From Glacieibacterium arshaanense (lineage in GTDB: Bacteria; Pseudomonadota; Alphaproteobacteria; Sphingomonadales; Sphingomonadaceae), in NCBI RefSeq assembly GCF_004681125.1, contig NZ_SIHO01000001.1:1065149-1129148 (forward strand): DNA of 64,000 nt. Reading direction: 5' to 3'. A program made the position numbers and the translations under genes. Positions 1 to 64,000 of the stretch are shown piece after piece; the stretch's first letter is position 1, and every line of letters starts with the position of its first letter. The notes below the pieces were generated by a model. The model saw only the letters and a program-made list of their open reading frames with translations, was not told the DNA's origin and did not search any database.

Positions 1-1492
1 GCAGGAAATGCAGGAAGAAATAGTCGGGGCGGCGCGCGCAGGCATCCGCGGCATAGCCCGCCGCCTCGGCAAATCGTTCCGCGATGAAGCAGGCGATCGC
101 CTTGCTGCGAAACCAAAGGAAGGCGTGGGTATTGTTGGGGCTGGCCTTGATGGCGCGGTCGCTCATCTTGATTGCCTCGTCGGTGCGGCCGGCAAAGGCC
201 AGCAGTCGGCCGAGCTCGCCGGCGGCGGCCACGTCATAAGGGTTCAGTTCAAGTGCACGGCGTTCTTCGGCCATCGCCTGCTCGCTTTGCCCGAGCATCG
301 ACAGCACGACACCGAGCGCCTGATGCGCGCTGCTGTCGGCGCCGTCGAGCGACACCGCACGCATCGCCATCGCATGCGCCTCGCCAATCAGCGCAGCCGG
401 GTCCTTGGCGACGCCGGCCCATATATCGTTGAGCTTAGCGAGCGCCAGCATCGACAAGGTAGGTACATCGTCAGGCGCGAGTTCAAGTGCCTTGGTCAGC
501 CATTCCTGCGCCTGATGGCCGTCTGACACCGACGGCCGCCAGAAATGGTAGCGGCCGCGCATGAACAGGTCCCAGTGCGCGAGGTCGCGAGTGCGCTGGA
601 ACGACTGCGTCTGTTCGCGGCCAAGCAGCGCCGGTTCGAGAGCGCTGACAATGGCGGTGACGATTTCGTCCTGCACCGCAAACAGATCGTCGATAGGCCG
701 GTCGAAGCGGCCCGACCAGACAGTATCATCAGCCTCGCCGTCGATGAGGTCGGCGGCAACTCGAATGGCGCGACCCATACGGCGGACCTGGCCGCGTAGC
801 AAATAGCGCACGCCGAGGTCGCTGCAGATGGTCTTGGTATCGACGTCTTCGGCGTTATAGGTCAGCGATGATTGCCGCGAAATCACTTCAATCAGGTGCG
901 ATTTGGCGAGCCCGGCAATGATGTCTTCGGCAACGGCCTCGGCGAAATAGCCCTGTTCCTCGTCACCGCTGGCATGGCGGAATTCGAGCACCGCGAGCGA
1001 TGGCCGGCTGCGGCGCTTGGGTGCAGCGGCAGCGCGCGGCCGCCTCTGGCGTTCACCGCGCAGCACGGCTTGCACGACCTCGAACATCGCGTTGAACTGC
1101 GGGTGGTCGCAATCGCCGTTCCAGTCATGCAGCGGCACGCACTGGATCTGCCCGAAGCCTAGAGGTGGCGACACCGGGTCGAGTGTCACCGGCAGATAGA
1201 CGCCGCGCTCCTTGGCATGGCTGGCTTCGTCCTGGACGAACTCGCCGTCGGGTCCGACGGAAGCTTCGCTCCACATGACGATGACGCAGCGCGCGCCCGA
1301 CAGGTTCTCGGCAATTGTCTGGCGCCATCGCGCACCGCCGCCGATACCAACATCCCACCACACTTCCAGCCCCTTGGACTGCAGCGCGTCGACCAACGGC
1401 TGCACGCGCGCGCGGTCCTCGTGTTTGTACGAGATGAAGACGTCCGCCAAAACTTTGTCCGACCCTGATTCAAACTCAAACGCACCAACCAT
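1..1492 (-). CDS. TIR domain / TolB-like domain / TPR protein, 3' end outside the window
   Basis: The frame starts at an ATG (1492-1490) and stays open for 497 codons to the left edge, so the C-terminus is missing. Residues about 15-140 form a TIR domain: box-1 motif VFISYKHEDR at 18-27, then EVWWD at 43-47, and FVQDE ending in Glu89, which sits where TIR NADases carry their catalytic glutamate. A basic, Ala-rich linker (about 145-165) leads to a domain (about 166-295, starting SLAVLEF) of the type found beside TPRs in adenylate-cyclase-like and TolB-like N-terminal modules. TPR-like helices run from about 325 to the edge. No signal peptide or membrane segment is seen, so it is probably cytoplasmic. 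TIR domains act as NAD+-cleaving enzymes or as adaptors; which applies here cannot be told. It stands alone, with no recognisable defence partner in the window. Confidence 0.85.
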   Translation of the reverse strand, partial: MVGAFEFESGSDKVLADVFISYKHEDRARVQPLVDALQSKGLEVWWDVGIGGGARWRQTIAENLSGARCVIVMWSEASVGPDGEFVQDEASHAKERGVYLPVTLDPVSPPLGFGQIQCVPLHDWNGDCDHPQFNAMFEVVQAVLRGERQRRPRAAAAPKRRSRPSLAVLEFRHASGDEEQGYFAEAVAEDIIAGLAKSHLIEVISRQSSLTYNAEDVDTKTICSDLGVRYLLRGQVRRMGRAIRVAADLIDGEADDTVWSGRFDRPIDDLFAVQDEIVTAIVSALEPALLGREQTQSFQRTRDLAHWDLFMRGRYHFWRPSVSDGHQAQEWLTKALELAPDDVPTLSMLALAKLNDIWAGVAKDPAALIGEAHAMAMRAVSLDGADSSAHQALGVVLSMLGQSEQAMAEERRALELNPYDVAAAGELGRLLAFAGRTDEAIKMSDRAIKASPNNTHAFLWFRSKAIACFIAERFAEAAGYAADACARRPDYFFLHFL

Positions 1493-1654
1493 AGTGATTT
1501 TATAGTTTCATCCCGCGCTGGCTGCCGGGACAGCCGCTCATTTTTGGATTGGCAGCATTATCACCCTATCGGTTAGCACATGCAGCTTTACCGTTGAAAT
1601 TGTTCGCGGGCAACGATTCATCGTGCTGAAGTAGAGACAGATGCTTGGCTGGGG

Positions 1655-3145
1655 TTATGTCGTCGCCGCTGCTAGCAAGCGCTTGTAAAGCGCCGATGCT
1701 GCGGCCAGCAAAGCCGGATCGACGCCTTCGGTTGGCACACGGCGTGCGGTCGAATCACGAATATCGGCACCGCTCGCAACGAACGCCGCTGGGTCGGAAA
1801 GTTTCAGCTTTGCCGCAAGCGCCGTCATCACCTGCGTGGGATTGGCGCACAGCGCCTCATGGCCAACGAGGATAATCCGGCTGCGATGCTGCTCGAGCAG
1901 ATGCGTGTAAGCGGCGACCCAATAGGCCAGCCAGAAATCAAGCGTAAGCGGGTCGCGATGGGTCGTCGTTAACAGCCAGCCATCGAAATCAACGGGTTTG
2001 AGATTGGCCCCGAAATCGAAGTGGCCCACCCCGGCCATGTAGGTGCGCGTAAAATCATCACGGGCGTGGACCGTGAGGAAATTCTGATGCTGGCGAAGCA
2101 GCGACGCCGCATGCTGGACGGGCTCGCGAAACGGCACGACGATGTCGGCGTCGGGGAAAGCCTGCGCTAGCAGGCCGATGCGGACGATGTTGAGGTTGTT
2201 CTTCGATGCATAGCGCGTGGTTGCAGCGGCCCCAGGCCGGCGCAGCTCGGCGATTTGCAGCATGTGGCCGGCGAGCCGGTCGCGCTGTTCGGCCGGCAGC
2301 GCGTCGGGCCAGACCTTGAGCTGCGCGCTACTGTAGAGTTCGGGTGCGAACGCGTGCCAGATCATTTCCTCGAACGCCTCGGGGCTATCGAGGCCGACAA
2401 GCATGCCGTCGCCATGCGCGCGCTCGCGCTTGACGTCTTCCTGCTGGAAACCACCCGAAATGCGGCTCCAAAGGCTCGGCACCAGCACAAACGGCATGTC
2501 GCGGTAGGTGTGCGTGGCAAATTCGGGGAGCTCGGCAAAGCGGTCGAGCAGCAGCGTCGTCCCGGCGCGCGGTAGCGCGGTGATGAACAACGGCGGCCGC
2601 GGTTGGGTGACGCCGATGCGATCGCGCAGTTTGCGGTCTTCACCTTCGGCGAAATCGAGCTGCAGCGCGCCGGTGGAGAATGCCAGCCGGTGCAGCAGGC
2701 GGTCGAGCCAGCCGTAGTTGTTTTCAAACCCGCTTGCCGCGCTGGCCCTGGCGGCAGCTGGGCGGCGCCCCAGCATGGCGACGACAATGAACACCCCGAC
2801 CCCGACGAGCAGGAACGGCCAGGTCAGCGATACCTCGATAATGTGGTCGAAACTGACCACGCCGGTTTGCGCCACCGCCCAGACTAGCGCCATCGGCAGC
2901 GCGAGTGCCGCGGCGAGCCCGGCGGTGAGCTTGAAGAAGAGCCCGAACATCGCCTTTGCCGCGGCCTGCATCGCGGCTTCCTTGGCATCGTCATCGAGCG
3001 CCGGATTGCGCATGACGGCCATGCTTTGCCGCGATTGCACCCCGACGTCGCGTGCGATCTCCACGAGGCCAAGCCGCGCCAACAGCCAGCCGAAAACGAT
3101 GATTATGAATCCCGCGCCGAGCCAGGCGGGCAGATCCGCAGGCAC
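1655..3145 (-). CDS. Membrane-anchored sulfotransferase family protein
   Basis: The 496-residue protein begins at a GTG two bases after the stop of the upstream small gene, so the two are probably cotranscribed. Three hydrophobic segments (about 10-28, 68-91 and 108-124) form an N-terminal membrane part. The rest looks like a PAPS-dependent sulfotransferase: a 5'-phosphosulfate loop FITALPRAGTTLL near 187-199 and a second phosphate-binding region around VVPFREPVQHAASLLRQH in the middle of the catalytic domain. Family members move sulfate from PAPS to a hydroxyl on a carbohydrate, lipid or small molecule. The acceptor is unknown. Membrane anchoring suggests a lipid-linked or surface acceptor, and the nearby arylsulfotransferase-like gene fits sulfate-ester chemistry, but both points are inference. 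Confidence 0.85.
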   Translation of the reverse strand: MPADLPAWLGAGFIIIVFGWLLARLGLVEIARDVGVQSRQSMAVMRNPALDDDAKEAAMQAAAKAMFGLFFKLTAGLAAALALPMALVWAVAQTGVVSFDHIIEVSLTWPFLLVGVGVFIVVAMLGRRPAAARASAASGFENNYGWLDRLLHRLAFSTGALQLDFAEGEDRKLRDRIGVTQPRPPLFITALPRAGTTLLLDRFAELPEFATHTYRDMPFVLVPSLWSRISGGFQQEDVKRERAHGDGMLVGLDSPEAFEEMIWHAFAPELYSSAQLKVWPDALPAEQRDRLAGHMLQIAELRRPGAAATTRYASKNNLNIVRIGLLAQAFPDADIVVPFREPVQHAASLLRQHQNFLTVHARDDFTRTYMAGVGHFDFGANLKPVDFDGWLLTTTHRDPLTLDFWLAYWVAAYTHLLEQHRSRIILVGHEALCANPTQVMTALAAKLKLSDPAAFVASGADIRDSTARRVPTEGVDPALLAAASALYKRLLAAATT

Positions 3146-3147
3146 GC

Positions 3148-3408
3148 TCAGCGCTGCGTCTCGTTGGGTTTGGTCGGCGGCAGCGCGGTCTCAGCCTGCC
3201 CGGCTTTGCGCTTCTTGAGCAAACGCTTGATCGGGAACCAGATGAACCCGAAGATACCGGCGAATACGGCACCGATCAGCGCCACCAGCGAGCCGATCAT
3301 CGACAGTCCAGCCCCGGGGCCCGCATAGGCCTGCGCCGGAACAGCGGCCACCGCAATGACCAGCACGAGCGGCCATGCCAAAAGCTTATGTCGCGCAATC
3401 CCGGTCAT
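3148..3408 (-). CDS. Small membrane protein of unknown function
   Basis: This is an 86-residue protein with a cleavable-looking signal sequence (about residues 9-28, ending in AQA), a second hydrophobic segment (about 34-58) and a basic tail, RLLKKRKAG, followed by a polar C-terminus. I do not recognise a family. It ends two bases before the GTG of the sulfotransferase, which implies cotranscription and perhaps translational coupling. A role as a small subunit or membrane partner of that enzyme is possible but rests only on position. Confidence 0.7.
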   Translation of the reverse strand: MTGIARHKLLAWPLVLVIAVAAVPAQAYAGPGAGLSMIGSLVALIGAVFAGIFGFIWFPIKRLLKKRKAGQAETALPPTKPNETQR

Positions 3409-3492
3409 GTGCGAAATCTCCCTGCGTCTGCTCAGGCAGCTTTAGGCATTCACCCGAAGCGGCTCAAGCGTGAAGTCATTCACCCTGCCCGC

Positions 3493-4926
3493 CTATCTTC
3501 CGGGAGCGGCCCCTACCGTGGGCCGCACATAATAGGCACCGAACTGCTTGAAGCGCGCGGCGTGATCGACTTCGGGCGGCGCCGTGAGCCCGAGCGACCG
3601 CAGATCATGGAGGTTGTCGAGACGGGTCAGCAGGCGTCCGGTGGCGAGATCGATCTCATAGGTCAGCCCGGCTTCGGTGACCGCGACCAGCGCGCGCTTG
3701 CCATCGGCGGATTGATCGATGTTGCCCGCGACCGTGGTATAGAACGGCGTACCCGCCGGCGTTTCGGGCCCGGGGAACACCGTCGTCTGGGCGTTGGTGA
3801 CCGGATCGAACAGGATGACGCGCGACGGGCCACTGGCGGCCGCGGCACCGAGATCATCAAATATCAGGATCTTGGCACCGGCCGGCTGGGCGCTGTGCTG
3901 GAAGAAAAAGTTGCCGCGGAAGACGTGCTTCATCTTGCCGGTGCGGCGGTCCATGATGCCGATGGCGCTGATGTTGCGCATCGACAGCAGCCAGTCATCA
4001 GGGGCGACATCGCCCAGTGCGGCGGCCATTTCGGCACCTACTTCGACGACGAAATTAGTATGCAGCGGATCGCACGATTCGGGTGTCTTCTTGAATGGGA
4101 TCGCCGTCTGCAGCAGCAAGGCGCGATACGGCGAATCCAGCATCGCTTCGTAGATCGAATGGCTTTCGAGCAATTTGCCGTCGCTGCCGAGCACATGCAC
4201 GGTGTCGCGCAAATAACCCGCTTTGCAGCCCGACACGAGCATGTGGCCGGCGCCGAGGTGGCGCCACACCGGCTTGGTCGAGATTTCGGCGCTGGTCACC
4301 AAGACCTGTCCGCTGGGCAGCAACGTCGGCCAGTGATGCGTATAGTCGTGACGATACCAGACGGCATGGCCATCGCGATTGATGCGCGCCACGCCAGCGC
4401 CGAACGGGAACGCCTTGTCATTGTAGAAGGTGACGATGAGGTCGCCGCCGGGCAGTTGGGCGAGCCCTTGCGGATTGAGGTCGAGCGCCGGATTGTCGAA
4501 CGGCTGCTCGTAGGGCCGATCGGCAATGTCGCCCTTGTGCAGTTCGTCAGGACGGAACGGGTAGCCGTGGACGAGCTTGCCCTGACGGTCGATGATCACC
4601 GCGAGGCAGCCGCTGCCGGGGCAGAAATCGAGATAGCGTTGCGGGCCACCGACGAGCAACAATGCCTCGTCACCACCCGGTGCCAGCACGTTCATGCGCG
4701 CCTGCGCCAGCTGGCTGACCGGGATATCGGTATGGCCCATGAAATCAGAGCTGTGTTTGCTGGTAAAATGGTCCTTGATCACGTCGACCGACTTGACGAC
4801 GCCGTCGACATAAGTCGCGGGCCAGACCTGCTTGATAGTCGTGAAATAGCCCAGCACGAACGCGATCGCGAGCCACGCCAGCGCGAACAATACCAGCGGC
4901 ATGTGGCTGAGAAGGCGTCGAAACAT
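3493..4926 (-). CDS. Arylsulfotransferase-like beta-propeller protein, membrane anchored
   Basis: I chose the ATG at 4926 because GGGGGA lies six bases upstream; an in-frame ATG at 4944 has no such site. The product (477 aa) has one N-terminal hydrophobic anchor (about residues 8-25) and an extracytoplasmic domain with propeller-type repeats. Features of the ASST / Arylsulfotran_2 group are visible: DPLHTNFVVEV, MRNISAIGIMDRRTGK and GNFFFQHSAQP, the last resembling the QHDA-type motif that precedes the catalytic region. ASST enzymes are PAPS-independent and move sulfate between phenolic donors and acceptors, but many members of the wider family are uncharacterised, and I cannot confirm the catalytic histidine. 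It is codirectional with the small membrane protein and sulfotransferase, after an 84-base gap. Confidence 0.8.
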   Translation of the reverse strand: MFRRLLSHMPLVLFALAWLAIAFVLGYFTTIKQVWPATYVDGVVKSVDVIKDHFTSKHSSDFMGHTDIPVSQLAQARMNVLAPGGDEALLLVGGPQRYLDFCPGSGCLAVIIDRQGKLVHGYPFRPDELHKGDIADRPYEQPFDNPALDLNPQGLAQLPGGDLIVTFYNDKAFPFGAGVARINRDGHAVWYRHDYTHHWPTLLPSGQVLVTSAEISTKPVWRHLGAGHMLVSGCKAGYLRDTVHVLGSDGKLLESHSIYEAMLDSPYRALLLQTAIPFKKTPESCDPLHTNFVVEVGAEMAAALGDVAPDDWLLSMRNISAIGIMDRRTGKMKHVFRGNFFFQHSAQPAGAKILIFDDLGAAAASGPSRVILFDPVTNAQTTVFPGPETPAGTPFYTTVAGNIDQSADGKRALVAVTEAGLTYEIDLATGRLLTRLDNLHDLRSLGLTAPPEVDHAARFKQFGAYYVRPTVGAAPGR

Positions 4927-5038
4927 CGGTGTCCCCCGGGGCATTTCTGTGCTGGCGCGTGACTAGCGGCTTAGCAGCCGTCAATGCAGGCGTCCAGCAG
5001 CGCCCAGCCATGCATCGACAAGCACGTCGGCGCGACCT

Positions 5039-5866
5039 ATGTCGCATGGAAGCAACAAGCGAGACTGCAACGTGTCATTCTACCGAGTCAGTGACCCGAG
5101 CCGCGGCGCCTATCGCCTGCGCGTCTGGCGTCGGCAGGCGCTGGGGTCGATGGCGATGCTATTGGCGCTAATGGCGTTTAGCACGTTCGGTCTGGCCTTC
5201 CTCGATCCCGGCACGATGAGCTATTCGGGCAAGTTGTTCGTCGGCTTGTGGAATTCGGCCAACATTGTCTCGACACTCGGTGACTTTTCGGCGTTCAATA
5301 CCCAGCAACGCCAGTTCATGATCATCATGATGTTGTCGACGATGTTCATCGGCGGCTTTACCATAACCCGCCTGAATGGACTGCTGTCGAACGAGGACGT
5401 CCTTATCTACCGCGAGAACCGCCGCATGCAACGCACGCTCAACACGCTCACCAACCATGTCGTTGTGGTCGGCTTCGATGCTGTCGGCGCCAAGGTTGCC
5501 AACCATATGCGGGGCCAGGGCGATACCGTCGTCATCGTTACCGCGATCGAGGACCGCGCCGCGGCAGCTGCCGAGCAGAAATTCACCGTCGTCCTTGGCG
5601 ATGCCGGGGTCGACGACGATGTGCTGCACCATGCCAAGATCGACAAGGCGCGCGCGCTTATCGTCGCCACTGCCGACCCCAACCGCAACCTCGTCATTAC
5701 CTTGATGGCGCACACACTCAACCCGAAGCTGGCAATTGCCGTCTACGGCGAGAATGGCTCACGCCGCGAACTGCTCAAGCGCGCCGGTGCGACCATCGTC
5801 GTCACCGCCGAGGACCTGATCGCCACTGCGCTGGTCGAAAAGCTCGTCACCAACGCTGCGGTTTGA
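5039..5866 (+). CDS. Potassium-channel-like protein: two TM segments, degenerate P-loop, TrkA-N/RCK domain
   Basis: The 275-residue protein has TM1 at about 36-56, a re-entrant-loop-like stretch at about 68-84, TM2 at about 90-112 and a cytoplasmic RCK/TrkA-N Rossmann domain from about 139 (VVVVGFDAVG) to 260. This is the order of a two-TM RCK-gated potassium channel. The position of the selectivity filter, normally TVGYG, reads STLGDF, so ion selectivity may be altered or lost. The Rossmann glycine pattern is also relaxed (G145, G150). RCK domains bind nucleotides or cations to gate transport. The exact start is uncertain; a GTG 33 bases downstream is an alternative. It is divergent from the arylsulfotransferase-like gene with 112 bases between. 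Confidence 0.8.
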   Translation: MSHGSNKRDCNVSFYRVSDPSRGAYRLRVWRRQALGSMAMLLALMAFSTFGLAFLDPGTMSYSGKLFVGLWNSANIVSTLGDFSAFNTQQRQFMIIMMLSTMFIGGFTITRLNGLLSNEDVLIYRENRRMQRTLNTLTNHVVVVGFDAVGAKVANHMRGQGDTVVIVTAIEDRAAAAAEQKFTVVLGDAGVDDDVLHHAKIDKARALIVATADPNRNLVITLMAHTLNPKLAIAVYGENGSRRELLKRAGATIVVTAEDLIATALVEKLVTNAAV

Positions 5867-5874
5867 AGCCGGAG

Positions 5875-6846
5875 CTAGAACGTCACCACCGCCTTGCCGA
5901 CCAGCGTCCCGTCGGCCATCGCGGCAAAGGCTTCGCCGGCGCGGTCGAGCGGCACCCGCAAGCCGATGAACGGGTTGATCTTGCCCTCGGCCGCGAGTGT
6001 GTCGATCGCCCGCAGGTGGCGCGGCCCGCTGCCCGGCACCTGCCGCGCATATTCGCCGGCGCGCACGCCGATAACTTCGGTGCCGGCGAGCAGCAAGCGG
6101 TTGAGCGGCAGGCTGACCGGTGCGCCCGCAACAAAGCCGATGATCAGGTAGCGACCGCCCCAGCGCAATGTTCGCAACGCCGGCATCACCGCCGGCCCGC
6201 CGACGGGATCGAAGACCAGATCGAAATGCCCCTTATATGCGCTGAAATCGGGTGCGGCGCGATCGAGCAACAGCGTTTCATGGGCGCCGCAGGCCTTTGC
6301 CGCCGCGAGCTTTTCGGGGGTCGACGCCGCTGCCACGACCTCGCCGCCCAACGCCACCGCCATGCTGACCGCCGCCAGGCCCATGCCACCGCCAGCACCG
6401 AGCACCAGCACACGCTCTCCCGCCTGCATGCGGCCACGCACCGCCAGCCCGACATAGGCGGTCAGCGCGCCGACGGTGTGGGCTGCGGCCTCGTCATCAT
6501 GCAGGCCGTCGGGGACGATGCGCAGCGCCGACGCCGGCAGCGTCATACGCTCGGCGAGGCAGCCACCACGGCCGCCGACAATTACGTGCTCGTCGATGAG
6601 TTCGCCCGACAGCCCCTCCCCTACCGCAGTGATGATACCGCAACCCTCCATGCCGGGGATGAACGGCAATTCGGGGCGGTATTGATAGCCACCGGACAGC
6701 ATCAGCAAATCGGGATAGTTGAGCGATGCAGCCGTCAGCGCGACGGTGACCTCGCCGGCGCCGGGGACGGTCGGTTCGGGCCATTCGGTTTCGAAGCGCA
6801 GTCCGCTGCGGTCGTCTTGAAGGCTGTGGCAGACCCAGGCACGCAT
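5875..6846 (-). CDS. NADPH:quinone oxidoreductase family protein (zinc-independent MDR)
   Basis: The 323-residue protein starts at an ATG with GGGGAGAA just upstream; the same frame is open well beyond it, but that extension lacks family similarity and overlaps the divergent acyl-CoA synthetase. It has the GroES-like N-terminal domain (LNYPDLLMLSGGYQYRPELP), then the Rossmann domain with VLGAGGGMGLAAV near residues 147-159. The zinc-binding Cys/His set of alcohol dehydrogenases is absent, as in quinone oxidoreductases. Such enzymes reduce quinones or enones with NADPH; PEEP-like homologues also reduce acrylyl- or crotonyl-type substrates. The divergent acyl-CoA synthetase could hint at fatty-acid-related use. 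Substrate is unknown. Confidence 0.85.
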   Translation of the reverse strand: MRAWVCHSLQDDRSGLRFETEWPEPTVPGAGEVTVALTAASLNYPDLLMLSGGYQYRPELPFIPGMEGCGIITAVGEGLSGELIDEHVIVGGRGGCLAERMTLPASALRIVPDGLHDDEAAAHTVGALTAYVGLAVRGRMQAGERVLVLGAGGGMGLAAVSMAVALGGEVVAAASTPEKLAAAKACGAHETLLLDRAAPDFSAYKGHFDLVFDPVGGPAVMPALRTLRWGGRYLIIGFVAGAPVSLPLNRLLLAGTEVIGVRAGEYARQVPGSGPRHLRAIDTLAAEGKINPFIGLRVPLDRAGEAFAAMADGTLVGKAVVTF

Positions 6847-7095
6847 CGATCGATTCTCCCCGCGCCGGTTTCGAAAGTCGGCCCCGCTGTCTGCGGGGAG
6901 CCGACGCCGGCGTCGTGACTGGCATGATTGACACAATTTGCCGGCTTGCACACCGTCTGAGCAGGCTGACGCGCAAAAATTCCCGCCATCGTCGTCGCGC
7001 TTGTATCTGCGAGTGCGATTGACCATCACTGCAGGCACAATAATTTGAAATGCTGCCGGGCTAGACAGCCGGTAGCGCTCCACGGGGACCAGGCC

Positions 7096-8691
7096 ATGTT
7101 CAGCTTCGGCAGCATCTTCGCCAGCATCGGCGCGCATATCGAACCCAAACGGCCAGCGCTGATCCATGGCGACCATGTGACGTGCTGGGGCGTTCTCGAC
7201 AGGCGCACCGACAGCCTGGCAGCCAGTTTCATCGGCGCAGGTGCCGGCACCGGCGACAAGGTCGCCCACCTGATGCGCAACTCGCCCGCCTATCTCGAAA
7301 CCACCATTGCGACGTTTAAGGCACGCATGGTGCACGTCAACATCAACTACCGCTACACCGGCGAAGAGCTGTTCTACATCCTCGACAATTCGGACGCGGC
7401 GGTTCTCGTCCATGACGCTGATTTCGCCGAACTCGTCGCGCAACTTGTCCCGCGCCTGCCCAAACTGAAACTAGTCCTGCAAGTCGGGGGGCAGCCCACC
7501 AAACCGTCGAGCAGCTTCGAGGTCGCCGCCACCTCGGGTCTATCGCTACCAGCGCAGGACTATCAGCCCGACGACATGCTGTTCATCTACACCGGCGGCA
7601 CCACCGGCATGCCCAAGGGCGTGATGTGGGACCAATCGGCGGTATGGTCGCTGCTCGGCGGCGGTGCCCTCACCCCAGAAACCGGCCCGGTCGCGAGCCT
7701 TGCCGACCATTGCGCCAATGTCAGCGATCCCGCGACGATTTCGCGCATCCTCGTCATGCCGCCGCTGATGCACGGCACCGGCTTCCTGATCGGCATCTAC
7801 ACGATGGCGCGTGGCGGCACAGTGATGACCCTCCCCGGCTTGAAATTCGAGCCAGCCGAGGTCTTTGTCGCCTGCGCGACGCACGCGCCTGATCTCGCGG
7901 TGCTCGTCGGTGATGCGTTTGCGCGACCCTTGCTTGGCGGTCTCGACCGCGGCGAAGGCAGCATCGCGTCGATCAAGACGCTCATTTCGAGCGGCACGAT
8001 GTGGTCGCCCGAGGTCAAGGCCGGACTGCTGCGCCATAATCCTGAACTGATGATCCTCGATTCGCTCGGCTCGTCGGAAAGTATCGGCATGGGTGCATCG
8101 GTACAGACCGCCGACAACGCCGGCGCCGAAACGCGCTTTGTCGCCGGCGACGATACACTGGTACTCGATGAGAATATGCAGCCGGTGGCACCGGGATCGG
8201 GCGTCGCCGGCCGCATCGCGCGCGGCGGGCTGATCCCGCGCGGCTATTACAAGGACGAAGCCAAGTCGGCCGCGACGTTCGTACGCGTCGGAGACAAGCG
8301 CTACGTGCTGGCCGGCGACTGGGCAACGATCGACGCCGACGGTTCAATGGTGCTGCTCGGGCGCGGCAGCCAGTGTATCAACACCGGCGGTGAGAAGGTC
8401 TTCCCCGAAGAAGTCGAGGAAGCGCTCAAGACGCATCCGGCGGTCGAAGATGCGCTGGTGTTCGGCGTGTCTGATGACAAATGGGGGCAGCGCATCAGCG
8501 CGGTCGTCGAACTGTCGCCGGGTGCGGCTGCGGATGTAGCTACGCTGGTGGCGCATGTGCGCGGGCGGCTGGCGGCCTACAAGGCGCCCAAGACGGTGAC
8601 GATCGTGCCAAAGGTGCCGCGCGCGCCCAACGGCAAGGCCGATTATGCGACGGCGCGCGACCTCGCCGAAAAAGGCGCCACTGTGGCTTGA
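7096..8691 (+). CDS. Acyl-CoA synthetase (AMP-binding enzyme)
   Basis: The start is the ATG at 7096, preceded by GGGGACCAGG; an upstream in-frame ATG at 7045 adds residues without family similarity. The 531-residue enzyme has the adenylation signature YTGGTTGMPKGVMW, then GRGSQCINTGGEKVFPEEVEE near the hinge, and the C-terminal lysine region PRAPNGKADY used for adenylate formation. It activates a carboxylate to acyl-AMP and then acyl-CoA. Overall the sequence resembles the fatty-acyl/FadD13-like group rather than acetyl-CoA synthetase; the actual substrate cannot be told. The DUF2177 gene follows 10 bases downstream. Confidence 0.9.
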   Translation: MFSFGSIFASIGAHIEPKRPALIHGDHVTCWGVLDRRTDSLAASFIGAGAGTGDKVAHLMRNSPAYLETTIATFKARMVHVNINYRYTGEELFYILDNSDAAVLVHDADFAELVAQLVPRLPKLKLVLQVGGQPTKPSSSFEVAATSGLSLPAQDYQPDDMLFIYTGGTTGMPKGVMWDQSAVWSLLGGGALTPETGPVASLADHCANVSDPATISRILVMPPLMHGTGFLIGIYTMARGGTVMTLPGLKFEPAEVFVACATHAPDLAVLVGDAFARPLLGGLDRGEGSIASIKTLISSGTMWSPEVKAGLLRHNPELMILDSLGSSESIGMGASVQTADNAGAETRFVAGDDTLVLDENMQPVAPGSGVAGRIARGGLIPRGYYKDEAKSAATFVRVGDKRYVLAGDWATIDADGSMVLLGRGSQCINTGGEKVFPEEVEEALKTHPAVEDALVFGVSDDKWGQRISAVVELSPGAAADVATLVAHVRGRLAAYKAPKTVTIVPKVPRAPNGKADYATARDLAEKGATVA

Positions 8692-8701
8692 GGCGCTCCG
8701 C

Positions 8702-9115
8702 ATGATCCGCCGCTACACCATTGCGTATTTCACCACCGGCATCGCATTTGCACTGATCGACGCGATCTGGCTGCGTGCCATGTACACGCGGCTCTACCAG
8801 ACCGAGATCGGATCGCTGTTAATGGACGGGCTGCGCTGGGGGCCAGCGATCAGTTTCTACCTGCTCTACATCGCCGGCATCATGGTGTTCGCGATGCGGC
8901 CAGCCTTTGCCAGCAGGCGTTGGCAGACAGCATTCGTTAATGGCGCGCTGTTCGGCTTCTTCACCTACATGACCTATGACCTGACCAACTACGCGACGCT
9001 GCGGGTCTGGAGTCTGAAGATCACGCTGCTCGATATCATCTGGGGGAGCGCACTAACCGCGTTGGCGGCAAGCGCCGGCTACCTGTTTACCCGCGCCGTC
9101 ACCCGGACAAAGTAA
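8702..9115 (+). CDS. DUF2177 family integral membrane protein
   Basis: The 137-residue protein has four hydrophobic segments (about 8-24, 46-66, 78-98 and 111-131) and the family hallmark YDLTNYATLRVW in the third/fourth segment region, followed by DIIWG. DUF2177 proteins are small inner-membrane proteins with no assigned biochemical role. The ATG lies 10 bases after the acyl-CoA synthetase stop, so the two are probably cotranscribed, and a strong hairpin follows the stop codon. Confidence 0.85.
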   Translation: MIRRYTIAYFTTGIAFALIDAIWLRAMYTRLYQTEIGSLLMDGLRWGPAISFYLLYIAGIMVFAMRPAFASRRWQTAFVNGALFGFFTYMTYDLTNYATLRVWSLKITLLDIIWGSALTALAASAGYLFTRAVTRTK

Positions 9116-9141
9116 CGGCGGCAGTCGTGAGACTGCCGCCG
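9116..9141. terminator. Bidirectional hairpin terminator between DUF2177 and rpmE
   Basis: An 11-bp perfect stem (CGGCGGCAGTC with GACTGCCGCCG) closes a GTGA tetraloop, immediately after the DUF2177 stop. On the minus strand the stem is followed by TTACTTTG, a modest T-rich run, so it can serve rpmE; on the plus strand there is no T run. Confidence 0.7.
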
Positions 9142-9172
9142 GAAACTGTTCCTCGAAAGTGGGCCTGAGGCC

Positions 9173-9403
9173 CTACTTCTTGCCGAGACCGAGACCGCCG
9201 AAGCGCTTGTTGAAGCGGGCAACCTGACCACCGGCGTCGAGCATCTTGCCGCCGCCGCCGATCCACGCCGGATGCGAGGTCGGATCGATGTCAAGATGCA
9301 TCGTGTCGCCTTCCTTGCCCCAGGTCGAGCGCGTCGTGTAGGTGCTGCCATCGGTCATCTGGACCGTGATGGTGTGGTAGTCGGGGTGGATGCCCTGCTT
9401 CAT
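9173..9403 (-). CDS. rpmE: 50S ribosomal protein bL31, zinc-independent form
   Basis: The 76-residue protein begins [10 protein letters not shown], the standard bL31 N-terminus, and the rest ([34 protein letters not shown]) matches the alphaproteobacterial form. It contains no cysteine, so it is the C-minus type that does not bind zinc. bL31 bridges the two ribosomal subunits. GAGGAA precedes the start. The mRNA leader contains a small hairpin (CTGGT/ACCAG, plus-strand 9425-9438), which might be part of an autoregulatory site, but that is only a suggestion. Confidence 0.95.
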
Positions 9404-9490
9404 GTCAAATTCCTCGAGATATGGGCTGGTTCCGACCAGTCCTGAAAGCGAAGCGCGGCGCATAGCCGACGCAGCGCGGTATTGCAACCT

Positions 9491-10138
9491 TCAGCCGAAC
9501 GTGATGCCGAGCACGCGGCCAAGGTCATCGAGCGCCTGGTGTTCGCCGTTGACCTTGATCGCCGTCATGCCGAGCGCCGCCGCCGGCTTGCAGTTGATCC
9601 CGAGGTCGTCGAGATAGACGCACGTATCGGGCGCAACATCGAGTGCCTCACACATCATCAGATAGATGCGCGGATCGGGCTTGCGGATGCCCGATTTCGA
9701 GCTTTCGATGACGTGTTCGAAGCGCGACATCGCATCGGCCATCTGCGCGGCACGGGTTTCGTTGGCCGACATGCCGGCACCATGACCGACCTGTGCGTTG
9801 TTGGTGATGCAGCCGAGCCGGAAACCCGCCGTCTTGCAGGCATCGAGCGCCGCGACCATGCGCGGCCGCACCGTGCCCGACAACAAGGCGATGACATCTG
9901 CACCACGCACATCGAAGCCGGCTTTTGCCGCCTCGGTCGCGAACAGTTCGTCAAACTCGGCGCCGCCGATTTCGTTGCGTTCGAACTTCGCCCAGGCATT
10001 GACGTCGGGGTCGGTGGCGTTGATGCGGCGGATCAGGTTTTCGGGCAGCCCGCGTTCGCGCTCATAGGCGTTGAATGCATCGAACGGCGAGCTGGTAATG
10101 ACCCCGCCGAAATCCCAGAGTACGGCTTTGAAAGACAT
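9491..10138 (-). CDS. HAD-IA family hydrolase
   Basis: The 215-residue protein opens with the HAD motif I as LWDFGGV, where the first aspartate is the nucleophile; TNN near residue 111 is motif II, the lysine of SGIRKPDP near 150 is motif III, and YLDDLGIN near 175 holds motif IV aspartates. The GGV variant and the long helical cap (20-90) resemble epoxide-hydrolase-type and ACAD10 N-terminal HAD proteins. It probably removes phosphate from a small molecule; the substrate is unknown. GAGGAAC lies before the ATG. It is codirectional with the zinc alcohol dehydrogenase upstream, 39 bases away. Confidence 0.88.
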   Translation of the reverse strand: MSFKAVLWDFGGVITSSPFDAFNAYERERGLPENLIRRINATDPDVNAWAKFERNEIGGAEFDELFATEAAKAGFDVRGADVIALLSGTVRPRMVAALDACKTAGFRLGCITNNAQVGHGAGMSANETRAAQMADAMSRFEHVIESSKSGIRKPDPRIYLMMCEALDVAPDTCVYLDDLGINCKPAAALGMTAIKVNGEHQALDDLGRVLGITFG

Positions 10139-10177
10139 GAGTGTTCCTCATTGGCGAATTTAACGGCGTTCACGAAG

Positions 10178-11257
10178 CTAACGGCTGGGCTCGACGATGA
10201 TCTTGATATGCGCATCGGGCTTGGCGAGCGTTTCGAACGCGCCTGCCGTGCCCGCGAGATCGACAGTGCCGGTGATGAAATGATCAGCATTTACCGTACC
10301 TTCGGCAAGGTAGTGCAGACACTGTGCATATTCGTCGGGGGTGTAGGCGAAGGCAAAACGCAGATCGAGATGCTTGACGATCGCCAGCGCGGGCTCGAAG
10401 CGGTCGGTTTCCATGCAGACGCCGACGATGATGATCTGCGCCGAATTGGGCGCACCTTCGATAAGCTTTTGCACCATTCCCGGCACGCCGACACATTCGA
10501 AGATCACTGCATTCTTGGGCACACCGCCCATCATGGCGATCATGCCGCGTTCACCGGCGTTGGCGGGAACACCGAAGTCACTCCAGCGCGAATACGGCGA
10601 CGTGGCCGCCGGATCGACGACGATGTCGGCGCCAATGGCTTCGGCGCTGGCGCGGCGCTTGGGCGAGAAGTCGGCCGCGAGAACCGGTCCGAAGCCACGC
10701 GCCTTCAATGCCGCGATCACCGCCAGCCCCACCGGCCCGCAACCGATGACAACCGCAACGCCGGCGGTTTCGAGGTTCGCCAGATTGACCGCGTGCAGCC
10801 CGACGGCGAGCGGCTCGGTCAGCGCGGCGGCGGTGCTCGACAGTCCATTGGGTACTTCAAGAAGCATCGCTTCGCTGAGCAGCATATTTTCGGCGAAACC
10901 ACCGGGTACTCGGTTCGAATAGCCCACCGATTCTGCCCCGGTGGGCCCCAGTAGCACCGGCACCGAGACGACACGCGTCCCGGCCTTGAGCGTCCTGGCG
11001 TTGCCGATGCCGTGTTCGAGGATCTCGGCGCAGAATTCATGCCCGAAAACAATGTCTTTCGACGGGTCCATGACATCGCCGCCGCCACCGCTGCGTCGCG
11101 CCATATCGGCCAGCGCTTCGGCATGGTGCAACGCATGCAGGTCAGACCCGCAAATGCCGCAGGCCAAGGTCTTGACCAGCACCTGCCCCGTCCCCGGGGC
11201 CGGCACCGCCATGTCATCGACAACCAGCGTTTTGCCACGCCGTACAACTGCCCGCAT
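10178..11257 (-). CDS. Zinc-dependent alcohol dehydrogenase family protein
   Basis: The 359-residue enzyme starts at MRAVVRRGK with GGGAGAAGCAGG upstream. The catalytic zinc site is visible as CGICGSDLHALHH and FGHEFCAEI, and the Rossmann motif as VVIGCGPVGLAVIAAL. A loop rich in glycine (SGGGGDVMDPSKD) lies between the zinc ligands. The four-cysteine structural zinc lobe of classical alcohol dehydrogenases is not seen, so this belongs to a shorter medium-chain dehydrogenase class. It oxidises an alcohol or polyol with NAD(P)+; the substrate is unknown. Confidence 0.87.
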   Translation of the reverse strand: MRAVVRRGKTLVVDDMAVPAPGTGQVLVKTLACGICGSDLHALHHAEALADMARRSGGGGDVMDPSKDIVFGHEFCAEILEHGIGNARTLKAGTRVVSVPVLLGPTGAESVGYSNRVPGGFAENMLLSEAMLLEVPNGLSSTAAALTEPLAVGLHAVNLANLETAGVAVVIGCGPVGLAVIAALKARGFGPVLAADFSPKRRASAEAIGADIVVDPAATSPYSRWSDFGVPANAGERGMIAMMGGVPKNAVIFECVGVPGMVQKLIEGAPNSAQIIIVGVCMETDRFEPALAIVKHLDLRFAFAYTPDEYAQCLHYLAEGTVNADHFITGTVDLAGTAGAFETLAKPDAHIKIIVEPSR

Positions 11258-11360
11258 CCTGCTTCTCCCAAGGCCGTTTTTTGCCTTCTTGGCGGGCAAT
11301 GCCGCGCTTGTCGAGCAGTCACGGCTTGCCACGAGGCGCCAATTCATTCTACCCACCACC

Positions 11361-11525
11361 GCAGATGGTGCCACCGGAGACGGTGGCTAAGAGGGAAGCC
11401 GGTGCGAATCCGGCGCTGTGCCCGCAACTGTAAGCGGCGAGCCGAGCACGAAAATGCCACTGGGGAGTATTCCCTGGGAAGGCGGTGCGAAGGTGTCGAC
11501 CCGTGAAGTCAGGAAACCTGCCATC
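11361..11525 (+). promoter_or_regulatory. Cobalamin riboswitch aptamer upstream of btuB
   Basis: The conserved elements occur in the right order: GGTGCCACCGG near 11367, GAGGGAAGCCGGTGCGAATC from 11391, CCGCAACTGTAAGCGGCGAG near 11421, the CACTGG/CCTGGGAAGG region and the B12 box AGTCAGGAAACCTGCC at 11507-11522. It precedes a TonB-dependent receptor and a cobalamin ABC importer, the classical target. It binds adenosyl- or hydroxocobalamin and lowers expression when the cofactor is abundant. The downstream switch is described separately. The remaining bases 11258-11360 hold no gene that I can support and should contain the promoter. Confidence 0.95.
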
Positions 11526-11586
11526 GCGTCGTCTACACCCCGGCCGGGTCCAGCCAATGGTGTGCGGCGAGCAGGCCAAAGCCGGC

Positions 11587-11651
11587 CTTCTCCGTTGCGA
11601 CGACAATGTCGCAACCGCGTGTTCGCTTCAGGCGATGACGCAACGGAGAAG
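11587..11651 (+). promoter_or_regulatory. Riboswitch expression platform: anti-SD and anti-anti-SD elements for btuB
   Basis: CTTCTCCGTTGCG at 11587-11599 is perfectly complementary over 13 nt to CGCAACGGAGAAG at 11639-11651, which is the btuB Shine-Dalgarno region. The 3' part of that anti-SD, GTTGCGAC at 11594-11601, is also perfectly complementary to GTCGCAAC at 11608-11615 across a six-base loop. The two pairings exclude each other: the short hairpin frees the ribosome site, the long stem hides it. No T-rich run follows either stem, so control is probably on translation. The pairing is seen directly; which state cobalamin favours is inferred from known repressive riboswitches. Confidence 0.8.
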
Positions 11652-11654
11652 AAT

Positions 11655-13523
11655 ATGCCCTTGTTTTTATTGGCGCTAGCTGCGGCAACTGCAACCCCAT
11701 CCATTGTTGTGACTGCCGCGCGAACACCGGTGGCCATCGACCTGTCTGGCGCCTCGATTTCGGTTATCGACGGCACAACTCTGACTGCTTTCGACCTGCC
11801 GCTCGCCGCCGACTATTTGCGTCTGGTGCCGTCGGTCGCGGTGGCTTCGACGGGGCCATTGGGCGCGCAGACACAGGTCCGTATCCGTGGTGCCGAAGCC
11901 AACCAGACGCTGACGTTCATCGACGGAATCAAGGCCAATGACCCGGCATCAGGCGGCGAATTCCGCTGGGAAACATTGCTCGCCGGCGGACTCGACAAAG
12001 TCGAGGTGCTGCGCGGCCCGCAGTCGGCGCTGTGGGGGTCGGAAGCCATCGGGGGTGTCGTCAACGTCATCACCCGCACGCCGAACGCCGGCACAGCCTT
12101 GTTCGGCAAGGCCGAGGCCGGGTCGTTCGGCACCTCGACCCTCGCCGGCGGCGGCAACTTGGGCACCGACCAGGGCGGCGTTACTGCGCAAGCTGCGTAT
12201 CTCAGCAGCACCGGCATCGACAACTCAGCCGTGCAGGGCGGCGACAACGACGGCTTCCACAACTTCACCGCGACTGGCAAGGGCGTCTATCACCCCTCCC
12301 CCAACAGCGAAGTCGGCTTGATCGCGCGCTATGTCTCGGCAACCACGAACTTCGACGACTTCGACTACAGCATCGGGCAATCGGCCGATGCGCCGCTGTC
12401 GAGCAACGCCGAAGCCTTTGCGTTGCGCGGCTATGCGCGGCTCGACCTGTATGACGGCCGCTGGTCGCAGCAGGTCGAAGCGGTGCTCAACGACACCCGA
12501 AACACGAACTACGACGACCGTGCGTTCCTCAATCAGAGCGACGGCTCGATCGGCAAGCTGGCCTATCAAACGACGGGCAGCCTGCAGAGCGGCGACTTCA
12601 GCCATGTGATGACCGGTGCCGTCGAGTATGAGCGCCAGACATTCACCAGTACCGATGTCGATCCACTGGCGCTGTCGAACCAGGACCGATCGCGCGACCA
12701 GACCAGCCTGATCGCCGACTACCGGCTGACCTATGCGCAGATCTTTTCGGCCAGCGGCAGTGTGCGCCACGATATCAACAGCCAATACGCCAACACCACG
12801 ACGTTCCGCGCCAGCGCCGCGTTGGCGCTGGCGCAGGGGTTTCGCGCGCATGCCAGCTTTGGCGAAGGTGTGTCGGACCCGAGCTTCTTCGACCTGTATG
12901 GCTTTTTCCCGGCGTTCTTCGTCGGCAACCCCGACCTCATCCCCGAGACATCGCAAGGCTGGGACGCCGGTATCGGCTGGAAGTCGCAGGCGTTCGCCGT
13001 CGATGTGACGTGGTTCAGGACCAACCTGACCAACGAAATCGTCTCCACCTATGACTTTGCCACGGGCCTCGCCGGCGTCGCCAACGCCAGCGGCACCAGC
13101 GAGCGGCGGGGACTTGAACTGACTGCCACGCTGAACCCGACCGACTGGCTCGAAATCGCAGGCACGTACGCCTATCTCGACGCGACCGAGCAGCAGTTGG
13201 CGAAAGGTCTGGCCTCGCGCGAACTGCGGCGTCCGAAAAATAGCGGCTCGTTGTCGGCGCAAGTCGCCAAGGGCGCGTGGACGGCTTCGGTCGCAGCGGC
13301 TTTTGTCGGTGAACGCTACGACACCGACTTCGCGACCTTCACGCGCATCACCCTGCCCGCCTATACGCTGGTGACCTTGGCGGGGTCCTACCGCATCAAC
13401 GACGCTATCGCGCTGACCGCCCGCATCGAAAATGCCGGCGATGCGCGGTATCATGATGTCGTGGGCTACCGCACGCGCGGCTTCGGGGCGTTTGCCGGCG
13501 TGCGGCTCAACTGGGGCAAATGA
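11655..13523 (+). CDS. btuB: TonB-dependent vitamin B12 receptor
   Basis: The 622-residue outer-membrane protein starts at the ATG preceded by GGAGAAG. A short signal sequence (1-14) leads to a TonB box, SIVVTAARTP, near residues 16-25, then the plug domain with VRIRGAEANQTLTFIDGI and VEVLRGPQSALWGSEAIGG, and a C-terminal 22-strand barrel ending in FAGVRLNWGK, which looks like a C-terminal assembly signal. It takes up cobalamin using energy from TonB-ExbB-ExbD, which are not in the window. The riboswitch upstream and the overlapping btuF-btuC-btuD genes make the substrate assignment strong. Confidence 0.95.
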   Translation: MPLFLLALAAATATPSIVVTAARTPVAIDLSGASISVIDGTTLTAFDLPLAADYLRLVPSVAVASTGPLGAQTQVRIRGAEANQTLTFIDGIKANDPASGGEFRWETLLAGGLDKVEVLRGPQSALWGSEAIGGVVNVITRTPNAGTALFGKAEAGSFGTSTLAGGGNLGTDQGGVTAQAAYLSSTGIDNSAVQGGDNDGFHNFTATGKGVYHPSPNSEVGLIARYVSATTNFDDFDYSIGQSADAPLSSNAEAFALRGYARLDLYDGRWSQQVEAVLNDTRNTNYDDRAFLNQSDGSIGKLAYQTTGSLQSGDFSHVMTGAVEYERQTFTSTDVDPLALSNQDRSRDQTSLIADYRLTYAQIFSASGSVRHDINSQYANTTTFRASAALALAQGFRAHASFGEGVSDPSFFDLYGFFPAFFVGNPDLIPETSQGWDAGIGWKSQAFAVDVTWFRTNLTNEIVSTYDFATGLAGVANASGTSERRGLELTATLNPTDWLEIAGTYAYLDATEQQLAKGLASRELRRPKNSGSLSAQVAKGAWTASVAAAFVGERYDTDFATFTRITLPAYTLVTLAGSYRINDAIALTARIENAGDARYHDVVGYRTRGFGAFAGVRLNWGK

Positions 13524-14302
13524 TGCGCGCATTGGCGGCAGCGCTGTTGGTTTGGAGCGGTGCTGCCGCTGCTGCACCGACGCGTGTTGTCTCGCTCAAC
13601 CTGTGTACCGATGAACTTGTGCTGCTGCTCGCAGCTCCGGGGCAATTGGCGTCGATCAGCTTCCTTGGCGCAGACAGCAACGAGACCGCGCTGGCGCCCC
13701 GCGCGCGCGGGCTGCCAACCAATAACGGGCGGCTCGATTCGGTCGTCGCGCTGGCGCCCGATCTGGTGTTCACCGGCGGCGGTAGCGACCGCTATGCGCG
13801 CGAACTCGCGATCCGACTCAAGCTGCACGTTGTCGATGTGCCGCCGCCGCAAAACATCGCCGATATCCGGCGCAACATCGCAAGCGTAGCGAACGCATTA
13901 GGACGCGATGCCGCCGGCACTGCACTGATTGCTCAATTCGATACCGCATTGGGACCCACACCTGCAGCCACCCGGTCCGCGCTGCTGCTCGGCGGCGGCG
14001 GTACAACCGCGGGAGCGGACGGTGTCGGTGCACAATTGTTGCGCCACGCAGGGCTGATGCAGCAGGATGTGCCCGCCGGACAAGTCAGCCTCGAGCAACT
14101 TCTCGCCGAGCCGCCGCAAGTCATCGTGCAGACAAAGTATCGCAGCAGTCAGGCGTCGCTCGGCCAAAGCTGGCTTCAGCATCCGGCGCTCAGATCGCTG
14201 CCCCCGACGACACGCACCATCACCGTCGATGGCCGACCCTGGACGTGCATGGGCCCACTGGTGGCGCCCGAAATCGCGCGGCTACGGGCTCGGTTGCAAT
14301 GA
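13520..14302 (+). CDS. btuF: Cobalamin ABC transporter periplasmic binding protein
   Basis: The ATG overlaps the btuB stop by 4 bases, implying translational coupling. The 260-residue protein has a signal peptide (1-18, ending AAAA) and the two-lobe helical-backbone fold typical of metal-chelate binding proteins: RVVSLNLCTDELVLLL, DLVFTGG, and the conserved R-P-W near the C-terminus. It collects B12 from BtuB in the periplasm and hands it to BtuCD. The Trp-containing end, VDGRPWTCMGP, fits this family. Confidence 0.9.
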   Translation: MMRALAAALLVWSGAAAAAPTRVVSLNLCTDELVLLLAAPGQLASISFLGADSNETALAPRARGLPTNNGRLDSVVALAPDLVFTGGGSDRYARELAIRLKLHVVDVPPPQNIADIRRNIASVANALGRDAAGTALIAQFDTALGPTPAATRSALLLGGGGTTAGADGVGAQLLRHAGLMQQDVPAGQVSLEQLLAEPPQVIVQTKYRSSQASLGQSWLQHPALRSLPPTTRTITVDGRPWTCMGPLVAPEIARLRARLQ

Positions 14303-15264
14303 CCCGCCTCAACCTCTCGCTCGCCGCGCTTGCGCTGCTGCTGGCGACCGCTTCGCTGTGCTCAGACCCGGCGGGCATGCTGGCGTTGTGGCAGCGTTCA
14401 CCTGAAGCGGCGCGCGCAATCCTGATTGAGCTGCGATTGCCGCGCGCGTTGCTGGCCCTGGCGATTGGCGGATCGCTCGGGCTGACGGGCGCGGCGATGC
14501 AGGGTCTGCTGCGCAACCCACTCGCCTCGCCCGACGTGCTGGGGCCGAGCACCGGCGCAGCGCTTGGCGCGGTGATTGTCGCCTACACTTTTGGCATCGC
14601 CGGAACGCTGGCGATGGCGCTTGGCGGCATTGGCGGCTCGCTCGCGGCGCTTGGGCTACTGCTGTTGCTGTCGCGCGGCGGCGCCTCGACGGCGACATTG
14701 CTGCTCGCGGGTGTGGCGATTTCGGCGCTGGGCGGCGCCCTCACCAACCTCGCGCTCAGCCTCGCGCCGTCGCCCTATGCGCTGTACGACGTGCTGTTCT
14801 GGTTGCTCGGCAGCCTCGCCGACCGCAGTTTGTTGCATGTTGCGGTCGCGCTGCCGCCGCTCCTCATTGGCTGCGCTTTGGTGCTGTCGGGACGACGCGG
14901 GCTAGATGCGCTGGCGCTGGGCGAAGACGTTGCGGCCAGCCTCGGCGTCGATGTCGCGCGGCTGCGGCTGCGTATCGTCGTCGGCACCGCGCTCGCTGTC
15001 GGTGCCGGTGTCGCTGTCGCCGGGTCGATCGGCTTTATCGGGCTGGTGGTGCCGCATCTGGTGCGGCCTCGCGTCGGTGGCCGCCCTGGCGCGGCGCTGA
15101 TGCCGAGCGCGCTGGCGGGCGCGGCGCTGCTGTGCGCTGCCGACCTCGTCGTGCGGTTGCCGGTGGCGGGGCATGACCTTAAACTGGGGGTTGTCACCGC
15201 GCTCATCGGTGCGCCCTTCTTCCTCTGGCTGATCGTCCGCCAGCGCGAAGTCATCGAGCCATGA
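14299..15264 (+). CDS. btuC: Cobalamin ABC transporter permease
   Basis: This 321-residue protein of the FecCD/BtuC family is almost wholly hydrophobic, with about nine or ten membrane segments. Family hallmarks include LRLPRALLALAIGGSLGLTGAAMQGLLRNPLASPDVLG near residues 50-88 and SIGFIGLVVPHLVR near 245-258. It forms the transmembrane channel for cobalamin with BtuD. Its ATG overlaps the btuF stop by 4 bases. Confidence 0.92.
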   Translation: MTRLNLSLAALALLLATASLCSDPAGMLALWQRSPEAARAILIELRLPRALLALAIGGSLGLTGAAMQGLLRNPLASPDVLGPSTGAALGAVIVAYTFGIAGTLAMALGGIGGSLAALGLLLLLSRGGASTATLLLAGVAISALGGALTNLALSLAPSPYALYDVLFWLLGSLADRSLLHVAVALPPLLIGCALVLSGRRGLDALALGEDVAASLGVDVARLRLRIVVGTALAVGAGVAVAGSIGFIGLVVPHLVRPRVGGRPGAALMPSALAGAALLCAADLVVRLPVAGHDLKLGVVTALIGAPFFLWLIVRQREVIEP

Positions 15265-15968
15265 TGCTGGACGTCAACGGCCTCGCGCGCCCGCCCATAT
15301 TGGCGCCGCTGTCGTTCAGCATCGCAGCGGGCGAACTTGTTGGTCTTGTGGGGCCCAACGGCGCCGGCAAGACCACTCTGCTGCGCGCCCTCGCCGGCCT
15401 GACGACAGGCCCCGGCACCGTGCGCATTGACGGCACTACTCTCACCGAAATGCCCGCGCGCGTCCGGGCGCGCCGGCTGGCATGGCTGCCTGCCGATCGC
15501 GGCACGGTCTGGCCGATGCGTGGCCGCGATATCGTGGCGCTTGGGATGATGCCGCTCGGCGTGCGCGACGAGGCCGCAATCGACGCCGCACTCGCAGCTG
15601 TCGATGCCAACGGCTTTGCCGACCGCGATGTCCAGACGCTATCGACCGGCGAGCGCGCGCGCGTGCTGCTGGCTCGCGCGCTGGTGGCACGGCCGGAGTT
15701 GTTATTGCTCGACGAACCCATTGCCAACCTCGATCCCGAACACCGCCTCGGCGTGCTCGATGCGCTGCGCGGCGAAGCGGCGCGCGGCGCTGCGGTGGTG
15801 GTGGCGCTGCACGATCTCGATCTGGCGGCGGCGCGCTGCGACCGGTTGCTACTGCTCGATTGTGGGCGGTTGATCGCCGACGGCCCGCCTGACGCAGTCC
15901 TGACCGCCGCGACATTGGCGCAGGTGTTCAAGGTGCGCCGCGATGAGACGGGCTGGCAGCGCGCTTGA
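15261..15968 (+). CDS. btuD: Cobalamin ABC transporter ATPase
   Basis: The 235-residue ATPase has Walker A GPNGAGKTT near residues 31-39, the signature LSTGERARV (with T where most have G), Walker B LLLLDEP and the switch histidine in VVALHDLD. It powers BtuC. The ATG overlaps the btuC stop by 4 bases, so all four btu genes are chained by 4-base overlaps and share one riboswitch-controlled message. No cobalamin biosynthesis or adenosyltransferase gene follows. Confidence 0.92.
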   Translation: MMLDVNGLARPPILAPLSFSIAAGELVGLVGPNGAGKTTLLRALAGLTTGPGTVRIDGTTLTEMPARVRARRLAWLPADRGTVWPMRGRDIVALGMMPLGVRDEAAIDAALAAVDANGFADRDVQTLSTGERARVLLARALVARPELLLLDEPIANLDPEHRLGVLDALRGEAARGAAVVVALHDLDLAAARCDRLLLLDCGRLIADGPPDAVLTAATLAQVFKVRRDETGWQRA

Positions 15969-16021
15969 GCCCCGGTTGCAAGCTTGAGTGACTGCCGGCG
16001 CGCGCCTATAGCCTTTGCACT

Positions 16022-17608
16022 ATGGCAAGCACCCTCGGCACCGCGCTCAGCGCCACCGCAACCGTCAAATCCAACGCCGAAGCGATGGAGCGCCAAGTCG
16101 CTGACCTGGCCGCCTTGGTTGGCAAAATCGCGCTCGGCGGACCGCAAAGCTCACGCGAACGCCACGTCGCACGCGGCAAGCTGTTGCCGCGCCGACGCGT
16201 CGAAGCGCTGCTCGATCCGGGCTGCGCCTTCCTCGAAATCGCGCAGCTTGCGGCGCATCAGGTCTATGAGGACGACGTACCGGCAGCAGGCATGATCGCC
16301 GGTGTCGGGCAGGTCAGCGGGCGGCTGTGCGTGATTGTCGCGAACGACCCGACCGTGAAGGGCGGCAGCTACTACCCGCTCACCGTCAAGAAGCACCTGC
16401 GCGCGCAGGAAATCGCGATGCAGAACAATCTGCCGTGCGTCTATCTGGTCGACAGCGGCGGTGCCAATCTGCCGCGCCAGGACGAAGTTTTCCCCGACCG
16501 CGACCATTTCGGCCGCATCTTTTACAATCAGGCCAATATGTCGGCCGCCGGCATCAGCCAGATTGCTGTCGTCATGGGGAGCTGCACTGCGGGCGGCGCC
16601 TATGTCCCCGCGATGTCCGACGAGAGCATCATCGTCCGCGACCAGGGCACGATTTTTCTGGGCGGGCCGCCGCTGGTCAAGGCCGCGACCGGCGAGGAGG
16701 TCAGCGCCGAGGATCTGGGCGGCGGTGACGTCCATGCACGGCTGTCGGGGGTCGTCGATCACCTCGCCGAAAACGACAGTCACGCGCTCGAAATCGCGCG
16801 GAATATTGTCGCCACCCTGCCCGCGCCCGAACCGGCGTTGAAGGGCCGCGCGGCCAGCGCACCGCTGTTTCCGGCGAGCGACTTGTACGGCCTGATCCCC
16901 ACCGACATGCGCCAGCCGTATGACGTGCGCGAAATCATCGCGCGGCTGGTCGATGGCTCGCAATTCGACGAGTTCAAGAAGCTCTACGGCGAAACGCTGG
17001 TCACCGGCTTTGCGCATATCGAAGGGCTGCCCGTCGGCATCATCGCCAACAACGGCATCCTGTTTTCGGAAAGTGCACAAAAGGGCGCGCACTTCATCGA
17101 GCTGTGCTGCCAGCGCAAGATTCCGCTGCTGTTCCTGCAAAATATCAGCGGCTTCATGGTCGGCCGAAAATATGAAAATGAAGGCATCGCCAAGCACGGC
17201 GCCAAGATGGTTACCGCCGTCGCCTGCGCGGCAGTGCCGAAGATTACCGTGGTCATCGGCGGCAGCTTCGGCGCCGGCAACTACGGTATGTGCGGCCGCG
17301 CCTATTCACCGCGCTTCCTGTGGATGTGGCCCAATGCGCGCATCAGTGTCATGGGCGGCGAACAGGCCTCCAGCGTGCTCGCCACCGTCAAGTCGGGCGG
17401 GTTCAAGAATGCCAAGGAGGAGGAAGCCTTCAAGGCGCCTATCCGCGACCAGTATGAACGTGAAGGCCACCCCTATCACGCCAGCGCGCGGCTGTGGGAC
17501 GACGGGGTCATCGACCCCGCCGACACGCGCCGCGTCATTGCGCTGAGCCTTGTCGCCAGCCTCAACGCGCCGATCCCGGAGACGCGCTTCGGCACGTTCC
17601 GGATGTGA
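16022..17608 (+). CDS. liuB: Methylcrotonyl-CoA carboxylase, carboxyltransferase (beta) subunit
   Basis: The 528-residue protein matches the MCC beta subunit from end to end: [27 protein letters not shown] near the middle, [36 protein letters not shown] and [19 protein letters not shown]. It transfers carboxyl from carboxybiotin to 3-methylcrotonyl-CoA in leucine breakdown. The partner biotin subunit liuD lies three genes on. Only 53 bases separate it from btuD; TATAGC near 16010 may be a -10 element, in which case the 5' leader is very short. Confidence 0.95.
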
Positions 17609-18084
17609 TGATGCACAAGTTCGCCCTCGCCGCTGCGCTGACACTCGCGGCACCCGTCGCTGCCGCGCCCGCTGCGAGCGCCGCCAGCGCAAACGACACC
17701 GGCACCGTGCTTGCGGTCATCGACAGCTGGTTCGCGGCCATGCGCGCCAAGGACCGCCCGGCGTTCGAAGTGGTAATGCAGGCGGAGTCGACCTTCATCG
17801 CGATGCGTCGGACGGCCGATGGCTGGACGCAGGTGCGGCGCAACCGCAGCGAGCTTGCCGACGCACTGCTGACCCGGCCCGGCGAGATCATCGAGCGTTT
17901 CATCGAGCGCCCGACGGTTCTCGTACATGGGCCCATTGCCACCGTCTGGGGGCGTTACGAGATCGGCATTGACGGCAAGCGGCTGCATTGCGGCGTCGAC
18001 AGCTTCAACCTGATCAAGGATGGCGTAGGCTGGAAAATTGCGAATGCCAGCTGGACCATCGAACCCGAAGGTTGCCCGAAATGA
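17608..18084 (+). CDS. Secreted NTF2/SnoaL-like protein embedded in the leucine operon
   Basis: The ATG overlaps the liuB stop by one base (TGATG), and the gene's own stop overlaps the liuC start by four, so it is translationally coupled on both sides. The 158-residue product has a signal peptide (about 1-28, Ala-rich) and a single DUF4440/SnoaL-like domain: VIDSWFAAMRAKDRPAFEVVM, then YEIGIDGKRLHCGVDSFNLIKDGVGWKIANASWT. These cone-shaped folds may be enzymes or ligand binders. A periplasmic protein inside a cytoplasmic leucine pathway is unusual; its role is unknown. Confidence 0.85.
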   Translation: MMHKFALAAALTLAAPVAAAPAASAASANDTGTVLAVIDSWFAAMRAKDRPAFEVVMQAESTFIAMRRTADGWTQVRRNRSELADALLTRPGEIIERFIERPTVLVHGPIATVWGRYEIGIDGKRLHCGVDSFNLIKDGVGWKIANASWTIEPEGCPK

Positions 18085-18866
18085 CCGCCTCCCTCCTCGT
18101 CACGCTCGATGACCGCGGCACCGCGCGCGTCACGCTCAACCGGCCCGACAAGCATAATGCCTTCGATGCCGAGCTAATCGCCGAACTGACCGCGGCGTTC
18201 ACCGCGATTTCGGCCGATCCAAAGGTTCGCGCCGTCGTGCTGCGCGGCAACGGGCCGAGCTTCTGCGCCGGCGCCGATGCGGCATGGATGCGCGCTTCGG
18301 CCGACCTCAGCGAAGCCGAAAACCGCGCCGACGCGCAGCGCCTGTCGGCGATGCTCGCGACCATCAACGATTGCCCCAAGCCGGTTATCGCGGTGGCGCA
18401 TGGCTCGGTGTTCGGCGGCGGTGTCGGGCTGGTCGCCTGCGCCGATCTAGTCATTGCCCGTAGCAACACCCGGTTCCGGCTATCCGAGGTCCGGCTTGGA
18501 CTGACACCTGCAACCATCTCGCCATTCGTCGTCGGGAAGATCGGCGCCAGCCACGCGCGGCGCTATTTCACCACGGCCGAAGATATCGGTGCCGAACAGG
18601 CCGTGCATATCGGCCTCGCGCATATCCACACCGACGACGCCGACCTCCAGACCGTGCACTGGCTCACGGCTATAGACCAGGGCGCGCCCGGTGCCATCGC
18701 TGACGCCAAGGCACTGGTCCGCGACGTTGCCGACCGGCCGATTACCGACGAGCTACGCGCGCTGACCGCCGACCGAATTGCCGCGCGCCGCGCCAGCGAC
18801 GAAGGTCGCGAAGGTCTCGCGGCGTTCATTGAAAAGCGCAAACCCAAGTGGGCCCCGAATGCATAA
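18081..18866 (+). CDS. liuC: Methylglutaconyl-CoA hydratase (enoyl-CoA hydratase family)
   Basis: The 261-residue crotonase-family enzyme shows TLNRPDKHNAFDAELIAEL, the oxyanion motif SFCAGADAAWMR and the second loop HGSVFGGGVGLVACADLVIA. Position between MCC subunits argues for hydration of 3-methylglutaconyl-CoA to HMG-CoA. Start ATG 18081 overlaps the preceding stop by 4 bases; its end overlaps liuD by 8 bases. The catalytic glutamate seen in general hydratases (position of GSEVRLGLTP) appears as FRLSEVRLGL, which keeps the Glu. Confidence 0.9.
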   Translation: MTASLLVTLDDRGTARVTLNRPDKHNAFDAELIAELTAAFTAISADPKVRAVVLRGNGPSFCAGADAAWMRASADLSEAENRADAQRLSAMLATINDCPKPVIAVAHGSVFGGGVGLVACADLVIARSNTRFRLSEVRLGLTPATISPFVVGKIGASHARRYFTTAEDIGAEQAVHIGLAHIHTDDADLQTVHWLTAIDQGAPGAIADAKALVRDVADRPITDELRALTADRIAARRASDEGREGLAAFIEKRKPKWAPNA

Positions 18867-20847
18867 GCTCCTGATTGCCAACCGAGGCGAAATCGCCCGC
18901 CGTATCATCCGCACAGCGCATAGGATGGGCATCGATACCGTCGCGCTCTATTCGGATGCTGACGCGGGTGCGCCGCATGTGCGCGAGGCGACACAGGCGG
19001 TGCATATTGGTGCGTCGCCCGCGACCGAATCTTATCTCGATGCTGCGAAAATCCTCGCTGCCGCCAAGGCCAGCGGCGCCGATGCCGTCCACCCCGGCTA
19101 TGGCTTCCTTTCCGAAAATGCCGTGTTTGCAGAAAGCGTCATCAAGGCAGGGCTGATCTGGGTCGGCCCCTCGCCAGCCGCTATGAAGGCTATGGGGCTC
19201 AAGGATACTGCCAAGGCGGTGATGAAGAAAGCCGGCGTGCCGATCACGCCAGGCTATCAAGGAACCGACCAGAGCCTCGTTCGGCTTGAGCGCGCCGCAG
19301 CGCAGATCGGCTATCCGCTGCTGATCAAGGCGGTGGCGGGCGGCGGCGGCAAGGGCATGCGAAGCGTCAACGACGCCGCCGCGTTCGCCGAGAATCTGCT
19401 GTCGTGCCAGCGCGAAGGCGCAGCCAGCTTCGGCAATCCCGGCGTGCTGCTCGAAAAGCTGATTACCCGGCCGCGGCATGTCGAGGTCCAGGTATTCGCC
19501 GACAAGCACGGCAATGTCGTGCATCTGTTCGAGCGCGATTGCAGCCTCCAGCGCCGTCACCAGAAGGTCATCGAGGAAGCCCCGGCGCCGGGGCTGTCGG
19601 ACAATCTGCGCAACATGCTCGGCGTCGCGGCCTGTGCAGCGGCCACCGCGATCCGCTACGAAGGCGCCGGCACCGTCGAATTCATCCTCGACCTCGACAA
19701 CACCGACAAAGCCGGCGACCCGGCGTTCTACTTCATGGAAATGAACACGCGGCTGCAAGTCGAACACCCGGTCACCGAATGCATCACCGGTTATGACCTT
19801 GTCGAATGGCAGCTGCGCGTCGCGCGCGGCGAAATGCTGCCGGCGCATCAGGACGCCATCCAGGTCACCGGCCACGCGGTCGAAGCGCGCTTCTACGCCG
19901 AGGACCCTGAGACCGGCTTCCTGCCCTCAACCGGCACGTTGAAAACGCTGCGCTTTCCTGCCGGGCAGGGCATCCGCATCGACAGCGGTGTCGAACAGGG
20001 CAGCGAGATCAGCCCCTATTACGACCCGATGATCGCCAAGGTCATCACGCACGGCGCCGACCGCTCTGCCGCGATCGACCGGCTCGTCGCGGCGCTCGAC
20101 GGTTGTGTGGTGGAGGGCGTCAAGACCAATCGCGCGTTTCTGGCGCGGCTTGTCGATCACGCGGCGTTCCGGGCCGGCGATATCGATACCGGATTCATCG
20201 CGCGCCACGGCGACGACTTGGCCACGACCGAGGCTGCGAAGCCGACGTTGATCGCGCTTGCGGCTTTGGCGCTCGCCCGCGAAGGCACAACGACCAGCGC
20301 CGAGGGCCTATTTGCGCGACTTGGGAATTGGCGGCTCAACTTGCCGTACGAGCGGCATATCGACCTGTTCGGCGCGGACAATGTCGCGCAGACGGTCGTG
20401 TTGCGTGACGAGGCCGGCAAGCAGCGCCTAGACGGCCCCGGCTTCAGGATGCTGGCGACCAGCCGCTGGCTCGATGACGTCAATTTCGAGGCTGAACTCG
20501 ACGGCATGCTGCACCGTGCAGTCGTGCTGGTCGGCGCCGATAGCGTCGAAGTCCGTGTCGGCGCGCGCGTGCACCGTTTCGCGCGCCGGGCGCTCGCCGC
20601 CGATGCGCGCGGACTGGCGAGCGACGCGCGCGTGGCGGCGCCGATGCCCGGCCGCGTGCTGGCGCTCGATGTCGCCGTGGGTGACAGCGTTGCGGTCGGC
20701 GACCGCTTGCTCGTGCTCGAAGCGATGAAGATGGAGCACCGGCTGTCGGCTAAGCTGGCGGGTACGATTGCCGCCGTCCATGTAGCCGCCGGCGATCAGG
20801 TGGCCGATGGCATGCTTCTTGTTGAAATTGAAGGAATACCCGCATGA
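18859..20847 (+). CDS. liuD: Methylcrotonyl-CoA carboxylase, biotin-containing (alpha) subunit
   Basis: The 662-residue protein starts [20 protein letters not shown], the biotin carboxylase N-terminus. The ATP-grasp domain includes [11 protein letters not shown] and [15 protein letters not shown]; the C-terminal biotinyl domain carries EAMKMEH near residue 623, with the biotinylated lysine between the two methionines. It carboxylates biotin with bicarbonate and ATP and passes it to LiuB. It overlaps liuC by 8 bases and liuA by 4. Length and gene order fit MCC rather than propionyl-CoA carboxylase. Confidence 0.94.
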
Positions 20848-22007
20848 GCTTGACGATGCTCGATTTTGGTCATGACGAGACCATCAAGATGCTGCGCGAC
20901 AGCGTGCGCGCCTTTGCCGCTGCCGAACTGGCACCGCGCGCCGCGGAAATCGACAGCGAGAACAAGTTTCCGCGCGATCTGTGGACCAAGTTCGGCGACC
21001 TTGGCCTGCACGGCATTACCGTCCCCGAAGCGGATGGCGGACTCGGCCTCGGCTACTTGGCGCACGTCATCGCGATCGAGGAAATTAGTCGCGCCTCGGC
21101 GAGCGTAGGCCTCAGCTACGGCGCACATTCGAACCTGTGCATCAACCAGATCGCGCGCTGGGGCACCGCCGAGCAGAAGGCCAAATATTTGCCGAAACTG
21201 ATTTCGGGCGAGCATCTCGGCAGCCTCGCCATGTCCGAACCCGGCGCCGGTTCAGACGTCGTGTCGATGCGGATGCGCGCAGAGAAGCGCAACGACCGCT
21301 ACGTCCTCAACGGCAACAAATTCTGGATCACCAATGGCCCCGGCGCCGATACGTTGGTGGTCTATGGCAAAACAGACCCGGCGGCCGGCGCACGCGGCAT
21401 CACAGCGTTCCTGATCGAGCGCGACATGAAAGGATTTTCGACCGCGCAGAAGCTCGACAAGCTCGGCATGCGCGGCTCGGATACCTGTGAGCTGGTGTTC
21501 GAAGATTGCGAAGTGCCGTTCGAGAACGTGCTTGGCGAGGAAGGCCGCGGCGTCCAGGTGCTGATGTCGGGGCTCGACTATGAACGTGTCGTACTGTGCG
21601 GCGGACCGCTGGGCATCATGCAGGCCTGCCTCGATATCGTCGTGCCCTATGTCCACGAACGCCAGCAATTCGGCCAATCGATCGGAACGTTCCAGTTGAT
21701 GCAGGGCAAGCTCGCCGACATGTACGTCGCGCTGTCGACAGCGCGCTCCTATGTCTATGCCGTCGCCGCCGCCTGCGACCGTGGCGAGACGACGCGCAAG
21801 GATGCTGCCGGCGCCATCCTCTACAGCGCAGAAAAGGCAACGTGGATGGCACTCGAAGCGATCCAGGCGCTGGGCGGCAATGGCTATATCAACGATTACG
21901 CCACCGGCCGGCTGCTCCGCGATGCCAAGCTGTACGAGATCGGCGCGGGCACCAGCGAAATCCGCCGTTATCTGATCGGCCGCGAGCTGTTCGACGAAAC
22001 CGCCTGA
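20844..22007 (+). CDS. liuA: Isovaleryl-CoA dehydrogenase
   Basis: The 387-residue acyl-CoA dehydrogenase carries the FAD signatures [14 protein letters not shown] and [18 protein letters not shown], the C-terminal [15 protein letters not shown] and the end motif [17 protein letters not shown]. The sequence [19 protein letters not shown] around residue 245 contains the glutamate at the site used as base in isovaleryl-CoA dehydrogenases rather than the usual later position. It converts isovaleryl-CoA to 3-methylcrotonyl-CoA, the substrate of LiuB/LiuD. It is the last gene of the operon. HMG-CoA lyase and a LiuR-type regulator are not in the window. Confidence 0.94.
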
Positions 22008-22017
22008 ACATCAAAAA

Positions 22018-22048
22018 GGCGGCGCGGACTTGATCAGTCTGCGCCGCC
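22018..22048 (+). terminator. Hairpin terminator after the leucine operon
   Basis: A 12-bp stem with one G-U pair (GGCGGCGCGGAC with GTCTGCGCCGCC) closes loop TTGATCA, 11 bases after the liuA stop and just after AAAAA. Only a short TTT follows, so termination may be imperfect. Confidence 0.7.
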
Positions 22049-22133
22049 CGTTTGCGGCCCTCCGGTCGAACTATGATTTACGGCAATCTATCTGCCAATT
22101 GTATAACGGCAAACATGCTGGCAGCGCAAGCCG

Positions 22134-22991
22134 TTACGCCGTCGGTTGCGGCCGCATCGCGCTGCGCAGCATGACGACCGCCGTATAGAGCACGACCACA
22201 ACAACGCCCCAGCGCAGCGCCTCGAGCGGAAGTGATTTGACGACATAGGCCGCAAGCAGCACTGCAGGAATCCCACCTGCCGCAAGCGAAAGCACGAGCT
22301 TGAAATCAATACGATCCGATTTGAGGAAGCGGAAACCGCTCGATGGCATCAGGAACGCGCAACTGCCCATCATAATCGGAAAAACCGCTTCAGGATTGAG
22401 GCCCATCAGGCTGAGCAAAACTAGCGACGGCGCATACATGCCAATGCCTGCGGTCATCAAAGCGCCCAGGATGAAATGTGCAAACACCGCGGCGGCGAAC
22501 TGCGTTGGCGGCAACGACAGCGCATCACCGCCCGCCGGCATTAGTCCAAGGTTCGTCATGGCATAGAGCACTGCCGCAATCAGCAACGCGATCCCGACGA
22601 AAGTTTGCACGGCGCGTACGGGCATCCGTGTCACGACGGGCGCGCCGATCAGGGCACCCACAACCGCAGCGGCGATACAGGCGACCAGCAATTTCGGATC
22701 GACCTTGACCAAGGTGATGAACACCAGCGCCTGGGCTATAGAAGGGAGAGCATGCCCGACGTTGAGTACTGCCGGCAGATAGCTGTCGGGTACCAGCTTG
22801 CGCAGCTTGATCCATGCGGTGGTCGGCGCGAACGAGCCGATGCCGAGCGTATCGAAGAAGTTGGTGACCGCGCCAAGCGCCATGCCTTCGCCGCTAAAGC
22901 CGAATGCCCCACGTGCCCGCGCCGTGCGCACCAGCACGCTCGCAAACACCAATCCAATCAGCGCCAGCGCGCCCAGCAAGAATGGAACCAT
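22134..22991 (-). CDS. TSUP / TauE-SafE family membrane permease
   Basis: The 285-residue protein has about eight membrane segments and two similar halves, each with a glycine/proline-rich loop (TNFFDTLGIGSFAPTTA and HFILGALMTAGIGMYAPSL), as in the sulfite exporter TauE/SafE family. Members move sulfite, sulfoacetate or related organosulfur anions. GGGGATAAGG precedes the ATG. There is no sulfonate gene beside it, so the substrate is open; a link to the sulfotransferase genes 19 kb away would be speculation. Confidence 0.88.
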   Translation of the reverse strand: MVPFLLGALALIGLVFASVLVRTARARGAFGFSGEGMALGAVTNFFDTLGIGSFAPTTAWIKLRKLVPDSYLPAVLNVGHALPSIAQALVFITLVKVDPKLLVACIAAAVVGALIGAPVVTRMPVRAVQTFVGIALLIAAVLYAMTNLGLMPAGGDALSLPPTQFAAAVFAHFILGALMTAGIGMYAPSLVLLSLMGLNPEAVFPIMMGSCAFLMPSSGFRFLKSDRIDFKLVLSLAAGGIPAVLLAAYVVKSLPLEALRWGVVVVVLYTAVVMLRSAMRPQPTA

Positions 22992-23074
22992 GCCTTATCC
23001 CCTTAATCCGCGCAAAACGGCGCGGCGTTGCTGCAGGCTAAAGCCAATCCGACGCGCGCGCCACTGCGGTGACG

Positions 23075-23911
23075 CTACAAGATGTAATAGTCGCCGGCGG
23101 CGCGGACGGTCACCTCGCCAATCGACACACCCCAGGGCTGGTCGATGGCGTAGATGATTGCATCGGCGATGAAACGCGGGTCGAGATTGACATAGTCGAT
23201 GCCTTCAGGGTCGACGCGTGCCGGGTCGATGGTGCCGTCGACAAGCCCGGCGAACACCTCGTTTGCCGCAGCGGCATTGCCACCGAGGATCCCGGCAAGG
23301 CCTTCGCCGTTGACGACCGTGCCGCCGAGACCGGTGCCAAACACGCCGGTGGGCTTGACCGTGGTCACCTTAATCTTGCCGCGCGCTTCGAGCCGAAGCG
23401 ATTCGCCGAGCACGTTGACCGCCGCCTTGGTTGCGCCATAGACCGCCGCACCGACGGTCGGATAATTGCCGTAGATCGACGAGACATTGACCATCTGGCC
23501 CTGCCCTGCAGCGATCATCGCATCATAGGCTGCGACCATGCCGTTGAGCACGCCCTTGAAATTGATGTCGATGCAGCGGACCCAGGCGTCATAGGCAGCA
23601 GCGTGGTCGGCGTAGAACGCCAGCGGCATGACGCCGGCGTTGTTGACCATAACGTCTATGCCGTCGTGGTTCTGCACGGCGGCGGCGACAAGCGCCTTCA
23701 TTGCGGTCAGGTCGGTGACGTCGGTGACCACGGCTTGTGCAGCGCCGCCCTGTGCGCGGATTTCGGCGACCGCGGCATCGAGCGCGGCCGCATTGATGTC
23801 GCCCAGTGTGACCTTCGCACCCCGTGTCGCGGCCTTTGCGGCAACCAGCCTGCCGAAACCGCTGCCGGCGCCGGTGATGACGATTGATTTTCCTGAAACA
23901 TGGTCCGGCAT
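23075..23911 (-). CDS. Short-chain dehydrogenase/reductase
   Basis: The 278-residue protein starts at MPDHVSGKSIVITGAGSGFG with GGGAA upstream. The cofactor motif TGAGSGFG, the NNAG motif (MVNNAGVM), a catalytic serine in VNVSSIYG and YGATK with the Tyr-x-x-x-Lys pair are all present, so it should be active. It reduces or oxidises a small carbonyl/alcohol with NAD(P)(H). The substrate is unknown. It lies between the TSUP permease and a small membrane protein, all on the minus strand with gaps over 80 bases. Confidence 0.9.
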   Translation of the reverse strand: MPDHVSGKSIVITGAGSGFGRLVAAKAATRGAKVTLGDINAAALDAAVAEIRAQGGAAQAVVTDVTDLTAMKALVAAAVQNHDGIDVMVNNAGVMPLAFYADHAAAYDAWVRCIDINFKGVLNGMVAAYDAMIAAGQGQMVNVSSIYGNYPTVGAAVYGATKAAVNVLGESLRLEARGKIKVTTVKPTGVFGTGLGGTVVNGEGLAGILGGNAAAANEVFAGLVDGTIDPARVDPEGIDYVNLDPRFIADAIIYAIDQPWGVSIGEVTVRAAGDYYIL

Positions 23912-23996
23912 GGCAATATTCCCGTTTGGCGACGCTGCGTTGCGAGTCACGCTAACGGCGGTGCTGGCCGGACGCCACTGCTACATGGCACGCACG

Positions 23997-24344
23997 TCAG
24001 GATTGCCGGGCGCGGGCTTCGCCAAGCAGCAGTGCCTTGATGTCGCCCTTTGTCTTGAAGCTGTGGAACAGCAGATAGGCGGACAGGAACGGCGTGCCGC
24101 CGAAAACCGCGATCAGCCCCAGTGCCAATCCACCCGGGCTGAATTGATGCCGCCATGACACCCACAGTCCCGACAGCAGCAGGAAACCGAGGAAATCGAG
24201 ATTGAACTGCCCGGGCCATGTCATCGCCGCGATGTCGCCGAAGAATATCGGCATCAGTCCCATCCCGTGGTTCGCGATGACCACCGAAGTGTAGGCGGCG
24301 ATACCGATGATGCAGGCGGCCAGATACAGGCGCAACGGCGACAT
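23997..24344 (-). CDS. Small integral membrane protein, possibly DUF2834-like
   Basis: This 115-residue protein has three hydrophobic segments (about 5-26, 47-65 and 71-93) and a basic tail ending KALLLGEARARQS. The pattern of LYLAACIIG at the start and LLLSGLWVSW in the second segment resembles DUF2834, but I am not certain. GGGATAAGGA precedes the ATG, almost the same leader as the TSUP gene. Function is unknown. Confidence 0.65.
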   Translation of the reverse strand: MSPLRLYLAACIIGIAAYTSVVIANHGMGLMPIFFGDIAAMTWPGQFNLDFLGFLLLSGLWVSWRHQFSPGGLALGLIAVFGGTPFLSAYLLFHSFKTKGDIKALLLGEARARQS

Positions 24345-24464
24345 TCCTTATCCCCTCGTATTGCCGTCCACGGCATTTAATCCCGTGGTACTGGCATGAC
24401 GATATCCGAATGTAGCATGCGCTACAATAGTCGCTGGCGTTGCGCGCGCACTTAGGTCGCGGCG

Positions 24465-24758
24465 TTAGTCCAGCGGCAACTCACGCACTTCGACTGTGCC
24501 GCCGCATTCGTAAACCGGATTGCCAGAAACCAGCGCTTGAGCCGCAGGAAGGTCGGCTGCTCGGATCCGGATGAAGCCGGCAAGCTGTGCGGTAAGCGGT
24601 GCAGCCGTCGCGCCCTTGCGCAGTGTCACGCCGTCACCGATCGAGCTGCCGCCCACGAAAGCTCCTTGCGCGTGCAGCGCAGCGAAATAGGCGTCCCACA
24701 GCGTTGCATCGGGCGTACGCGGCGTATCGCCATGCATCAGCAGGATGTATTCGGGCAT
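24465..24758 (-). CDS. YciI/YCII-related domain protein
   Basis: The 97-residue protein starts at an ATG five bases after GGGGTGG; an in-frame GTG two codons earlier is less likely. It has the YCII alpha-beta fold: EYILLMHGDTP at the N-terminus, WDAYFAALHAQGAFVGGSSIG in the middle and FIRIRAADLPAAQALVSGNPVY near the end. These proteins resemble dimeric ferredoxin-like enzymes (some are dehydrochlorinases or sigma-factor-linked) but mostly lack known function. Confidence 0.85.
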   Translation of the reverse strand: MPEYILLMHGDTPRTPDATLWDAYFAALHAQGAFVGGSSIGDGVTLRKGATAAPLTAQLAGFIRIRAADLPAAQALVSGNPVYECGGTVEVRELPLD

Positions 24759-24789
24759 GGCCACCCCGTCGTGATCATCTGGAAGGAAG

Positions 24790-24866
24790 TGGTAGCGGAG
24801 GAGGGATTTGAACCCCCGACCCCAGGATTATGATTCCCGTGCTCTAACCAACTGAGCTACTCCGCC
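24790..24866 (-). tRNA. tRNA-Met (anticodon CAT)
   Basis: The 77-nt gene includes an encoded CCA. Read on the minus strand it has a GGCGGAG acceptor arm, TAGCTCAGTTGGTTAGAGC D arm, anticodon loop ATCATAA with CAT, and a GTTCAAATCC T arm. The G1-U72 pair is as in alphaproteobacterial elongator tRNA-Met. CAT anticodons can also be lysidine-modified tRNA-Ile2; the GGCGGAG/CTCCGCT acceptor favours elongator Met. Confidence 0.88.
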
Positions 24867-24996
24867 ACGCCCGCGCCGGCCGTCAGACCGCATCGCGAGA
24901 CGCGCCATATAGTCAGGGGGCGTGGGGCGGTCAACCTTGCGTGCGGGGCAGCGACCGGATTTGCACGCAGCCGCCGGCGGCGCTATCGAAAGCGCC

Positions 24997-25944
24997 ATGA
25001 AAACCCCCTCGCCTCGCCCCACCTGGTCGCTTGTCATCCATGGCGGCTCCGGCATCATGACGCGCACCTCGACCCCGCCCGAACAGGATGTCGCCGCGCG
25101 CGCCGGGCTGGCCGCGGCGCTGGCGGCAGGTGCCGCGATACTCGACGGTGGCGGCAGCGCGCTCGATGCCGTCGAGGCGGCGGTGCGCATCCTCGAAGAC
25201 GATTCGCACTTCAACGCTGGGCGCGGCGCTGTGTTCACCGCCGAAGGCACAACTTCGCTCGACGCCGCCGTTATGACCGGCGACCGCAAGGCCGGCGCCG
25301 TCGCGGGGCTTTCGGCATCACGCAATCCGGTCAGCGTTGCGCGTGCCGTCATGGAGGCAACGCCGCACGTGATGCTGTCGGGCGTTGGTGCCGATGCCTT
25401 TTCCGCCGACTATGGCCTCGAACAGGTCGGCCCCGACTGGTTCCACACCGATGAGCGCTGGCAACAGCTCGTCGACATGCGCGCCGCCGGTGGCGGTGAT
25501 GCCAAATTTGATGCCAGCCTGAAATACGGCACAGTCGGTGCAGTGGCGCGTGACACCGCCGGGCATGTCGCTGCTGCAACCTCGACAGGCGGGCTGACCG
25601 GCAAGCGCTGGGGCCGCATCGGTGATACGCCGATCATCGGTGCGGGCACCTATGCCGATGACCGCGCCGGTGCGGTGTCGGCCACTGGATCGGGCGAATA
25701 CTTCATCCGCGAAACCGTGGCCGCCGAAATCTGCGCGCGGGTGCGGTTGCGCGGCGATGCCATGCAGGCCGCCGCCGATGCCGTGGTCCGCGATGAACTG
25801 CGCGCGTTGGGAGGCGCAGGCGGCGTCATTCTGGTCGGTGCCGATGGCAGCAGCGGCTGGTCATTCAACACGCCGGGCATGTATCGCGGCCGCGTCAGCG
25901 CGAACGAACCGGCGCTTGTCGCAATTTACGGAGACGAACCATGA
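24997..25944 (+). CDS. Isoaspartyl peptidase / type III L-asparaginase (Ntn hydrolase)
   Basis: The 315-residue protein starts at MKTPSPRPTWSLVIHGGSG; the Shine-Dalgarno is weak and the frame is open upstream. IHGGSG, HFNAGRGAVFT and the autocleavage site KYGTVGAVA near residue 175, where the threonine becomes the N-terminal nucleophile, are typical of plant-type asparaginases. The pro-enzyme cleaves itself into alpha and beta subunits and removes beta-aspartyl residues from dipeptides, or asparagine's amide. It overlaps the next gene by 4 bases. Confidence 0.9.
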   Translation: MKTPSPRPTWSLVIHGGSGIMTRTSTPPEQDVAARAGLAAALAAGAAILDGGGSALDAVEAAVRILEDDSHFNAGRGAVFTAEGTTSLDAAVMTGDRKAGAVAGLSASRNPVSVARAVMEATPHVMLSGVGADAFSADYGLEQVGPDWFHTDERWQQLVDMRAAGGGDAKFDASLKYGTVGAVARDTAGHVAAATSTGGLTGKRWGRIGDTPIIGAGTYADDRAGAVSATGSGEYFIRETVAAEICARVRLRGDAMQAAADAVVRDELRALGGAGGVILVGADGSSGWSFNTPGMYRGRVSANEPALVAIYGDEP

Positions 25945-27179
25945 CCCAGTATGACGTGCTTATCGTCGGCGCCGGCCAAGCCGGCGCACAGGTCGCCATG
26001 TCACTACGCATGGCCAATTTCGAAGGAAGCATCGCGCTGATCGGTACCGAACCCGATGCGCCGTATGAACGCCCGCCGCTGAGCAAGGACTATCTCGCGG
26101 GTGAAAAGGCCGCCGACCGGCTGCAGTTGCGCCCGGCCGATTTCTGGACCTCACGCAACATCGAGCTGCGGCTTGGCGAGCGCGTCACGGCAGTCGACGC
26201 GACCGCGCACAACGCCACCACCGACCGCGGGGTCACGCTGGGCTACCGCCACCTCGTCTGGGCCACCGGCGGTCCGCCGCGCGCGTTGCCGGTACCGGGT
26301 GGTAACCTTGCCGGCGTGCACGTTATCCGCACGCGCGCCGATGTCGATACGCTGCGCGCCGAGGCCGAAACCGCGACCAACATCATCATCGTCGGCGGCG
26401 GCTATATCGGGCTGGAGGCCGCTGCGGTGCTGTCGAAAGCGGGCAAGCATGTCACCGTGCTCGAAGCGATGGACCGCGTGCTGGCGCGGGTTGCCGGCGA
26501 GCCGGTGTCGCGATTCTATGAAGCACAGCACCGCGCGCACGGCGTGACCATCGTGCTCGGCGCCAAGATCGAGAAATTCGAGGGTGAAGGCCGCGTCAAT
26601 GCGGTGCGGACGGCAGACGGCGTGTTACCGGCCGATTTGGTGATTGTCGGCATCGGTATCGTGCCGGCGGTCGCCGAACTGGCGGCGGCCGGTGCCAAGG
26701 TCAGCAACGGCATCGAAGTCGATAATCTGTGCCGCACGTCTTTGCCCGACGTGTTCGCGATCGGTGACTGCGCTTTCCATGTCAACGAGTATGCCCTCGG
26801 CAACGGCATCCGGCTCGAATCGGTGCAGAACGCCATCGATCAGGCCAAGACCGTCGCGGGCGTCATCACCGGAGCCCCCAAGCCGTATCACGCGGTGCCG
26901 TGGTTCTGGTCGAACCAATATGACCTCAAGCTGCAGACGGTCGGGCTATCGGGTGGCCATGATGCGACGGTGACGCGCGGCGACCCCGCCAGCGGTTCAT
27001 GGAGCCTCGTCTACCTCAATAAGGGCCGCGTCGTGGCGCTCGACTGCATCAACGCGGCGCGCGATTTCGTTCAGGGCAAGGCGCTGGTTGACGCAGGCGT
27101 CATGCAAGGGCTTGTCCCCGACCTCGAATTGCTCAAGAACAGCGAAGTGCCGCTCAAATCGCTGTTACCGGCGGCTTGA
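25941..27179 (+). CDS. FAD-dependent ferredoxin/rubredoxin reductase family protein
   Basis: The 412-residue protein has the FAD-binding N-terminus DVLIVGAGQAGAQVA, then YERPPLSKDYL, the NAD-binding IIIVGGGYIGLEAAAVL near residue 150 and VFAIGDCAFH. The C-terminal reductase domain (WFWSNQYDLKLQTVGLS) is that of ferredoxin reductases of P450 and dioxygenase systems. It passes electrons from NAD(P)H to a small iron-sulfur protein. No ferredoxin, P450 or oxygenase is adjacent; the partner must be elsewhere. It overlaps the peptidase gene by 4 bases, so the two are coupled. Confidence 0.9.
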   Translation: MTQYDVLIVGAGQAGAQVAMSLRMANFEGSIALIGTEPDAPYERPPLSKDYLAGEKAADRLQLRPADFWTSRNIELRLGERVTAVDATAHNATTDRGVTLGYRHLVWATGGPPRALPVPGGNLAGVHVIRTRADVDTLRAEAETATNIIIVGGGYIGLEAAAVLSKAGKHVTVLEAMDRVLARVAGEPVSRFYEAQHRAHGVTIVLGAKIEKFEGEGRVNAVRTADGVLPADLVIVGIGIVPAVAELAAAGAKVSNGIEVDNLCRTSLPDVFAIGDCAFHVNEYALGNGIRLESVQNAIDQAKTVAGVITGAPKPYHAVPWFWSNQYDLKLQTVGLSGGHDATVTRGDPASGSWSLVYLNKGRVVALDCINAARDFVQGKALVDAGVMQGLVPDLELLKNSEVPLKSLLPAA

Positions 27180-27234
27180 GCCAATAGCGTCAGCGCAAGC
27201 CAAACGGCTGCGCATCAAATCTAGGGGAAGCCAT

Positions 27235-28197
27235 TTGTCGATCGATCCTGCCCTCGCCCGCCGCCTGTCGATTCCGGTCATCGGGTCGCCGCTGTTCATC
27301 ATCTCCGGTCCCGAAATGGTGATCGCGCAGTGCAAGGCCGGTGTCATCGGCAGCTTCCCCAGCCTCAACGCGCGGCCGCTGGCACAGTTCGAGGAATGGC
27401 TGCAGCGCCTGTCGACCGAACTCGGCCCCGATGACGCGCCCTACGCGGTCAATCTCATTGTGCACAAATCGAACGACCGGCTGCTCGATGACCTGGCGCT
27501 GTGCGTCAAGTACAAGGTGCCGATCGTGATCACGTCGCTTGGTGCTCGCACCGACGTCAACGAAGCGATCCGCAGCTACGGCGGCACGGTGCTCCACGAT
27601 GTCATCGACAACCGCTTCGCGCACAAGGCCATCGAAAAGGGCGCCACGGGCATTATCGCGGTCGCGGCAGGCGCAGGAGGTCATGCCGGCACGACGTCGC
27701 CGTTCGCGCTGGTTTCCGAAATCCGCGAATGGTTCGACGGTCCGCTGGCACTTTCAGGCTCGATCGCCACAGGCGACGCCGTGCTGGCAGCCCAGGCTGC
27801 CGGTGCCGATTTCGGCTATATCGGCTCGGCGTTCATCGCCACCGAGGAAGCCCGCGCGGTGCCCGGCTATAAGGACATGATCGTCGATAGCGCCGCCAGC
27901 GACATCGTCTATTCGAACCTGTTCACCGGCGTGCACGGCAACTACCTGCGCCCGTCGATCGTCCGCGCCGGCATGGACCCCGACAAGCTGCCGCAGAGCG
28001 ACCCGAGCGCGATGAACTTCGGTAGCGGCGGCAACACCGAGGCTAAGGCGTGGAAAGACATCTGGGGCTGCGGCCAGGGCATCGGCGCGGTCAAGGCCGT
28101 CGTGCCGGTCGCCGAGATGGTGGCGCGGCTGAAGCGCGAGTATGACGCCGCGCGCGCCCGCCTCGGCCTGCCCGCTCGCACGGCGGTCGCTGCTTAG
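27235..28197 (+). CDS. Nitronate monooxygenase family protein
   Basis: The start is a TTG at 27235, preceded by AGGGGAAG at a good spacing; there is no suitable ATG. The 320-residue FMN protein of the 2-nitropropane dioxygenase family shows PVIGSPLFIISGPEMVIAQ at the start and AGAGGHAGTT near residue 140, with the histidine used as base, plus GADFGYIGSAFIATEE. It may oxidise nitronates such as propionate-3-nitronate, or act as an enoyl-type reductase. It follows the ferredoxin reductase by 55 bases. Confidence 0.88.
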   Translation: MSIDPALARRLSIPVIGSPLFIISGPEMVIAQCKAGVIGSFPSLNARPLAQFEEWLQRLSTELGPDDAPYAVNLIVHKSNDRLLDDLALCVKYKVPIVITSLGARTDVNEAIRSYGGTVLHDVIDNRFAHKAIEKGATGIIAVAAGAGGHAGTTSPFALVSEIREWFDGPLALSGSIATGDAVLAAQAAGADFGYIGSAFIATEEARAVPGYKDMIVDSAASDIVYSNLFTGVHGNYLRPSIVRAGMDPDKLPQSDPSAMNFGSGGNTEAKAWKDIWGCGQGIGAVKAVVPVAEMVARLKREYDAARARLGLPARTAVAA

Positions 28198-28236
28198 GCG
28201 CATTCATGCTATGACGGTGGCGAAGGAGCTGCCGTC

Positions 28237-28638
28237 ATGGAACTCAATATCGCGCTCGAAACCGTCTGCCGTATCATCCTACGTGCGCGCGAGTTCGATG
28301 CGCTGGTCCCCGATTCGGACCCCGACGAGGGCTCGAACGCCAGCGACGACGGCAGTGTCGACGAACTCGAAGCTGACGGCGACAATCCCGTCGAGCAAGA
28401 GCTGCGCGCCGCCATCGACGATCTCGCCGATGACGAGGCCATCGAGCTCGTCGCACTGGCGCTGGTCGGCCGCGGAACCTTTGACGCCAGCGAATGGGAG
28501 GACGCGCTGGAAGCCGCAGAAGACGATGGCCGTGCCGCCGCCGACTTCCTGCTCGGTCTGCCGCTGCTCGGCGATTATCTCGAAAACGGTCTCGCGGCGT
28601 TCGAGCTGAGCTGCAATGGCATGGGGCAGATCGTTTAA
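28237..28638 (+). CDS. DUF3775 family protein
   Basis: This acidic 133-residue protein matches DUF3775: MELNIALETVCRIILRAREFD, DSDPDEGSNASDDG, LVALALVGRGTFDASEWEDAL and LLGLPLLGDYLENGL. The family is common in alphaproteobacteria and has no assigned function. It follows the nitronate monooxygenase by 39 bases. Its stop codon abuts a repeat element. Confidence 0.88.
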   Translation: MELNIALETVCRIILRAREFDALVPDSDPDEGSNASDDGSVDELEADGDNPVEQELRAAIDDLADDEAIELVALALVGRGTFDASEWEDALEAAEDDGRAAADFLLGLPLLGDYLENGLAAFELSCNGMGQIV

Positions 28639-28763
28639 GAGCCTCCGGCTAGCAGGCCTGAGGCCTGCACCCAATTGTTGGCCGGTGACCCAAACCTGGT
28701 ATCGCGTTTGATGCGCGCGCATGAAAATGGGTGCAGGGGCAAGCCCCTGCCCGCCGGAGGCTC
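28639..28763. repeat. Dispersed inverted-repeat element, copy A
   Basis: This 125-bp element exactly fills the gap between the DUF3775 stop and the Mth938-like stop on the other strand. Its ends are an 11-bp perfect inverted repeat (GAGCCTCCGGC / GCCGGAGGCTC). Inside are TGCACCC and GGGTGCA as an inner inverted pair. It shares GCAGGCCTGAGGCCTGCACCC-type sequence with two other copies in the window. It has no coding capacity. Confidence 0.85.
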
Positions 28764-29123
28764 TCAAGTCGCCAGCAACCCCGCCGCCACGTGCCGCCCT
28801 TCATTGACCAGCACGTTGTAAGTCCGCGCAGCAGCACGCGAGTCCATGAACTCGGTAGCCCAGCCCTTGGCTTGTAGTGCCTTGAGCAGCGCCAGATCAG
28901 GTCGCTGCATCGTGCTGCCGGTGCCGATCAGCACCAGTTCTATGGCAGGCTCGGCCGTTTCGAGCGCCGTGAAGGCATCGCAGTCGAGCGCCGTCAGCGC
29001 CCAGACCGCGCGCGCGCTGACCAGCACGCCCTCAGGCCAGACATTGCCGCCAACGACAAAGCCGCGGCCGGCATAGCCTTCGACCAGCAGCGCGTCAGTG
29101 TGCTGCGGTTCAAACTTGAGCAT
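28764..29123 (-). CDS. Mth938-like (DUF498) domain protein
   Basis: The 119-residue protein starts at MLKFEPQHTDALLVEGYAG, four bases after the secF stop. It has the Mth938 fold sequence features: GRGFVVGGNVWPEGVLVSARAVW, ELVLIGTGSTMQRPD and GWATEFMDSRAAARTYNVLVNEGR. Human AAMDC and archaeal Mth938 share this fold; no catalytic role is established. Its place at the end of the yajC-secD-secF cluster is typical of alphaproteobacteria. Confidence 0.9.
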   Translation of the reverse strand: MLKFEPQHTDALLVEGYAGRGFVVGGNVWPEGVLVSARAVWALTALDCDAFTALETAEPAIELVLIGTGSTMQRPDLALLKALQAKGWATEFMDSRAAARTYNVLVNEGRHVAAGLLAT

Positions 29124-29127
29124 TCGG

Positions 29128-30099
29128 CTACTTGCGCGGCGCAACGCGTTCGGCACGCGCCGCGATGCGTTCGCCGCGCGGCGCGTCTTCGGACGCATCC
29201 GATCGCGTCTTGATGCCGAGCGAGATGAGCAGCGACGACGACACGAAGATCGACGAATAGGTGCCGACGACGATTCCCAGCAGCATCGCGGCGGTGAAAC
29301 CGAAAATAACGTCGGGGCCGAGCAACAGCATCGCGGTCAGCGCTACGATCATCGCCAGCGACGTCATCACAGTACGCGGAAGCGTTTCGTTGACCGAAAG
29401 ATCGATGATCGGGCCGATGTCCATCTTACGATATTTGCGCAGGTTTTCACGGATACGGTCATCGATGACCACCTTGTCGTTCAATGAATAGCCGATGATG
29501 GTCAGGATCGCGGCGATGACGTTGAGGTCAAATTCAAGCTGTGTCAGCGCAAAGAATCCGAGTGTCACCAGCACGTCGTGGACGAGCGCGACGACGGTCG
29601 AGACGCCGAAATACCATTCGAAGCGGATCCAGGTGAACAACGCCACCGCCGCCATCGACAGCAAGACTGCGAGCGCGCCCTTTTGAATCAGTTCCTGACT
29701 GACCTTGCCGCTGACCGACTCGACACGCCGGAAGCTGACCTCGCCGTATTTGGCCTTGAGGTCGGCCTGCACCTTGGCCACGACCTTCTGCACTGCGGTC
29801 TGGTCACCTTCAGGCAGCGGCAGACGGATCAGGATGGTGCGGTTGTTGCCGAACTCCTGCAGCGATGCCTTGCCGACGTTAAGGCCCTCGACTTCGGCGC
29901 GCAGCCCGTCGAGTTGCGGCGGGCTCTTGAACTCGACCTCCATCGTCAGACCGCCGACAAAGTCGACGCCAAGATTGAGACCGCGGATACCGAGCAACGC
30001 CAGCGACCCGAGCGTCAGCGCGATGGTCAGCGCGAACGCCCAGTAACGCATCCGCACGAAGCCGATGTTGGTGTTGTCGGGAACAAGCTTGAGTGTCAT
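29128..30099 (-). CDS. secF: Protein translocase subunit SecF
   Basis: The 323-residue inner-membrane protein has the first membrane segment at about 18-40, the periplasmic P4-like domain with GLNLGVDFVGGLTMEV, and five further segments, including GYSLNDKVVIDDRIREN and VMTSLAMIVALTAMLLLGPDVIFGFT. With SecD it uses proton motive force to pull exported proteins across the membrane. The ATG lies 13 bases after the secD stop. Confidence 0.96.
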   Translation of the reverse strand: MTLKLVPDNTNIGFVRMRYWAFALTIALTLGSLALLGIRGLNLGVDFVGGLTMEVEFKSPPQLDGLRAEVEGLNVGKASLQEFGNNRTILIRLPLPEGDQTAVQKVVAKVQADLKAKYGEVSFRRVESVSGKVSQELIQKGALAVLLSMAAVALFTWIRFEWYFGVSTVVALVHDVLVTLGFFALTQLEFDLNVIAAILTIIGYSLNDKVVIDDRIRENLRKYRKMDIGPIIDLSVNETLPRTVMTSLAMIVALTAMLLLGPDVIFGFTAAMLLGIVVGTYSSIFVSSSLLISLGIKTRSDASEDAPRGERIAARAERVAPRK

Positions 30100-30112
30100 G
30101 CGGCCGTTTCCG

Positions 30113-31708
30113 TCAGATTACGAGAGTTGAAGGGCGACGACGGCTGAGCCACCGCGCCACCATCAACCGAGTTACGGTGACAGCGGTGAACACCGACGTC
30201 GCGATGCCGATCGACAGCACGACCGCAAAGCCCTTGATCGGGCCCGAGCCGAACGAGAACATGATGACCGCGACAATGATGTTGAGACTGTTTGCGTCCC
30301 AGATGGTGCGCGTCGCATCGCGGTAGCCGACCTCAATCGACGGCACGATGCCCCTACCCTTGCGCGCTTCTTCGCGGATTCGCTCGTTGATCAGCACGTT
30401 GGCATCGACAGCGGCACCGATCGTTAACACCAGACCAGCGATGCCCGGCAAGGTCAGCGTCGCCCCGAGCATCGACATGATGCCGAGGATCATCAGTACG
30501 TTGAGCACCAGCGCGATCACCGAATAGATGCCGAACCGGCCATAGGTGAGGATCATCAGCGTCGCCACAGCGAGCACCGCAGCAATCGACGCCAGCGCAC
30601 CGGCGCGGATCGAATCGGCGCCGAGATCGGGACCGACAGTGCGCTCCTCGATGACCTTGAGCTCGACTGGTAGCTTGCCCGAGCGCAGCAACACCGCGAG
30701 GTTGTTGGCGCTTTCGGTGGTGAAACTGCCCGAAATAATGCCGGCACCACCAAGGATGGCGTCGTTGATGCGCGGTGCCGAGATCACCTTGTTGTCGAGG
30801 ATGATGGCGAACGGCTTGCCGATGTTTTCCTGCGTCGCCTTGGCGAAACGGCGCCCACCGGCACTGTCGAAGCGGAACGACACCACGGCCTGCCCGTCCT
30901 GGAAGCTCGGCTGCGAATCGACGAGTTGGTCGCCGGTGATCATGACGCGGCGCTTGACGACGATCACGCCGGGCTGATCGGCATATTGCAGCACCTGCGA
31001 CCCCGGAGGCGCGCGACCCGCAGCCGCTTCGGCCGGATCGGCATCGACATCGACCAGTTTGAATTCAAGCTTGGCGGTCTTGCCGAGCAGCGCCTTGAGC
31101 GCCGACGGATCCTGCAGGCCGGGTACTTGCACAACAATGCGGTTGTCGCCCTGACGGACGATCGTCGGCTCGCGCGTGCCGAGTTCATCGATGCGACGGC
31201 GAATGACTTCAACAGCCTGCGTCATCGCCGAATTGACTGCGGTGGCGATGCCGGCGTCGGTGGGCGTCAGGATGATGCGGTTGCCGTCAACCACACTGAC
31301 TTCGACATCGCGCTGGCCCGACAGCGAACCGACAGGGCGTGTGACGTTGCGCAAGGTTTCAACAGCGGTATCGAGGCGCGTCGGATCGGTAATGGTGATG
31401 CTGAGCACACCGCCGGAAATCGACAGGTCGGTGAACGCCACCGGCCCGCCGTCGGCGCCGCGCAATTCGGATCGGACGGTTTCCTCAAGCCCTTCGAGCT
31501 TGGTCTTGCGCACGTCGTCGGTATTGGCTTCGAGCAGGATGTGCGAGCCGCCGCGCAAGTCGAGCCCAAGGTTGAGCTGCTTGTGTGGCACCCACGACGG
31601 CCAGTTTGCGACGGTGGCTTCAGGAAAGAAGTTGGGAACTGCGAACGCCAAGCCGACGAACAACGTCAGCATGATCGACCAGATTTTCCACTGTGGAAAG
31701 TCGAGCAT
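30113..31708 (-). CDS. secD: Protein translocase subunit SecD
   Basis: The 531-residue protein starts at ATG 31708; a TTG one codon earlier is less likely. An N-terminal membrane segment is followed by LNLGLDLRGGSHILLE, a large periplasmic region, and a C-terminal six-TM block with IAAVLAVATLMILTYGRFG and VLTIGAAVDANVLINERIREE. It forms SecDF with SecF. Nine bases separate it from yajC. Confidence 0.96.
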   Translation of the reverse strand: MLDFPQWKIWSIMLTLFVGLAFAVPNFFPEATVANWPSWVPHKQLNLGLDLRGGSHILLEANTDDVRKTKLEGLEETVRSELRGADGGPVAFTDLSISGGVLSITITDPTRLDTAVETLRNVTRPVGSLSGQRDVEVSVVDGNRIILTPTDAGIATAVNSAMTQAVEVIRRRIDELGTREPTIVRQGDNRIVVQVPGLQDPSALKALLGKTAKLEFKLVDVDADPAEAAAGRAPPGSQVLQYADQPGVIVVKRRVMITGDQLVDSQPSFQDGQAVVSFRFDSAGGRRFAKATQENIGKPFAIILDNKVISAPRINDAILGGAGIISGSFTTESANNLAVLLRSGKLPVELKVIEERTVGPDLGADSIRAGALASIAAVLAVATLMILTYGRFGIYSVIALVLNVLMILGIMSMLGATLTLPGIAGLVLTIGAAVDANVLINERIREEARKGRGIVPSIEVGYRDATRTIWDANSLNIIVAVIMFSFGSGPIKGFAVVLSIGIATSVFTAVTVTRLMVARWLSRRRPSTLVI

Positions 31709-31717
31709 CAAGCCGGC

Positions 31718-32059
31718 TCAGCTCTTGGCGTCGTTGGCAGCAGCGGGGGCACCGCGGGTGCGGACATCGGTCAGCGTGCCCTTGAGCGCCTTGACCTTGA
31801 CAGTCGGCGACAGCTCGATTTCGACTTCACCGTCGCTGACCTTGACGACGCGGCCAATCAGCCCGCCGCCGGTGACGACCTCGTCGCCCTTCTTGACGGC
31901 GTCGATCATCGCGCGATGCGCCTTGACGCGCTTTTGCTGCGGCCGGATCATCAGGAAATAGAAGATCACGAAGATCGCAATCAGCGGCACGAATTGGATG
32001 AAGGCAGCGGCGCCGCCTGAAGCCCCCGCCGTCTGGGCAAAGGCCGGAGATGCGAACAT
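31718..32059 (-). CDS. yajC: Preprotein translocase subunit YajC
   Basis: The 113-residue protein has one membrane segment (about 22-42, FVPLIAIFVIFYFLMIRPQQKR) and a soluble domain with DEVVTGGGLIGRVVKVSDGEVEIEL, as in YajC. The start at MFASPAF has GGAAGTCAC upstream. YajC joins SecDF at the translocon. It opens the yajC-secD-secF-Mth938 operon. Confidence 0.95.
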   Translation of the reverse strand: MFASPAFAQTAGASGGAAAFIQFVPLIAIFVIFYFLMIRPQQKRVKAHRAMIDAVKKGDEVVTGGGLIGRVVKVSDGEVEIELSPTVKVKALKGTLTDVRTRGAPAAANDAKS

Positions 32060-32206
32060 GAAAGTGACTTCCGTATTGCGTGATTGAATCTGCTGCCGCC
32101 TATACAAGAACGCGACGCCCAAGCAAATGCGGGCCAGCAAATCATGTCATGACAGCCAGAGCTATGTCATAGAGCGCCCATTCAGTTTCAACCCCGGACC
32201 TTGACC

Positions 32207-33100
32207 ATGCCGCTGCCCACGCCCAACGAAGCCCCTGCCCCGGCAACAACCGCACCCGAGATCGCGGCCACGCTGGCACGGATCGCCGATGCGCTTGAGC
32301 GACTGGCACCGCCGCCTCTTCCGGTGTCGGGAACTGTGGCAGTCGATGGCAGCCATTCGTTCGTCTGGTCGCATCACCAGCTGCGCTCGGTGTTACCGGC
32401 GCGGACGCAGCCTCTCGATTGTTTCGAGGGGGTCGAGCCGCAGAAGGCGGCGCTGCTTGAAAACTGCCGCCGGCTGGCTGCCGGGCTGCCCGCGCATGAC
32501 GTGTTGCTCTGGGGCGCGCGCGGCATGGGCAAGAGCTCGCTGGTCAAGGCGGTACACGCCACGTTGAGCGCGCAGGGTAAGCCGCTGGCGCTGGTCCAGG
32601 TGGGTCGCGACGACATCGCCAGTCTTGGCGATCTGTTCGCGCAACTTGCCAGGCAGCCATTGCCGGCGCTGGTGTTTGCCGATGACCTGTCGTTTGAAGC
32701 CGACGAGCACCAGTACAAGGCGCTGCGCTCGGTACTCGAAGGCGGCATCGAAGCGCGGCCCGACAATGTACGCGTGATTGTCACTTCCAACCGCCGCCAT
32801 CTGGTGGCGCGTGAACATGCCGATGCCGAAGCCGCGAACGCCATCAACGCACGCGATGTGCTTGATGACCGGCTGGCACTCGCCGATCGCTTCGGGCTCA
32901 GCCTAGGCTTTCACAACTGCGACCAGCCAACCTATCTCGCCATCGTTGCTGGCTATGCCAAGGCTTACGGCCTCAATGCCGTGCCCGCCGAAGCGCTGAC
33001 ATGGGCGATGACCCGTGGCAGCAGGTCGGGGCGAGTCGCCTGGCAGTTCATTCAGGAACTTGCTGGTCGAGACGGCGTTGTACTTGACACGGTCCGGTAA
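32207..33100 (+). CDS. DUF815 family ATPase
   Basis: I chose the ATG at 32207; an in-frame TTG two codons upstream is an alternative. The 297-residue protein has the Walker A loop GARGMGKSSLVKAV near residue 108, Walker B LPALVFADDLSFE, sensor-type VIVTSNRRHL and an arginine-rich end, as in DUF815 AAA+ proteins. It is divergent from yajC across 147 bases. DUF815 ATPases have no settled function. The first DUF3011 gene starts 47 bases downstream. Confidence 0.9.
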   Translation: MPLPTPNEAPAPATTAPEIAATLARIADALERLAPPPLPVSGTVAVDGSHSFVWSHHQLRSVLPARTQPLDCFEGVEPQKAALLENCRRLAAGLPAHDVLLWGARGMGKSSLVKAVHATLSAQGKPLALVQVGRDDIASLGDLFAQLARQPLPALVFADDLSFEADEHQYKALRSVLEGGIEARPDNVRVIVTSNRRHLVAREHADAEAANAINARDVLDDRLALADRFGLSLGFHNCDQPTYLAIVAGYAKAYGLNAVPAEALTWAMTRGSRSGRVAWQFIQELAGRDGVVLDTVR

Positions 33101-33147
33101 ACCGGCGGATTTGCAAAGCGTTAGAAATCGCGTTGGCGGAGGCGAGA

Positions 33148-33927
33148 ATGCGGCGTTCCCTTTTGGCTGTGGCGTTTGCGCTATTGGTCGGCCTCTTTGG
33201 CGCCAGCGCCGCTTCGGCGCAGACGCGTGGCGACCTCAAATGCGAATCGTGGAATTATCAGCCGGCGCGCTGCCCCGTCGACAATCTGGTCGATGCGCAA
33301 CTGACCAGCGTCATTGCCGGGCAATGCTATCAGGGCCGCAGTTGGGGATTCGACCGCGGCGCCATCTGGGTCAACAATGGCTGCCGCGCGCGCTTCAGCT
33401 ATCAGACCGCCTATAACGGCGGCGGCTATCCGGGTGGCGGCGGCTACCCCGGCGGCGGTGGTTATCCTGGTGGCGGCGGCGGCGGCTACTACCCCGGCGG
33501 CAACCAGGGCACGACCGTCATCAAGTGCGAGTCGTGGAATTATCAGAACGCCCGTTGTCAGGTTGATACGCGCGGCGGCGTCGAGCTGAGCCGTCGCATT
33601 GCAGGCAACTGCGTGCAGAACCGCACTTGGGGCTTTGACCGCGGCGGTATCTGGGTGTCTGATGGCTGCCGCGCCGAGTTCCGTGTCTTCTATGGTGGCG
33701 GCAATAACGGCGGCGGCGGCTATTACCCGCCGCAGAACGAAGGCTATCGCGTGAAGTGCCAGTCGTGGGATTACCAGCCAGCACGCTGCCCGGCGAGCAT
33801 CCGGGTCGGCGTGCGCATCACCAACATCATCGCCGGCGAGTGCAAAATGAACCGCACGTGGGGCTGGGATCGCGGCGGCATATGGGTCAACGGCGGCTGC
33901 CGCGCCGAATTCATGGTCGACGGCTGA
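33148..33927 (+). CDS. Secreted DUF3011 protein with three four-cysteine repeats and Gly/Tyr/Pro linkers
   Basis: GGAGG lies before the ATG. The 259-residue protein has a signal peptide (1-24, ending in ASA) and three repeats at about 31-83, 126-178 and 203-255. Each has cysteines spaced C-x9-C-x17-C-x18-C and reads CESWNYQ...R(S/T)WGFDRG.IWV..GCRA.F. The first linker is a GGGYPGGGG-type Gly/Tyr/Pro tract of about 30 residues, the second GGGNNGGGGYYPP. Four paired cysteines per module suggest an extracytoplasmic, disulfide-bonded protein. DUF3011 has no known activity. The second gene of the same type follows after 39 bases. Confidence 0.88.
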   Translation: MRRSLLAVAFALLVGLFGASAASAQTRGDLKCESWNYQPARCPVDNLVDAQLTSVIAGQCYQGRSWGFDRGAIWVNNGCRARFSYQTAYNGGGYPGGGGYPGGGGYPGGGGGGYYPGGNQGTTVIKCESWNYQNARCQVDTRGGVELSRRIAGNCVQNRTWGFDRGGIWVSDGCRAEFRVFYGGGNNGGGGYYPPQNEGYRVKCQSWDYQPARCPASIRVGVRITNIIAGECKMNRTWGWDRGGIWVNGGCRAEFMVDG

Positions 33928-33966
33928 CAACAGCCGCGACCAATCTGTTTTGGGGAGACTGAACGC

Positions 33967-35007
33967 ATGCTACGCAATCTGACAACGCTGCTGACCTGCG
34001 GCGCACTGGTCATTCCGCAAGTCGGGGCGCTGGCGCAATCGACACCTCCCGACGCATCGTCATCGCGGCAGTCGCCAAGCAACTGGGGCGGCTCAGGGAA
34101 CAGTGGTAACAACAACAACAGCAATTGGGGTGGTTCCGGCGGCAGCAACAATAACAACAATAACTGGAATAACTCTACCGGCAGCGGCCAACTCACCTGC
34201 GAGTCGTGGGACTATCAATACCGCCGCTGTCCGGCGAACACCGGCAACAATGTCCGGCTGACACGCCGCATTGCCGGCAACTGCAACGAGGGCCGGACCT
34301 GGGGTTATGACCGCAACGCCATCTGGGTCGACGGCGGCTGCCGCGCGCAGTTCCAATTTGGTAACAATAACAACAACAATAACAACAATTGGGGCCGCGG
34401 CTATGCCGGCACACTACGCTGCGAATCGTGGAACTATGCGTTCCGGCGCTGCAACGCCAACACCAACGGTCGCGTTGACCTGCTGCGCACACTCGCCGGC
34501 ACCTGCCAGCGCGGCCGCAGCTGGGGCTTCGACAATGGCGGCATCTGGGTCAACCAGGGCTGCCGCGGCGAATTCGGCTTCGGTTATGGCAACAACAACG
34601 GTGGCAACAATAACAACAACACCGGCGAAGTCGTCGCCGGTGTTGCACTCGCCGCCGGGTTGATCGCCCTGCTCGCCGCCAGCAGCAATTCGGGCAAATC
34701 GAGCAGCACCACGACCCCGCCGGTCAACGCCAGCGCACCGCCGGCCGCCATTGTCGCCAATCTGTCGGCGATCCCGACCGATCGCCGGCCTTCGGTGCAG
34801 ACCTGCCTCGATGAAGCTGCACGCCAGATCGGCGCCACCGGCGGCACGCAGATCAGCCTCGACCGCGTCACTTCGCTGACCCGCGTCAGTGACGGGTGGG
34901 AACTGCGCGCGCAGCTGATCACCAGCTATCCCGACGAGTCGCGCTCGGTGACACTGACCTGCCGCGCAGATGGGCCACAGCTGCTGGCGATCGATTTCGG
35001 CAGCTGA
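33967..35007 (+). CDS. Secreted DUF3011 protein with two four-cysteine repeats, Asn-rich linkers and a membrane segment
   Basis: The 346-residue protein has a signal peptide (1-23), an Asn/Ser/Gly-rich stretch (37-72), DUF3011 repeats at 77-129 and 151-203 with the same cysteine spacing as its neighbour, an uninterrupted run of nine asparagines (133-141), another Asn-rich linker (206-219), a hydrophobic segment (221-239) and a C-terminal domain (about 255-346). That domain ends with [16 protein letters not shown] and may be a separate fold. The two genes are in tandem and likely cotranscribed. TGGGGAGA precedes the start. Function is unknown; the repeats look like binding or structural modules. 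Confidence 0.85.
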
Positions 35008-35022
35008 TCGGGCACGCAAAAG

Positions 35023-35048
35023 CTCCGGCGGGCCGTCAACCGCCGGAG
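35023..35048 (+). terminator. Hairpin after the DUF3011 genes
   Basis: A perfect 9-bp stem (CTCCGGCGG with CCGCCGGAG) closes loop GCCGTCAA, 16 bases after the stop. No T run follows. The stem resembles the ends of the dispersed repeat element but lacks its interior. Confidence 0.6.
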
Positions 35049-35067
35049 GCGCAACATCGTTGATTCG

Positions 35068-35144
35068 TGGTGCGCCCGGCTGGATTCGAACCAGCGACCT
35101 CAGGATTAGAAGTCCCGCGCTCTATCCAACTGAGCTACGGGCGC
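35068..35144 (-). tRNA. tRNA-Arg (anticodon TCT)
   Basis: On the minus strand this 77-nt gene has acceptor arm GCGCCCG, D arm TAGCTCAGTTGGATAGAGC, anticodon loop CTTCTAA (TCT, reading AGA/AGG), T arm GGTTCGAATCC and an encoded CCA. The AGA codon is rare in this GC-rich sequence. Confidence 0.92.
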
Positions 35145-35157
35145 AAAGGCCTGCGGC

Positions 35158-35436
35158 CTATCTGAAATTATCGGCGTAGGCCTGCAGCTTAAGGCTGTGG
35201 CTGCCCAGCGGGACGATGGCATAGACGAGGCCTTGCGCCTTGGCATAGGCAATCGCGGCGTCGCGGTCGGGGAACGTCAACTGCACTTGCGCTGCGGTAT
35301 TGCCCGACCCCGCCCAGCCGGTCAGCGGATCGGCGTGCTGCGGTGCCTCGGGCTCGACGGCGAGAACCCATTGACCGGTGCGCGCATGCCCCGACTGCAT
35401 TGCATTCTTGGGTCGCTGATAGATGCGCGCCTTCAT
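35158..35436 (-). CDS. NDUFS4-like complex I accessory subunit (ETC complex I subunit family)
   Basis: The 92-residue protein begins [20 protein letters not shown] and has the [23 protein letters not shown] and [12 protein letters not shown] features of the NDUFS4/AQDQ family. In mitochondria this subunit stabilises NADH dehydrogenase; bacterial versions occur mainly in alphaproteobacteria. The nuo genes are not nearby. It lies just beyond tRNA-Arg with a 13-base gap. Confidence 0.88.
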
Positions 35437-35494
35437 CGCCTGTGTACTCCCGCCGAAACTGTAGCCGCCGACTTGGGCGAGGAACGTTGCAAGG

Positions 35495-37948
35495 TCAAGG
35501 CTTGCCGCGCAATTGATCGGCCCGTTTGGTGCGCGTGGTGGCCGGCGCCGCCGCCGGATCGTCGGGCCAGGGGTGCCGAGGGTAGCGACCCTTCATTTCA
35601 GCCTTCACCGCCGCCCAGCTGCCGCGCCAGAACCCCGGCAGGTCGCGCGTCGTCTGGATGGGGCGGTGCGCGGGCGACAACAGCCGCAATAGTAACGGCA
35701 CGCCCGCCACCGTCGGATGCACAGACAGCCCGAACAGTTCCTGCACGCGCACATCGACCGACGGCCCCGCGACATCGGCATAGTGGATCGCATGGCTGGT
35801 GCCTGCGGGCGTCGCAAATCGGGCTGGCGCTTGGACATCGAGCGCCTGCCGCGCCGGCCAGTCGAGCATATTCGCCAGCGCAGACGTCAACGCCGCCGGC
35901 ACCAGCGCATCAAGCCGGCGCTTGCCCGTCAACACTGGCCGCAGCCAATCGTCGAGGCCGGCGAGCAATGCCGAGTCCGACAGGTCGGGGAACCGCGTAT
36001 CGCCCTGCCCGCGCACAAACGCGATGCGTGCGCGCAGCGCTGCAGCTTCGTCATCCCACGGCAACATCTGCAGGCCAGCGCGGGCAACAGCGGCAACCAG
36101 CGCATCGGCCAGCAACGCCGCATCGGGATTGTCGAGCGGTCGCCGTGTCAGCACAATTGCCCCGAGCGCGTCTACGGTCTCCGCCACAACCGCACCGCGA
36201 TCGGCATCATAATCGAGACGGGTTTCACGCGTGATGCGATCGCCAAGCAGCGCATCAACGCTGGCGCGCGTCAGTGCCGCGCCGGCCATCAGCCGTGCGC
36301 CGTCAGCACTGCCGCTGGCATCGGCGACCGCCAGCCATTCGCTGTGCGCCAGCGCATCCGAATCGACGACGCGAACCGCGCGACCATTTGCCATCAGGAA
36401 CGCTGCTTCTGCACTGTTGCGTCGTCGTGCGACGCGATCGGTATAGCCGAGCGCAATGACGGCACCGACGGCGTCTTCGCGTATGGCGTCGGGTTGCTGC
36501 TGCACCAGCCGCGCCCAATGTGCCGCCATGCGCCGCGCCGCGTTCGCCCGCGGGCCACGGTCGCGCGCCCAGTGGCGCCGTCGCGTTTCCAGATCGGCAT
36601 CATTGCCACCGAGCCCGCGTTCGCCGAGCAGCACCGCGACTTCGGCAGCGACGCCCGCCAGTTCGTGGTCAGCTGCACGCACCAGCATGTGCGCCATGCG
36701 CGGTGGTATCGGCAATTTCGCAATCCGCTGGCCATGCGGAGTCGGGCGCCCATCATCATCAATCGCATCTAGCCCGCTCAATGTCGTGCGTGCTTCGGCA
36801 AGCGCCGGCACCGGCGGCGCGTCAAGCCAATGCAATGTCGCCGGGTCGGCGACACCCCAGCACGCTAGATCGAGCGTCAGCCCGGTCAAATCCGATTCGA
36901 GTATCTCAGGTGGATCGAACAGCGGTAGGCCGCCAGTTGCGGCCTTCTCCCAAAGTCGCCACGCCACGCCCGGCGCGGTGCGCCCTGCCCGGCCAGCGCG
37001 CTGGGTCACCGAAGATTGCGCGGCGCGTTCGGTGACGAGCTGCGTCAGCCCCGTTGCGCGGTCGAAGCGCGGACGCCTTGCCAGCCCGGAGTCGATGACA
37101 ACCCGCACACCGTCGATGGTCAGGCTGGTCTCGGCGATACTGCTCGCCAGCACGACCTTGCGCGCGCCACCGCGTGCCGGTGCAATAGCGGCGCGCTGCG
37201 CCGCGGGATCGATGGCGCCGTAAAGCTTGTGGAGTTCGACGCCCGCCGGCAACGCTAGTCGCTCGGCGGTGCGCTCGATTTCGCCGGCGCCGGGTAGAAA
37301 CGCCAAGATGCAGCCAGTCTCGTCGGCCAGCGCACGGTGGACGGCGCGGGCCATCGCGTCCTCGATGCGCTCGCGCGGATCACGGCCCAGGTAGAGCAAA
37401 TCGACTGGATAGGTCCGTCCCGCCGACTCGATTACCGGCGCGTCGAGCAGTTCGGCATAGCGCGCGCCGTCGAGCGTCGCGGACATCGCCACAAGCCGCA
37501 AATCGGGCCGCAACGCCCCGCGAACGTCGAGCGCCAGCGCCAGTCCCAGATCACCTTCGAGGCTGCGTTCGTGAACTTCATCGAACAGCACAACCGCGAC
37601 GCCCGAAAGTTCAGGATCGTCTTGCACCATGCGCGTGAAGATGCCCTCGGTGAGCACTTCGATGCGGGTGTCGCGCCCGATCTTGCTGTCGAGCCGCGTG
37701 CGGTAGCCGACCGTCGCCCCCACCGCTTCGCCGCGTAGCTTAGCCATACGCTCGGCCGCAGCGCGCGCTGCCAGCCGCCGCGGACTGAGCAGTAGTATGC
37801 GCTTGCCCGCCGCCCAGGGCCGGTCAAGCAATGCAGGCGCCACCATCGTCGTCTTTCCGGCGCCGGGCGGCGCGACCAGCACAGCAGTGCCGCCATCGTC
37901 GAGCGCGGCAATTAGTTCGGGAAGCACGGATTCGACAGGAAGAGTGAT
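35495..37948 (-). CDS. hrpB: ATP-dependent helicase HrpB, probable ATC start
   Basis: The helicase shows Walker A PPGAGKTTMVAP, DEVHERS as the DEAH-type box, SATLDG, QRAGRAGRT and the HrpB-specific C-terminal domain, for about 817 residues. Family members begin MxLPIxxVLPxLL. The matching point here is ATC ACT CTT CCT GTC at 37948, and GGAGG sits seven bases upstream. No ATG or standard start fits: a TTG at 38002 would add 18 residues coded by repeat copy B, and a GTG further in would remove family sequence. So the best reading is a non-standard ATC start. HrpB is a DEAH helicase of unsettled cellular role. Confidence 0.82.
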   Translation of the reverse strand: MTLPVESVLPELIAALDDGGTAVLVAPPGAGKTTMVAPALLDRPWAAGKRILLLSPRRLAARAAAERMAKLRGEAVGATVGYRTRLDSKIGRDTRIEVLTEGIFTRMVQDDPELSGVAVVLFDEVHERSLEGDLGLALALDVRGALRPDLRLVAMSATLDGARYAELLDAPVIESAGRTYPVDLLYLGRDPRERIEDAMARAVHRALADETGCILAFLPGAGEIERTAERLALPAGVELHKLYGAIDPAAQRAAIAPARGGARKVVLASSIAETSLTIDGVRVVIDSGLARRPRFDRATGLTQLVTERAAQSSVTQRAGRAGRTAPGVAWRLWEKAATGGLPLFDPPEILESDLTGLTLDLACWGVADPATLHWLDAPPVPALAEARTTLSGLDAIDDDGRPTPHGQRIAKLPIPPRMAHMLVRAADHELAGVAAEVAVLLGERGLGGNDADLETRRRHWARDRGPRANAARRMAAHWARLVQQQPDAIREDAVGAVIALGYTDRVARRRNSAEAAFLMANGRAVRVVDSDALAHSEWLAVADASGSADGARLMAGAALTRASVDALLGDRITRETRLDYDADRGAVVAETVDALGAIVLTRRPLDNPDAALLADALVAAVARAGLQMLPWDDEAAALRARIAFVRGQGDTRFPDLSDSALLAGLDDWLRPVLTGKRRLDALVPAALTSALANMLDWPARQALDVQAPARFATPAGTSHAIHYADVAGPSVDVRVQELFGLSVHPTVAGVPLLLRLLSPAHRPIQTTRDLPGFWRGSWAAVKAEMKGRYPRHPWPDDPAAAPATTRTKRADQLRGKP

Positions 37949-37952
37949 TTCA

Positions 37953-38041
37953 GAGCCTCCGGCGGGCAGGCGTGACGCCTGCACCCAGTTGAAGAGCGCC
38001 AAACAGATGGCTGCAGGCCTCAGGCCTGCCTGCCGGGGGCC
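37953..38041. repeat. Dispersed inverted-repeat element, copy B
   Basis: This 89-bp copy lies between the hrpB start region and the stop of the polyprenyl synthase gene, ending at the base before that stop. Its hrpB end is GAGCCTCCGGCGGGCAGGC; its other end, GCCTGCCGGGGGCCC, is worn. In reverse orientation its interior (TGTTTGGCGCT) aligns with copy C. It carries the GGAGG that appears to serve hrpB. Confidence 0.82.
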
Positions 38042-39070
38042 CTAATAAGCGCGCGCTATCGCGAACTCGACCGTTTCGGTCAGTGCCGCACGGGCGCTGC
38101 TGTCGGGGAAGCGCGCCAGCGCGTCGATGGCGCGGGTGCCGTAGTGACGCGCGCGCGCGAGCGTGTCCTCGATGGCGCGGCTGGCGCGCATCAGTTCGAG
38201 TGCGTGCGCGAGATCCGCGTCGCTACTGCGGCGGCCCTGCATGGCATCACGCCAGAAAGTGCGTTCATCAGCACCGCCACGGGCATAGGCGAGGATTACG
38301 GGCAGCGTGACCTTGCCGTCGCGGAAATCATCGCCGCAATCCTTGCCCATGGTCACGGCATCCGACACGTAATCGATGGCGTCATCGACAAGCTGGAAGG
38401 CAATGCCGAGGTTGCGGCCGTAGGCGTCCAGCGCGGCTTCGACGCTGGCATCGCGCTCGGCGACCACGGCGGCGATTTGGCAGGCAGCCGAAAACAGCAC
38501 GGCGGTCTTGGCCGAGATGATTTCGAGGTAGCGGTCTTCGGTGGTTTCGACGTTGCGCTGGGCCGTCAGCTGCGCGACCTCCCCCTCGGCAATGACGGCT
38601 GAGGCATGGCTAAGGATCTTGAGTACGCGTAAGCTGCCGTCTTCGACCATCAGCTCGAACGACCGCGAGAAAAGGAAGTCGCCGACCAGCACGCTGGCGG
38701 GATTGCCCCAGACGGTGTTGGCCGTCGCCCGGCCACGCCTCAGATCCGACCCGTCAACGACGTCATCGTGGAGCAACGTCGCGGTGTGGATAAATTCGAC
38801 GCAGGCAGCGAGCTTGTGGTGGCGCGTGCCGGCATAATCGAGCAACCGCGCGCAGGCCAGCGTCAGCATTGGGCGCAGCCGCTTTCCGCCTCCGGCGATC
38901 AGATGCCCGGCGAGTTCGGGAATCAGCGAGACCGGGCTTTGCATGCGGTCGAGAATGACCTTGTTCACCGATGCCAGTTCCGGACCGGCGAGTGCCAGCA
39001 GCGCATTCAGCGACGGCGTCGTTTCGCTGCCACGGCCACGCGGGCGGATCGGATGAACGGATGCGGTCAT
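38042..39070 (-). CDS. Polyprenyl (octaprenyl-type) diphosphate synthase
   Basis: The 342-residue enzyme starts at MTASVHPIRPRGRG. It has GGGKRLRPML, the first aspartate motif LLHDDVVD near residue 100 and the second, DDAIDY, near 230. These bind Mg-diphosphates and elongate farnesyl diphosphate with IPP to the ubiquinone side chain. The residue positions before the first motif set chain length; I infer C40-C50 from length and overall type, as expected for an alphaproteobacterial Q10 maker, but cannot prove it. It abuts repeat copy B. Confidence 0.9.
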   Translation of the reverse strand: MTASVHPIRPRGRGSETTPSLNALLALAGPELASVNKVILDRMQSPVSLIPELAGHLIAGGGKRLRPMLTLACARLLDYAGTRHHKLAACVEFIHTATLLHDDVVDGSDLRRGRATANTVWGNPASVLVGDFLFSRSFELMVEDGSLRVLKILSHASAVIAEGEVAQLTAQRNVETTEDRYLEIISAKTAVLFSAACQIAAVVAERDASVEAALDAYGRNLGIAFQLVDDAIDYVSDAVTMGKDCGDDFRDGKVTLPVILAYARGGADERTFWRDAMQGRRSSDADLAHALELMRASRAIEDTLARARHYGTRAIDALARFPDSSARAALTETVEFAIARAY

Positions 39071-39244
39071 AGGGGCTACCTTTAGCGTGCGGTGCTGCCA
39101 GCACAAGTCTGCCGAATGCTGCTTCGCTGGTGTCTTGGACGAAATTGGCTGCTTTTGCCATGTGCCGCATGGTCGCGCTTGCCCAATCGCGCACGCTTGG
39201 TGAATATGACACGCGACAGCTTCTCCGGTTCCAGGACACGACGC

Positions 39245-39547
39245 ATGAACGACTCAACCTCGACCGCCGATGCGACGCTGCGCAGCTACCGCGAGAGCAT
39301 CGACAACATCGATGCCGCACTGGTGTTCATGCTCGCCGAGCGCTTCAAGGTGACGCAAAAGGTCGGCGAGCACAAAGCCGCGACCGGCATGCCGGCCGCC
39401 GATCCGGGACGCGAGGCCGCGCAAATCGCGAGGCTGCGCGCGCTGGCCAAGTCGGCCAACCTCGATCCGGAGTTCTCCGAAAAGTTCCTGCGCTTCATCA
39501 TCCAGGAAGTCATTCGCCACCATCAAGCGAGTGGCGCCGCGGGCTAG
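39245..39547 (+). CDS. Chorismate mutase (AroQ class)
   Basis: The 100-residue protein, starting MNDSTSTADATLR, has the all-helical AroQ pattern: LRSYRESIDNIDAALVFMLAERFKVTQKVGEHKAATGM, then PGREAAQIARLRALA and FLRFIIQEVIRHHQ. Arginine and lysine residues for chorismate binding (R15-like, R32, K39-like) are in place. It converts chorismate to prephenate for Tyr/Phe. It is a stand-alone domain, with no prephenate dehydratase fused. The stop is shared through CTAG with the convergent histidine kinase. Confidence 0.9.
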   Translation: MNDSTSTADATLRSYRESIDNIDAALVFMLAERFKVTQKVGEHKAATGMPAADPGREAAQIARLRALAKSANLDPEFSEKFLRFIIQEVIRHHQASGAAG

Positions 39548-40965
39548 CCAGCGGCCGGGAGTTGAAGCGTCACCGCGAGTCCGCCCAAGTCTTCGCTTTC
39601 GCCCAGCTCGACGCTGCCGCCGTAGATTTCGGCCACGTCGCGAACAATTGCCAGCCCGAGTCCCGTGCCGGGTTTGCCGGTGTCGAGACGGGCGCCACGT
39701 TCGAACAGCTTACCGCGGTCTTCGGCGCTGATGCCGCAGCCGTCATCTTCGATGACGATACGCACGAACGGCTCGCCATCGACGTCGGTCGGCGACGCCG
39801 TCACGAACACCCGGCCGCCACCATATTTGGCCGCATTGTCGAGGAGATTGCCTAGCATTTCGTCGAGGTCCTGGCGTTCGCCGCGGAAAACCAGTGTTTC
39901 GTCTCCGGTGATGTCGATGACGGTGTGGCGATCTGTGTGGATGCGTTCGATGGTCCGCGCGAGTGCTTCGAGCGACGGCCACAGTTCGGCGCGTGACGCG
40001 CTGGCCGCACGACGCCCGGCGGCCCGCGCCCGCGCCAGATGGTGGTCGACATGGCGCTGCATGATCGCGGTTTGCGTTGCGACAGTTTCGGCGAGGTTGG
40101 CGCGACCGAGCTGCGCTTCGTTGATCAGCACGCTCATCGGCGTCTTGAGCGCATGCGCTAGGTTGCCGGCGTGCATCCGCGCCGCTTCTGCGGCTTCGGC
40201 ATTATGATCGAGCAATTCGTTGATCTCCGCAACCAAAGGCCCGATTTCCGGTGGAAAGTCTAGCGGCACCCGCTGTGATTGGCCCGAGCGAATGGCGGCG
40301 ATGGCACGGCTAACGCGGCGCAAAGGCCAAAGCCCGTACGTCGATTGCAGCGCCGCCAAAATTAGCAGCCCCAGACCGAGTATCGACAGGGACCAAAGTA
40401 ATGTCGACCGTAGCTGGCGCAACTGCTGGTCAAGATCCGGCGTGCTTTGCGCGACTTGGAAGTGAAACATCATCGGCGAGCCGGGAATCTTGGCGTCGCG
40501 CTCGACAACACGCAACGGCTCATTGGCGAAGTCGGCGCTGGCATAGCGACACGGATTGCGGCAATCGGCAACGGTATTAGGTTTCAGCGTCCGGTCCCAA
40601 AGCGACCGCGATTTGAACGGCAACTGGCCATTCGCGGAGATTTGCCAATACAACCCAGAATAGGGCTCATAGAATCGCTGGTCGCGCATTGGCAGCGTGA
40701 ACAGGATCTCACCCGCCGGGTCGATTTCGGATGTCGCCACCATGGCGGTGAGTATGTTGTTGAGCTGGTTGTCGAAGTTTCGGGTGATCGCTGCAGAGAG
40801 CACACGATCCAGAGCAATGCCACCAACCAAGAGCAGCGGGATAATCCAAATCGCCGCCAGCGCAATCATGCGCTGCGTCAGCGATCCGGGCGTGATCGCC
40901 CAGACACGTGACCGCGCCGCAATAAGCGTGGGGTCAGGTCGCCGGATCTTCGAGACTGTAACCAA
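39544..40965 (-). CDS. PhoQ-like sensor histidine kinase with a periplasmic Cys pair
   Basis: The 473-residue kinase has TM1 (about 33-53), a periplasmic domain (54-187), TM2 (188-208), HAMP-like residues and the H box NLAHALKTP with His271. The ATPase core shows NLLDNAAKYGGG, DDGCGISAEDRG and GTGLGLAIV. The LAHALKTP H box is that of the PhoQ/QseC-like group. The periplasmic domain contains Cys135 and Cys139 (DCRNPC), which may form a disulfide and sense redox state; that is inference. The start overlaps the response regulator by 32 bases. It is cotranscribed with it and with the PepSY-like gene. Confidence 0.9.
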   Translation of the reverse strand: MVTVSKIRRPDPTLIAARSRVWAITPGSLTQRMIALAAIWIIPLLLVGGIALDRVLSAAITRNFDNQLNNILTAMVATSEIDPAGEILFTLPMRDQRFYEPYSGLYWQISANGQLPFKSRSLWDRTLKPNTVADCRNPCRYASADFANEPLRVVERDAKIPGSPMMFHFQVAQSTPDLDQQLRQLRSTLLWSLSILGLGLLILAALQSTYGLWPLRRVSRAIAAIRSGQSQRVPLDFPPEIGPLVAEINELLDHNAEAAEAARMHAGNLAHALKTPMSVLINEAQLGRANLAETVATQTAIMQRHVDHHLARARAAGRRAASASRAELWPSLEALARTIERIHTDRHTVIDITGDETLVFRGERQDLDEMLGNLLDNAAKYGGGRVFVTASPTDVDGEPFVRIVIEDDGCGISAEDRGKLFERGARLDTGKPGTGLGLAIVRDVAEIYGGSVELGESEDLGGLAVTLQLPAAG

Positions 40966-41599
40966 GACCGCGCGTCGTGCTGATCAGATCGGCGCCCAGC
41001 TTCTTGCGGATGCGCGTGATGAAGACTTCGATGGTGTTCGAATCGCGGTCGAAATCCTGATCATAGATGTGTTCGATCAGTTCGGTACGCGACACCACCT
41101 TGCCCTTGTGGTGCATCAAATAGCTCAGCAGCTTAAATTCCTGCGCGGTCAGCTTGACCGGCACGCCGTCGAGCGTCACGCGGCCCGAGCGGCCATCAAG
41201 ATGCACCGGCCCTGCCGTCAATTCGGAGGTTGCATTGCCCGACGAGCGGCGGATCAAGGCGCGCAGCCGCGCCACCAGTTCCTCGGTCTGGAACGGCTTG
41301 GCGAGATAATCGTCGGCACCGGCATCGAGCCCGGCGACCTTGTCCGACCAGCTGTTGCGCGCCGTCAACACGAGCACCGGCATCGTGAGGCCCGACTTGC
41401 GCCAGCGGTCAAGCACCGTCAGCCCGTCCATTTCGGGCAATCCGAGATCGAGCACGACAGCGTCATAGCTTTCGGTCGTGCCGAGGAAATGCCCGTCTTC
41501 GCCGTCGGTTGCGCTATCAACCGCATAGCCTGCGGCTTCGAGTGTCTCGCGCAGCTGGCGCTGCAGGTTCGGTTCGTCCTCGACGACCAGAATTCGCAT
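40934..41599 (-). CDS. OmpR/PhoB family response regulator
   Basis: The 221-residue regulator starts MRILVVEDEP. The receiver domain has acidic residues D8 near the N-terminus, phospho-acceptor Asp51 in VLDLGLPEMDG, Thr in LTARN and the conserved Lys in KPFQTEEL. The winged-helix output domain shows QEFKLLSYLMHHKGKVVSRTEL and TIEVFITRIRKKLG. Its ATG is one base from the upstream PepSY-like stop, giving a tight three-gene operon PepSY-like, regulator, kinase. Confidence 0.94.
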   Translation of the reverse strand: MRILVVEDEPNLQRQLRETLEAAGYAVDSATDGEDGHFLGTTESYDAVVLDLGLPEMDGLTVLDRWRKSGLTMPVLVLTARNSWSDKVAGLDAGADDYLAKPFQTEELVARLRALIRRSSGNATSELTAGPVHLDGRSGRVTLDGVPVKLTAQEFKLLSYLMHHKGKVVSRTELIEHIYDQDFDRDSNTIEVFITRIRKKLGADLISTTRGLGYSLEDPAT

Positions 41600-41600
41600 A

Positions 41601-41900
41601 TCAGTTCCCCCCCCGGCCGATAAATTGGCCGGTACGCGCATCAACATAGACATCGACGGCGACGCCGTTCTGAATAAACCGCAATTTGTAGACTTGCCGC
41701 ACGTGATCATATTGCGCGCCGACATAGGTGCCACCCACCTTGCGACTCGCCGAATCGCGGATTTCGCCAAAGCTGACAGTGGTCTGCGGAACCGGATTGT
41801 GCCGCAGGTAATTGTCGCCCTTGTCAGTGAATTGCGCGAGGACGGGGGTGGCCAGAACCAGCACCGTCACGCAACAAAGACCAAATTTACTCAATTCCAT
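41601..41900 (-). CDS. PepSY-like periplasmic protein upstream of the two-component system
   Basis: The 99-residue protein has a signal peptide (1-22, ATPVLA) and a short domain ending YKLRFIQNGVAVDVYVDARTGQFIGR, which resembles a PepSY C-terminus. PepSY domains often inhibit proteases or modulate sensors. Stop and next start are one base apart, so a role as periplasmic partner of the kinase is likely on context. Confidence 0.78.
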   Translation of the reverse strand: MELSKFGLCCVTVLVLATPVLAQFTDKGDNYLRHNPVPQTTVSFGEIRDSASRKVGGTYVGAQYDHVRQVYKLRFIQNGVAVDVYVDARTGQFIGRGGN

Positions 41901-42030
41901 CGGCTAAACCTTACTCGTGGCCGTTGTTTGCCATAGCCGCGAGGCCGTGAATAGGCCATGAATGCGCGCGCCGCCTGTCCGGCCTACCCTCACCCGTTTC
42001 AATTCCATAACAGAACTGACCGCTTAACCT

Positions 42031-43833
42031 ATGGCTGCCCCTATCCTGACGCTCGAAAACATTGGCCTGATCCAGGGATCCGGCTGGCTGCTGCGCGGGC
42101 TCGACCTGTTCATTGGCGAGCGCGACCGGTTGGCGCTGGTCGGGCGCAACGGCGCCGGCAAGACGACGTTGCTCAAGATTCTCGCCGGCCAAACGCAACT
42201 CGACGAAGGCCGTCGCACGATGCAGCCCGGTGCCAAGATCATCCTGCTCGAACAGGATCCCTCGGTCGCGGGCTTTGCCACGCTGCACGATTTCGCGCTG
42301 CGTGGGCCCGATGCCCCCGAAGCCCATGAAGTCGAGTCGATTGCCAATCAGCTCGGCATCGACCTCAATCGCGATGCCGCGACCGCCAGCGGCGGTGAAC
42401 GCCGCCGTGCCGCGATTGCCCGCGCACTGGCGCAGTCGCCCGATGTGCTGCTGCTCGACGAGCCAACCAACCACCTCGATATCGCCGCGATCGAATGGCT
42501 CGAGGCCTGGCTGCAGCGCTACCGCGGCGCTTTCGTCGTCATCAGTCATGATCGCATGTTCCTGACGCGGCTGACGCGCTCGTCGCTGTGGCTAGACAAT
42601 GGCAAGCTGCGCCGCACCGAAGTCGGCTTCGGCGGCTTCGAAGCTTGGACCGAGGCGGTGTTTGCCGAGCAGGCCAAGAACGCCGACAAGCTCGACAACA
42701 AGCTGCGTGCCGAACTTCATTGGCTCGAACGAGGTGTCACCGCACGGCGCAAGCGCAACCAGGGGCGTTTGGCCAAGCTCGCGACAATGCGAGAAACCCG
42801 GAAGGCGATGACCGGACCCCAGGGTGTCGCCAAGATCGCGCTGGCTGCCGATGACAACAAAACCAAGGTCGTCATCGATGCCGAGCACGTCACCAAGGCC
42901 TACGGCGGCCGGACGTTGATCAAGGACCTGAACTTGCGCGTACTGCGCGGTGATCGCATCGGCGTCATCGGCGCCAACGGCACCGGCAAGTCGACACTGC
43001 TCAAGCTGCTGACCGGCGAAATCGCCCCAGATTCGGGCAAGACCAAGCGCGCCGCGACGATCCAGTCAATTCTCATCGACCAGCAGCGCGCGCGCCTCAC
43101 CCCGGGGTCGACGGTACGTGATATTCTGGCCGATGGCGGCGACTGGCTCGAAGTCGGCGGCGTCCGCAAGCATGTGGCCGGCTATCTCAAGGATTTTCTG
43201 TTCGACCCCAACGTGCTCGAGGCGAAAATCGAGACATTTTCGGGCGGCGAGCGTTCGCGGCTGCTGCTGGCGCGGGAGTTTGCACGGCCGTCGAACCTGC
43301 TCATCCTTGACGAGCCGACCAACGACCTCGATCTCGAAACGCTCGACCTGTTGCAGGAAGTCATCGACGATTATGCTGGCACGGTGCTGATCGTCAGCCA
43401 TGACCGCGACTTTCTCGACCGCACGGTGACGATGGTCGTCGCGCTCGGCACCGGCGACGACGGCAAAGTCGATGTCGTGGCGGGTGGCTATTCGGATTGG
43501 GAAGCCAAGCGTCGGGAAGATTTGCGCCCGATCCCTACCCCGACACCGGCCAGCATCGCGCGCGAACAGGCAGCGAACGGCCAGCGCAAGCCGCAAGTCA
43601 AGCTGACCTACATTGAAGGCCGCGAGCTCGGTCTGCTGCCGGGCCAGATCGACGCGCTGCATGGTGAAATCGCCACCATCGAGGCCGCACTTGCAGATCC
43701 GAAGCTCTACACGGCGGACTTCAAGAAGTTCGAAAAGCTGACGAAGACGCTCGATGCAACCCGCGCCAAGCTGGCCGCCGCCGAAGAACGCTGGCTCGAA
43801 CTCGAAGCGAAGGCCGAAGTGCTCGCCAGCTAG
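42031..43833 (+). CDS. ABC-F family ATPase (Uup/EttA-like)
   Basis: The 600-residue protein has two ABC cassettes: GRNGAGKTT, ASGGERRRAAIARAL and LLLDEPTNHLD, then GANGTGKST, FSGGERSRLLLAREF and LILDEPTNDLD. The inter-domain linker holds the P-site tRNA interaction motif region (LHWLERGVTARRKRNQGRL), and the C-terminus has a coiled-coil-like extension (LYTADFKKFEKLTKTLDATRAKLAAAEERWLELE), as in Uup. ABC-F proteins act on ribosomes or branched DNA rather than as transporters; no membrane segment is present. It shares a CTAG with the convergent phaZ-like gene. Confidence 0.92.
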   Translation: MAAPILTLENIGLIQGSGWLLRGLDLFIGERDRLALVGRNGAGKTTLLKILAGQTQLDEGRRTMQPGAKIILLEQDPSVAGFATLHDFALRGPDAPEAHEVESIANQLGIDLNRDAATASGGERRRAAIARALAQSPDVLLLDEPTNHLDIAAIEWLEAWLQRYRGAFVVISHDRMFLTRLTRSSLWLDNGKLRRTEVGFGGFEAWTEAVFAEQAKNADKLDNKLRAELHWLERGVTARRKRNQGRLAKLATMRETRKAMTGPQGVAKIALAADDNKTKVVIDAEHVTKAYGGRTLIKDLNLRVLRGDRIGVIGANGTGKSTLLKLLTGEIAPDSGKTKRAATIQSILIDQQRARLTPGSTVRDILADGGDWLEVGGVRKHVAGYLKDFLFDPNVLEAKIETFSGGERSRLLLAREFARPSNLLILDEPTNDLDLETLDLLQEVIDDYAGTVLIVSHDRDFLDRTVTMVVALGTGDDGKVDVVAGGYSDWEAKRREDLRPIPTPTPASIAREQAANGQRKPQVKLTYIEGRELGLLPGQIDALHGEIATIEAALADPKLYTADFKKFEKLTKTLDATRAKLAAAEERWLELEAKAEVLAS

Positions 43834-45134
43834 GCAAGCTCGACGCCGGGCACGACATCGGGCTCGACATGTGCCGGCACGACAACACGCGATGGCAGCG
43901 GCGTCTTATCTGCGGTGTCATGCGCGCGGATGAACTGCTCGACCACCGGCGCAATCGTGTCGCGCCACTTGCGGCCATTGAAGATGCCATAGTGGCCGGC
44001 ACCTTCGGCCATATAGTAGCGCTTCATATGGTCAGGCAGGCCGGCCGCGAGATCGAGCGCCGCCTTGGTCTGGCCCAGCCCCGAAATATCGTCGCGCTCG
44101 CCTTCGATGGCGAGCAACGCGGTGCGGTTGATCGCCGCGGGGTTGGCCAGCACGCCACGGTGCACGAACTCGCCCTTCGCGACGAGTTGGCGCTGAAATA
44201 CGACATCGATGGTCTGCAGGTAAAATTCGGCGGTCATGTCGCAGACGGCGCGATACTCCTCATAAAAGGTCTTGGTCGCAGCGGCGGCATCATCGTCGCC
44301 GTCAACCAAATGCCTGAACAGTTCCCAATGCGATTTCATGTGGTTGGCAAGGTTCATTGACATGAACCCAGCCAATTGCAGGAACCCCGGATAGACCTTG
44401 CGACCAGCGCCCGGATAGATGTTGGGCACGCGCGCCACGACATTCTGCTCGAACCAGGCATAAGGCCGTTCGGTCGCCAGATCATCGACCGAGGTCGGTG
44501 CCTTGCGAGTATCGACGGGGCCGCCCATCATCGTCAGCGTCAGCGGCGTTGCCGCGTCACCGGCTGCCGACATCAACGCAACTGCAGCATAAGCTGGCAC
44601 TGCAGGCTGGCAGACGGCGAGCATATGACCGCCCGGGCCGACCGCGTTCATGAACTCGATGACATAGTCGACATAGTCGTTGAAATCGAAATGACCGTCG
44701 CTGACCGGCACCAGCTTGGCGTCGCGCCATTCGGTGACATAGACGTCATGATCGGGCAGCAAACGTTCGATGGTCCCGCGCAGCAACGTCGCATAGTGTC
44801 CCGACATCGGCGCCACCACGAGCACCCTCGGGTCGTTGCGGTCCGACACATCGCGAACAAAATGCTTCAATTGCCCGAAGGGTTTACGGACGGCAACGTC
44901 TTCCTTTACGGCAACTTCGGTGCCATCAATGATCGTCGAGGTCAGCCCGAAATCGGGCTTGCCGCGCGGTGCCGAAGCATGTGCGAAGACCTCGAGCGCA
45001 CGCGCCATGACCGGGCTTGCCACGTGCCGCGACCACGGATTGGCCGGGTTGAGCAACAGTTCCGAATTGAACTGCGCAATGCGCCCCATCGTGGCCAACA
45101 TCGTGCGATTGATTTCGTAACCCGTGTACAACAT
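43830..45134 (-). CDS. phaZ: Intracellular polyhydroxyalkanoate depolymerase
   Basis: The 434-residue protein begins MLYTGYEINRTMLATMGRIA, typical for PhaZ of the Ralstonia type. The nucleophile region is VCQPAVP with Cys175 in place of serine, as in intracellular depolymerases. Further matches are PMSGHYATLLRGTIERLLPDHDVYVTEWRDA and YYMAEGAGHYGIFNGRKW, with the late histidine. It degrades stored PHB. No phaC or phasin is adjacent. The stop lies in a CTAG shared with the ABC-F gene. Confidence 0.92.
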   Translation of the reverse strand: MLYTGYEINRTMLATMGRIAQFNSELLLNPANPWSRHVASPVMARALEVFAHASAPRGKPDFGLTSTIIDGTEVAVKEDVAVRKPFGQLKHFVRDVSDRNDPRVLVVAPMSGHYATLLRGTIERLLPDHDVYVTEWRDAKLVPVSDGHFDFNDYVDYVIEFMNAVGPGGHMLAVCQPAVPAYAAVALMSAAGDAATPLTLTMMGGPVDTRKAPTSVDDLATERPYAWFEQNVVARVPNIYPGAGRKVYPGFLQLAGFMSMNLANHMKSHWELFRHLVDGDDDAAAATKTFYEEYRAVCDMTAEFYLQTIDVVFQRQLVAKGEFVHRGVLANPAAINRTALLAIEGERDDISGLGQTKAALDLAAGLPDHMKRYYMAEGAGHYGIFNGRKWRDTIAPVVEQFIRAHDTADKTPLPSRVVVPAHVEPDVVPGVELA

Positions 45135-45271
45135 CGATTTTCCTATGCGTTGCCGCGCCGCAACCGGCGTCGCTTTGCCACAACGCAGGTGCAGCATAAA
45201 GCCAAAAACGACGCTGGGTGGCAAAGCTCAAGCCAGATTGAGTGACACTCGAATCCCTGTTAGACGGTGCC

Positions 45272-47077
45272 ATGACCACAGCCGAAGCCGTCGAGATCAC
45301 GCCAGCGCCCGCAACCGAGCCGCCTGCACGCAAGCTCAAGAAACTGACGCTGCTTTGGCAGTTTGTCCGGCGCTACCCTGCCCATCTGACTGCTGCGCTG
45401 GTGGCACTGGTGATTGCCGCAGTCGGCCAGATAGCAGTGTTGCAGGGCTTCAAGCTCGTCGTCGATCACGGGTTCGGTAAGGGCGCCAGCGCCGCATCGG
45501 TCGCCCCCTATTTCGAGCAGCTGCTGGCGATTGTCGCGGTGCTTGGCGTCGCCACCGCGGTTCGATTCTACTTTGTCAGCTGGATCGGCGAACGCGTCGT
45601 TGCCGACCTACGCATGGCCGTGCAGGCGCACCTGTTGAAACTCGACACCAACTATTTCGAGGAAAACCGCCCGGCCGAAATCGCCTCGCGCCTGACGTCG
45701 GACACCGCGATCATCGAGCAAGTCGTATCGAGCTCGGCATCGATTGCGCTGCGCAACAGTTTCACTGGCCTCGGTGGCATCGCCTATCTGTTCTACCTCA
45801 GCCCCAAGCTGACCGGGCTGATGTTACTCGTCATTCCGCTTACTGTCGTGCCGATCGTGTTGCTCGGTCGCCGCGTCCGCAACCTTTCGCGATCGAGCCA
45901 AGACCGTATTGCCAACATCGGTACCATCGTTTCTGAAGTGCTCGGCGCCATCAAAATTGTCCAGGCCTTCACACAGGAGCCGCGCGAACGCGCGCGATTT
46001 AGCGAGGCGGTCGAGGCGGTCTTCAATGCCGCACGTCGCCGTATCGCGGTGCGCGCCGGCATGACGGCGGTCGTCATCTTCCTGATTTTCGGCGCCATCA
46101 CGCTGGTGCTGTGGCAAGGCGCGCTCGATTTCATCGCCGGCCACACCAGCGGCGGCACCATCACCGCCTTTGTGCTGGCCGCCGCGATGGTCGCCGGCGC
46201 ATTCGGATCGCTCACCGAGGTGTTCGGCGACTTTATGCGTGCTGCCGGCGCCTCGGGCCGCATGGAAGAATTGCTCGCCGCCGAACCGGCCATCCGCACG
46301 CCCGACCAGCCCTTGAAACTACCCGAGCCGCCACGCGGGGAAGTCGCGCTGCACAACGTGTTCTTCCATTACCCCAGCCGCCCCGACGGCGCGGCGCTAA
46401 CCGGCTTTGAGCTCAGCGTTCGCCCCGGCGAAATGGTTGCGATTGTTGGGCCGTCGGGCGCCGGCAAGTCAACGTTGTTCCAGCTCATCCAGCGTTTCTA
46501 TGACCCGCAGTCAGGCCAGATCCTCGTGGACGGCGTGCCGATCGACCGCGTCGACCCGCGCGCGCTGCGCCAGCGCATTTCGGTCGTGCCGCAGGAAACC
46601 GTGATCTTCGCCGCCACCGCGTACGACAACATCCTCTACGGCCGTCCCGACGCAACCGAAGCTCAGGTCTGGGCCGCTGCAAAGGCCGCGCATGCCGACA
46701 TGTTCCTGCGCGACCTGCCCGAGGGCATCCACAGCTTCCTCGGTGAATCTGGCACGCGGCTTTCGGGCGGCCAGCGCCAGCGCATGGCGATTGCCCGCGC
46801 CGTGCTGCGCGATGCGCCGATCCTGCTGCTCGACGAAGCCACAAGCGCGCTTGATGCTGAATCCGAGGCACTGGTGCAGGCAGCGCTCGACGAACTGATG
46901 GTCAACCGCACCACATTGGTTATCGCGCATCGCCTCGCCACCGTACGCGGCGCCGATCGCATCATTGTCATGGACCGCGGCCGCATAGTTGCCGAAGGCA
47001 CGCATGATGCGCTGATTGCCGGTGGGGGGCTGTACGCCAAGCTGGCGCGGCTGCAGTTCGAGCAAGCCGCCGCGTAG
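45272..47077 (+). CDS. ABC exporter, fused permease and ATPase (MsbA-like)
   Basis: The ATG at 45272 is preferred over an in-frame GTG ten codons upstream. The 601-residue half-transporter has six membrane segments in residues about 45-325 and an ATPase with GPSGAGKST, LSGGQRQRMAIARAV, LLLDEATSALD and VIAHRLATV. Such exporters work as homodimers for lipids, peptides or drugs; the substrate is unknown. It diverges from phaZ across 137 bases. A repeat element lies after it. Confidence 0.9.
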   Translation: MTTAEAVEITPAPATEPPARKLKKLTLLWQFVRRYPAHLTAALVALVIAAVGQIAVLQGFKLVVDHGFGKGASAASVAPYFEQLLAIVAVLGVATAVRFYFVSWIGERVVADLRMAVQAHLLKLDTNYFEENRPAEIASRLTSDTAIIEQVVSSSASIALRNSFTGLGGIAYLFYLSPKLTGLMLLVIPLTVVPIVLLGRRVRNLSRSSQDRIANIGTIVSEVLGAIKIVQAFTQEPRERARFSEAVEAVFNAARRRIAVRAGMTAVVIFLIFGAITLVLWQGALDFIAGHTSGGTITAFVLAAAMVAGAFGSLTEVFGDFMRAAGASGRMEELLAAEPAIRTPDQPLKLPEPPRGEVALHNVFFHYPSRPDGAALTGFELSVRPGEMVAIVGPSGAGKSTLFQLIQRFYDPQSGQILVDGVPIDRVDPRALRQRISVVPQETVIFAATAYDNILYGRPDATEAQVWAAAKAAHADMFLRDLPEGIHSFLGESGTRLSGGQRQRMAIARAVLRDAPILLLDEATSALDAESEALVQAALDELMVNRTTLVIAHRLATVRGADRIIVMDRGRIVAEGTHDALIAGGGLYAKLARLQFEQAAA

Positions 47078-47091
47078 TTTGGGAGATTAAG

Positions 47092-47193
47092 GGCCTCCGG
47101 CGGGCAGGCCTGAGGCCTGCACCCGATTGTTTGGCGCTGTCCAAATGGGTGCAGGCCCCCGTCTTGAGCAAGAATTGGCGTGCCCGCCGGAGG
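47092..47193. repeat. Dispersed inverted-repeat element, copy C
   Basis: This 102-bp copy has the best-preserved ends: a perfect 13-bp inverted repeat, CCTCCGGCGGGCA (47094-47106) and TGCCCGCCGGAGG (47181-47193). Inside are GGCCTGAGGCCTGCACCC and, in the other half, GGGTGCAGGC. It sits between the ABC exporter stop and the small gene after glpK. Confidence 0.88.
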
Positions 47194-47203
47194 ACGTTTC
47201 GAC

Positions 47204-47383
47204 TCAGTGCGGCGACGGCAGCAGATACAGCCACAAGTTGAACAACATCACCACGCCGGCAACAATCATCAGTGCCGGCTTGAGCTTCGGGCCGGGTTGA
47301 CGCAGACCCCAGATGCCAAAGCCGACCAGCGCGAAGATACACACCACCGCCAGCGTCAGTAGCAAGTCACGCACGTCACTCAC
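47204..47383 (-). CDS. 59-residue membrane protein coupled to glpK
   Basis: The GTG start (47383-47381) overlaps the glpK stop as GTGA, so the gene is likely translationally coupled. The product (59 aa) has two membrane segments (about 7-26 and 37-56) joined by a short loop RQPGPKLKP. I do not recognise a family. Length, hydrophobic pattern and coupling support a real gene; it could assist glycerol uptake or GlpK, but that is only a guess. Confidence 0.7.
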   Translation of the reverse strand: MSDVRDLLLTLAVVCIFALVGFGIWGLRQPGPKLKPALMIVAGVVMLFNLWLYLLPSPH

Positions 47384-48855
47384 TGGGTGAGCGCTTGGCG
47401 CACCGCATGCGCCCAGTTTTCGCGACGGACACCTCGTGCGTCAGTCGTGATCGCGGGCGCGAACACGCGGTCGGGTTGCGCCATTGCCGCCGCTGCCGTC
47501 AGATCGGCGAACAAGCCGGCACCGACGCCCGCGCACATCGCCGCACCCAGTGCCGTCGTTTCGATGACGCGCGGGCGTTCGACAGGCACGCCGAGCGTGT
47601 CGGCAATGTCCTGGCACATCCAATCATTGGCGACCATGCCGCCATCGACGCGCAGCTTTGCCGCGACAACGCCGTCGGCGGCCAGCGCATCGAGCAAATC
47701 GGCGGTCTGTTGGCCCATCGCCTCGAGCGTGGCGCGGGCGATGTGCGCGCGCGTAGTGCCGCCCGACAGTCCCGTCAGCAGGCCCCGTACATCGGCACGC
47801 CAGTGCGGCGCGCCCATGCCGGCAAACGCCGGAATGAGCACGACACCGCCGCTGTCGGGTACTGAAGCTGCCAGCGCTTCGGTTTCCGCGCTCGCGGTGA
47901 TGATGCCGAGCCCGTCGCGCAGCCATTGCACCGCCGCACCGCCGATGAAGATGCTGCCTTCGACGGCATAGGTCGCTTGGCCCGCGATGCGCCACGCTAC
48001 TGTCGCCAGCAGCCGGTGCGCCGATACCGGCGGCGTCGCGCCCGAATGCGCTAGCACGAAAATGCCGGTACCATAGGTCGCTTTGGCCATGCCGGGCTGC
48101 AGGCACGCCTGCCCGACCGCAGCAGCCTGCTGGTCGCCGATGCTGCCGGTGATGGCGATGTTGCCCCCCAGCAAAGTCGTCGAGCCCAGGTCACCTGCAC
48201 AGTCGCTGATTGTCGGCAAGGCGCTGCGCGGGATGCCGAACAGGTCGATCAATCCCTCGTCCCATTGGCAGGTTGCGAGGTTCATCAACAGCATGCGCGA
48301 GGCGTTGGTGGCATCGGTGGCATGCACACGGCCGCCAGTCAGCCGATAACGCAGATAGCAATCGACGGTCCCGAGCGCGAGGCTGCCGGCGTCGGCCGCC
48401 GAACGCACCTGCGGCCAGTTTTCCAGTGCCCAGGCGATCTTGGTTGCCGAAAAATACGGATCGAGCAGTAGGCCGGTGGTCGCTTGCACCGCGGGTTCGC
48501 GGCCCTCGGCACGCAGCCTATCGCACAGGTCGGCGCTGCGCCGGTCCTGCCAGACAATCGCTGGCGCCAGTGGCTCCCCGGTTGCGCGGTCCCAGAATAC
48601 GATGGTTTCGCGCTGGTTGGTGATGCCAATGGCGGCGATGCGCCCGGCCCCGACTTCGCCGACCACGGCCTTCAACGCCGCAAGCGAATGGTTCCAGATT
48701 TCGGCGGCGTCATGTTCGACCCAGCCGGGCTGCGGATAGCGCTGCGTCAGCGCATGACCGGCCTGAGCGACAATGCCGCCGCCAAGGTCGAATGCGATGG
48801 CGCGGGTGGAGGTGGTGCCCTCGTCTAGCACCAGCAGCAAGGGAGCATCATTCAT
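47380..48855 (-). CDS. glpK: Glycerol kinase
   Basis: The 491-residue FGGY kinase starts with LVLDEGTTSTRA (E where E. coli has Q), then NQRETIVFWDRATGEPL, IVWQDRR and the C-terminal NDWMCQDIADTLGVPVERP. It phosphorylates glycerol to glycerol-3-phosphate. TTAGGAAAG precedes the ATG. It is divergent from glpD with only 39 bases between starts. No glpF facilitator is seen. Confidence 0.95.
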   Translation of the reverse strand: MNDAPLLLVLDEGTTSTRAIAFDLGGGIVAQAGHALTQRYPQPGWVEHDAAEIWNHSLAALKAVVGEVGAGRIAAIGITNQRETIVFWDRATGEPLAPAIVWQDRRSADLCDRLRAEGREPAVQATTGLLLDPYFSATKIAWALENWPQVRSAADAGSLALGTVDCYLRYRLTGGRVHATDATNASRMLLMNLATCQWDEGLIDLFGIPRSALPTISDCAGDLGSTTLLGGNIAITGSIGDQQAAAVGQACLQPGMAKATYGTGIFVLAHSGATPPVSAHRLLATVAWRIAGQATYAVEGSIFIGGAAVQWLRDGLGIITASAETEALAASVPDSGGVVLIPAFAGMGAPHWRADVRGLLTGLSGGTTRAHIARATLEAMGQQTADLLDALAADGVVAAKLRVDGGMVANDWMCQDIADTLGVPVERPRVIETTALGAAMCAGVGAGLFADLTAAAAMAQPDRVFAPAITTDARGVRRENWAHAVRQALTQ

Positions 48856-48894
48856 GCCACTTTCCTAACAAGCCGCATGGTCCTAGGAAAGCCC

Positions 48895-50433
48895 ATGGCT
48901 TCGCGATCCGACATCTTCGACCTGCTGATTATCGGTGGCGGCATCAACGGTGCCGGCATCGCGCGCGACGCTTCGGGACGCGGGCTCAAGGTCGCGCTGG
49001 TCGAAGCCGGCGATTTCGGCGGCGCGACGTCGAGCGCATCGACCAAGCTCATTCACGGCGGGCTACGCTATCTTGAATTCTATGAGTTCGGGCTGGTGCG
49101 CAAGGCACTCAAGGAACGAGAAGTGCTCCTCGACATCGCGCCACACATCAGCTGGCCGCAAAGCTTTGTGTTGCCCAGCGCGCCCGAACGCCCCGACTGG
49201 AAACTGCGCGCCGGGCTGTTCCTGTATGACCATCTGGCACGCCGCAAGGTCGTACCGGGATCGAACCGTATCGATTTGCGGCAGGACCGTGCCGGCCGAG
49301 CGCTCGAAAGCCATTACACGCACGCCTTCCGCTATTGGGACGGCTGGGTCGATGACGCGCGGCTGGTCATCGCCAATATCGCTGATGCGGCCGCGCGCGG
49401 TGCCTTTGTAAGGTCGCGTACCCGCGTCACCGGCACGCTCTGGGACGGCAGCGGCTGGACGGTGGCGCTGTCCGATGGCAGCAGCTTGCGCGCCAAGACC
49501 ATCGTCAATACCGCCGGCCCCTGGGCCGAGGAGGTAGCGCGCAGCGTTATGGGCCGCAACGACGCGCCGTCGCTGCGGTTGGTGCAGGGCAGCCATATTG
49601 TCACGCGGCGCGTCCACCTCGGCCGCGACGCCTTTATGTTGCAGCAGCCCGACGGCCGCATCATCTTCGTGCTGCCGTACGAGCACGACTTCTCGCTGAT
49701 CGGCACTACCGAGCGGAGCATCGACATGCCCGCCGCCGCGCACATTACCGACGAAGAATCCGACTATCTGATCGCCGCAGTCAACCGCTACCTCGCCCGG
49801 CCGCTGACGCTCGATGACATCGTCCACCGCTTCTCGGGTGTGCGGCCACTGATCCTCGAGGAAGGCAAGGCCGACCGCGAAACATCGCGCGACTACAGCC
49901 TGGTCAGCCATGACGGCGTGTCGGCGCTGACTGTCGTCGGCGGCAAGATCACCACCTACCGTGTGCTCGCCGAGGATGTGCTCGAAAAGCTGGCGCCCAA
50001 ATCGAAGCGCTGGACGGCCACCGCACCGCTGCCCGGCGGCGACGTCGAGCGTTTTGCCGGCGAGACCGGCCAGGCAGCGTTCACGCGCTGGATGGACAAC
50101 CTCGTCACCGCGCAGGAAAATTACGACCCGCGACTCGTGCGGCGACTGGCACGCACGATCGGCACCGGCGCCGAAACGCTGCTGAACGGCGGTCTTGGCG
50201 AAAACTTCGGCGGTATTTTCGAAGCCGAGCTCGAGTGGTTCAAGACACTCGAATGGGCGACCACCGCCGAAGATGTGCTGTGGCGCCGCACCAAGCTTGG
50301 CCTGCACCTTGATGACGCTGCCAAGGCGCGCGTCGCGGCCTGGTTCGGCGAGGCACCGCCGGCCGCCGAAGCGCTGCCCAAGTCGCGCAAAGCGACGCGC
50401 GGTCATCGCTTCGCGGTGCCGGGCGACGACTGA
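48895..50433 (+). CDS. glpD: Aerobic glycerol-3-phosphate dehydrogenase
   Basis: The start at ATG 48895 is chosen because TAGGAAAG lies five bases upstream; an ATG at 48877 is less likely. The 512-residue flavoprotein has DLLIIGGGINGAGIARDASGRG, then STKLIHGGLRYLE and the C-terminal GLHLDDAAK region. It oxidises glycerol-3-phosphate to dihydroxyacetone phosphate and feeds electrons to quinone at the inner membrane. GlpK makes its substrate. Confidence 0.95.
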   Translation: MASRSDIFDLLIIGGGINGAGIARDASGRGLKVALVEAGDFGGATSSASTKLIHGGLRYLEFYEFGLVRKALKEREVLLDIAPHISWPQSFVLPSAPERPDWKLRAGLFLYDHLARRKVVPGSNRIDLRQDRAGRALESHYTHAFRYWDGWVDDARLVIANIADAAARGAFVRSRTRVTGTLWDGSGWTVALSDGSSLRAKTIVNTAGPWAEEVARSVMGRNDAPSLRLVQGSHIVTRRVHLGRDAFMLQQPDGRIIFVLPYEHDFSLIGTTERSIDMPAAAHITDEESDYLIAAVNRYLARPLTLDDIVHRFSGVRPLILEEGKADRETSRDYSLVSHDGVSALTVVGGKITTYRVLAEDVLEKLAPKSKRWTATAPLPGGDVERFAGETGQAAFTRWMDNLVTAQENYDPRLVRRLARTIGTGAETLLNGGLGENFGGIFEAELEWFKTLEWATTAEDVLWRRTKLGLHLDDAAKARVAAWFGEAPPAAEALPKSRKATRGHRFAVPGDD

Positions 50434-50452
50434 CCATCAACCGGGGGACACC

Positions 50453-50956
50453 ATGCGCAAAAGCTTTAATTGTGTCGCAGCAGTTGTACTGTCGGTGTCC
50501 ACACCCTTGCTTGCCGCACCGGTGGTTGATTCGGCCGGGCTCGAAGCCGCGATCGACCAGAGCCACCGCGCGCTTCATGCCATCCTGAATGGCGATCCCA
50601 AGCTTTACGAAGCGCTATTCGCCGACCGCGACGATGTCACTTTGGGCAATCCTTTTGGCCCCTATGCCAAGGGCAAGGCCGCGGTTGCCAAGACCTTGGC
50701 AGGTGCCGCTGCAAAATACCGCGACGGTGAAGTCATCGCGGTTGACCGCGTCGCCGTCTATGACGACAACCGCCTCGCGGTCATTGTCGAGGTCGAACAC
50801 GACCGCGCCAAGGTCGGCACTCGCACCGACCTTGCCGATTTCAGCGCCCGCGTCACCAGCGCCTATGAATATATCGATGGCAAATGGCTGCTGGTCCACC
50901 GTCACGCCGACCCGATCACCTCCCCGCGCCCGGCCGAGTCGGTATTGGCAAAATAG
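50453..50956 (+). CDS. Secreted NTF2/SnoaL-like protein
   Basis: GGGGGA lies before the ATG. The 167-residue protein has a signal peptide (1-22) and one SnoaL_3/DUF4440-like domain: AILNGDPKLYEALFADRDDVTLGNPFGPYAKGKAAVAKTLAG and ARVTSAYEYIDGKWLLVHRHAD. It lies 19 bases after glpD and may be cotranscribed. Its role is unknown; its arrangement parallels the NTF2-like gene in the leucine operon. Confidence 0.85.
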   Translation: MRKSFNCVAAVVLSVSTPLLAAPVVDSAGLEAAIDQSHRALHAILNGDPKLYEALFADRDDVTLGNPFGPYAKGKAAVAKTLAGAAAKYRDGEVIAVDRVAVYDDNRLAVIVEVEHDRAKVGTRTDLADFSARVTSAYEYIDGKWLLVHRHADPITSPRPAESVLAK

Positions 50957-51012
50957 CGCCCAGCTCAGTTTCAAAGTTTGCCGCGCAAGGCTGCGGCTAC
51001 TGGTATTCGCAA

Positions 51013-52728
51013 CTACTTTGTTGCGTAGACCACCCTGCCACCGACGATGGTCTTGAGCACGCTGACGTCCTTGAGGCTTTCAGCAGGAATCGTAAAAATG
51101 TCGTCCGACAGCACCGCCATGTCGGCATATTTGCCGGGCTCGATTGAGCCTTTGCTCGCCCCCTCGCCGATGGCCTTAGCCGACCAGATCGTCCACATCT
51201 TTAGGGCCTCGGTGACCGATACCGCCTCCTGCTTCTCGAAAATCCCGGCGTCCGAATTGCGTGTGACCGACGCATAGATCGCCAGAAACGGATTGATGTT
51301 CGCCAGATAGATTCCGGTCAGATCGGTACCCGCCGCAGGCTCAAGGCCTGCATCGATCATCGAGCGGAACTTGAACCCCGTTTTGGTGAGTTTTTCACCC
51401 ATGTTTTCCTGATCGGCCTTGACCAGATCGAGCAGCCAGGTCGGTTGCACCGAGATGAAAAGGCCTTGGGGCTTCAACGCGACCGCGCGCTTGAGCTGCT
51501 TGTCGGTCAGCTGGAACATGCCGAAATGTTCGATGCGCATCATCGTTGCGCGTGATCGCGCGCCGACTTCGCCTTCATAGGCATCGAGGCAGATGTCGGT
51601 GGCCCGGTCACCCGAACAGTGCAGCATCGAGATGACGTTGTTGCTGTTGGCCAGATCCGCAAAGTGCCGCGCCTGTGCCGGCGGGGTCACCAGCGAGCCC
51701 TTGTTGCCCGGTGGGTCGGTATCGAAATGCCCTTTGTACTCCTCGTACATATAGCCGGTGCGCGCGTCATTCTCGCCGTCCGCCCACGCCTTGATCGCGG
51801 CGAACCTATAGTAGGCGGGATCGACACCCGCCGGCATTTTGAAGCCATCAAGGTTGGCGGGCAAACCTTCGCCGTCCGGCGCTGCCCACACCGATACCGT
51901 CAGGCGGATGTCGGGCTTGGCGGTCTTCGCCACCGCTTGCAGGACCGGCAGTGCCGCCGCCGGGGTGATCGCCAGCACCGAGGTGAAGCCGTAAGGCTTC
52001 CAGAAGTCCTGAATACCGCTGGCGTAATAACTTTGCAGCTCAGCAACCGTGGGTGTCGTCGGCACCGCGCCCATCGCATCGGTCAGCGTGCCGTCGGGCT
52101 GGCCATCCTTGCCAAGCAGCGCCCGGCCGCCGCCCTTGAGCGCCGTGTTGGTGCTGCTGACACCGAGCAGGCGCAATGCCATCGAATTTGCCACCGCCAT
52201 ATGCGCGCCATTGGCGACAACGACCGGATTGTCGGGCGCTACCGCATCGAGTTCGGCTTTGCTCGGCAGGCGCTTTTCGGCGAACTTGTTCTGGCTCGCC
52301 GACACGCAGGCGACGAACACCCACTTACCCTTGGGCGTGTTTTTCATCCACGCGGCGATATTGGCGAGCGCCTGTTTGACCGACGGCGTCCCGGGGTAGC
52401 GCGCATCGACCCAGGTGTCCTTCATCATGATGGTTTCCATCGGATGCGTATGGCCATCGACCAGGCCGGGCACCACGAGCTTGCCATTCAGGTCGACCAA
52501 CTGGGTCGAAGCCCCGGCAAGCTTGCGCATGGCCTCGGTGCTGCCGACCTGCTGGAACATGCCGTCCTTCACCGCGACGGCCGCCGCCGTCGATCTTGCA
52601 GGGTCGAGCGTAACGATCTTGCCGTTGTAGTAGATGACATCCGGCGCGGCATCCGGCGCCGCCGACAAGGCCGGCGTTGCGGCGGAAATCGCCAAGGCAG
52701 ACACCAGTGCGAGGCTGAACTTGTTCAT
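51013..52728 (-). CDS. Secreted amidohydrolase family protein (YtcJ-like)
   Basis: The 571-residue protein has a signal peptide (1-23) and the Amidohydro_3 pattern: YYNGKIVTLDP, PGLVDGHTHP for metal binding, MLHCSGDRATDICLDAYE and SIEPGKYADMAVLSDDIF. These metal-dependent hydrolases are poorly defined; secretion suggests a periplasmic substrate. No neighbour gives a clue. It is convergent with the NTF2-like gene. Confidence 0.88.
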   Translation of the reverse strand: MNKFSLALVSALAISAATPALSAAPDAAPDVIYYNGKIVTLDPARSTAAAVAVKDGMFQQVGSTEAMRKLAGASTQLVDLNGKLVVPGLVDGHTHPMETIMMKDTWVDARYPGTPSVKQALANIAAWMKNTPKGKWVFVACVSASQNKFAEKRLPSKAELDAVAPDNPVVVANGAHMAVANSMALRLLGVSSTNTALKGGGRALLGKDGQPDGTLTDAMGAVPTTPTVAELQSYYASGIQDFWKPYGFTSVLAITPAAALPVLQAVAKTAKPDIRLTVSVWAAPDGEGLPANLDGFKMPAGVDPAYYRFAAIKAWADGENDARTGYMYEEYKGHFDTDPPGNKGSLVTPPAQARHFADLANSNNVISMLHCSGDRATDICLDAYEGEVGARSRATMMRIEHFGMFQLTDKQLKRAVALKPQGLFISVQPTWLLDLVKADQENMGEKLTKTGFKFRSMIDAGLEPAAGTDLTGIYLANINPFLAIYASVTRNSDAGIFEKQEAVSVTEALKMWTIWSAKAIGEGASKGSIEPGKYADMAVLSDDIFTIPAESLKDVSVLKTIVGGRVVYATK

Positions 52729-52870
52729 CCATCATCTCCCCGTGGCCAGATGGTCGTTCCGAACAGCTCCGCGCGCGTCCCGGGTGGAACTTCAGCTGGT
52801 TCAATGGCCCCGGCAGAAGTAGACGTGATTGGACGTCCCGCGGTCAAGCACTGCGTTGCGTGGTAAAGAT

Positions 52871-53839
52871 TTAGGCCGATTCGCGCAGGCAGCGCGTGAA
52901 CATTTCGGTATCGACATTGCCACCCGACAACAGCACCGCCACTGTCTTGCCACGCACATCGACCTTGCCGGCCAGCACTGCCGCGAGCGCCACCGCGCCG
53001 CCGGGTTCGACGACGAGCTTGAGTTCGCGGAAGGCGAAGGCGACGGCCGCCATCACCTCGGCTTCGCTGACCCAGATGCCGGGTAGCGCGCGCTCGGACA
53101 AGATGCCAAAGGTCAGCGGGCTGCAGAACAGCGTCTGCAGCGCATCGCAGATCGTCGGGCCGGGGTTTTCGACGGCCAGGATTTTGCGCGCCACCAGACT
53201 GCGCGCGACATCGTCATAGCCCTGCGGCTCGACCGGTACGACCGGCAGCCCGCTGCCCAGCGCGATGCCGCTCGCCAGCCCGCCGCCGCCACAGCACACC
53301 ACAGCGAAATCGGCGGTCTTGTCCATCGCTTCGAGGTCCCGGGCGATTTCCAGCCCGGCAGTTCCCTGCCCCGCCACGACGAACGGATCGTCAAACGGCG
53401 GCACGATGACCGCACCACGCTTTTTGGCAATCGCGGTGGCAATCGCGCCGCGGTCCTCGGTCAGCCGGTCATAGAACACCACTTCGGCCCCGTGGCTGCG
53501 TGTGCGCGCCACTTTCAGCCCCGGGGCATCCGACGGCATGACGATCGTCGCGGGCATGTTCAGCAGCTTTGCCGCAAACGCCACGCCCTGGGCATGGTTG
53601 CCGCTAGAGTAAGCCACAACGCCGCCACTGCGGTCTTCTGGGGAAATCGCCGCGAGCCGGTTATAGGCGCCACGGAATTTGAATGAGCCCGTGCGTTGCA
53701 GGCATTCGGGCTTGAGCCAGACCTCGCCGCCGGTTAGCGCGTCGAGCACATCCGAGCGCAGCAACGGCGTCCTCACCGCGACATCCTCGATGCGCCCGGC
53801 GGCAACGACCACATCCATCCGCGAAACGCCTTGTGTCAT
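52871..53839 (-). CDS. Threonine/serine dehydratase family protein (PLP, fold type II)
   Basis: The 322-residue protein starts MTQGVSRMDVVVAAGRI; GGAG is upstream. It has TGSFKFRGA with PLP Lys54, SSGNHAQGVA and the glycine loop CGGGGLASG. No C-terminal regulatory ACT domain is present, so it is like catabolic threonine dehydratase, serine racemase or hydroxyaspartate dehydratase, not biosynthetic IlvA. Substrate cannot be told. It is divergent from the decarboxylase. Confidence 0.88.
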   Translation of the reverse strand: MTQGVSRMDVVVAAGRIEDVAVRTPLLRSDVLDALTGGEVWLKPECLQRTGSFKFRGAYNRLAAISPEDRSGGVVAYSSGNHAQGVAFAAKLLNMPATIVMPSDAPGLKVARTRSHGAEVVFYDRLTEDRGAIATAIAKKRGAVIVPPFDDPFVVAGQGTAGLEIARDLEAMDKTADFAVVCCGGGGLASGIALGSGLPVVPVEPQGYDDVARSLVARKILAVENPGPTICDALQTLFCSPLTFGILSERALPGIWVSEAEVMAAVAFAFRELKLVVEPGGAVALAAVLAGKVDVRGKTVAVLLSGGNVDTEMFTRCLRESA

Positions 53840-53952
53840 GTCCGTTCTCCGTGCCCAGAAACCATTGAAAAAACGTCGCTTTTGACTTTGCGCTAAACCC
53901 TTGAACCACCAACGCAATTTGAACAAAATTTCGTAACAAAAAAACTCTTTAC

Positions 53953-54047
53953 AGCGGGGGGTATCGTCCCTATTTACCCCCGCTCACCGCTGCCCCATGG
54001 GGACTTCCAACCGCAAGGCAGCTACTACACGACGCCCCGGAGGTCCC
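53953..54047 (+). promoter_or_regulatory. Structured leader of the ornithine/lysine decarboxylase gene with SD-sequestering hairpin
   Basis: Bases 53953-53984 form a hairpin (AGCGGGGG...CCCCCGCT, 8 bp, then a bulge and two more pairs). Bases 54000-54008 (GGGACTTCC) pair with 54039-54047 (GGAGGTCCC) over nine pairs with one G-U, which would hide the GGAGG of the decarboxylase. A 28-codon open frame, ATG 53997 to TAG 54083, overlaps the decarboxylase start. In alphaproteobacteria a conserved speF leader RNA is known upstream of such genes; this may be it, but I have not matched it to the family model. Confidence 0.6.
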
Positions 54048-54052
54048 TTGAA

Positions 54053-55249
54053 TTGCACAAGCCATATAACGCGCTGGGGGTAGCCCGCGACACTAATCCG
54101 TCGCAGCCCGTTACCCTGATCCGCCCGCACGCTGCTCTTCGCGCCGCCCGCTTCTTTGCCGAGAAGTTTCCGGGGACGACGATGTATGCCGTCAAGGCCA
54201 ATCCCTCGCCCGACCTCATCCGGACCCTGTGGGACGGCGGTATCAAGGTTTATGACGTCGCCTCGATTGCCGAAGTGCGGCTGGTGCGCGAGCTGCTGCC
54301 TGATGCAACCTTGTGCTTCATGCACCCGGTCAAGGCGCCCGAAGCGATTGCCGAAGCTTATTTCGAACACGGCGTCCGCACCTTCTCGCTCGACAATCTC
54401 GAAGAGCTCGCAAAGGTCGTTGCCGCGACCAAGGGCGCGACCGACCTGACGTTGTGCGTGCGCCTGCGCGTGTCGTCGGCGCATTCGAAGCTCAGTCTCG
54501 CGTCGAAGTTCGGCGTCGGTGTCGAAGATGCGGCGCCGTTGCTGATGGCAGCACGCCAGGCGTCAGACGCGCTCGGTATCTGCTTCCACGTCGGTAGCCA
54601 AGCGATGAGCCCGCAGGCCTATAGCGACGCGCTGTCGCTGGTCCGCGCCGCGATCGTGTCGGCCGGCGTCACCGTCGATGTCATCGATGTCGGGGGCGGC
54701 TTCCCGTCGATATACCCCGGCATGGAGCCGGGCGAGCTGACTCGCTATTTTGACGTCATCCACGCCGCGTTCGAAGCGCTGCCGATTTCCTATTCGGCCG
54801 AGCTGTGGTGCGAACCCGGCCGCGCGCTGTCGGCGGAATATGCGAGCATCATCGTGCGCGTCGAGCAGCGCCGCGACGACGTGCTCTACATCAACGACGG
54901 CGCCTATGGCGCGTTGTTCGATGCCGCACACGTTGACTGGCGCTTCCCGGCGCGGCTGCTGCGTGACACGCCGTCGCACACCAAGGACATGGCATTCAGC
55001 TTCTACGGCCCGACGTGCGACGACATGGATTTCATGCGCGGTCCGTTCATGCTGCCTGCCGATGTCCAGGCTGGCGACTATCTCGAAATCGGCATGCTTG
55101 GCGCTTATGGCTCGGCGATGCGCACCGCGTTCAACGGCTTCACCAATGGTGATACCGTGGTGGTGACCGACGAACCGATGGACAGCGCTTATGGTGACAC
55201 CGAAGTGACACCTTCGGTCGTTACACCGATCCGTAAGGTCAATTCGTAG
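54053..55249 (+). CDS. Ornithine/lysine decarboxylase, alanine-racemase fold (type III PLP)
   Basis: The start is a TTG at 54053, nine bases after GGAGG; an out-of-frame TTG at 54048 leads to a stop. The 398-residue protein has TTMYAVKANPSP with PLP Lys48, HVGSQ, VIDVGGGFP, CEPGRALSAEYA and the catalytic GPTCDDMD. These are hallmarks of the eukaryotic-type ornithine/lysine decarboxylases. It makes putrescine or cadaverine, which the next gene can use. Confidence 0.92.
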   Translation: MHKPYNALGVARDTNPSQPVTLIRPHAALRAARFFAEKFPGTTMYAVKANPSPDLIRTLWDGGIKVYDVASIAEVRLVRELLPDATLCFMHPVKAPEAIAEAYFEHGVRTFSLDNLEELAKVVAATKGATDLTLCVRLRVSSAHSKLSLASKFGVGVEDAAPLLMAARQASDALGICFHVGSQAMSPQAYSDALSLVRAAIVSAGVTVDVIDVGGGFPSIYPGMEPGELTRYFDVIHAAFEALPISYSAELWCEPGRALSAEYASIIVRVEQRRDDVLYINDGAYGALFDAAHVDWRFPARLLRDTPSHTKDMAFSFYGPTCDDMDFMRGPFMLPADVQAGDYLEIGMLGAYGSAMRTAFNGFTNGDTVVVTDEPMDSAYGDTEVTPSVVTPIRKVNS

Positions 55250-55349
55250 CGTAGCCCGCGTCAATTGCAGTTCAACCCGTTCGGCGCCGGATGGTCCGGC
55301 CACGGGCGACGTTATTTGACGTCGAGCCACTCATCCTAGGAGTGACCCA

Positions 55350-56399
55350 ATGACCAACCCTATCAACGCCCAGCGCAAGGCAGAGCTGCTGTCGAAGGTC
55401 GTCGAGCACATCGACATCCGCAGCTTCGACGCGCGCCCGATCATCGACGGCATGGCGAACATGAGCTTCACTTCGCGCGACCTCGCGCGCGCTACTGCCA
55501 TCTATAACCAGATGCTCGGCGACCCCGATTGCACGATCTTCCTCGTCATCGCCGGCTCGACCTCGGCGGGCGGCTGCATGGACCTCTATGCCGAGCTGCT
55601 GCGCAGCAACATGGTAGACGGCATCGTCGCCACCGGCGCAACGATCGTCGACATGGATTTCTTCGAAGGCCTTGGCCACAAGCATTATCAGGCGCTCGAC
55701 GTGCCCGACGATGATACGCTGCGTTCGCTGCTCATCGACCGCATCTACGACACCTATATCGATGAAGAGCAGCTGCAGGACTGCGACCACACCATCCTCG
55801 AAATCGCCAACAGCCTCGAGCCGCGCGCCTATTCGAGCCGCGCCTTCATCCGCGAGATGGGCAAGTATCTCAGCGAGCACGGCAAGAAGGACAACAGCCT
55901 CGTCAAGCTGGCCTATGAGCATGACGTGCCGATCTTCTGCCCGGCATTCGTCGACTCGTCGGCAGGCTTCGGCCTCGTCAAGCACCAGGTCGACCGCGCC
56001 AAGGAAGGAAAGCCGTACATGGTGCTCGACGCCATCGCCGACTTCCGCGAGCTCACCGACATCAAGATCAAGGCCGGCACTACTGGCCTGCTGATGATCG
56101 GCGGCGGCGTGCCGAAGAACTTCATCCAGGACACCGTCGTTTGCGCCGAAATCCTCGGCCATGACGATGTGCAGGTTCACAAGTACGCGGTGCAGATCAC
56201 CGTTGCCGACGTCCGCGATGGCGCGTGCTCGTCGTCGACGCTGCAGGAAGCCGCGAGCTGGGGGAAAGTGAACACCGGCATCGAACAGATGGTGTTCGCC
56301 GAAGCCGGCTCGGTGATGCCGCTGCTCGCTAGCGACGCCTATCACCGTGGCATCTGGAAGACCCGTGCCAAACGCGCCTGGGGCAAGATGTTCGCCTGA
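55350..56399 (+). CDS. Deoxyhypusine-synthase-like protein, probable homospermidine synthase
   Basis: The 349-residue protein shows IAGSTSAGGCMDLYAELL for NAD binding and ASWGKVN with Lys306 where deoxyhypusine synthase forms its covalent aminobutyl adduct. Bacteria lack eIF5A, so such proteins are thought to transfer the aminobutyl group to putrescine, giving homospermidine. The 100-base gap after the decarboxylase and the shared terminator suggest an operon. CCTAGGAG precedes the ATG. Confidence 0.88.
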   Translation: MTNPINAQRKAELLSKVVEHIDIRSFDARPIIDGMANMSFTSRDLARATAIYNQMLGDPDCTIFLVIAGSTSAGGCMDLYAELLRSNMVDGIVATGATIVDMDFFEGLGHKHYQALDVPDDDTLRSLLIDRIYDTYIDEEQLQDCDHTILEIANSLEPRAYSSRAFIREMGKYLSEHGKKDNSLVKLAYEHDVPIFCPAFVDSSAGFGLVKHQVDRAKEGKPYMVLDAIADFRELTDIKIKAGTTGLLMIGGGVPKNFIQDTVVCAEILGHDDVQVHKYAVQITVADVRDGACSSSTLQEAASWGKVNTGIEQMVFAEAGSVMPLLASDAYHRGIWKTRAKRAWGKMFA

Positions 56400-56423
56400 A
56401 CCCAACTGAACGACTGAATGACG

Positions 56424-56452
56424 AGCGCCCGGTGGCAACACCGGGCGCTTTT
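56424..56452 (+). terminator. Rho-independent terminator of the polyamine genes
   Basis: An 11-bp perfect stem (AGCGCCCGGTG with CACCGGGCGCT) closes a GCAA loop and runs into TTTT then CGTTT. It is the clearest intrinsic terminator in the window. Confidence 0.92.
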
Positions 56453-56589
56453 CGTTTACGCTGGTGCCAACAATTGGCAGGCAGAGATACAGAATCTGTT
56501 CATACAGGCATTGCTAAATCCGCGCTTGTCGCTGCTTGCACTGCGCCGCATCGGGCCATCACAGCCGCGACATGTGTTGGAGTATCTGT

Positions 56590-57711
56590 ATGCGTTCTGA
56601 AATTTCCCCGCTTTTCAAAGTCAGCGTGGCGGTGGTCGCGCTCGCCGGTTCGGCACTCGCTGGCGCGCAGTATGCCGATCGTCTGCCGTGGCATGCCTCC
56701 CCTGCAATCACGCCGCCGGCGCGCACCAGCCAAGTCGCGGCGCTCGTCGCGCCGGCGGTCAAGGGCGGCTCGCTCGCCGACATGGTCGCCGCCGTGGGCC
56801 CCAGCGTCGTGCAAATCGTCGTCAAACCTACCGGAGGTTTCCATCCTATGCAGTTTGAAGGCCAGCCCGGCGAGGCACCGTCGCAGGGCGGCCTCGGTTC
56901 GGGCTTCATTGTCGATGCGAAGGGTATTGTCGTTACCAATAACCATGTTGTCGGCGATGCGCAGACCGTCACCGTGCAGTTGAGCGATGGCCGCGAACTT
57001 TCGGGCCGCGTTCTCGGCCGCGACAAGCAGACCGACCTCGCCGTCGTCCAGATCGAAGGCAGCGGTGACTTCACCCCGGTCGCCTGGGGTGACAGCGATC
57101 ACACCCGCGTCGGCGATCCGATCTTCGCGGTCGGCAGCCCGTTCGGGCTCGGCAGCACCGTGACGTCGGGTATCATTTCGGCACGCGGCCGCGAAATCGG
57201 CGCGGGACCTTATGACGACTTCCTGCAGGTCGATGCCGCGATCAATTCGGGCAATTCGGGCGGGCCGCTGTTCGATGCTTCGGGCCGCGTCATCGGCGTC
57301 AACACCGCAATCTTCTCGCCGTCGGGCGGCAATGTCGGCATCGGCTTTGCGATTCCCGCGCAGATGGCGCACCGCGTCGTCGAGCAAATCGTCGCCAACG
57401 GCCATGTCGCGCGCGGCCGCATCGGCGTCGCGCTGCAGGCGGTGACCCCCGATATCGCCCGCGCCATCGGTGCCCCCGATACCAAGGGCGCGCTGATCGC
57501 GCAGGTCGATCCGAACGGCACCGCGGCGCAAGCCGAGCTGCAGTCTGGCGACATTGTCCGCAGCTTCGGCGGCCAGCCAGTTGACGACTCGCGCGATCTT
57601 GCGCGGCTGGTGGCCGACGCCAAGGCCGGCACCACGGTGCGCGTCGCTATCGTCCGGCGCGGCCAGCTGATGGACGTGCAGTTGCGCGTCGGCGGCGAAC
57701 AGCAGGCCTAA
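56590..57711 (+). CDS. HtrA/DegP-type serine protease with one PDZ domain
   Basis: The 373-residue protein starts MRSEISPLFKVSVAVVALAG with an N-terminal membrane anchor or signal (about 10-28). The protease triad is His119 (TNNHVV), Asp149 (TDLAVV) and Ser223 (GNSGGPL). One PDZ domain spans about 275-370. The single PDZ and short anchor resemble DegS, but no rse system is nearby, so it may be a general periplasmic quality-control protease. Confidence 0.92.
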   Translation: MRSEISPLFKVSVAVVALAGSALAGAQYADRLPWHASPAITPPARTSQVAALVAPAVKGGSLADMVAAVGPSVVQIVVKPTGGFHPMQFEGQPGEAPSQGGLGSGFIVDAKGIVVTNNHVVGDAQTVTVQLSDGRELSGRVLGRDKQTDLAVVQIEGSGDFTPVAWGDSDHTRVGDPIFAVGSPFGLGSTVTSGIISARGREIGAGPYDDFLQVDAAINSGNSGGPLFDASGRVIGVNTAIFSPSGGNVGIGFAIPAQMAHRVVEQIVANGHVARGRIGVALQAVTPDIARAIGAPDTKGALIAQVDPNGTAAQAELQSGDIVRSFGGQPVDDSRDLARLVADAKAGTTVRVAIVRRGQLMDVQLRVGGEQQA

Positions 57712-57798
57712 GCCCCCGTCGATCCGCGTTGACGCCGGCATTTGACGCCCCCACGAAATCGGGGCAGTCATTTCCGGCAACAACGGGGAGGATAAGTC

Positions 57799-58230
57799 AT
57801 GCATAGCGGCATTCTGGCGCCGGTCGCTTTACTCGCACTGTGGTCGATGGTGATGTTGGCGTGGACGCTGACGACACGTATGGGCGCGCTCAAGAAAATG
57901 GGCGTCGATATCAGCAAGGTGCGCGGTACCAAGCCGAACATGCTCGATGGCGTCCTGCCCGACAAGACGATGTGGGTGGCGCATAACTACAACCATTTGA
58001 TGGAGCAGCCGACGGCGTTTTATGCCGTAGCACTGGCGCTGGCGATTATGGGGATGGGCGACGGGCTCAACGCCTGGCTGGCCTGGGCCTATGTCGGCTT
58101 GCGTATCGTACACAGTCTGGTGCAGGCGACTACAAACATCGTCGGCATCCGCTTCATGCTGTTCGTGCTGAGCAGCCTGTGCTTGGTTGCGTTGGCGCTA
58201 CACGCGCTGCTCGGAGCACTGCTGAATTAG
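57799..58230 (+). CDS. MAPEG family membrane protein
   Basis: The 143-residue protein has four membrane segments and the MAPEG pattern, with KVRGTKPNMLDG, VAHNYNHLMEQPTAFYAVAL and AYVGLRIVHSLVQATTNIVGIRF. Human members are glutathione or eicosanoid enzymes; bacterial ones are mostly uncharacterised. GGGGAGGATAAG precedes the start. It is 87 bases downstream of htrA. Confidence 0.88.
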   Translation: MHSGILAPVALLALWSMVMLAWTLTTRMGALKKMGVDISKVRGTKPNMLDGVLPDKTMWVAHNYNHLMEQPTAFYAVALALAIMGMGDGLNAWLAWAYVGLRIVHSLVQATTNIVGIRFMLFVLSSLCLVALALHALLGALLN

Positions 58231-58254
58231 GTTCAAACACGCCGGAGGTGGGCA

Positions 58255-58863
58255 TCAACAGCTGACATATTGCCAGTTGTGACGCTTGCCCTCGGCAATC
58301 CATTGCACCGCCTGTTCGATGCGGCGCGCGCGTGTATCGGCACGTTTGGCGTCGGTGATCCATTCGAGGTAGTCGCGTCGCGCGCCCGGCGGAAAAGCGT
58401 CGAAGTGTGTCCGTGCGCCGCTGTTGGCGGTGAGAGCTGCTGCAAAGTCGTCCGGCATGGCGATTTCGGGCTTGGTGCGTTTGGCTGGACGCGGCGTCGT
58501 CGCCCCAGCATCGATCTTGGCAATTGCTCGCGTGACAATTGCCGCAATTGTCTTGTCATCTGGGATATCGGCCAGACACGTCATCCGGCCGAATTGGCCC
58601 ATCGCAGCCTTCTCGTTGGCGACTACTTCGGGCGCAGCTTCGCCGACAGCATCGCGACGCCAGAAGTTGCACGTCACATGTGCCTTGAAGCCGGCGATAT
58701 TGGCAACCTGCGCGCCCTTGTAGGTAAACGCTGGCATCCCCCATTTGATTGTCTCGTCAAGGCTAGCGGCGGCGTGCAGTGCGTCGCGCAGCCGCGTCAG
58801 CATCGGCTGCGCAAACGGTACGGCTCTGGCGATATAGGCATCGATGCGCGGGTCGCGGTTCAT
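58255..58863 (-). CDS. YdeI/OmpD-associated family protein with DUF1801 domain
   Basis: GGGGAGGAG lies before the ATG. The 202-residue protein has an N-terminal DUF1801 domain (RLRDALHAAASLDETIKWGMPAFTYKG) and a C-terminal OmdA/YdeI region (MPDDFAAALTANSGARTHFDAFPPGARRDYLEWITDAKRADTRARRIEQ). Its function is not known; homologues are small cytoplasmic proteins. Confidence 0.9.
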   Translation of the reverse strand: MNRDPRIDAYIARAVPFAQPMLTRLRDALHAAASLDETIKWGMPAFTYKGAQVANIAGFKAHVTCNFWRRDAVGEAAPEVVANEKAAMGQFGRMTCLADIPDDKTIAAIVTRAIAKIDAGATTPRPAKRTKPEIAMPDDFAAALTANSGARTHFDAFPPGARRDYLEWITDAKRADTRARRIEQAVQWIAEGKRHNWQYVSC

Positions 58864-58901
58864 ATGCAACTCCTCCCCAGACGCGCAGAATACCCCAGGC
58901 C

Positions 58902-60107
58902 TCAGCGATCGAAAACCGCCACCAGTTCGAGATGCGGCGACCAGCGAAACTGCGCCACCGGCGTCAGCTTGCGCAACCGGTAGCCGCCCGCCACCAGCGT
59001 CCGCGCGTCTGCAGCAAAACTGACCGGGTTGCACGACACCGCGACCACCCGCGGCACGTTCGACTTCGCCAGTTGCACGGCCTGCGATGTGGCACCGGCG
59101 CGCGGCGGATCGAACACCACGGCATCGAAGCGCTTCAATTCCTCGACGTCCATGGGGCGCCGGAACAAGTCGCGTGTTTCGGGCAGCAGCAACAGCCCTG
59201 CCCCGCGTGCTGCCGTGGTCAGCGCCGCTATCGCCGGCCCAGCGTTATCGGCGGCCAACACGCGTCGCCTGTTCGCCGCCAACGGTAGCGCAAACGTCCC
59301 CAACCCGCAGAACAGGTCGGCAACGCGTGGCGCATTACCGACACCTGCGAGCACAGCCGCTGTCAATGCGGACTCGCCGTCGCGTGTCGCCTGCAGAAAT
59401 GGCGCGGGCGGCAGCACGACAGGCACGCCACCGAATCGCAATACCGGCGGCTGCGCCTCAGCAATCGTCTCGACCCCGGCTGGACCTTCGACCGAAAGTC
59501 GCGCGAGATTGTGGCGCGCCGCAAAATTGGTGAGCCGCTCAATCTGCTTCAACGTCTGTGCAGCCACATTGGCGAGCAGCACGTCGACGCCGCTGTCGCT
59601 CAGCGTCAACGAAATTCCTGCGCCCTGCCCTTCGCCTAGCGCCTGCGACAGCAAAGCGCGCAAGGGCGCCAACAGTGTGAAGAGTTCGGGTACCAACACA
59701 TGACATTCGTGCAGATCGATCAGGCTGTGGCTCGAATCGGCGTTGAACCCCAGCGTCAACGCTTTGCCGCGCCGCACCGCACGCAGAGCCGCGCGACGAC
59801 GGCTGAACGATGGCGACAGGTGCAGCGGCGCAATTTCCCCGATCTCGACCCCGATCAGCGCGCGCCGCAGCCGCTCAAGCGCCCAGTCTGCATAGTAGGT
59901 ATCGCTGACATGTTGCATCGCGCAGCCGCCGCAGTCGGGGAAATGCCGGCACGGCGGCGTTGCATGGTTGGGGCCGGGGTCGACTTCGACCTTACCATCG
60001 CTGACGCGTATGCGGTCACCGGTGACGGTGGCGCGGTAATAGTGACCGTCGGCGGTGGCACCATCGCCGCGTCCTGCAATGCGGACGATTTCGGCCCAGT
60101 CGGTCAT
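58902..60107 (-). CDS. 23S rRNA (uracil-5)-methyltransferase family protein (RlmC/RlmD type)
   Basis: The 401-residue protein has an iron-sulfur cysteine set, Cys53, Cys59, Cys62 and Cys135 (CRHFPDCGGC and HECHV), and a SAM domain with VADLFCGLGTFALPLA, VFDPPRAG and the catalytic cysteine in AVSCNP. It methylates C5 of a uracil in RNA, probably rRNA; the exact target is unknown. It overlaps the NAD(P)HX repair gene by 4 bases on the same strand. Confidence 0.9.
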   Translation of the reverse strand: MTDWAEIVRIAGRGDGATADGHYYRATVTGDRIRVSDGKVEVDPGPNHATPPCRHFPDCGGCAMQHVSDTYYADWALERLRRALIGVEIGEIAPLHLSPSFSRRRAALRAVRRGKALTLGFNADSSHSLIDLHECHVLVPELFTLLAPLRALLSQALGEGQGAGISLTLSDSGVDVLLANVAAQTLKQIERLTNFAARHNLARLSVEGPAGVETIAEAQPPVLRFGGVPVVLPPAPFLQATRDGESALTAAVLAGVGNAPRVADLFCGLGTFALPLAANRRRVLAADNAGPAIAALTTAARGAGLLLLPETRDLFRRPMDVEELKRFDAVVFDPPRAGATSQAVQLAKSNVPRVVAVSCNPVSFAADARTLVAGGYRLRKLTPVAQFRWSPHLELVAVFDR

Positions 60108-61507
60108 GCCAGGCCCTGCAATACTGCCGGCAATAGTTCAGGCAGATCTTCGGCAATCAGGCCGGTACCGCCCCGTAACCCGGCATCGCCGTGTATCCAG
60201 ACACCTGCACAAGCGGCGTCGAACGGTGCCATGCCCTGCGCCAGCAATCCGGCGATAATGCCCGCCAGCACATCGCCCGAGCCGGCGGTCGCCAGGGCCG
60301 GCGAGGCGTGTGTGTTGACCACGGCGCGGCCATCAGGCGCGGCGATGACGGTATCGGGGCCTTTGAGCACGACAACCGTGCCGGCGCGTGCCGCAGCGGC
60401 AAGTGCGCGGTCGATGCGGCTGCCGGGAAGATTGCCGAACATGCGGACGAATTCGCCTTCGTGCGGGGTCAAGACCGCGGCGTTCCGAAGCGCTTCGGGT
60501 TCACCAGCGCACAGCGTGAAGGCATCGGCATCGCACACCGTGGCCACCTCCGACGCCAGGACGGCAGCAAGCTTCGCTTTTGCCGCCGCGTCCTGGCCAA
60601 GGCCGGGGCCAATGACTACCGCGCCAATGCGACGATCGGTCAACACCCGCGCCAGCGCGGCCACATCAGGGGTGACGCGCAGCATGACGGCATCGAGCCG
60701 CGCGGCGTTTTCAGGCAGCGCCAACGGCTGGCAGGCAAGTGTCGCCAATCCGGCACCGGCCCGCAATGCCGCGCGCGCCGCCAGGCGCGCCGCACCACCC
60801 GCACCCGCCGGCCCGGCGATGACGATGACACTGCCGCGCTCATATTTGTGAACGTCGGCCACCGCAGCGCGCAATCGCGGCGGCGCGTTGCACCGGGTCT
60901 TGCTATCAATAGCTCCCAGACCAATATCGGCGACAACCACTCGGCCGCAGCATGAACGTGCGGGTTCAATGATATGCGCAGGCTTATTCGCACCAAATGT
61001 TACTGTGAGGTCGAATACGAACGGCACACCAAACAGCGCACCATCATCGCTGCCGACGCCGCTCGGCAAGTCGATGGCGATTCGCGTGCGCGCGTTGGCG
61101 CCCAGCCGCTGCAGTTCGGCGACATCGCCAACTTCAAGTGGCCGGTCGAGTCCGATGCCGAACAGCGCATCAATGAAACCTGCTGCGGGCTTCGCTTCGC
61201 CGTAAGCCAATACCGGCCCGGCCCAGCGCGCCGACATCGCGCGGGCATCGGCGCTACGCAGCGGCGCCGCAGCTATGACCCTGACGTCATGACCGCGTTC
61301 GGCGAGGTGGCGCGCGACGACATAGCCGTCGCCGCCGTTGTTGCCGGTGCCGCACAGAATGTTGACCTCACGCGGCAAACCGAAACGCCACGCGGCAACT
61401 GCCGCGGAAGCCCCTGCCCGCTCCATCAGCTCGAGCGACGGCGTGCCTGCGTCGATGACTCGCCTTTCGACCGCTCGCATCGCTGCCGCGGTCAAAATCG
61501 GGCGCAT
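60104..61507 (-). CDS. Bifunctional NAD(P)HX epimerase / ADP-dependent dehydratase
   Basis: I favour the start at MRPILTAAAMRAVERR (61507); ATGs at 61534 and 61549 are in frame. The protein (467 aa) has an N-terminal YjeF_N domain with GTGNNGGDGYVVARHL near residue 53 and a C-terminal kinase-like domain with TPHEGEF, LKGPDTVIA and ATAGSGDVLAGI. It repairs hydrated NADH and NADPH. It overlaps the RNA methyltransferase by 4 bases. Confidence 0.92.
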   Translation of the reverse strand: MRPILTAAAMRAVERRVIDAGTPSLELMERAGASAAVAAWRFGLPREVNILCGTGNNGGDGYVVARHLAERGHDVRVIAAAPLRSADARAMSARWAGPVLAYGEAKPAAGFIDALFGIGLDRPLEVGDVAELQRLGANARTRIAIDLPSGVGSDDGALFGVPFVFDLTVTFGANKPAHIIEPARSCCGRVVVADIGLGAIDSKTRCNAPPRLRAAVADVHKYERGSVIVIAGPAGAGGAARLAARAALRAGAGLATLACQPLALPENAARLDAVMLRVTPDVAALARVLTDRRIGAVVIGPGLGQDAAAKAKLAAVLASEVATVCDADAFTLCAGEPEALRNAAVLTPHEGEFVRMFGNLPGSRIDRALAAAARAGTVVVLKGPDTVIAAPDGRAVVNTHASPALATAGSGDVLAGIIAGLLAQGMAPFDAACAGVWIHGDAGLRGGTGLIAEDLPELLPAVLQGLA

Positions 61508-61562
61508 CGCATCAAGGCCGCTTGATAATCCCATGCCCTGCTGTAACAAGCTTCACCTTGAA

Positions 61563-61799
61563 ATGGCACAGAACAAAATCACCCACCGCATCGGCCTGTG
61601 CATCGCGTGCGTCGCAGTTCTTGCGGGCTGTACGCCATCGCCGCTTTATTTCAGCAGCAACAAGCGCCCTGGTACCGGCGGCGAAATCCCGCGCGATGGC
61701 CGTGGTGAGCCGATCTGGACGGCGATCAGACCCGTTGCACCCTATGCCGCGCCGCCGCAAGCTGCGCCCGTGGCAGCGCCGGCGACCGCCTCACACTAG
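61563..61799 (+). CDS. Small putative lipoprotein
   Basis: The 78-residue protein has a lipoprotein signal with lipobox VLAGC, Cys23 being the acylated residue. The mature part is short and rich in proline, alanine and glycine ([15 protein letters not shown]). I see no family. No clear Shine-Dalgarno is present. Its stop lies in a CTAG shared with ilvD on the other strand. Confidence 0.7.
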
Positions 61800-63514
61800 A
61801 TATCGGCGTAAACGTGCCGTTCGGCGACAGCGCCGGGGTGCGTCAGTGCGCCCTTGCTCGCTGGACCGACATTCTGTGCATAGCGCCACAAAGCGCCTGA
61901 CTGATAGGCGTTGGTGCGCGGCGCCCAGCCGGCACGACGTGCCGTCAGCACATGCGCAGGCACATCCAAGTCAATAGTGCCGGCAGCAGCGTCGATCGTG
62001 ATAATATCGCCGTTTTCGACCAGCGCAATCGGGCCGCCATCGGCGGCTTCTGGGCCGACATGGCCGATGCAGAAGCCGCGCGTCGCGCCTGAAAAGCGCC
62101 CGTCGGTGATCAGCGCGACCTTTTCGCCCATACCCTGGCCGTAAAGCGCGGCAGTGGTCGACAGCATCTCGCGCATGCCGGGACCGCCCTTGGGGCCTTC
62201 GTAGCGAATGACGATGACTTCGCCCTCGTTGATGGTACGTGCTTCGACGGCGGCGAACGCATCTTCCTCGCACTCGAAAACCCGTGCCGGGCCGGTGAAC
62301 TGTAGCTTGTGCATGCCGGCAACCTTGACGATGGCGCCATCGGGCGCGAGCGAGCCGCGCAGTCCGACTACGCCGCCAGTCGGCGACAGCGGCGACGACA
62401 CTGGATAAATGACCTTCTGGTCAGGGTTCCACGTCACTTCGTCGATGTTCTCGCCGATGGTCTTGCCGGTCACCGTCATGCAGTCGCGGTGGATCAGGCC
62501 GGCGTCCATCAGCGTCTTCATCACCATGTAGACGCCGCCGGCATCGTGCATGTCCTTGGCGACATACTTCCCGCCGGGCTTGAGGTCGGCGATGTATGGT
62601 GTCGTCTTGAAGACTTCGGCGACATCGAACAGGTCGAAGTCGATCCCCGCCTCGCTCGCCATCGCCGGCAGGTGCAGTGCGCCGTTGGTCGAACCACCCG
62701 TGGCGGCCACGACGCGCGCCGCGTTGATGAACGCCTCGCGCGTGCAGATGTCGCGCGGCCGGATGTTCTTGGCGAGCAGCTCCATCACCTGCACGCCGGC
62801 GGCGCGCGCGATGTCGGCGCGGCTGAGGTACGGCGCCGGCACCATGTTCGAATTGGGCAGCGACAGCCCTATAGCTTCACCGACGCACGCCATGGTGTTC
62901 GCGGTGTACTGGCCTCCGCACGCGCCGTGGCCAGGGCACGCGACCTTTTCGAGCGCGATCAGCTCGGACAAGGGGCAATTGCCCGCGCCATATTTGCCGA
63001 CCGCTTCGAACACATCGACGACGGTGACGTCATTGCCGTGGAATACACCCGGCAGGATCGAGCCGCCGTAGACGAAGATCGACGGCACGTTGAGGCGCAG
63101 CATCGCCATCATCATGCCAGGCAGCGACTTGTCGCATCCGGCAAAGCCGACGAGCGCGTCATAGCAATGCCCGCGGACGCTGACTTCGACCGAGTCGGCG
63201 ATGATCTCGCGGCTAACTAGCGACGATTTCATGCCCTGGTGGCCCATCGCGATGCCGTCGGTGACGGTGATGGTGTTAAAGCGCCGCGGCATGCCGCCGT
63301 TGGCGATGACGCCCTCGCGCGCCACGTCAGCCTGCGCATCGAGCGCAGTGTTGCACGGCGCTGAATCATTACCTGCCGACACTACCCCGACGAATGGCTT
63401 GGCGATGTCTTCCTCGGTTAAACCCATCGCGTAATAATAGCTGCGGTGCGGCGCACGCTCGGGGCCGACCGAAACATGGCGGCTGGGCAGCTTGGATTTG
63501 TCAAAACGGGTCAT
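61796..63514 (-). CDS. ilvD: Dihydroxy-acid dehydratase
   Basis: The 572-residue enzyme matches IlvD throughout. The three cluster cysteines are in SAPCNT (Cys54), [10 protein letters not shown] and [13 protein letters not shown], and the C-terminal [15 protein letters not shown] is typical. It makes 2-keto acids in valine, leucine and isoleucine synthesis with an iron-sulfur cluster. No other ilv gene is nearby. Confidence 0.96.
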
Positions 63515-63620
63515 GGCACGGGCCTTTCAAGAACGACCGGTCAATGGCCGATGGACGCCCCATAGGTCAACATTTCGATTTGGCTTGCACGCGCCGGCGA
63601 ATGGCCGTTGATTGCGCGTT

Positions 63621-64000
63621 ATGTTCGATACGGACCAATTTGTCTCCGATTGCCTTGACGCCGTGCGCGCCGACCGCTCTCACCGCGGTGTGCTCGAAGT
63701 CATGCAGCGGGCGCTTGCCGATCCGGCGGCGGTGCGTGCAGCGTTTGCCACGCCGCAGGCGGGTGTGCTGGCGCCGCTGTTCCGCTCGGACGAACTCACC
63801 GTGCTCAACGTCATCTGGAAGCCGGCGATGGCGGTGCCGCCGCACAACCATAACATGTGGGCAGTGATCGGCGTCTATGACGGGCGCGAGGACAACATCT
63901 TCTGGAAGCGTCTGCCCGACGGACGCGTCACGGCGGCGGGCGCGCAATCGCTGTCGGCAGGCGATGTCGTGCCCCTAGGCCGCGACATCATCCATTCAGT
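63621..64000 (+). CDS. Cysteine dioxygenase-like cupin protein, 3' end outside the window
   Basis: The frame is open from ATG 63621 through the right edge (126 codons). VPPHNHNMWAVIGVYDGREDN around residues 73-93 gives the metal-binding histidines and glycine pattern of cysteine dioxygenase type I and related thiol dioxygenases. Family proteins use iron to oxidise thiols. The missing C-terminal half prevents closer naming. It is divergent from ilvD across 106 bases. Confidence 0.8.
   Translation, partial: MFDTDQFVSDCLDAVRADRSHRGVLEVMQRALADPAAVRAAFATPQAGVLAPLFRSDELTVLNVIWKPAMAVPPHNHNMWAVIGVYDGREDNIFWKRLPDGRVTAAGAQSLSAGDVVPLGRDIIHS

Follow-up and report, generated by a model that had tools for sequence, protein, structure and literature searches.

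The btuB leader examined here places a cobalamin aptamer upstream of a four-gene uptake operon, and it raises the question of how ligand binding could be relayed to the btuB ribosome site. The original prediction answered this with two mutually exclusive pairings: a 13-nt complement that closes the Shine-Dalgarno sequence (SD) and an 8-bp hairpin that releases it. We re-examined both pairings in the window (the whole 64-kb stretch of DNA, to which all coordinates refer) and compared the leader with others from its own family and from its class.

The aptamer and its operon

The features of the aptamer region and the operon are as follows.
11349-11538, + strand: cobalamin riboswitch aptamer RF00174 (cmscan, full model, 125.4 bits, E 4.6e-31)
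11416-11423, + strand: L5 kissing loop CUGUGCCC, read from the sequence
11535-11563, + strand: P13 kissing hairpin (minimum-free-energy fold, MFE, of 11521-11604; within the R1 match described below)
11655-13523, + strand: btuB, TonB-dependent receptor (Pfam plug and barrel)
13520-14302, + strand: btuF-like periplasmic binding protein (PF01497; ATGA overlap with btuB)
14299-15264, + strand: btuC-like FecCD permease (PF01032; ATGA overlap)
15261-15968, + strand: btuD-like ABC ATPase (PF00005; ATGA overlap)

The predicted cobalamin riboswitch upstream of btuB is present: the aptamer match includes the core and the B12 box, its score compares with an RF00174 gathering score of 31.5, and no other site in the genome matched at E up to 0.001. 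The overlapping four-gene btu operon is likewise as described, with ATGA overlaps at 13520, 14299 and 15261. The NCBIfam B12 models all scored below their cut-offs, so the gene names lean also on the riboswitch and the gene order. The top model was TIGR01779 (TonB-B12) for BtuB (234 bits, cut-off 599.7), BtuF for the binding protein (28.7 bits, far below 234) and NF003001 (BtuC) for the permease (206.6 bits, cut-off 334), while the BtuD model ranked only sixth for the ATPase (137.6 bits, cut-off 281). The nearest named loci were contigs of uncultured Polymorphobacter (Alphaproteobacteria), with BtuB identities of 95% and 91%. Taken alone, the locus is unremarkable: a B12 uptake operon headed by a B12 riboswitch.

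Beyond the operon and on its strand, 16022-17608 encodes an mmdA-related carboxyltransferase (325 bits against a cut-off of 998.8), followed by an ORF that we take to be enoyl-CoA hydratase-like. A sigma-70-like site (9/12) at 11374-11346 on the minus strand, within the aptamer region, faces a divergent zinc-type alcohol dehydrogenase gene (ORF 10178-11374), so that the two leaders may overlap.

P13 has an outer stem (11535-11539/11559-11563), an inner stem (11542-11544/11553-11555) and the loop CGGGUCCA at 11545-11552. By inspection, L5 GCCC (11420-11423) can pair with L13 GGGU (11546-11549); in the L5-L13 scan the best helix of the window was another, CUGUGC/GUGCGG. Across 86 non-redundant leaders of the own family, L5 and L13 from the same leader paired better than shuffled partners, a level reached by 23 of 10,000 shuffles. 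The L5 types among 112 own-family leaders were CTGCCCCC (62), CTGCCCCT (18), CTGTGCCC (14), CTGTCCCC (8) and CTGTTCCC (6), and in the printed examples each type came with a matching L13 (e.g., GTCCCC/GGGGAC and TTCCC/GGGAA). Five leaders (L005, L008, L009, L019 and L025) have the kissing loop CCGGGUCCAGCC in common with the window; the called start codon of L005 is more distant than that of the window (index 166 vs 132), and the other four sequences resemble L005.

The closed fold of the btuB ribosome site

Four elements make up the region directly upstream of btuB.
11587-11593, + strand: anti-SD segment CUUCUCC, pairing with 11645-11651 (P 0.95-1.00 in the folded leader)
11594-11615, + strand: the predicted 8-bp hairpin, part of the closed (OFF) fold (P 0.99 alongside the SD stem)
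11617-11641, + strand: third hairpin of the closed junction, 11617-11620/11638-11641 and 11623-11627/11631-11635 (MFE structure)
11639-11651, + strand: 3' arm of the 13-nt complement, of which 11645-11651 holds the SD GGAG

Both pairings exist exactly as described. Read as its reverse complement, CTTCTCCGTTGCG (11587-11599) is identical to CGCAACGGAGAAG (11639-11651), and the same holds for GTTGCGAC (11594-11601) and GTCGCAAC (11608-11615). No other 13-nt inverted repeat in the 64-kb window has arms starting within 80 nt of each other, and a length of 13 was reached by none of 1000 dinucleotide shuffles of 11539-11660. The 8-bp hairpin is not rare, with 30 such hairpins with loops of 3-10 nt in the 64 kb. 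In the three genus members the 8-bp stem is invariant and the 13-nt duplex shows one G-C to G-U change.

The claim of mutual exclusion held in part. The arms do overlap at 11594-11599, but this clash costs the duplex no more than its six inner pairs out of 13 (11639-11644). The partner of the SD part (11645-11651) is 11587-11593, a segment that the hairpin leaves untouched. When 11521-11690 was folded without constraint, the ensemble contained both the 8-bp hairpin (P 0.99) and, together with it, the SD stem 11587-11593/11645-11651 (P 1.00). The full 13-bp duplex, whose formation the folding check was to confirm, had a probability of about 0.01 in the leader ensemble, and forcing it cost 3.2 kcal/mol. 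The hairpin also failed as an anti-anti-SD element, because with it forced the SD was still 98% paired (11521-11690) or 95% paired (11539-11690). Since the SD half CUUCUCC/GGAGAAG folds together with the hairpin, we assign the hairpin to the closed state, and since the SD stays paired when the hairpin is forced, the two predicted states do not correspond to ON and OFF. A switch between the full 13-bp SD duplex (OFF) and the 8-bp hairpin (ON) is consistent with two perfect pairings that overlap by 6 nt and with a 13-nt repeat that is not due to chance, but an MFE structure that accommodates the hairpin along with the SD half of the 13-bp duplex, the persistence of SD pairing under the forced hairpin and the scarcity of the 13-bp form make it very improbable, and we rejected this two-state model.

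What remains of the prediction is a translational cobalamin switch able to sequester the btuB SD. The SD was unpaired with a probability of 0.01-0.04 in the predicted folds of the window, and in 49 family leaders the mean was 0.165, compared with 0.43 when the upstream sequence was shuffled. Transcription attenuation was rejected, because no terminator-like site was found in 11100-11800. The anti-sequestor is likely another helix, with its 5' strand upstream of both predicted pairings.

A second partner for the hairpin strand

The candidate helix, H1, closes a three-way junction with P13 and a further hairpin, H3.
11528-11533, + strand: H1 5' strand GUCGUC, directly after P1, the proposed anti-sequestor (covariation in relatives, conserved position; within the R1 match)
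11599-11604, + strand: H1 3' strand GACGAC, the switch strand, of which 11599-11601 also lies in an arm of the 8-bp hairpin
11564-11598, + strand: H3 hairpin, 11564-11577/11584-11598 (MFE of 11521-11604; third arm in alignment A1, described below)

When the transcript 11521-11604 was folded alone, the MFE structure was H1, P13 and H3, a three-way junction closed by H1. The 3' arm of H3 (11584-11598) contains the anti-SD segment, five of whose seven bases are paired in H3. By sequence, the switch strand has two partners. In growing-chain folds, which represent equilibrium and not kinetics, H1 had a probability of 0.99-1.0 at transcript ends 11605-11611, with the lower part of H3 also present to 11611. 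From 11614 on, the 8-bp hairpin displaced H1; the remaining anti-SD pairs of H3 persisted partly to 11647, and the SD stem won at 11650. H1 is invariant within the genus (three genomes).

In the window, H1 excludes the SD stem, and the H1 state is less stable than the closed fold by about 7-11 kcal/mol, so an ON state would have to be kinetic or aided by factors outside the model. The strong preference of the window for its closed fold over the H1 fold would also be expected if there were no switching platform at all, with SD sequestration only and B12 acting via P13 docking or mRNA decay; we regard this as decidedly unlikely, given a switch strand with two partners and the covariation in relatives described below. 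With H1 forced, the GGAG core of the window was exposed at only 0.08 in the fold used for the family comparison of SD exposure, and at only 0.08-0.50 when the ends were chosen in twelve ways, the main cause being weak pairing with 11628-11629 instead. If the H1 model is right, the ON state is a cotranscriptional one, in which the ribosome must open the weak 11628-11629 pairing.

The own-family set comprised 96 parsed loci and 18 recovered of 22, i.e., 114 leaders, of which one containing N was removed to leave 113; it includes L039, a named Hyphomonadaceae contig. Leaders in all sets were the best-scoring aptamer matches listed, which biases the samples toward canonical aptamers. Many leaders of relatives have their elements in one order: first P1 and a GUCGUY-like hexamer, then P13 and a hairpin, then the anti-SD with a complementary hexamer after it, and last the SD and the start codon. 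By a fixed pattern, 36 of the 113 leaders were without one hexamer, and the 77 with both reduced to 59 non-redundant leaders, among which H1 paired at all six positions in 49. The weighted H1 score, in a better-registered test run after weak or null ones and with the motif already in view, was 13.37 against 12.49 (sd 0.26) for shuffled partners, and 9 of 20,000 shuffles reached it. Register 0 scored 13.4 and shifts of 1 to 3 at most 6.0; the shift of -2 had a z of 2.4 but a negative score. Of the earlier tests, a first PWM had merged two registers of the motif, and a search for the best helix anywhere between the J strand and 45-150 gave a null result (2907 of 10,000 shuffles; 90 non-redundant family-set leaders). 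Counted over independent pairs on the aptamer tree, the changes were six for, none against and two unchanged at position 2, three for, none against and five unchanged at position 6, and one for, two against and two unchanged at position 5.

Class-level comparisons used Alphaproteobacteria, a label taken from the named Polymorphobacter loci, with the own family left out; 103 of 112 class loci were used, and L137 was removed as own family. The downstream motif, found without using the J strand, was present in 40 of the 103 leaders and absent from most of them (63/103). Non-redundant leaders with the motif numbered 36, and 27 of these paired at 6/6 as H1 (z 5.9, 0 of 20,000 shuffles; other registers z at most 1.2). 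A first-match regex gave a weak z of 2.2, with several leaders misregistered, and the best-helix search was also weak (z 2.4-3.0, compared with 1.3 for a control segment pair). Position 4 was A-U in 15 and G-C in 14 of the 36 leaders. Independent contrasts, counted as double change, other and partner unchanged, were 1, 0, 1 at position 1; 1, 0, 0 at position 2; 0, 0, 2 at position 3; 4, 0, 5 at position 4; 3, 1, 5 at position 5; and 0, 1, 6 at position 6. H1 covaries in the own family and in the approximately one third of sampled class leaders with H1. The covariation is uneven, with position 5 in the family and position 6 in the class as its weak points.

Alignment A1 contains only the 27 of 36 leaders with 6/6 H1 pairs; its rows were chosen by H1 pairing, so its H1 percentages are selected, while the P13 and H3 columns are unselected. 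RNAalifold on these 27 rows returned the same H1-P13-H3 junction unaided, with double changes in 17 of 21 pairs and a covariation score of 0.442, compared with 0.243 (sd 0.017) in shuffles. In relatives, H1, P13, H3 and the L5-L13 pair are conserved and covary.

The covariance model R1 was built from the A1 rows, i.e., from other families with the own family left out. In the window it matched 11527-11605 (28.1 bits, E 8e-5), and the next best match had 12.7 bits. In the whole-genome search the window match had an E of 0.004 and ranked second. The top match in this genome was L240 (G000:C1:1194138-1194196, 30.3 bits); no Rfam aptamer was found beside it, and it is probably a chance match. R1 matched 31 of 69 own-family loci at E up to 0.1, the loci having been chosen so as to favour those showing H1. 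Among 200 genomes of the phylum, only 8 contained R1 matches at E up to 0.01, 10 in all; 8 of the 10 lay directly 3' of a cobalamin aptamer, and about two chance matches were expected at this threshold.

Whether H1 opens the ribosome site bears on an alternative in which H1-P13-H3 would be no anti-sequestor but a fixed scaffold offering L13 to L5 once ligand is bound, with the SD closed in some other way. P13 is indeed an arm of the junction, the kissing pair covaries, and H1 affects SD exposure weakly in the class and little in the GGAG core of the window. Of 20 class leaders (7 of the 27 being without an SD call), 9 gained and 3 lost SD exposure when H1 was forced. In the family, forced H1 gave a gain of more than 0.1 in 37 of 49 leaders, not including the window, and a loss in one; the effect was 0.53, compared with 0.35 for control helices. 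If H1 opened the SD as part of a ligand-bound scaffold, B12 would be an activator, whereas in Caulobacter B12 is reported to shut off the btuB and metE leaders (PMC6538847), which by analogy would speak against a scaffold here. The H1 3' strand moreover complements the downstream arm beyond shuffles, which a scaffold would not need. With the J strand blocked, its mean probability of downstream pairing was 0.72, compared with 0.36 when the downstream sequence was shuffled, in the family (44 of 49 leaders higher) and 0.57, compared with 0.41, in the class (22 of 27 higher, p 0.01). We consider the fixed scaffold unlikely.

Proposed mechanism and comparison with known platforms

On balance, the leader is probably a translational OFF cobalamin riboswitch with H1 as an anti-sequestor shared by many alphaproteobacterial leaders. 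While the RNA is still growing or free of ligand, GUCGUC, which follows P1, would pair with GACGAC as H1, closing the three-way junction with P13 and H3. H3 would take up the anti-SD, leaving the btuB ribosome site free of sequestration by that segment, so that H1 would represent the ligand-free ON state. With cobalamin bound, L5 would dock on L13, P13 would be held at the aptamer and H1 would be disfavoured. The freed GACGAC strand could then enter the 8-bp hairpin, and CUUCUCC could pair with GGAGAAG of the SD. Kinetic trapping would be part of this scheme. Translation of btuB would fall, and that of btuFCD may follow by coupling through the ATGA overlaps. Repression of the btu operon by B12 is presumed here from btuB leaders elsewhere, such as that reported for Caulobacter (PMC6538847).

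This redrawn mechanism corrects the predicted switch, and R1 is a covariance model able to find the platform. The interest lies in a junction common to many class leaders, not in the locus alone. More tentatively, we suggest the possibility that a large subset of alphaproteobacterial cobalamin riboswitches has a common, undescribed, covarying anti-sequestor, the three-way junction H1-P13-H3, with the strand between P1 and P13 as the switch strand; no prior account of this junction was found in the open-licence library searched. If this is true, many seemingly ad hoc platforms would be one conserved platform working by strand exchange during transcription, of which E. coli btuB would be a simpler form. 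A conserved junction of this kind, with its compensating changes, would bring many of the class leaders under a single scheme open to testing.

According to PMC10653944, corrinoid riboswitches are regarded as having expression platforms of diverse mechanism. Sphingomonad riboswitches have already been reported ahead of genes for TonB receptors and for btu transport, namely the cobalamin riboswitches of Sphingomonas haloaromaticamans (PMC6970198). They are reported there as located by scanning, and the word stem 'sequest' is absent from the text.

The proposed exchange is the same in principle as the antisequestor/sequestor platform outlined in PMC2258182, in which the metabolite disrupts the antisequestor pairing and the sequestor forms. 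The corrinoid riboswitch of P. megaterium metE is alike in that a kissing loop stabilises P13 and decides between exclusive helices. It differs in being transcriptional, with the 3' side of P13 partly serving as the anti-terminator strand (PMC10653944), whereas the window uses the strand between P1 and P13.

E. coli btuB, also translational OFF with P13/P14, resembles the window in aptamer class, L5-L13 kissing and an SD-sequestering hairpin, and it has been described with an ON state containing an anti-SD/anti-anti-SD helix and an OFF state (PMC11162775). In our folding, GUCGCA after P1 found its partner in UGCGGC after P13 (P 0.95); the GGCAUCC sequestor formed when that strand was blocked. 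The SD was only 0.04 free in the H1-containing fold, because it paired further down in the truncated fold used. Unlike the window, E. coli btuB lacks the H3 arm, P13 is the only element inside H1, and R1 did not find its junction there (2.5 bits), the H1 part being the only one present. H1 belongs to the equilibrium fold of E. coli btuB and not to that of the window. As modelled, E. coli btuB would show the same strand exchange without H3.
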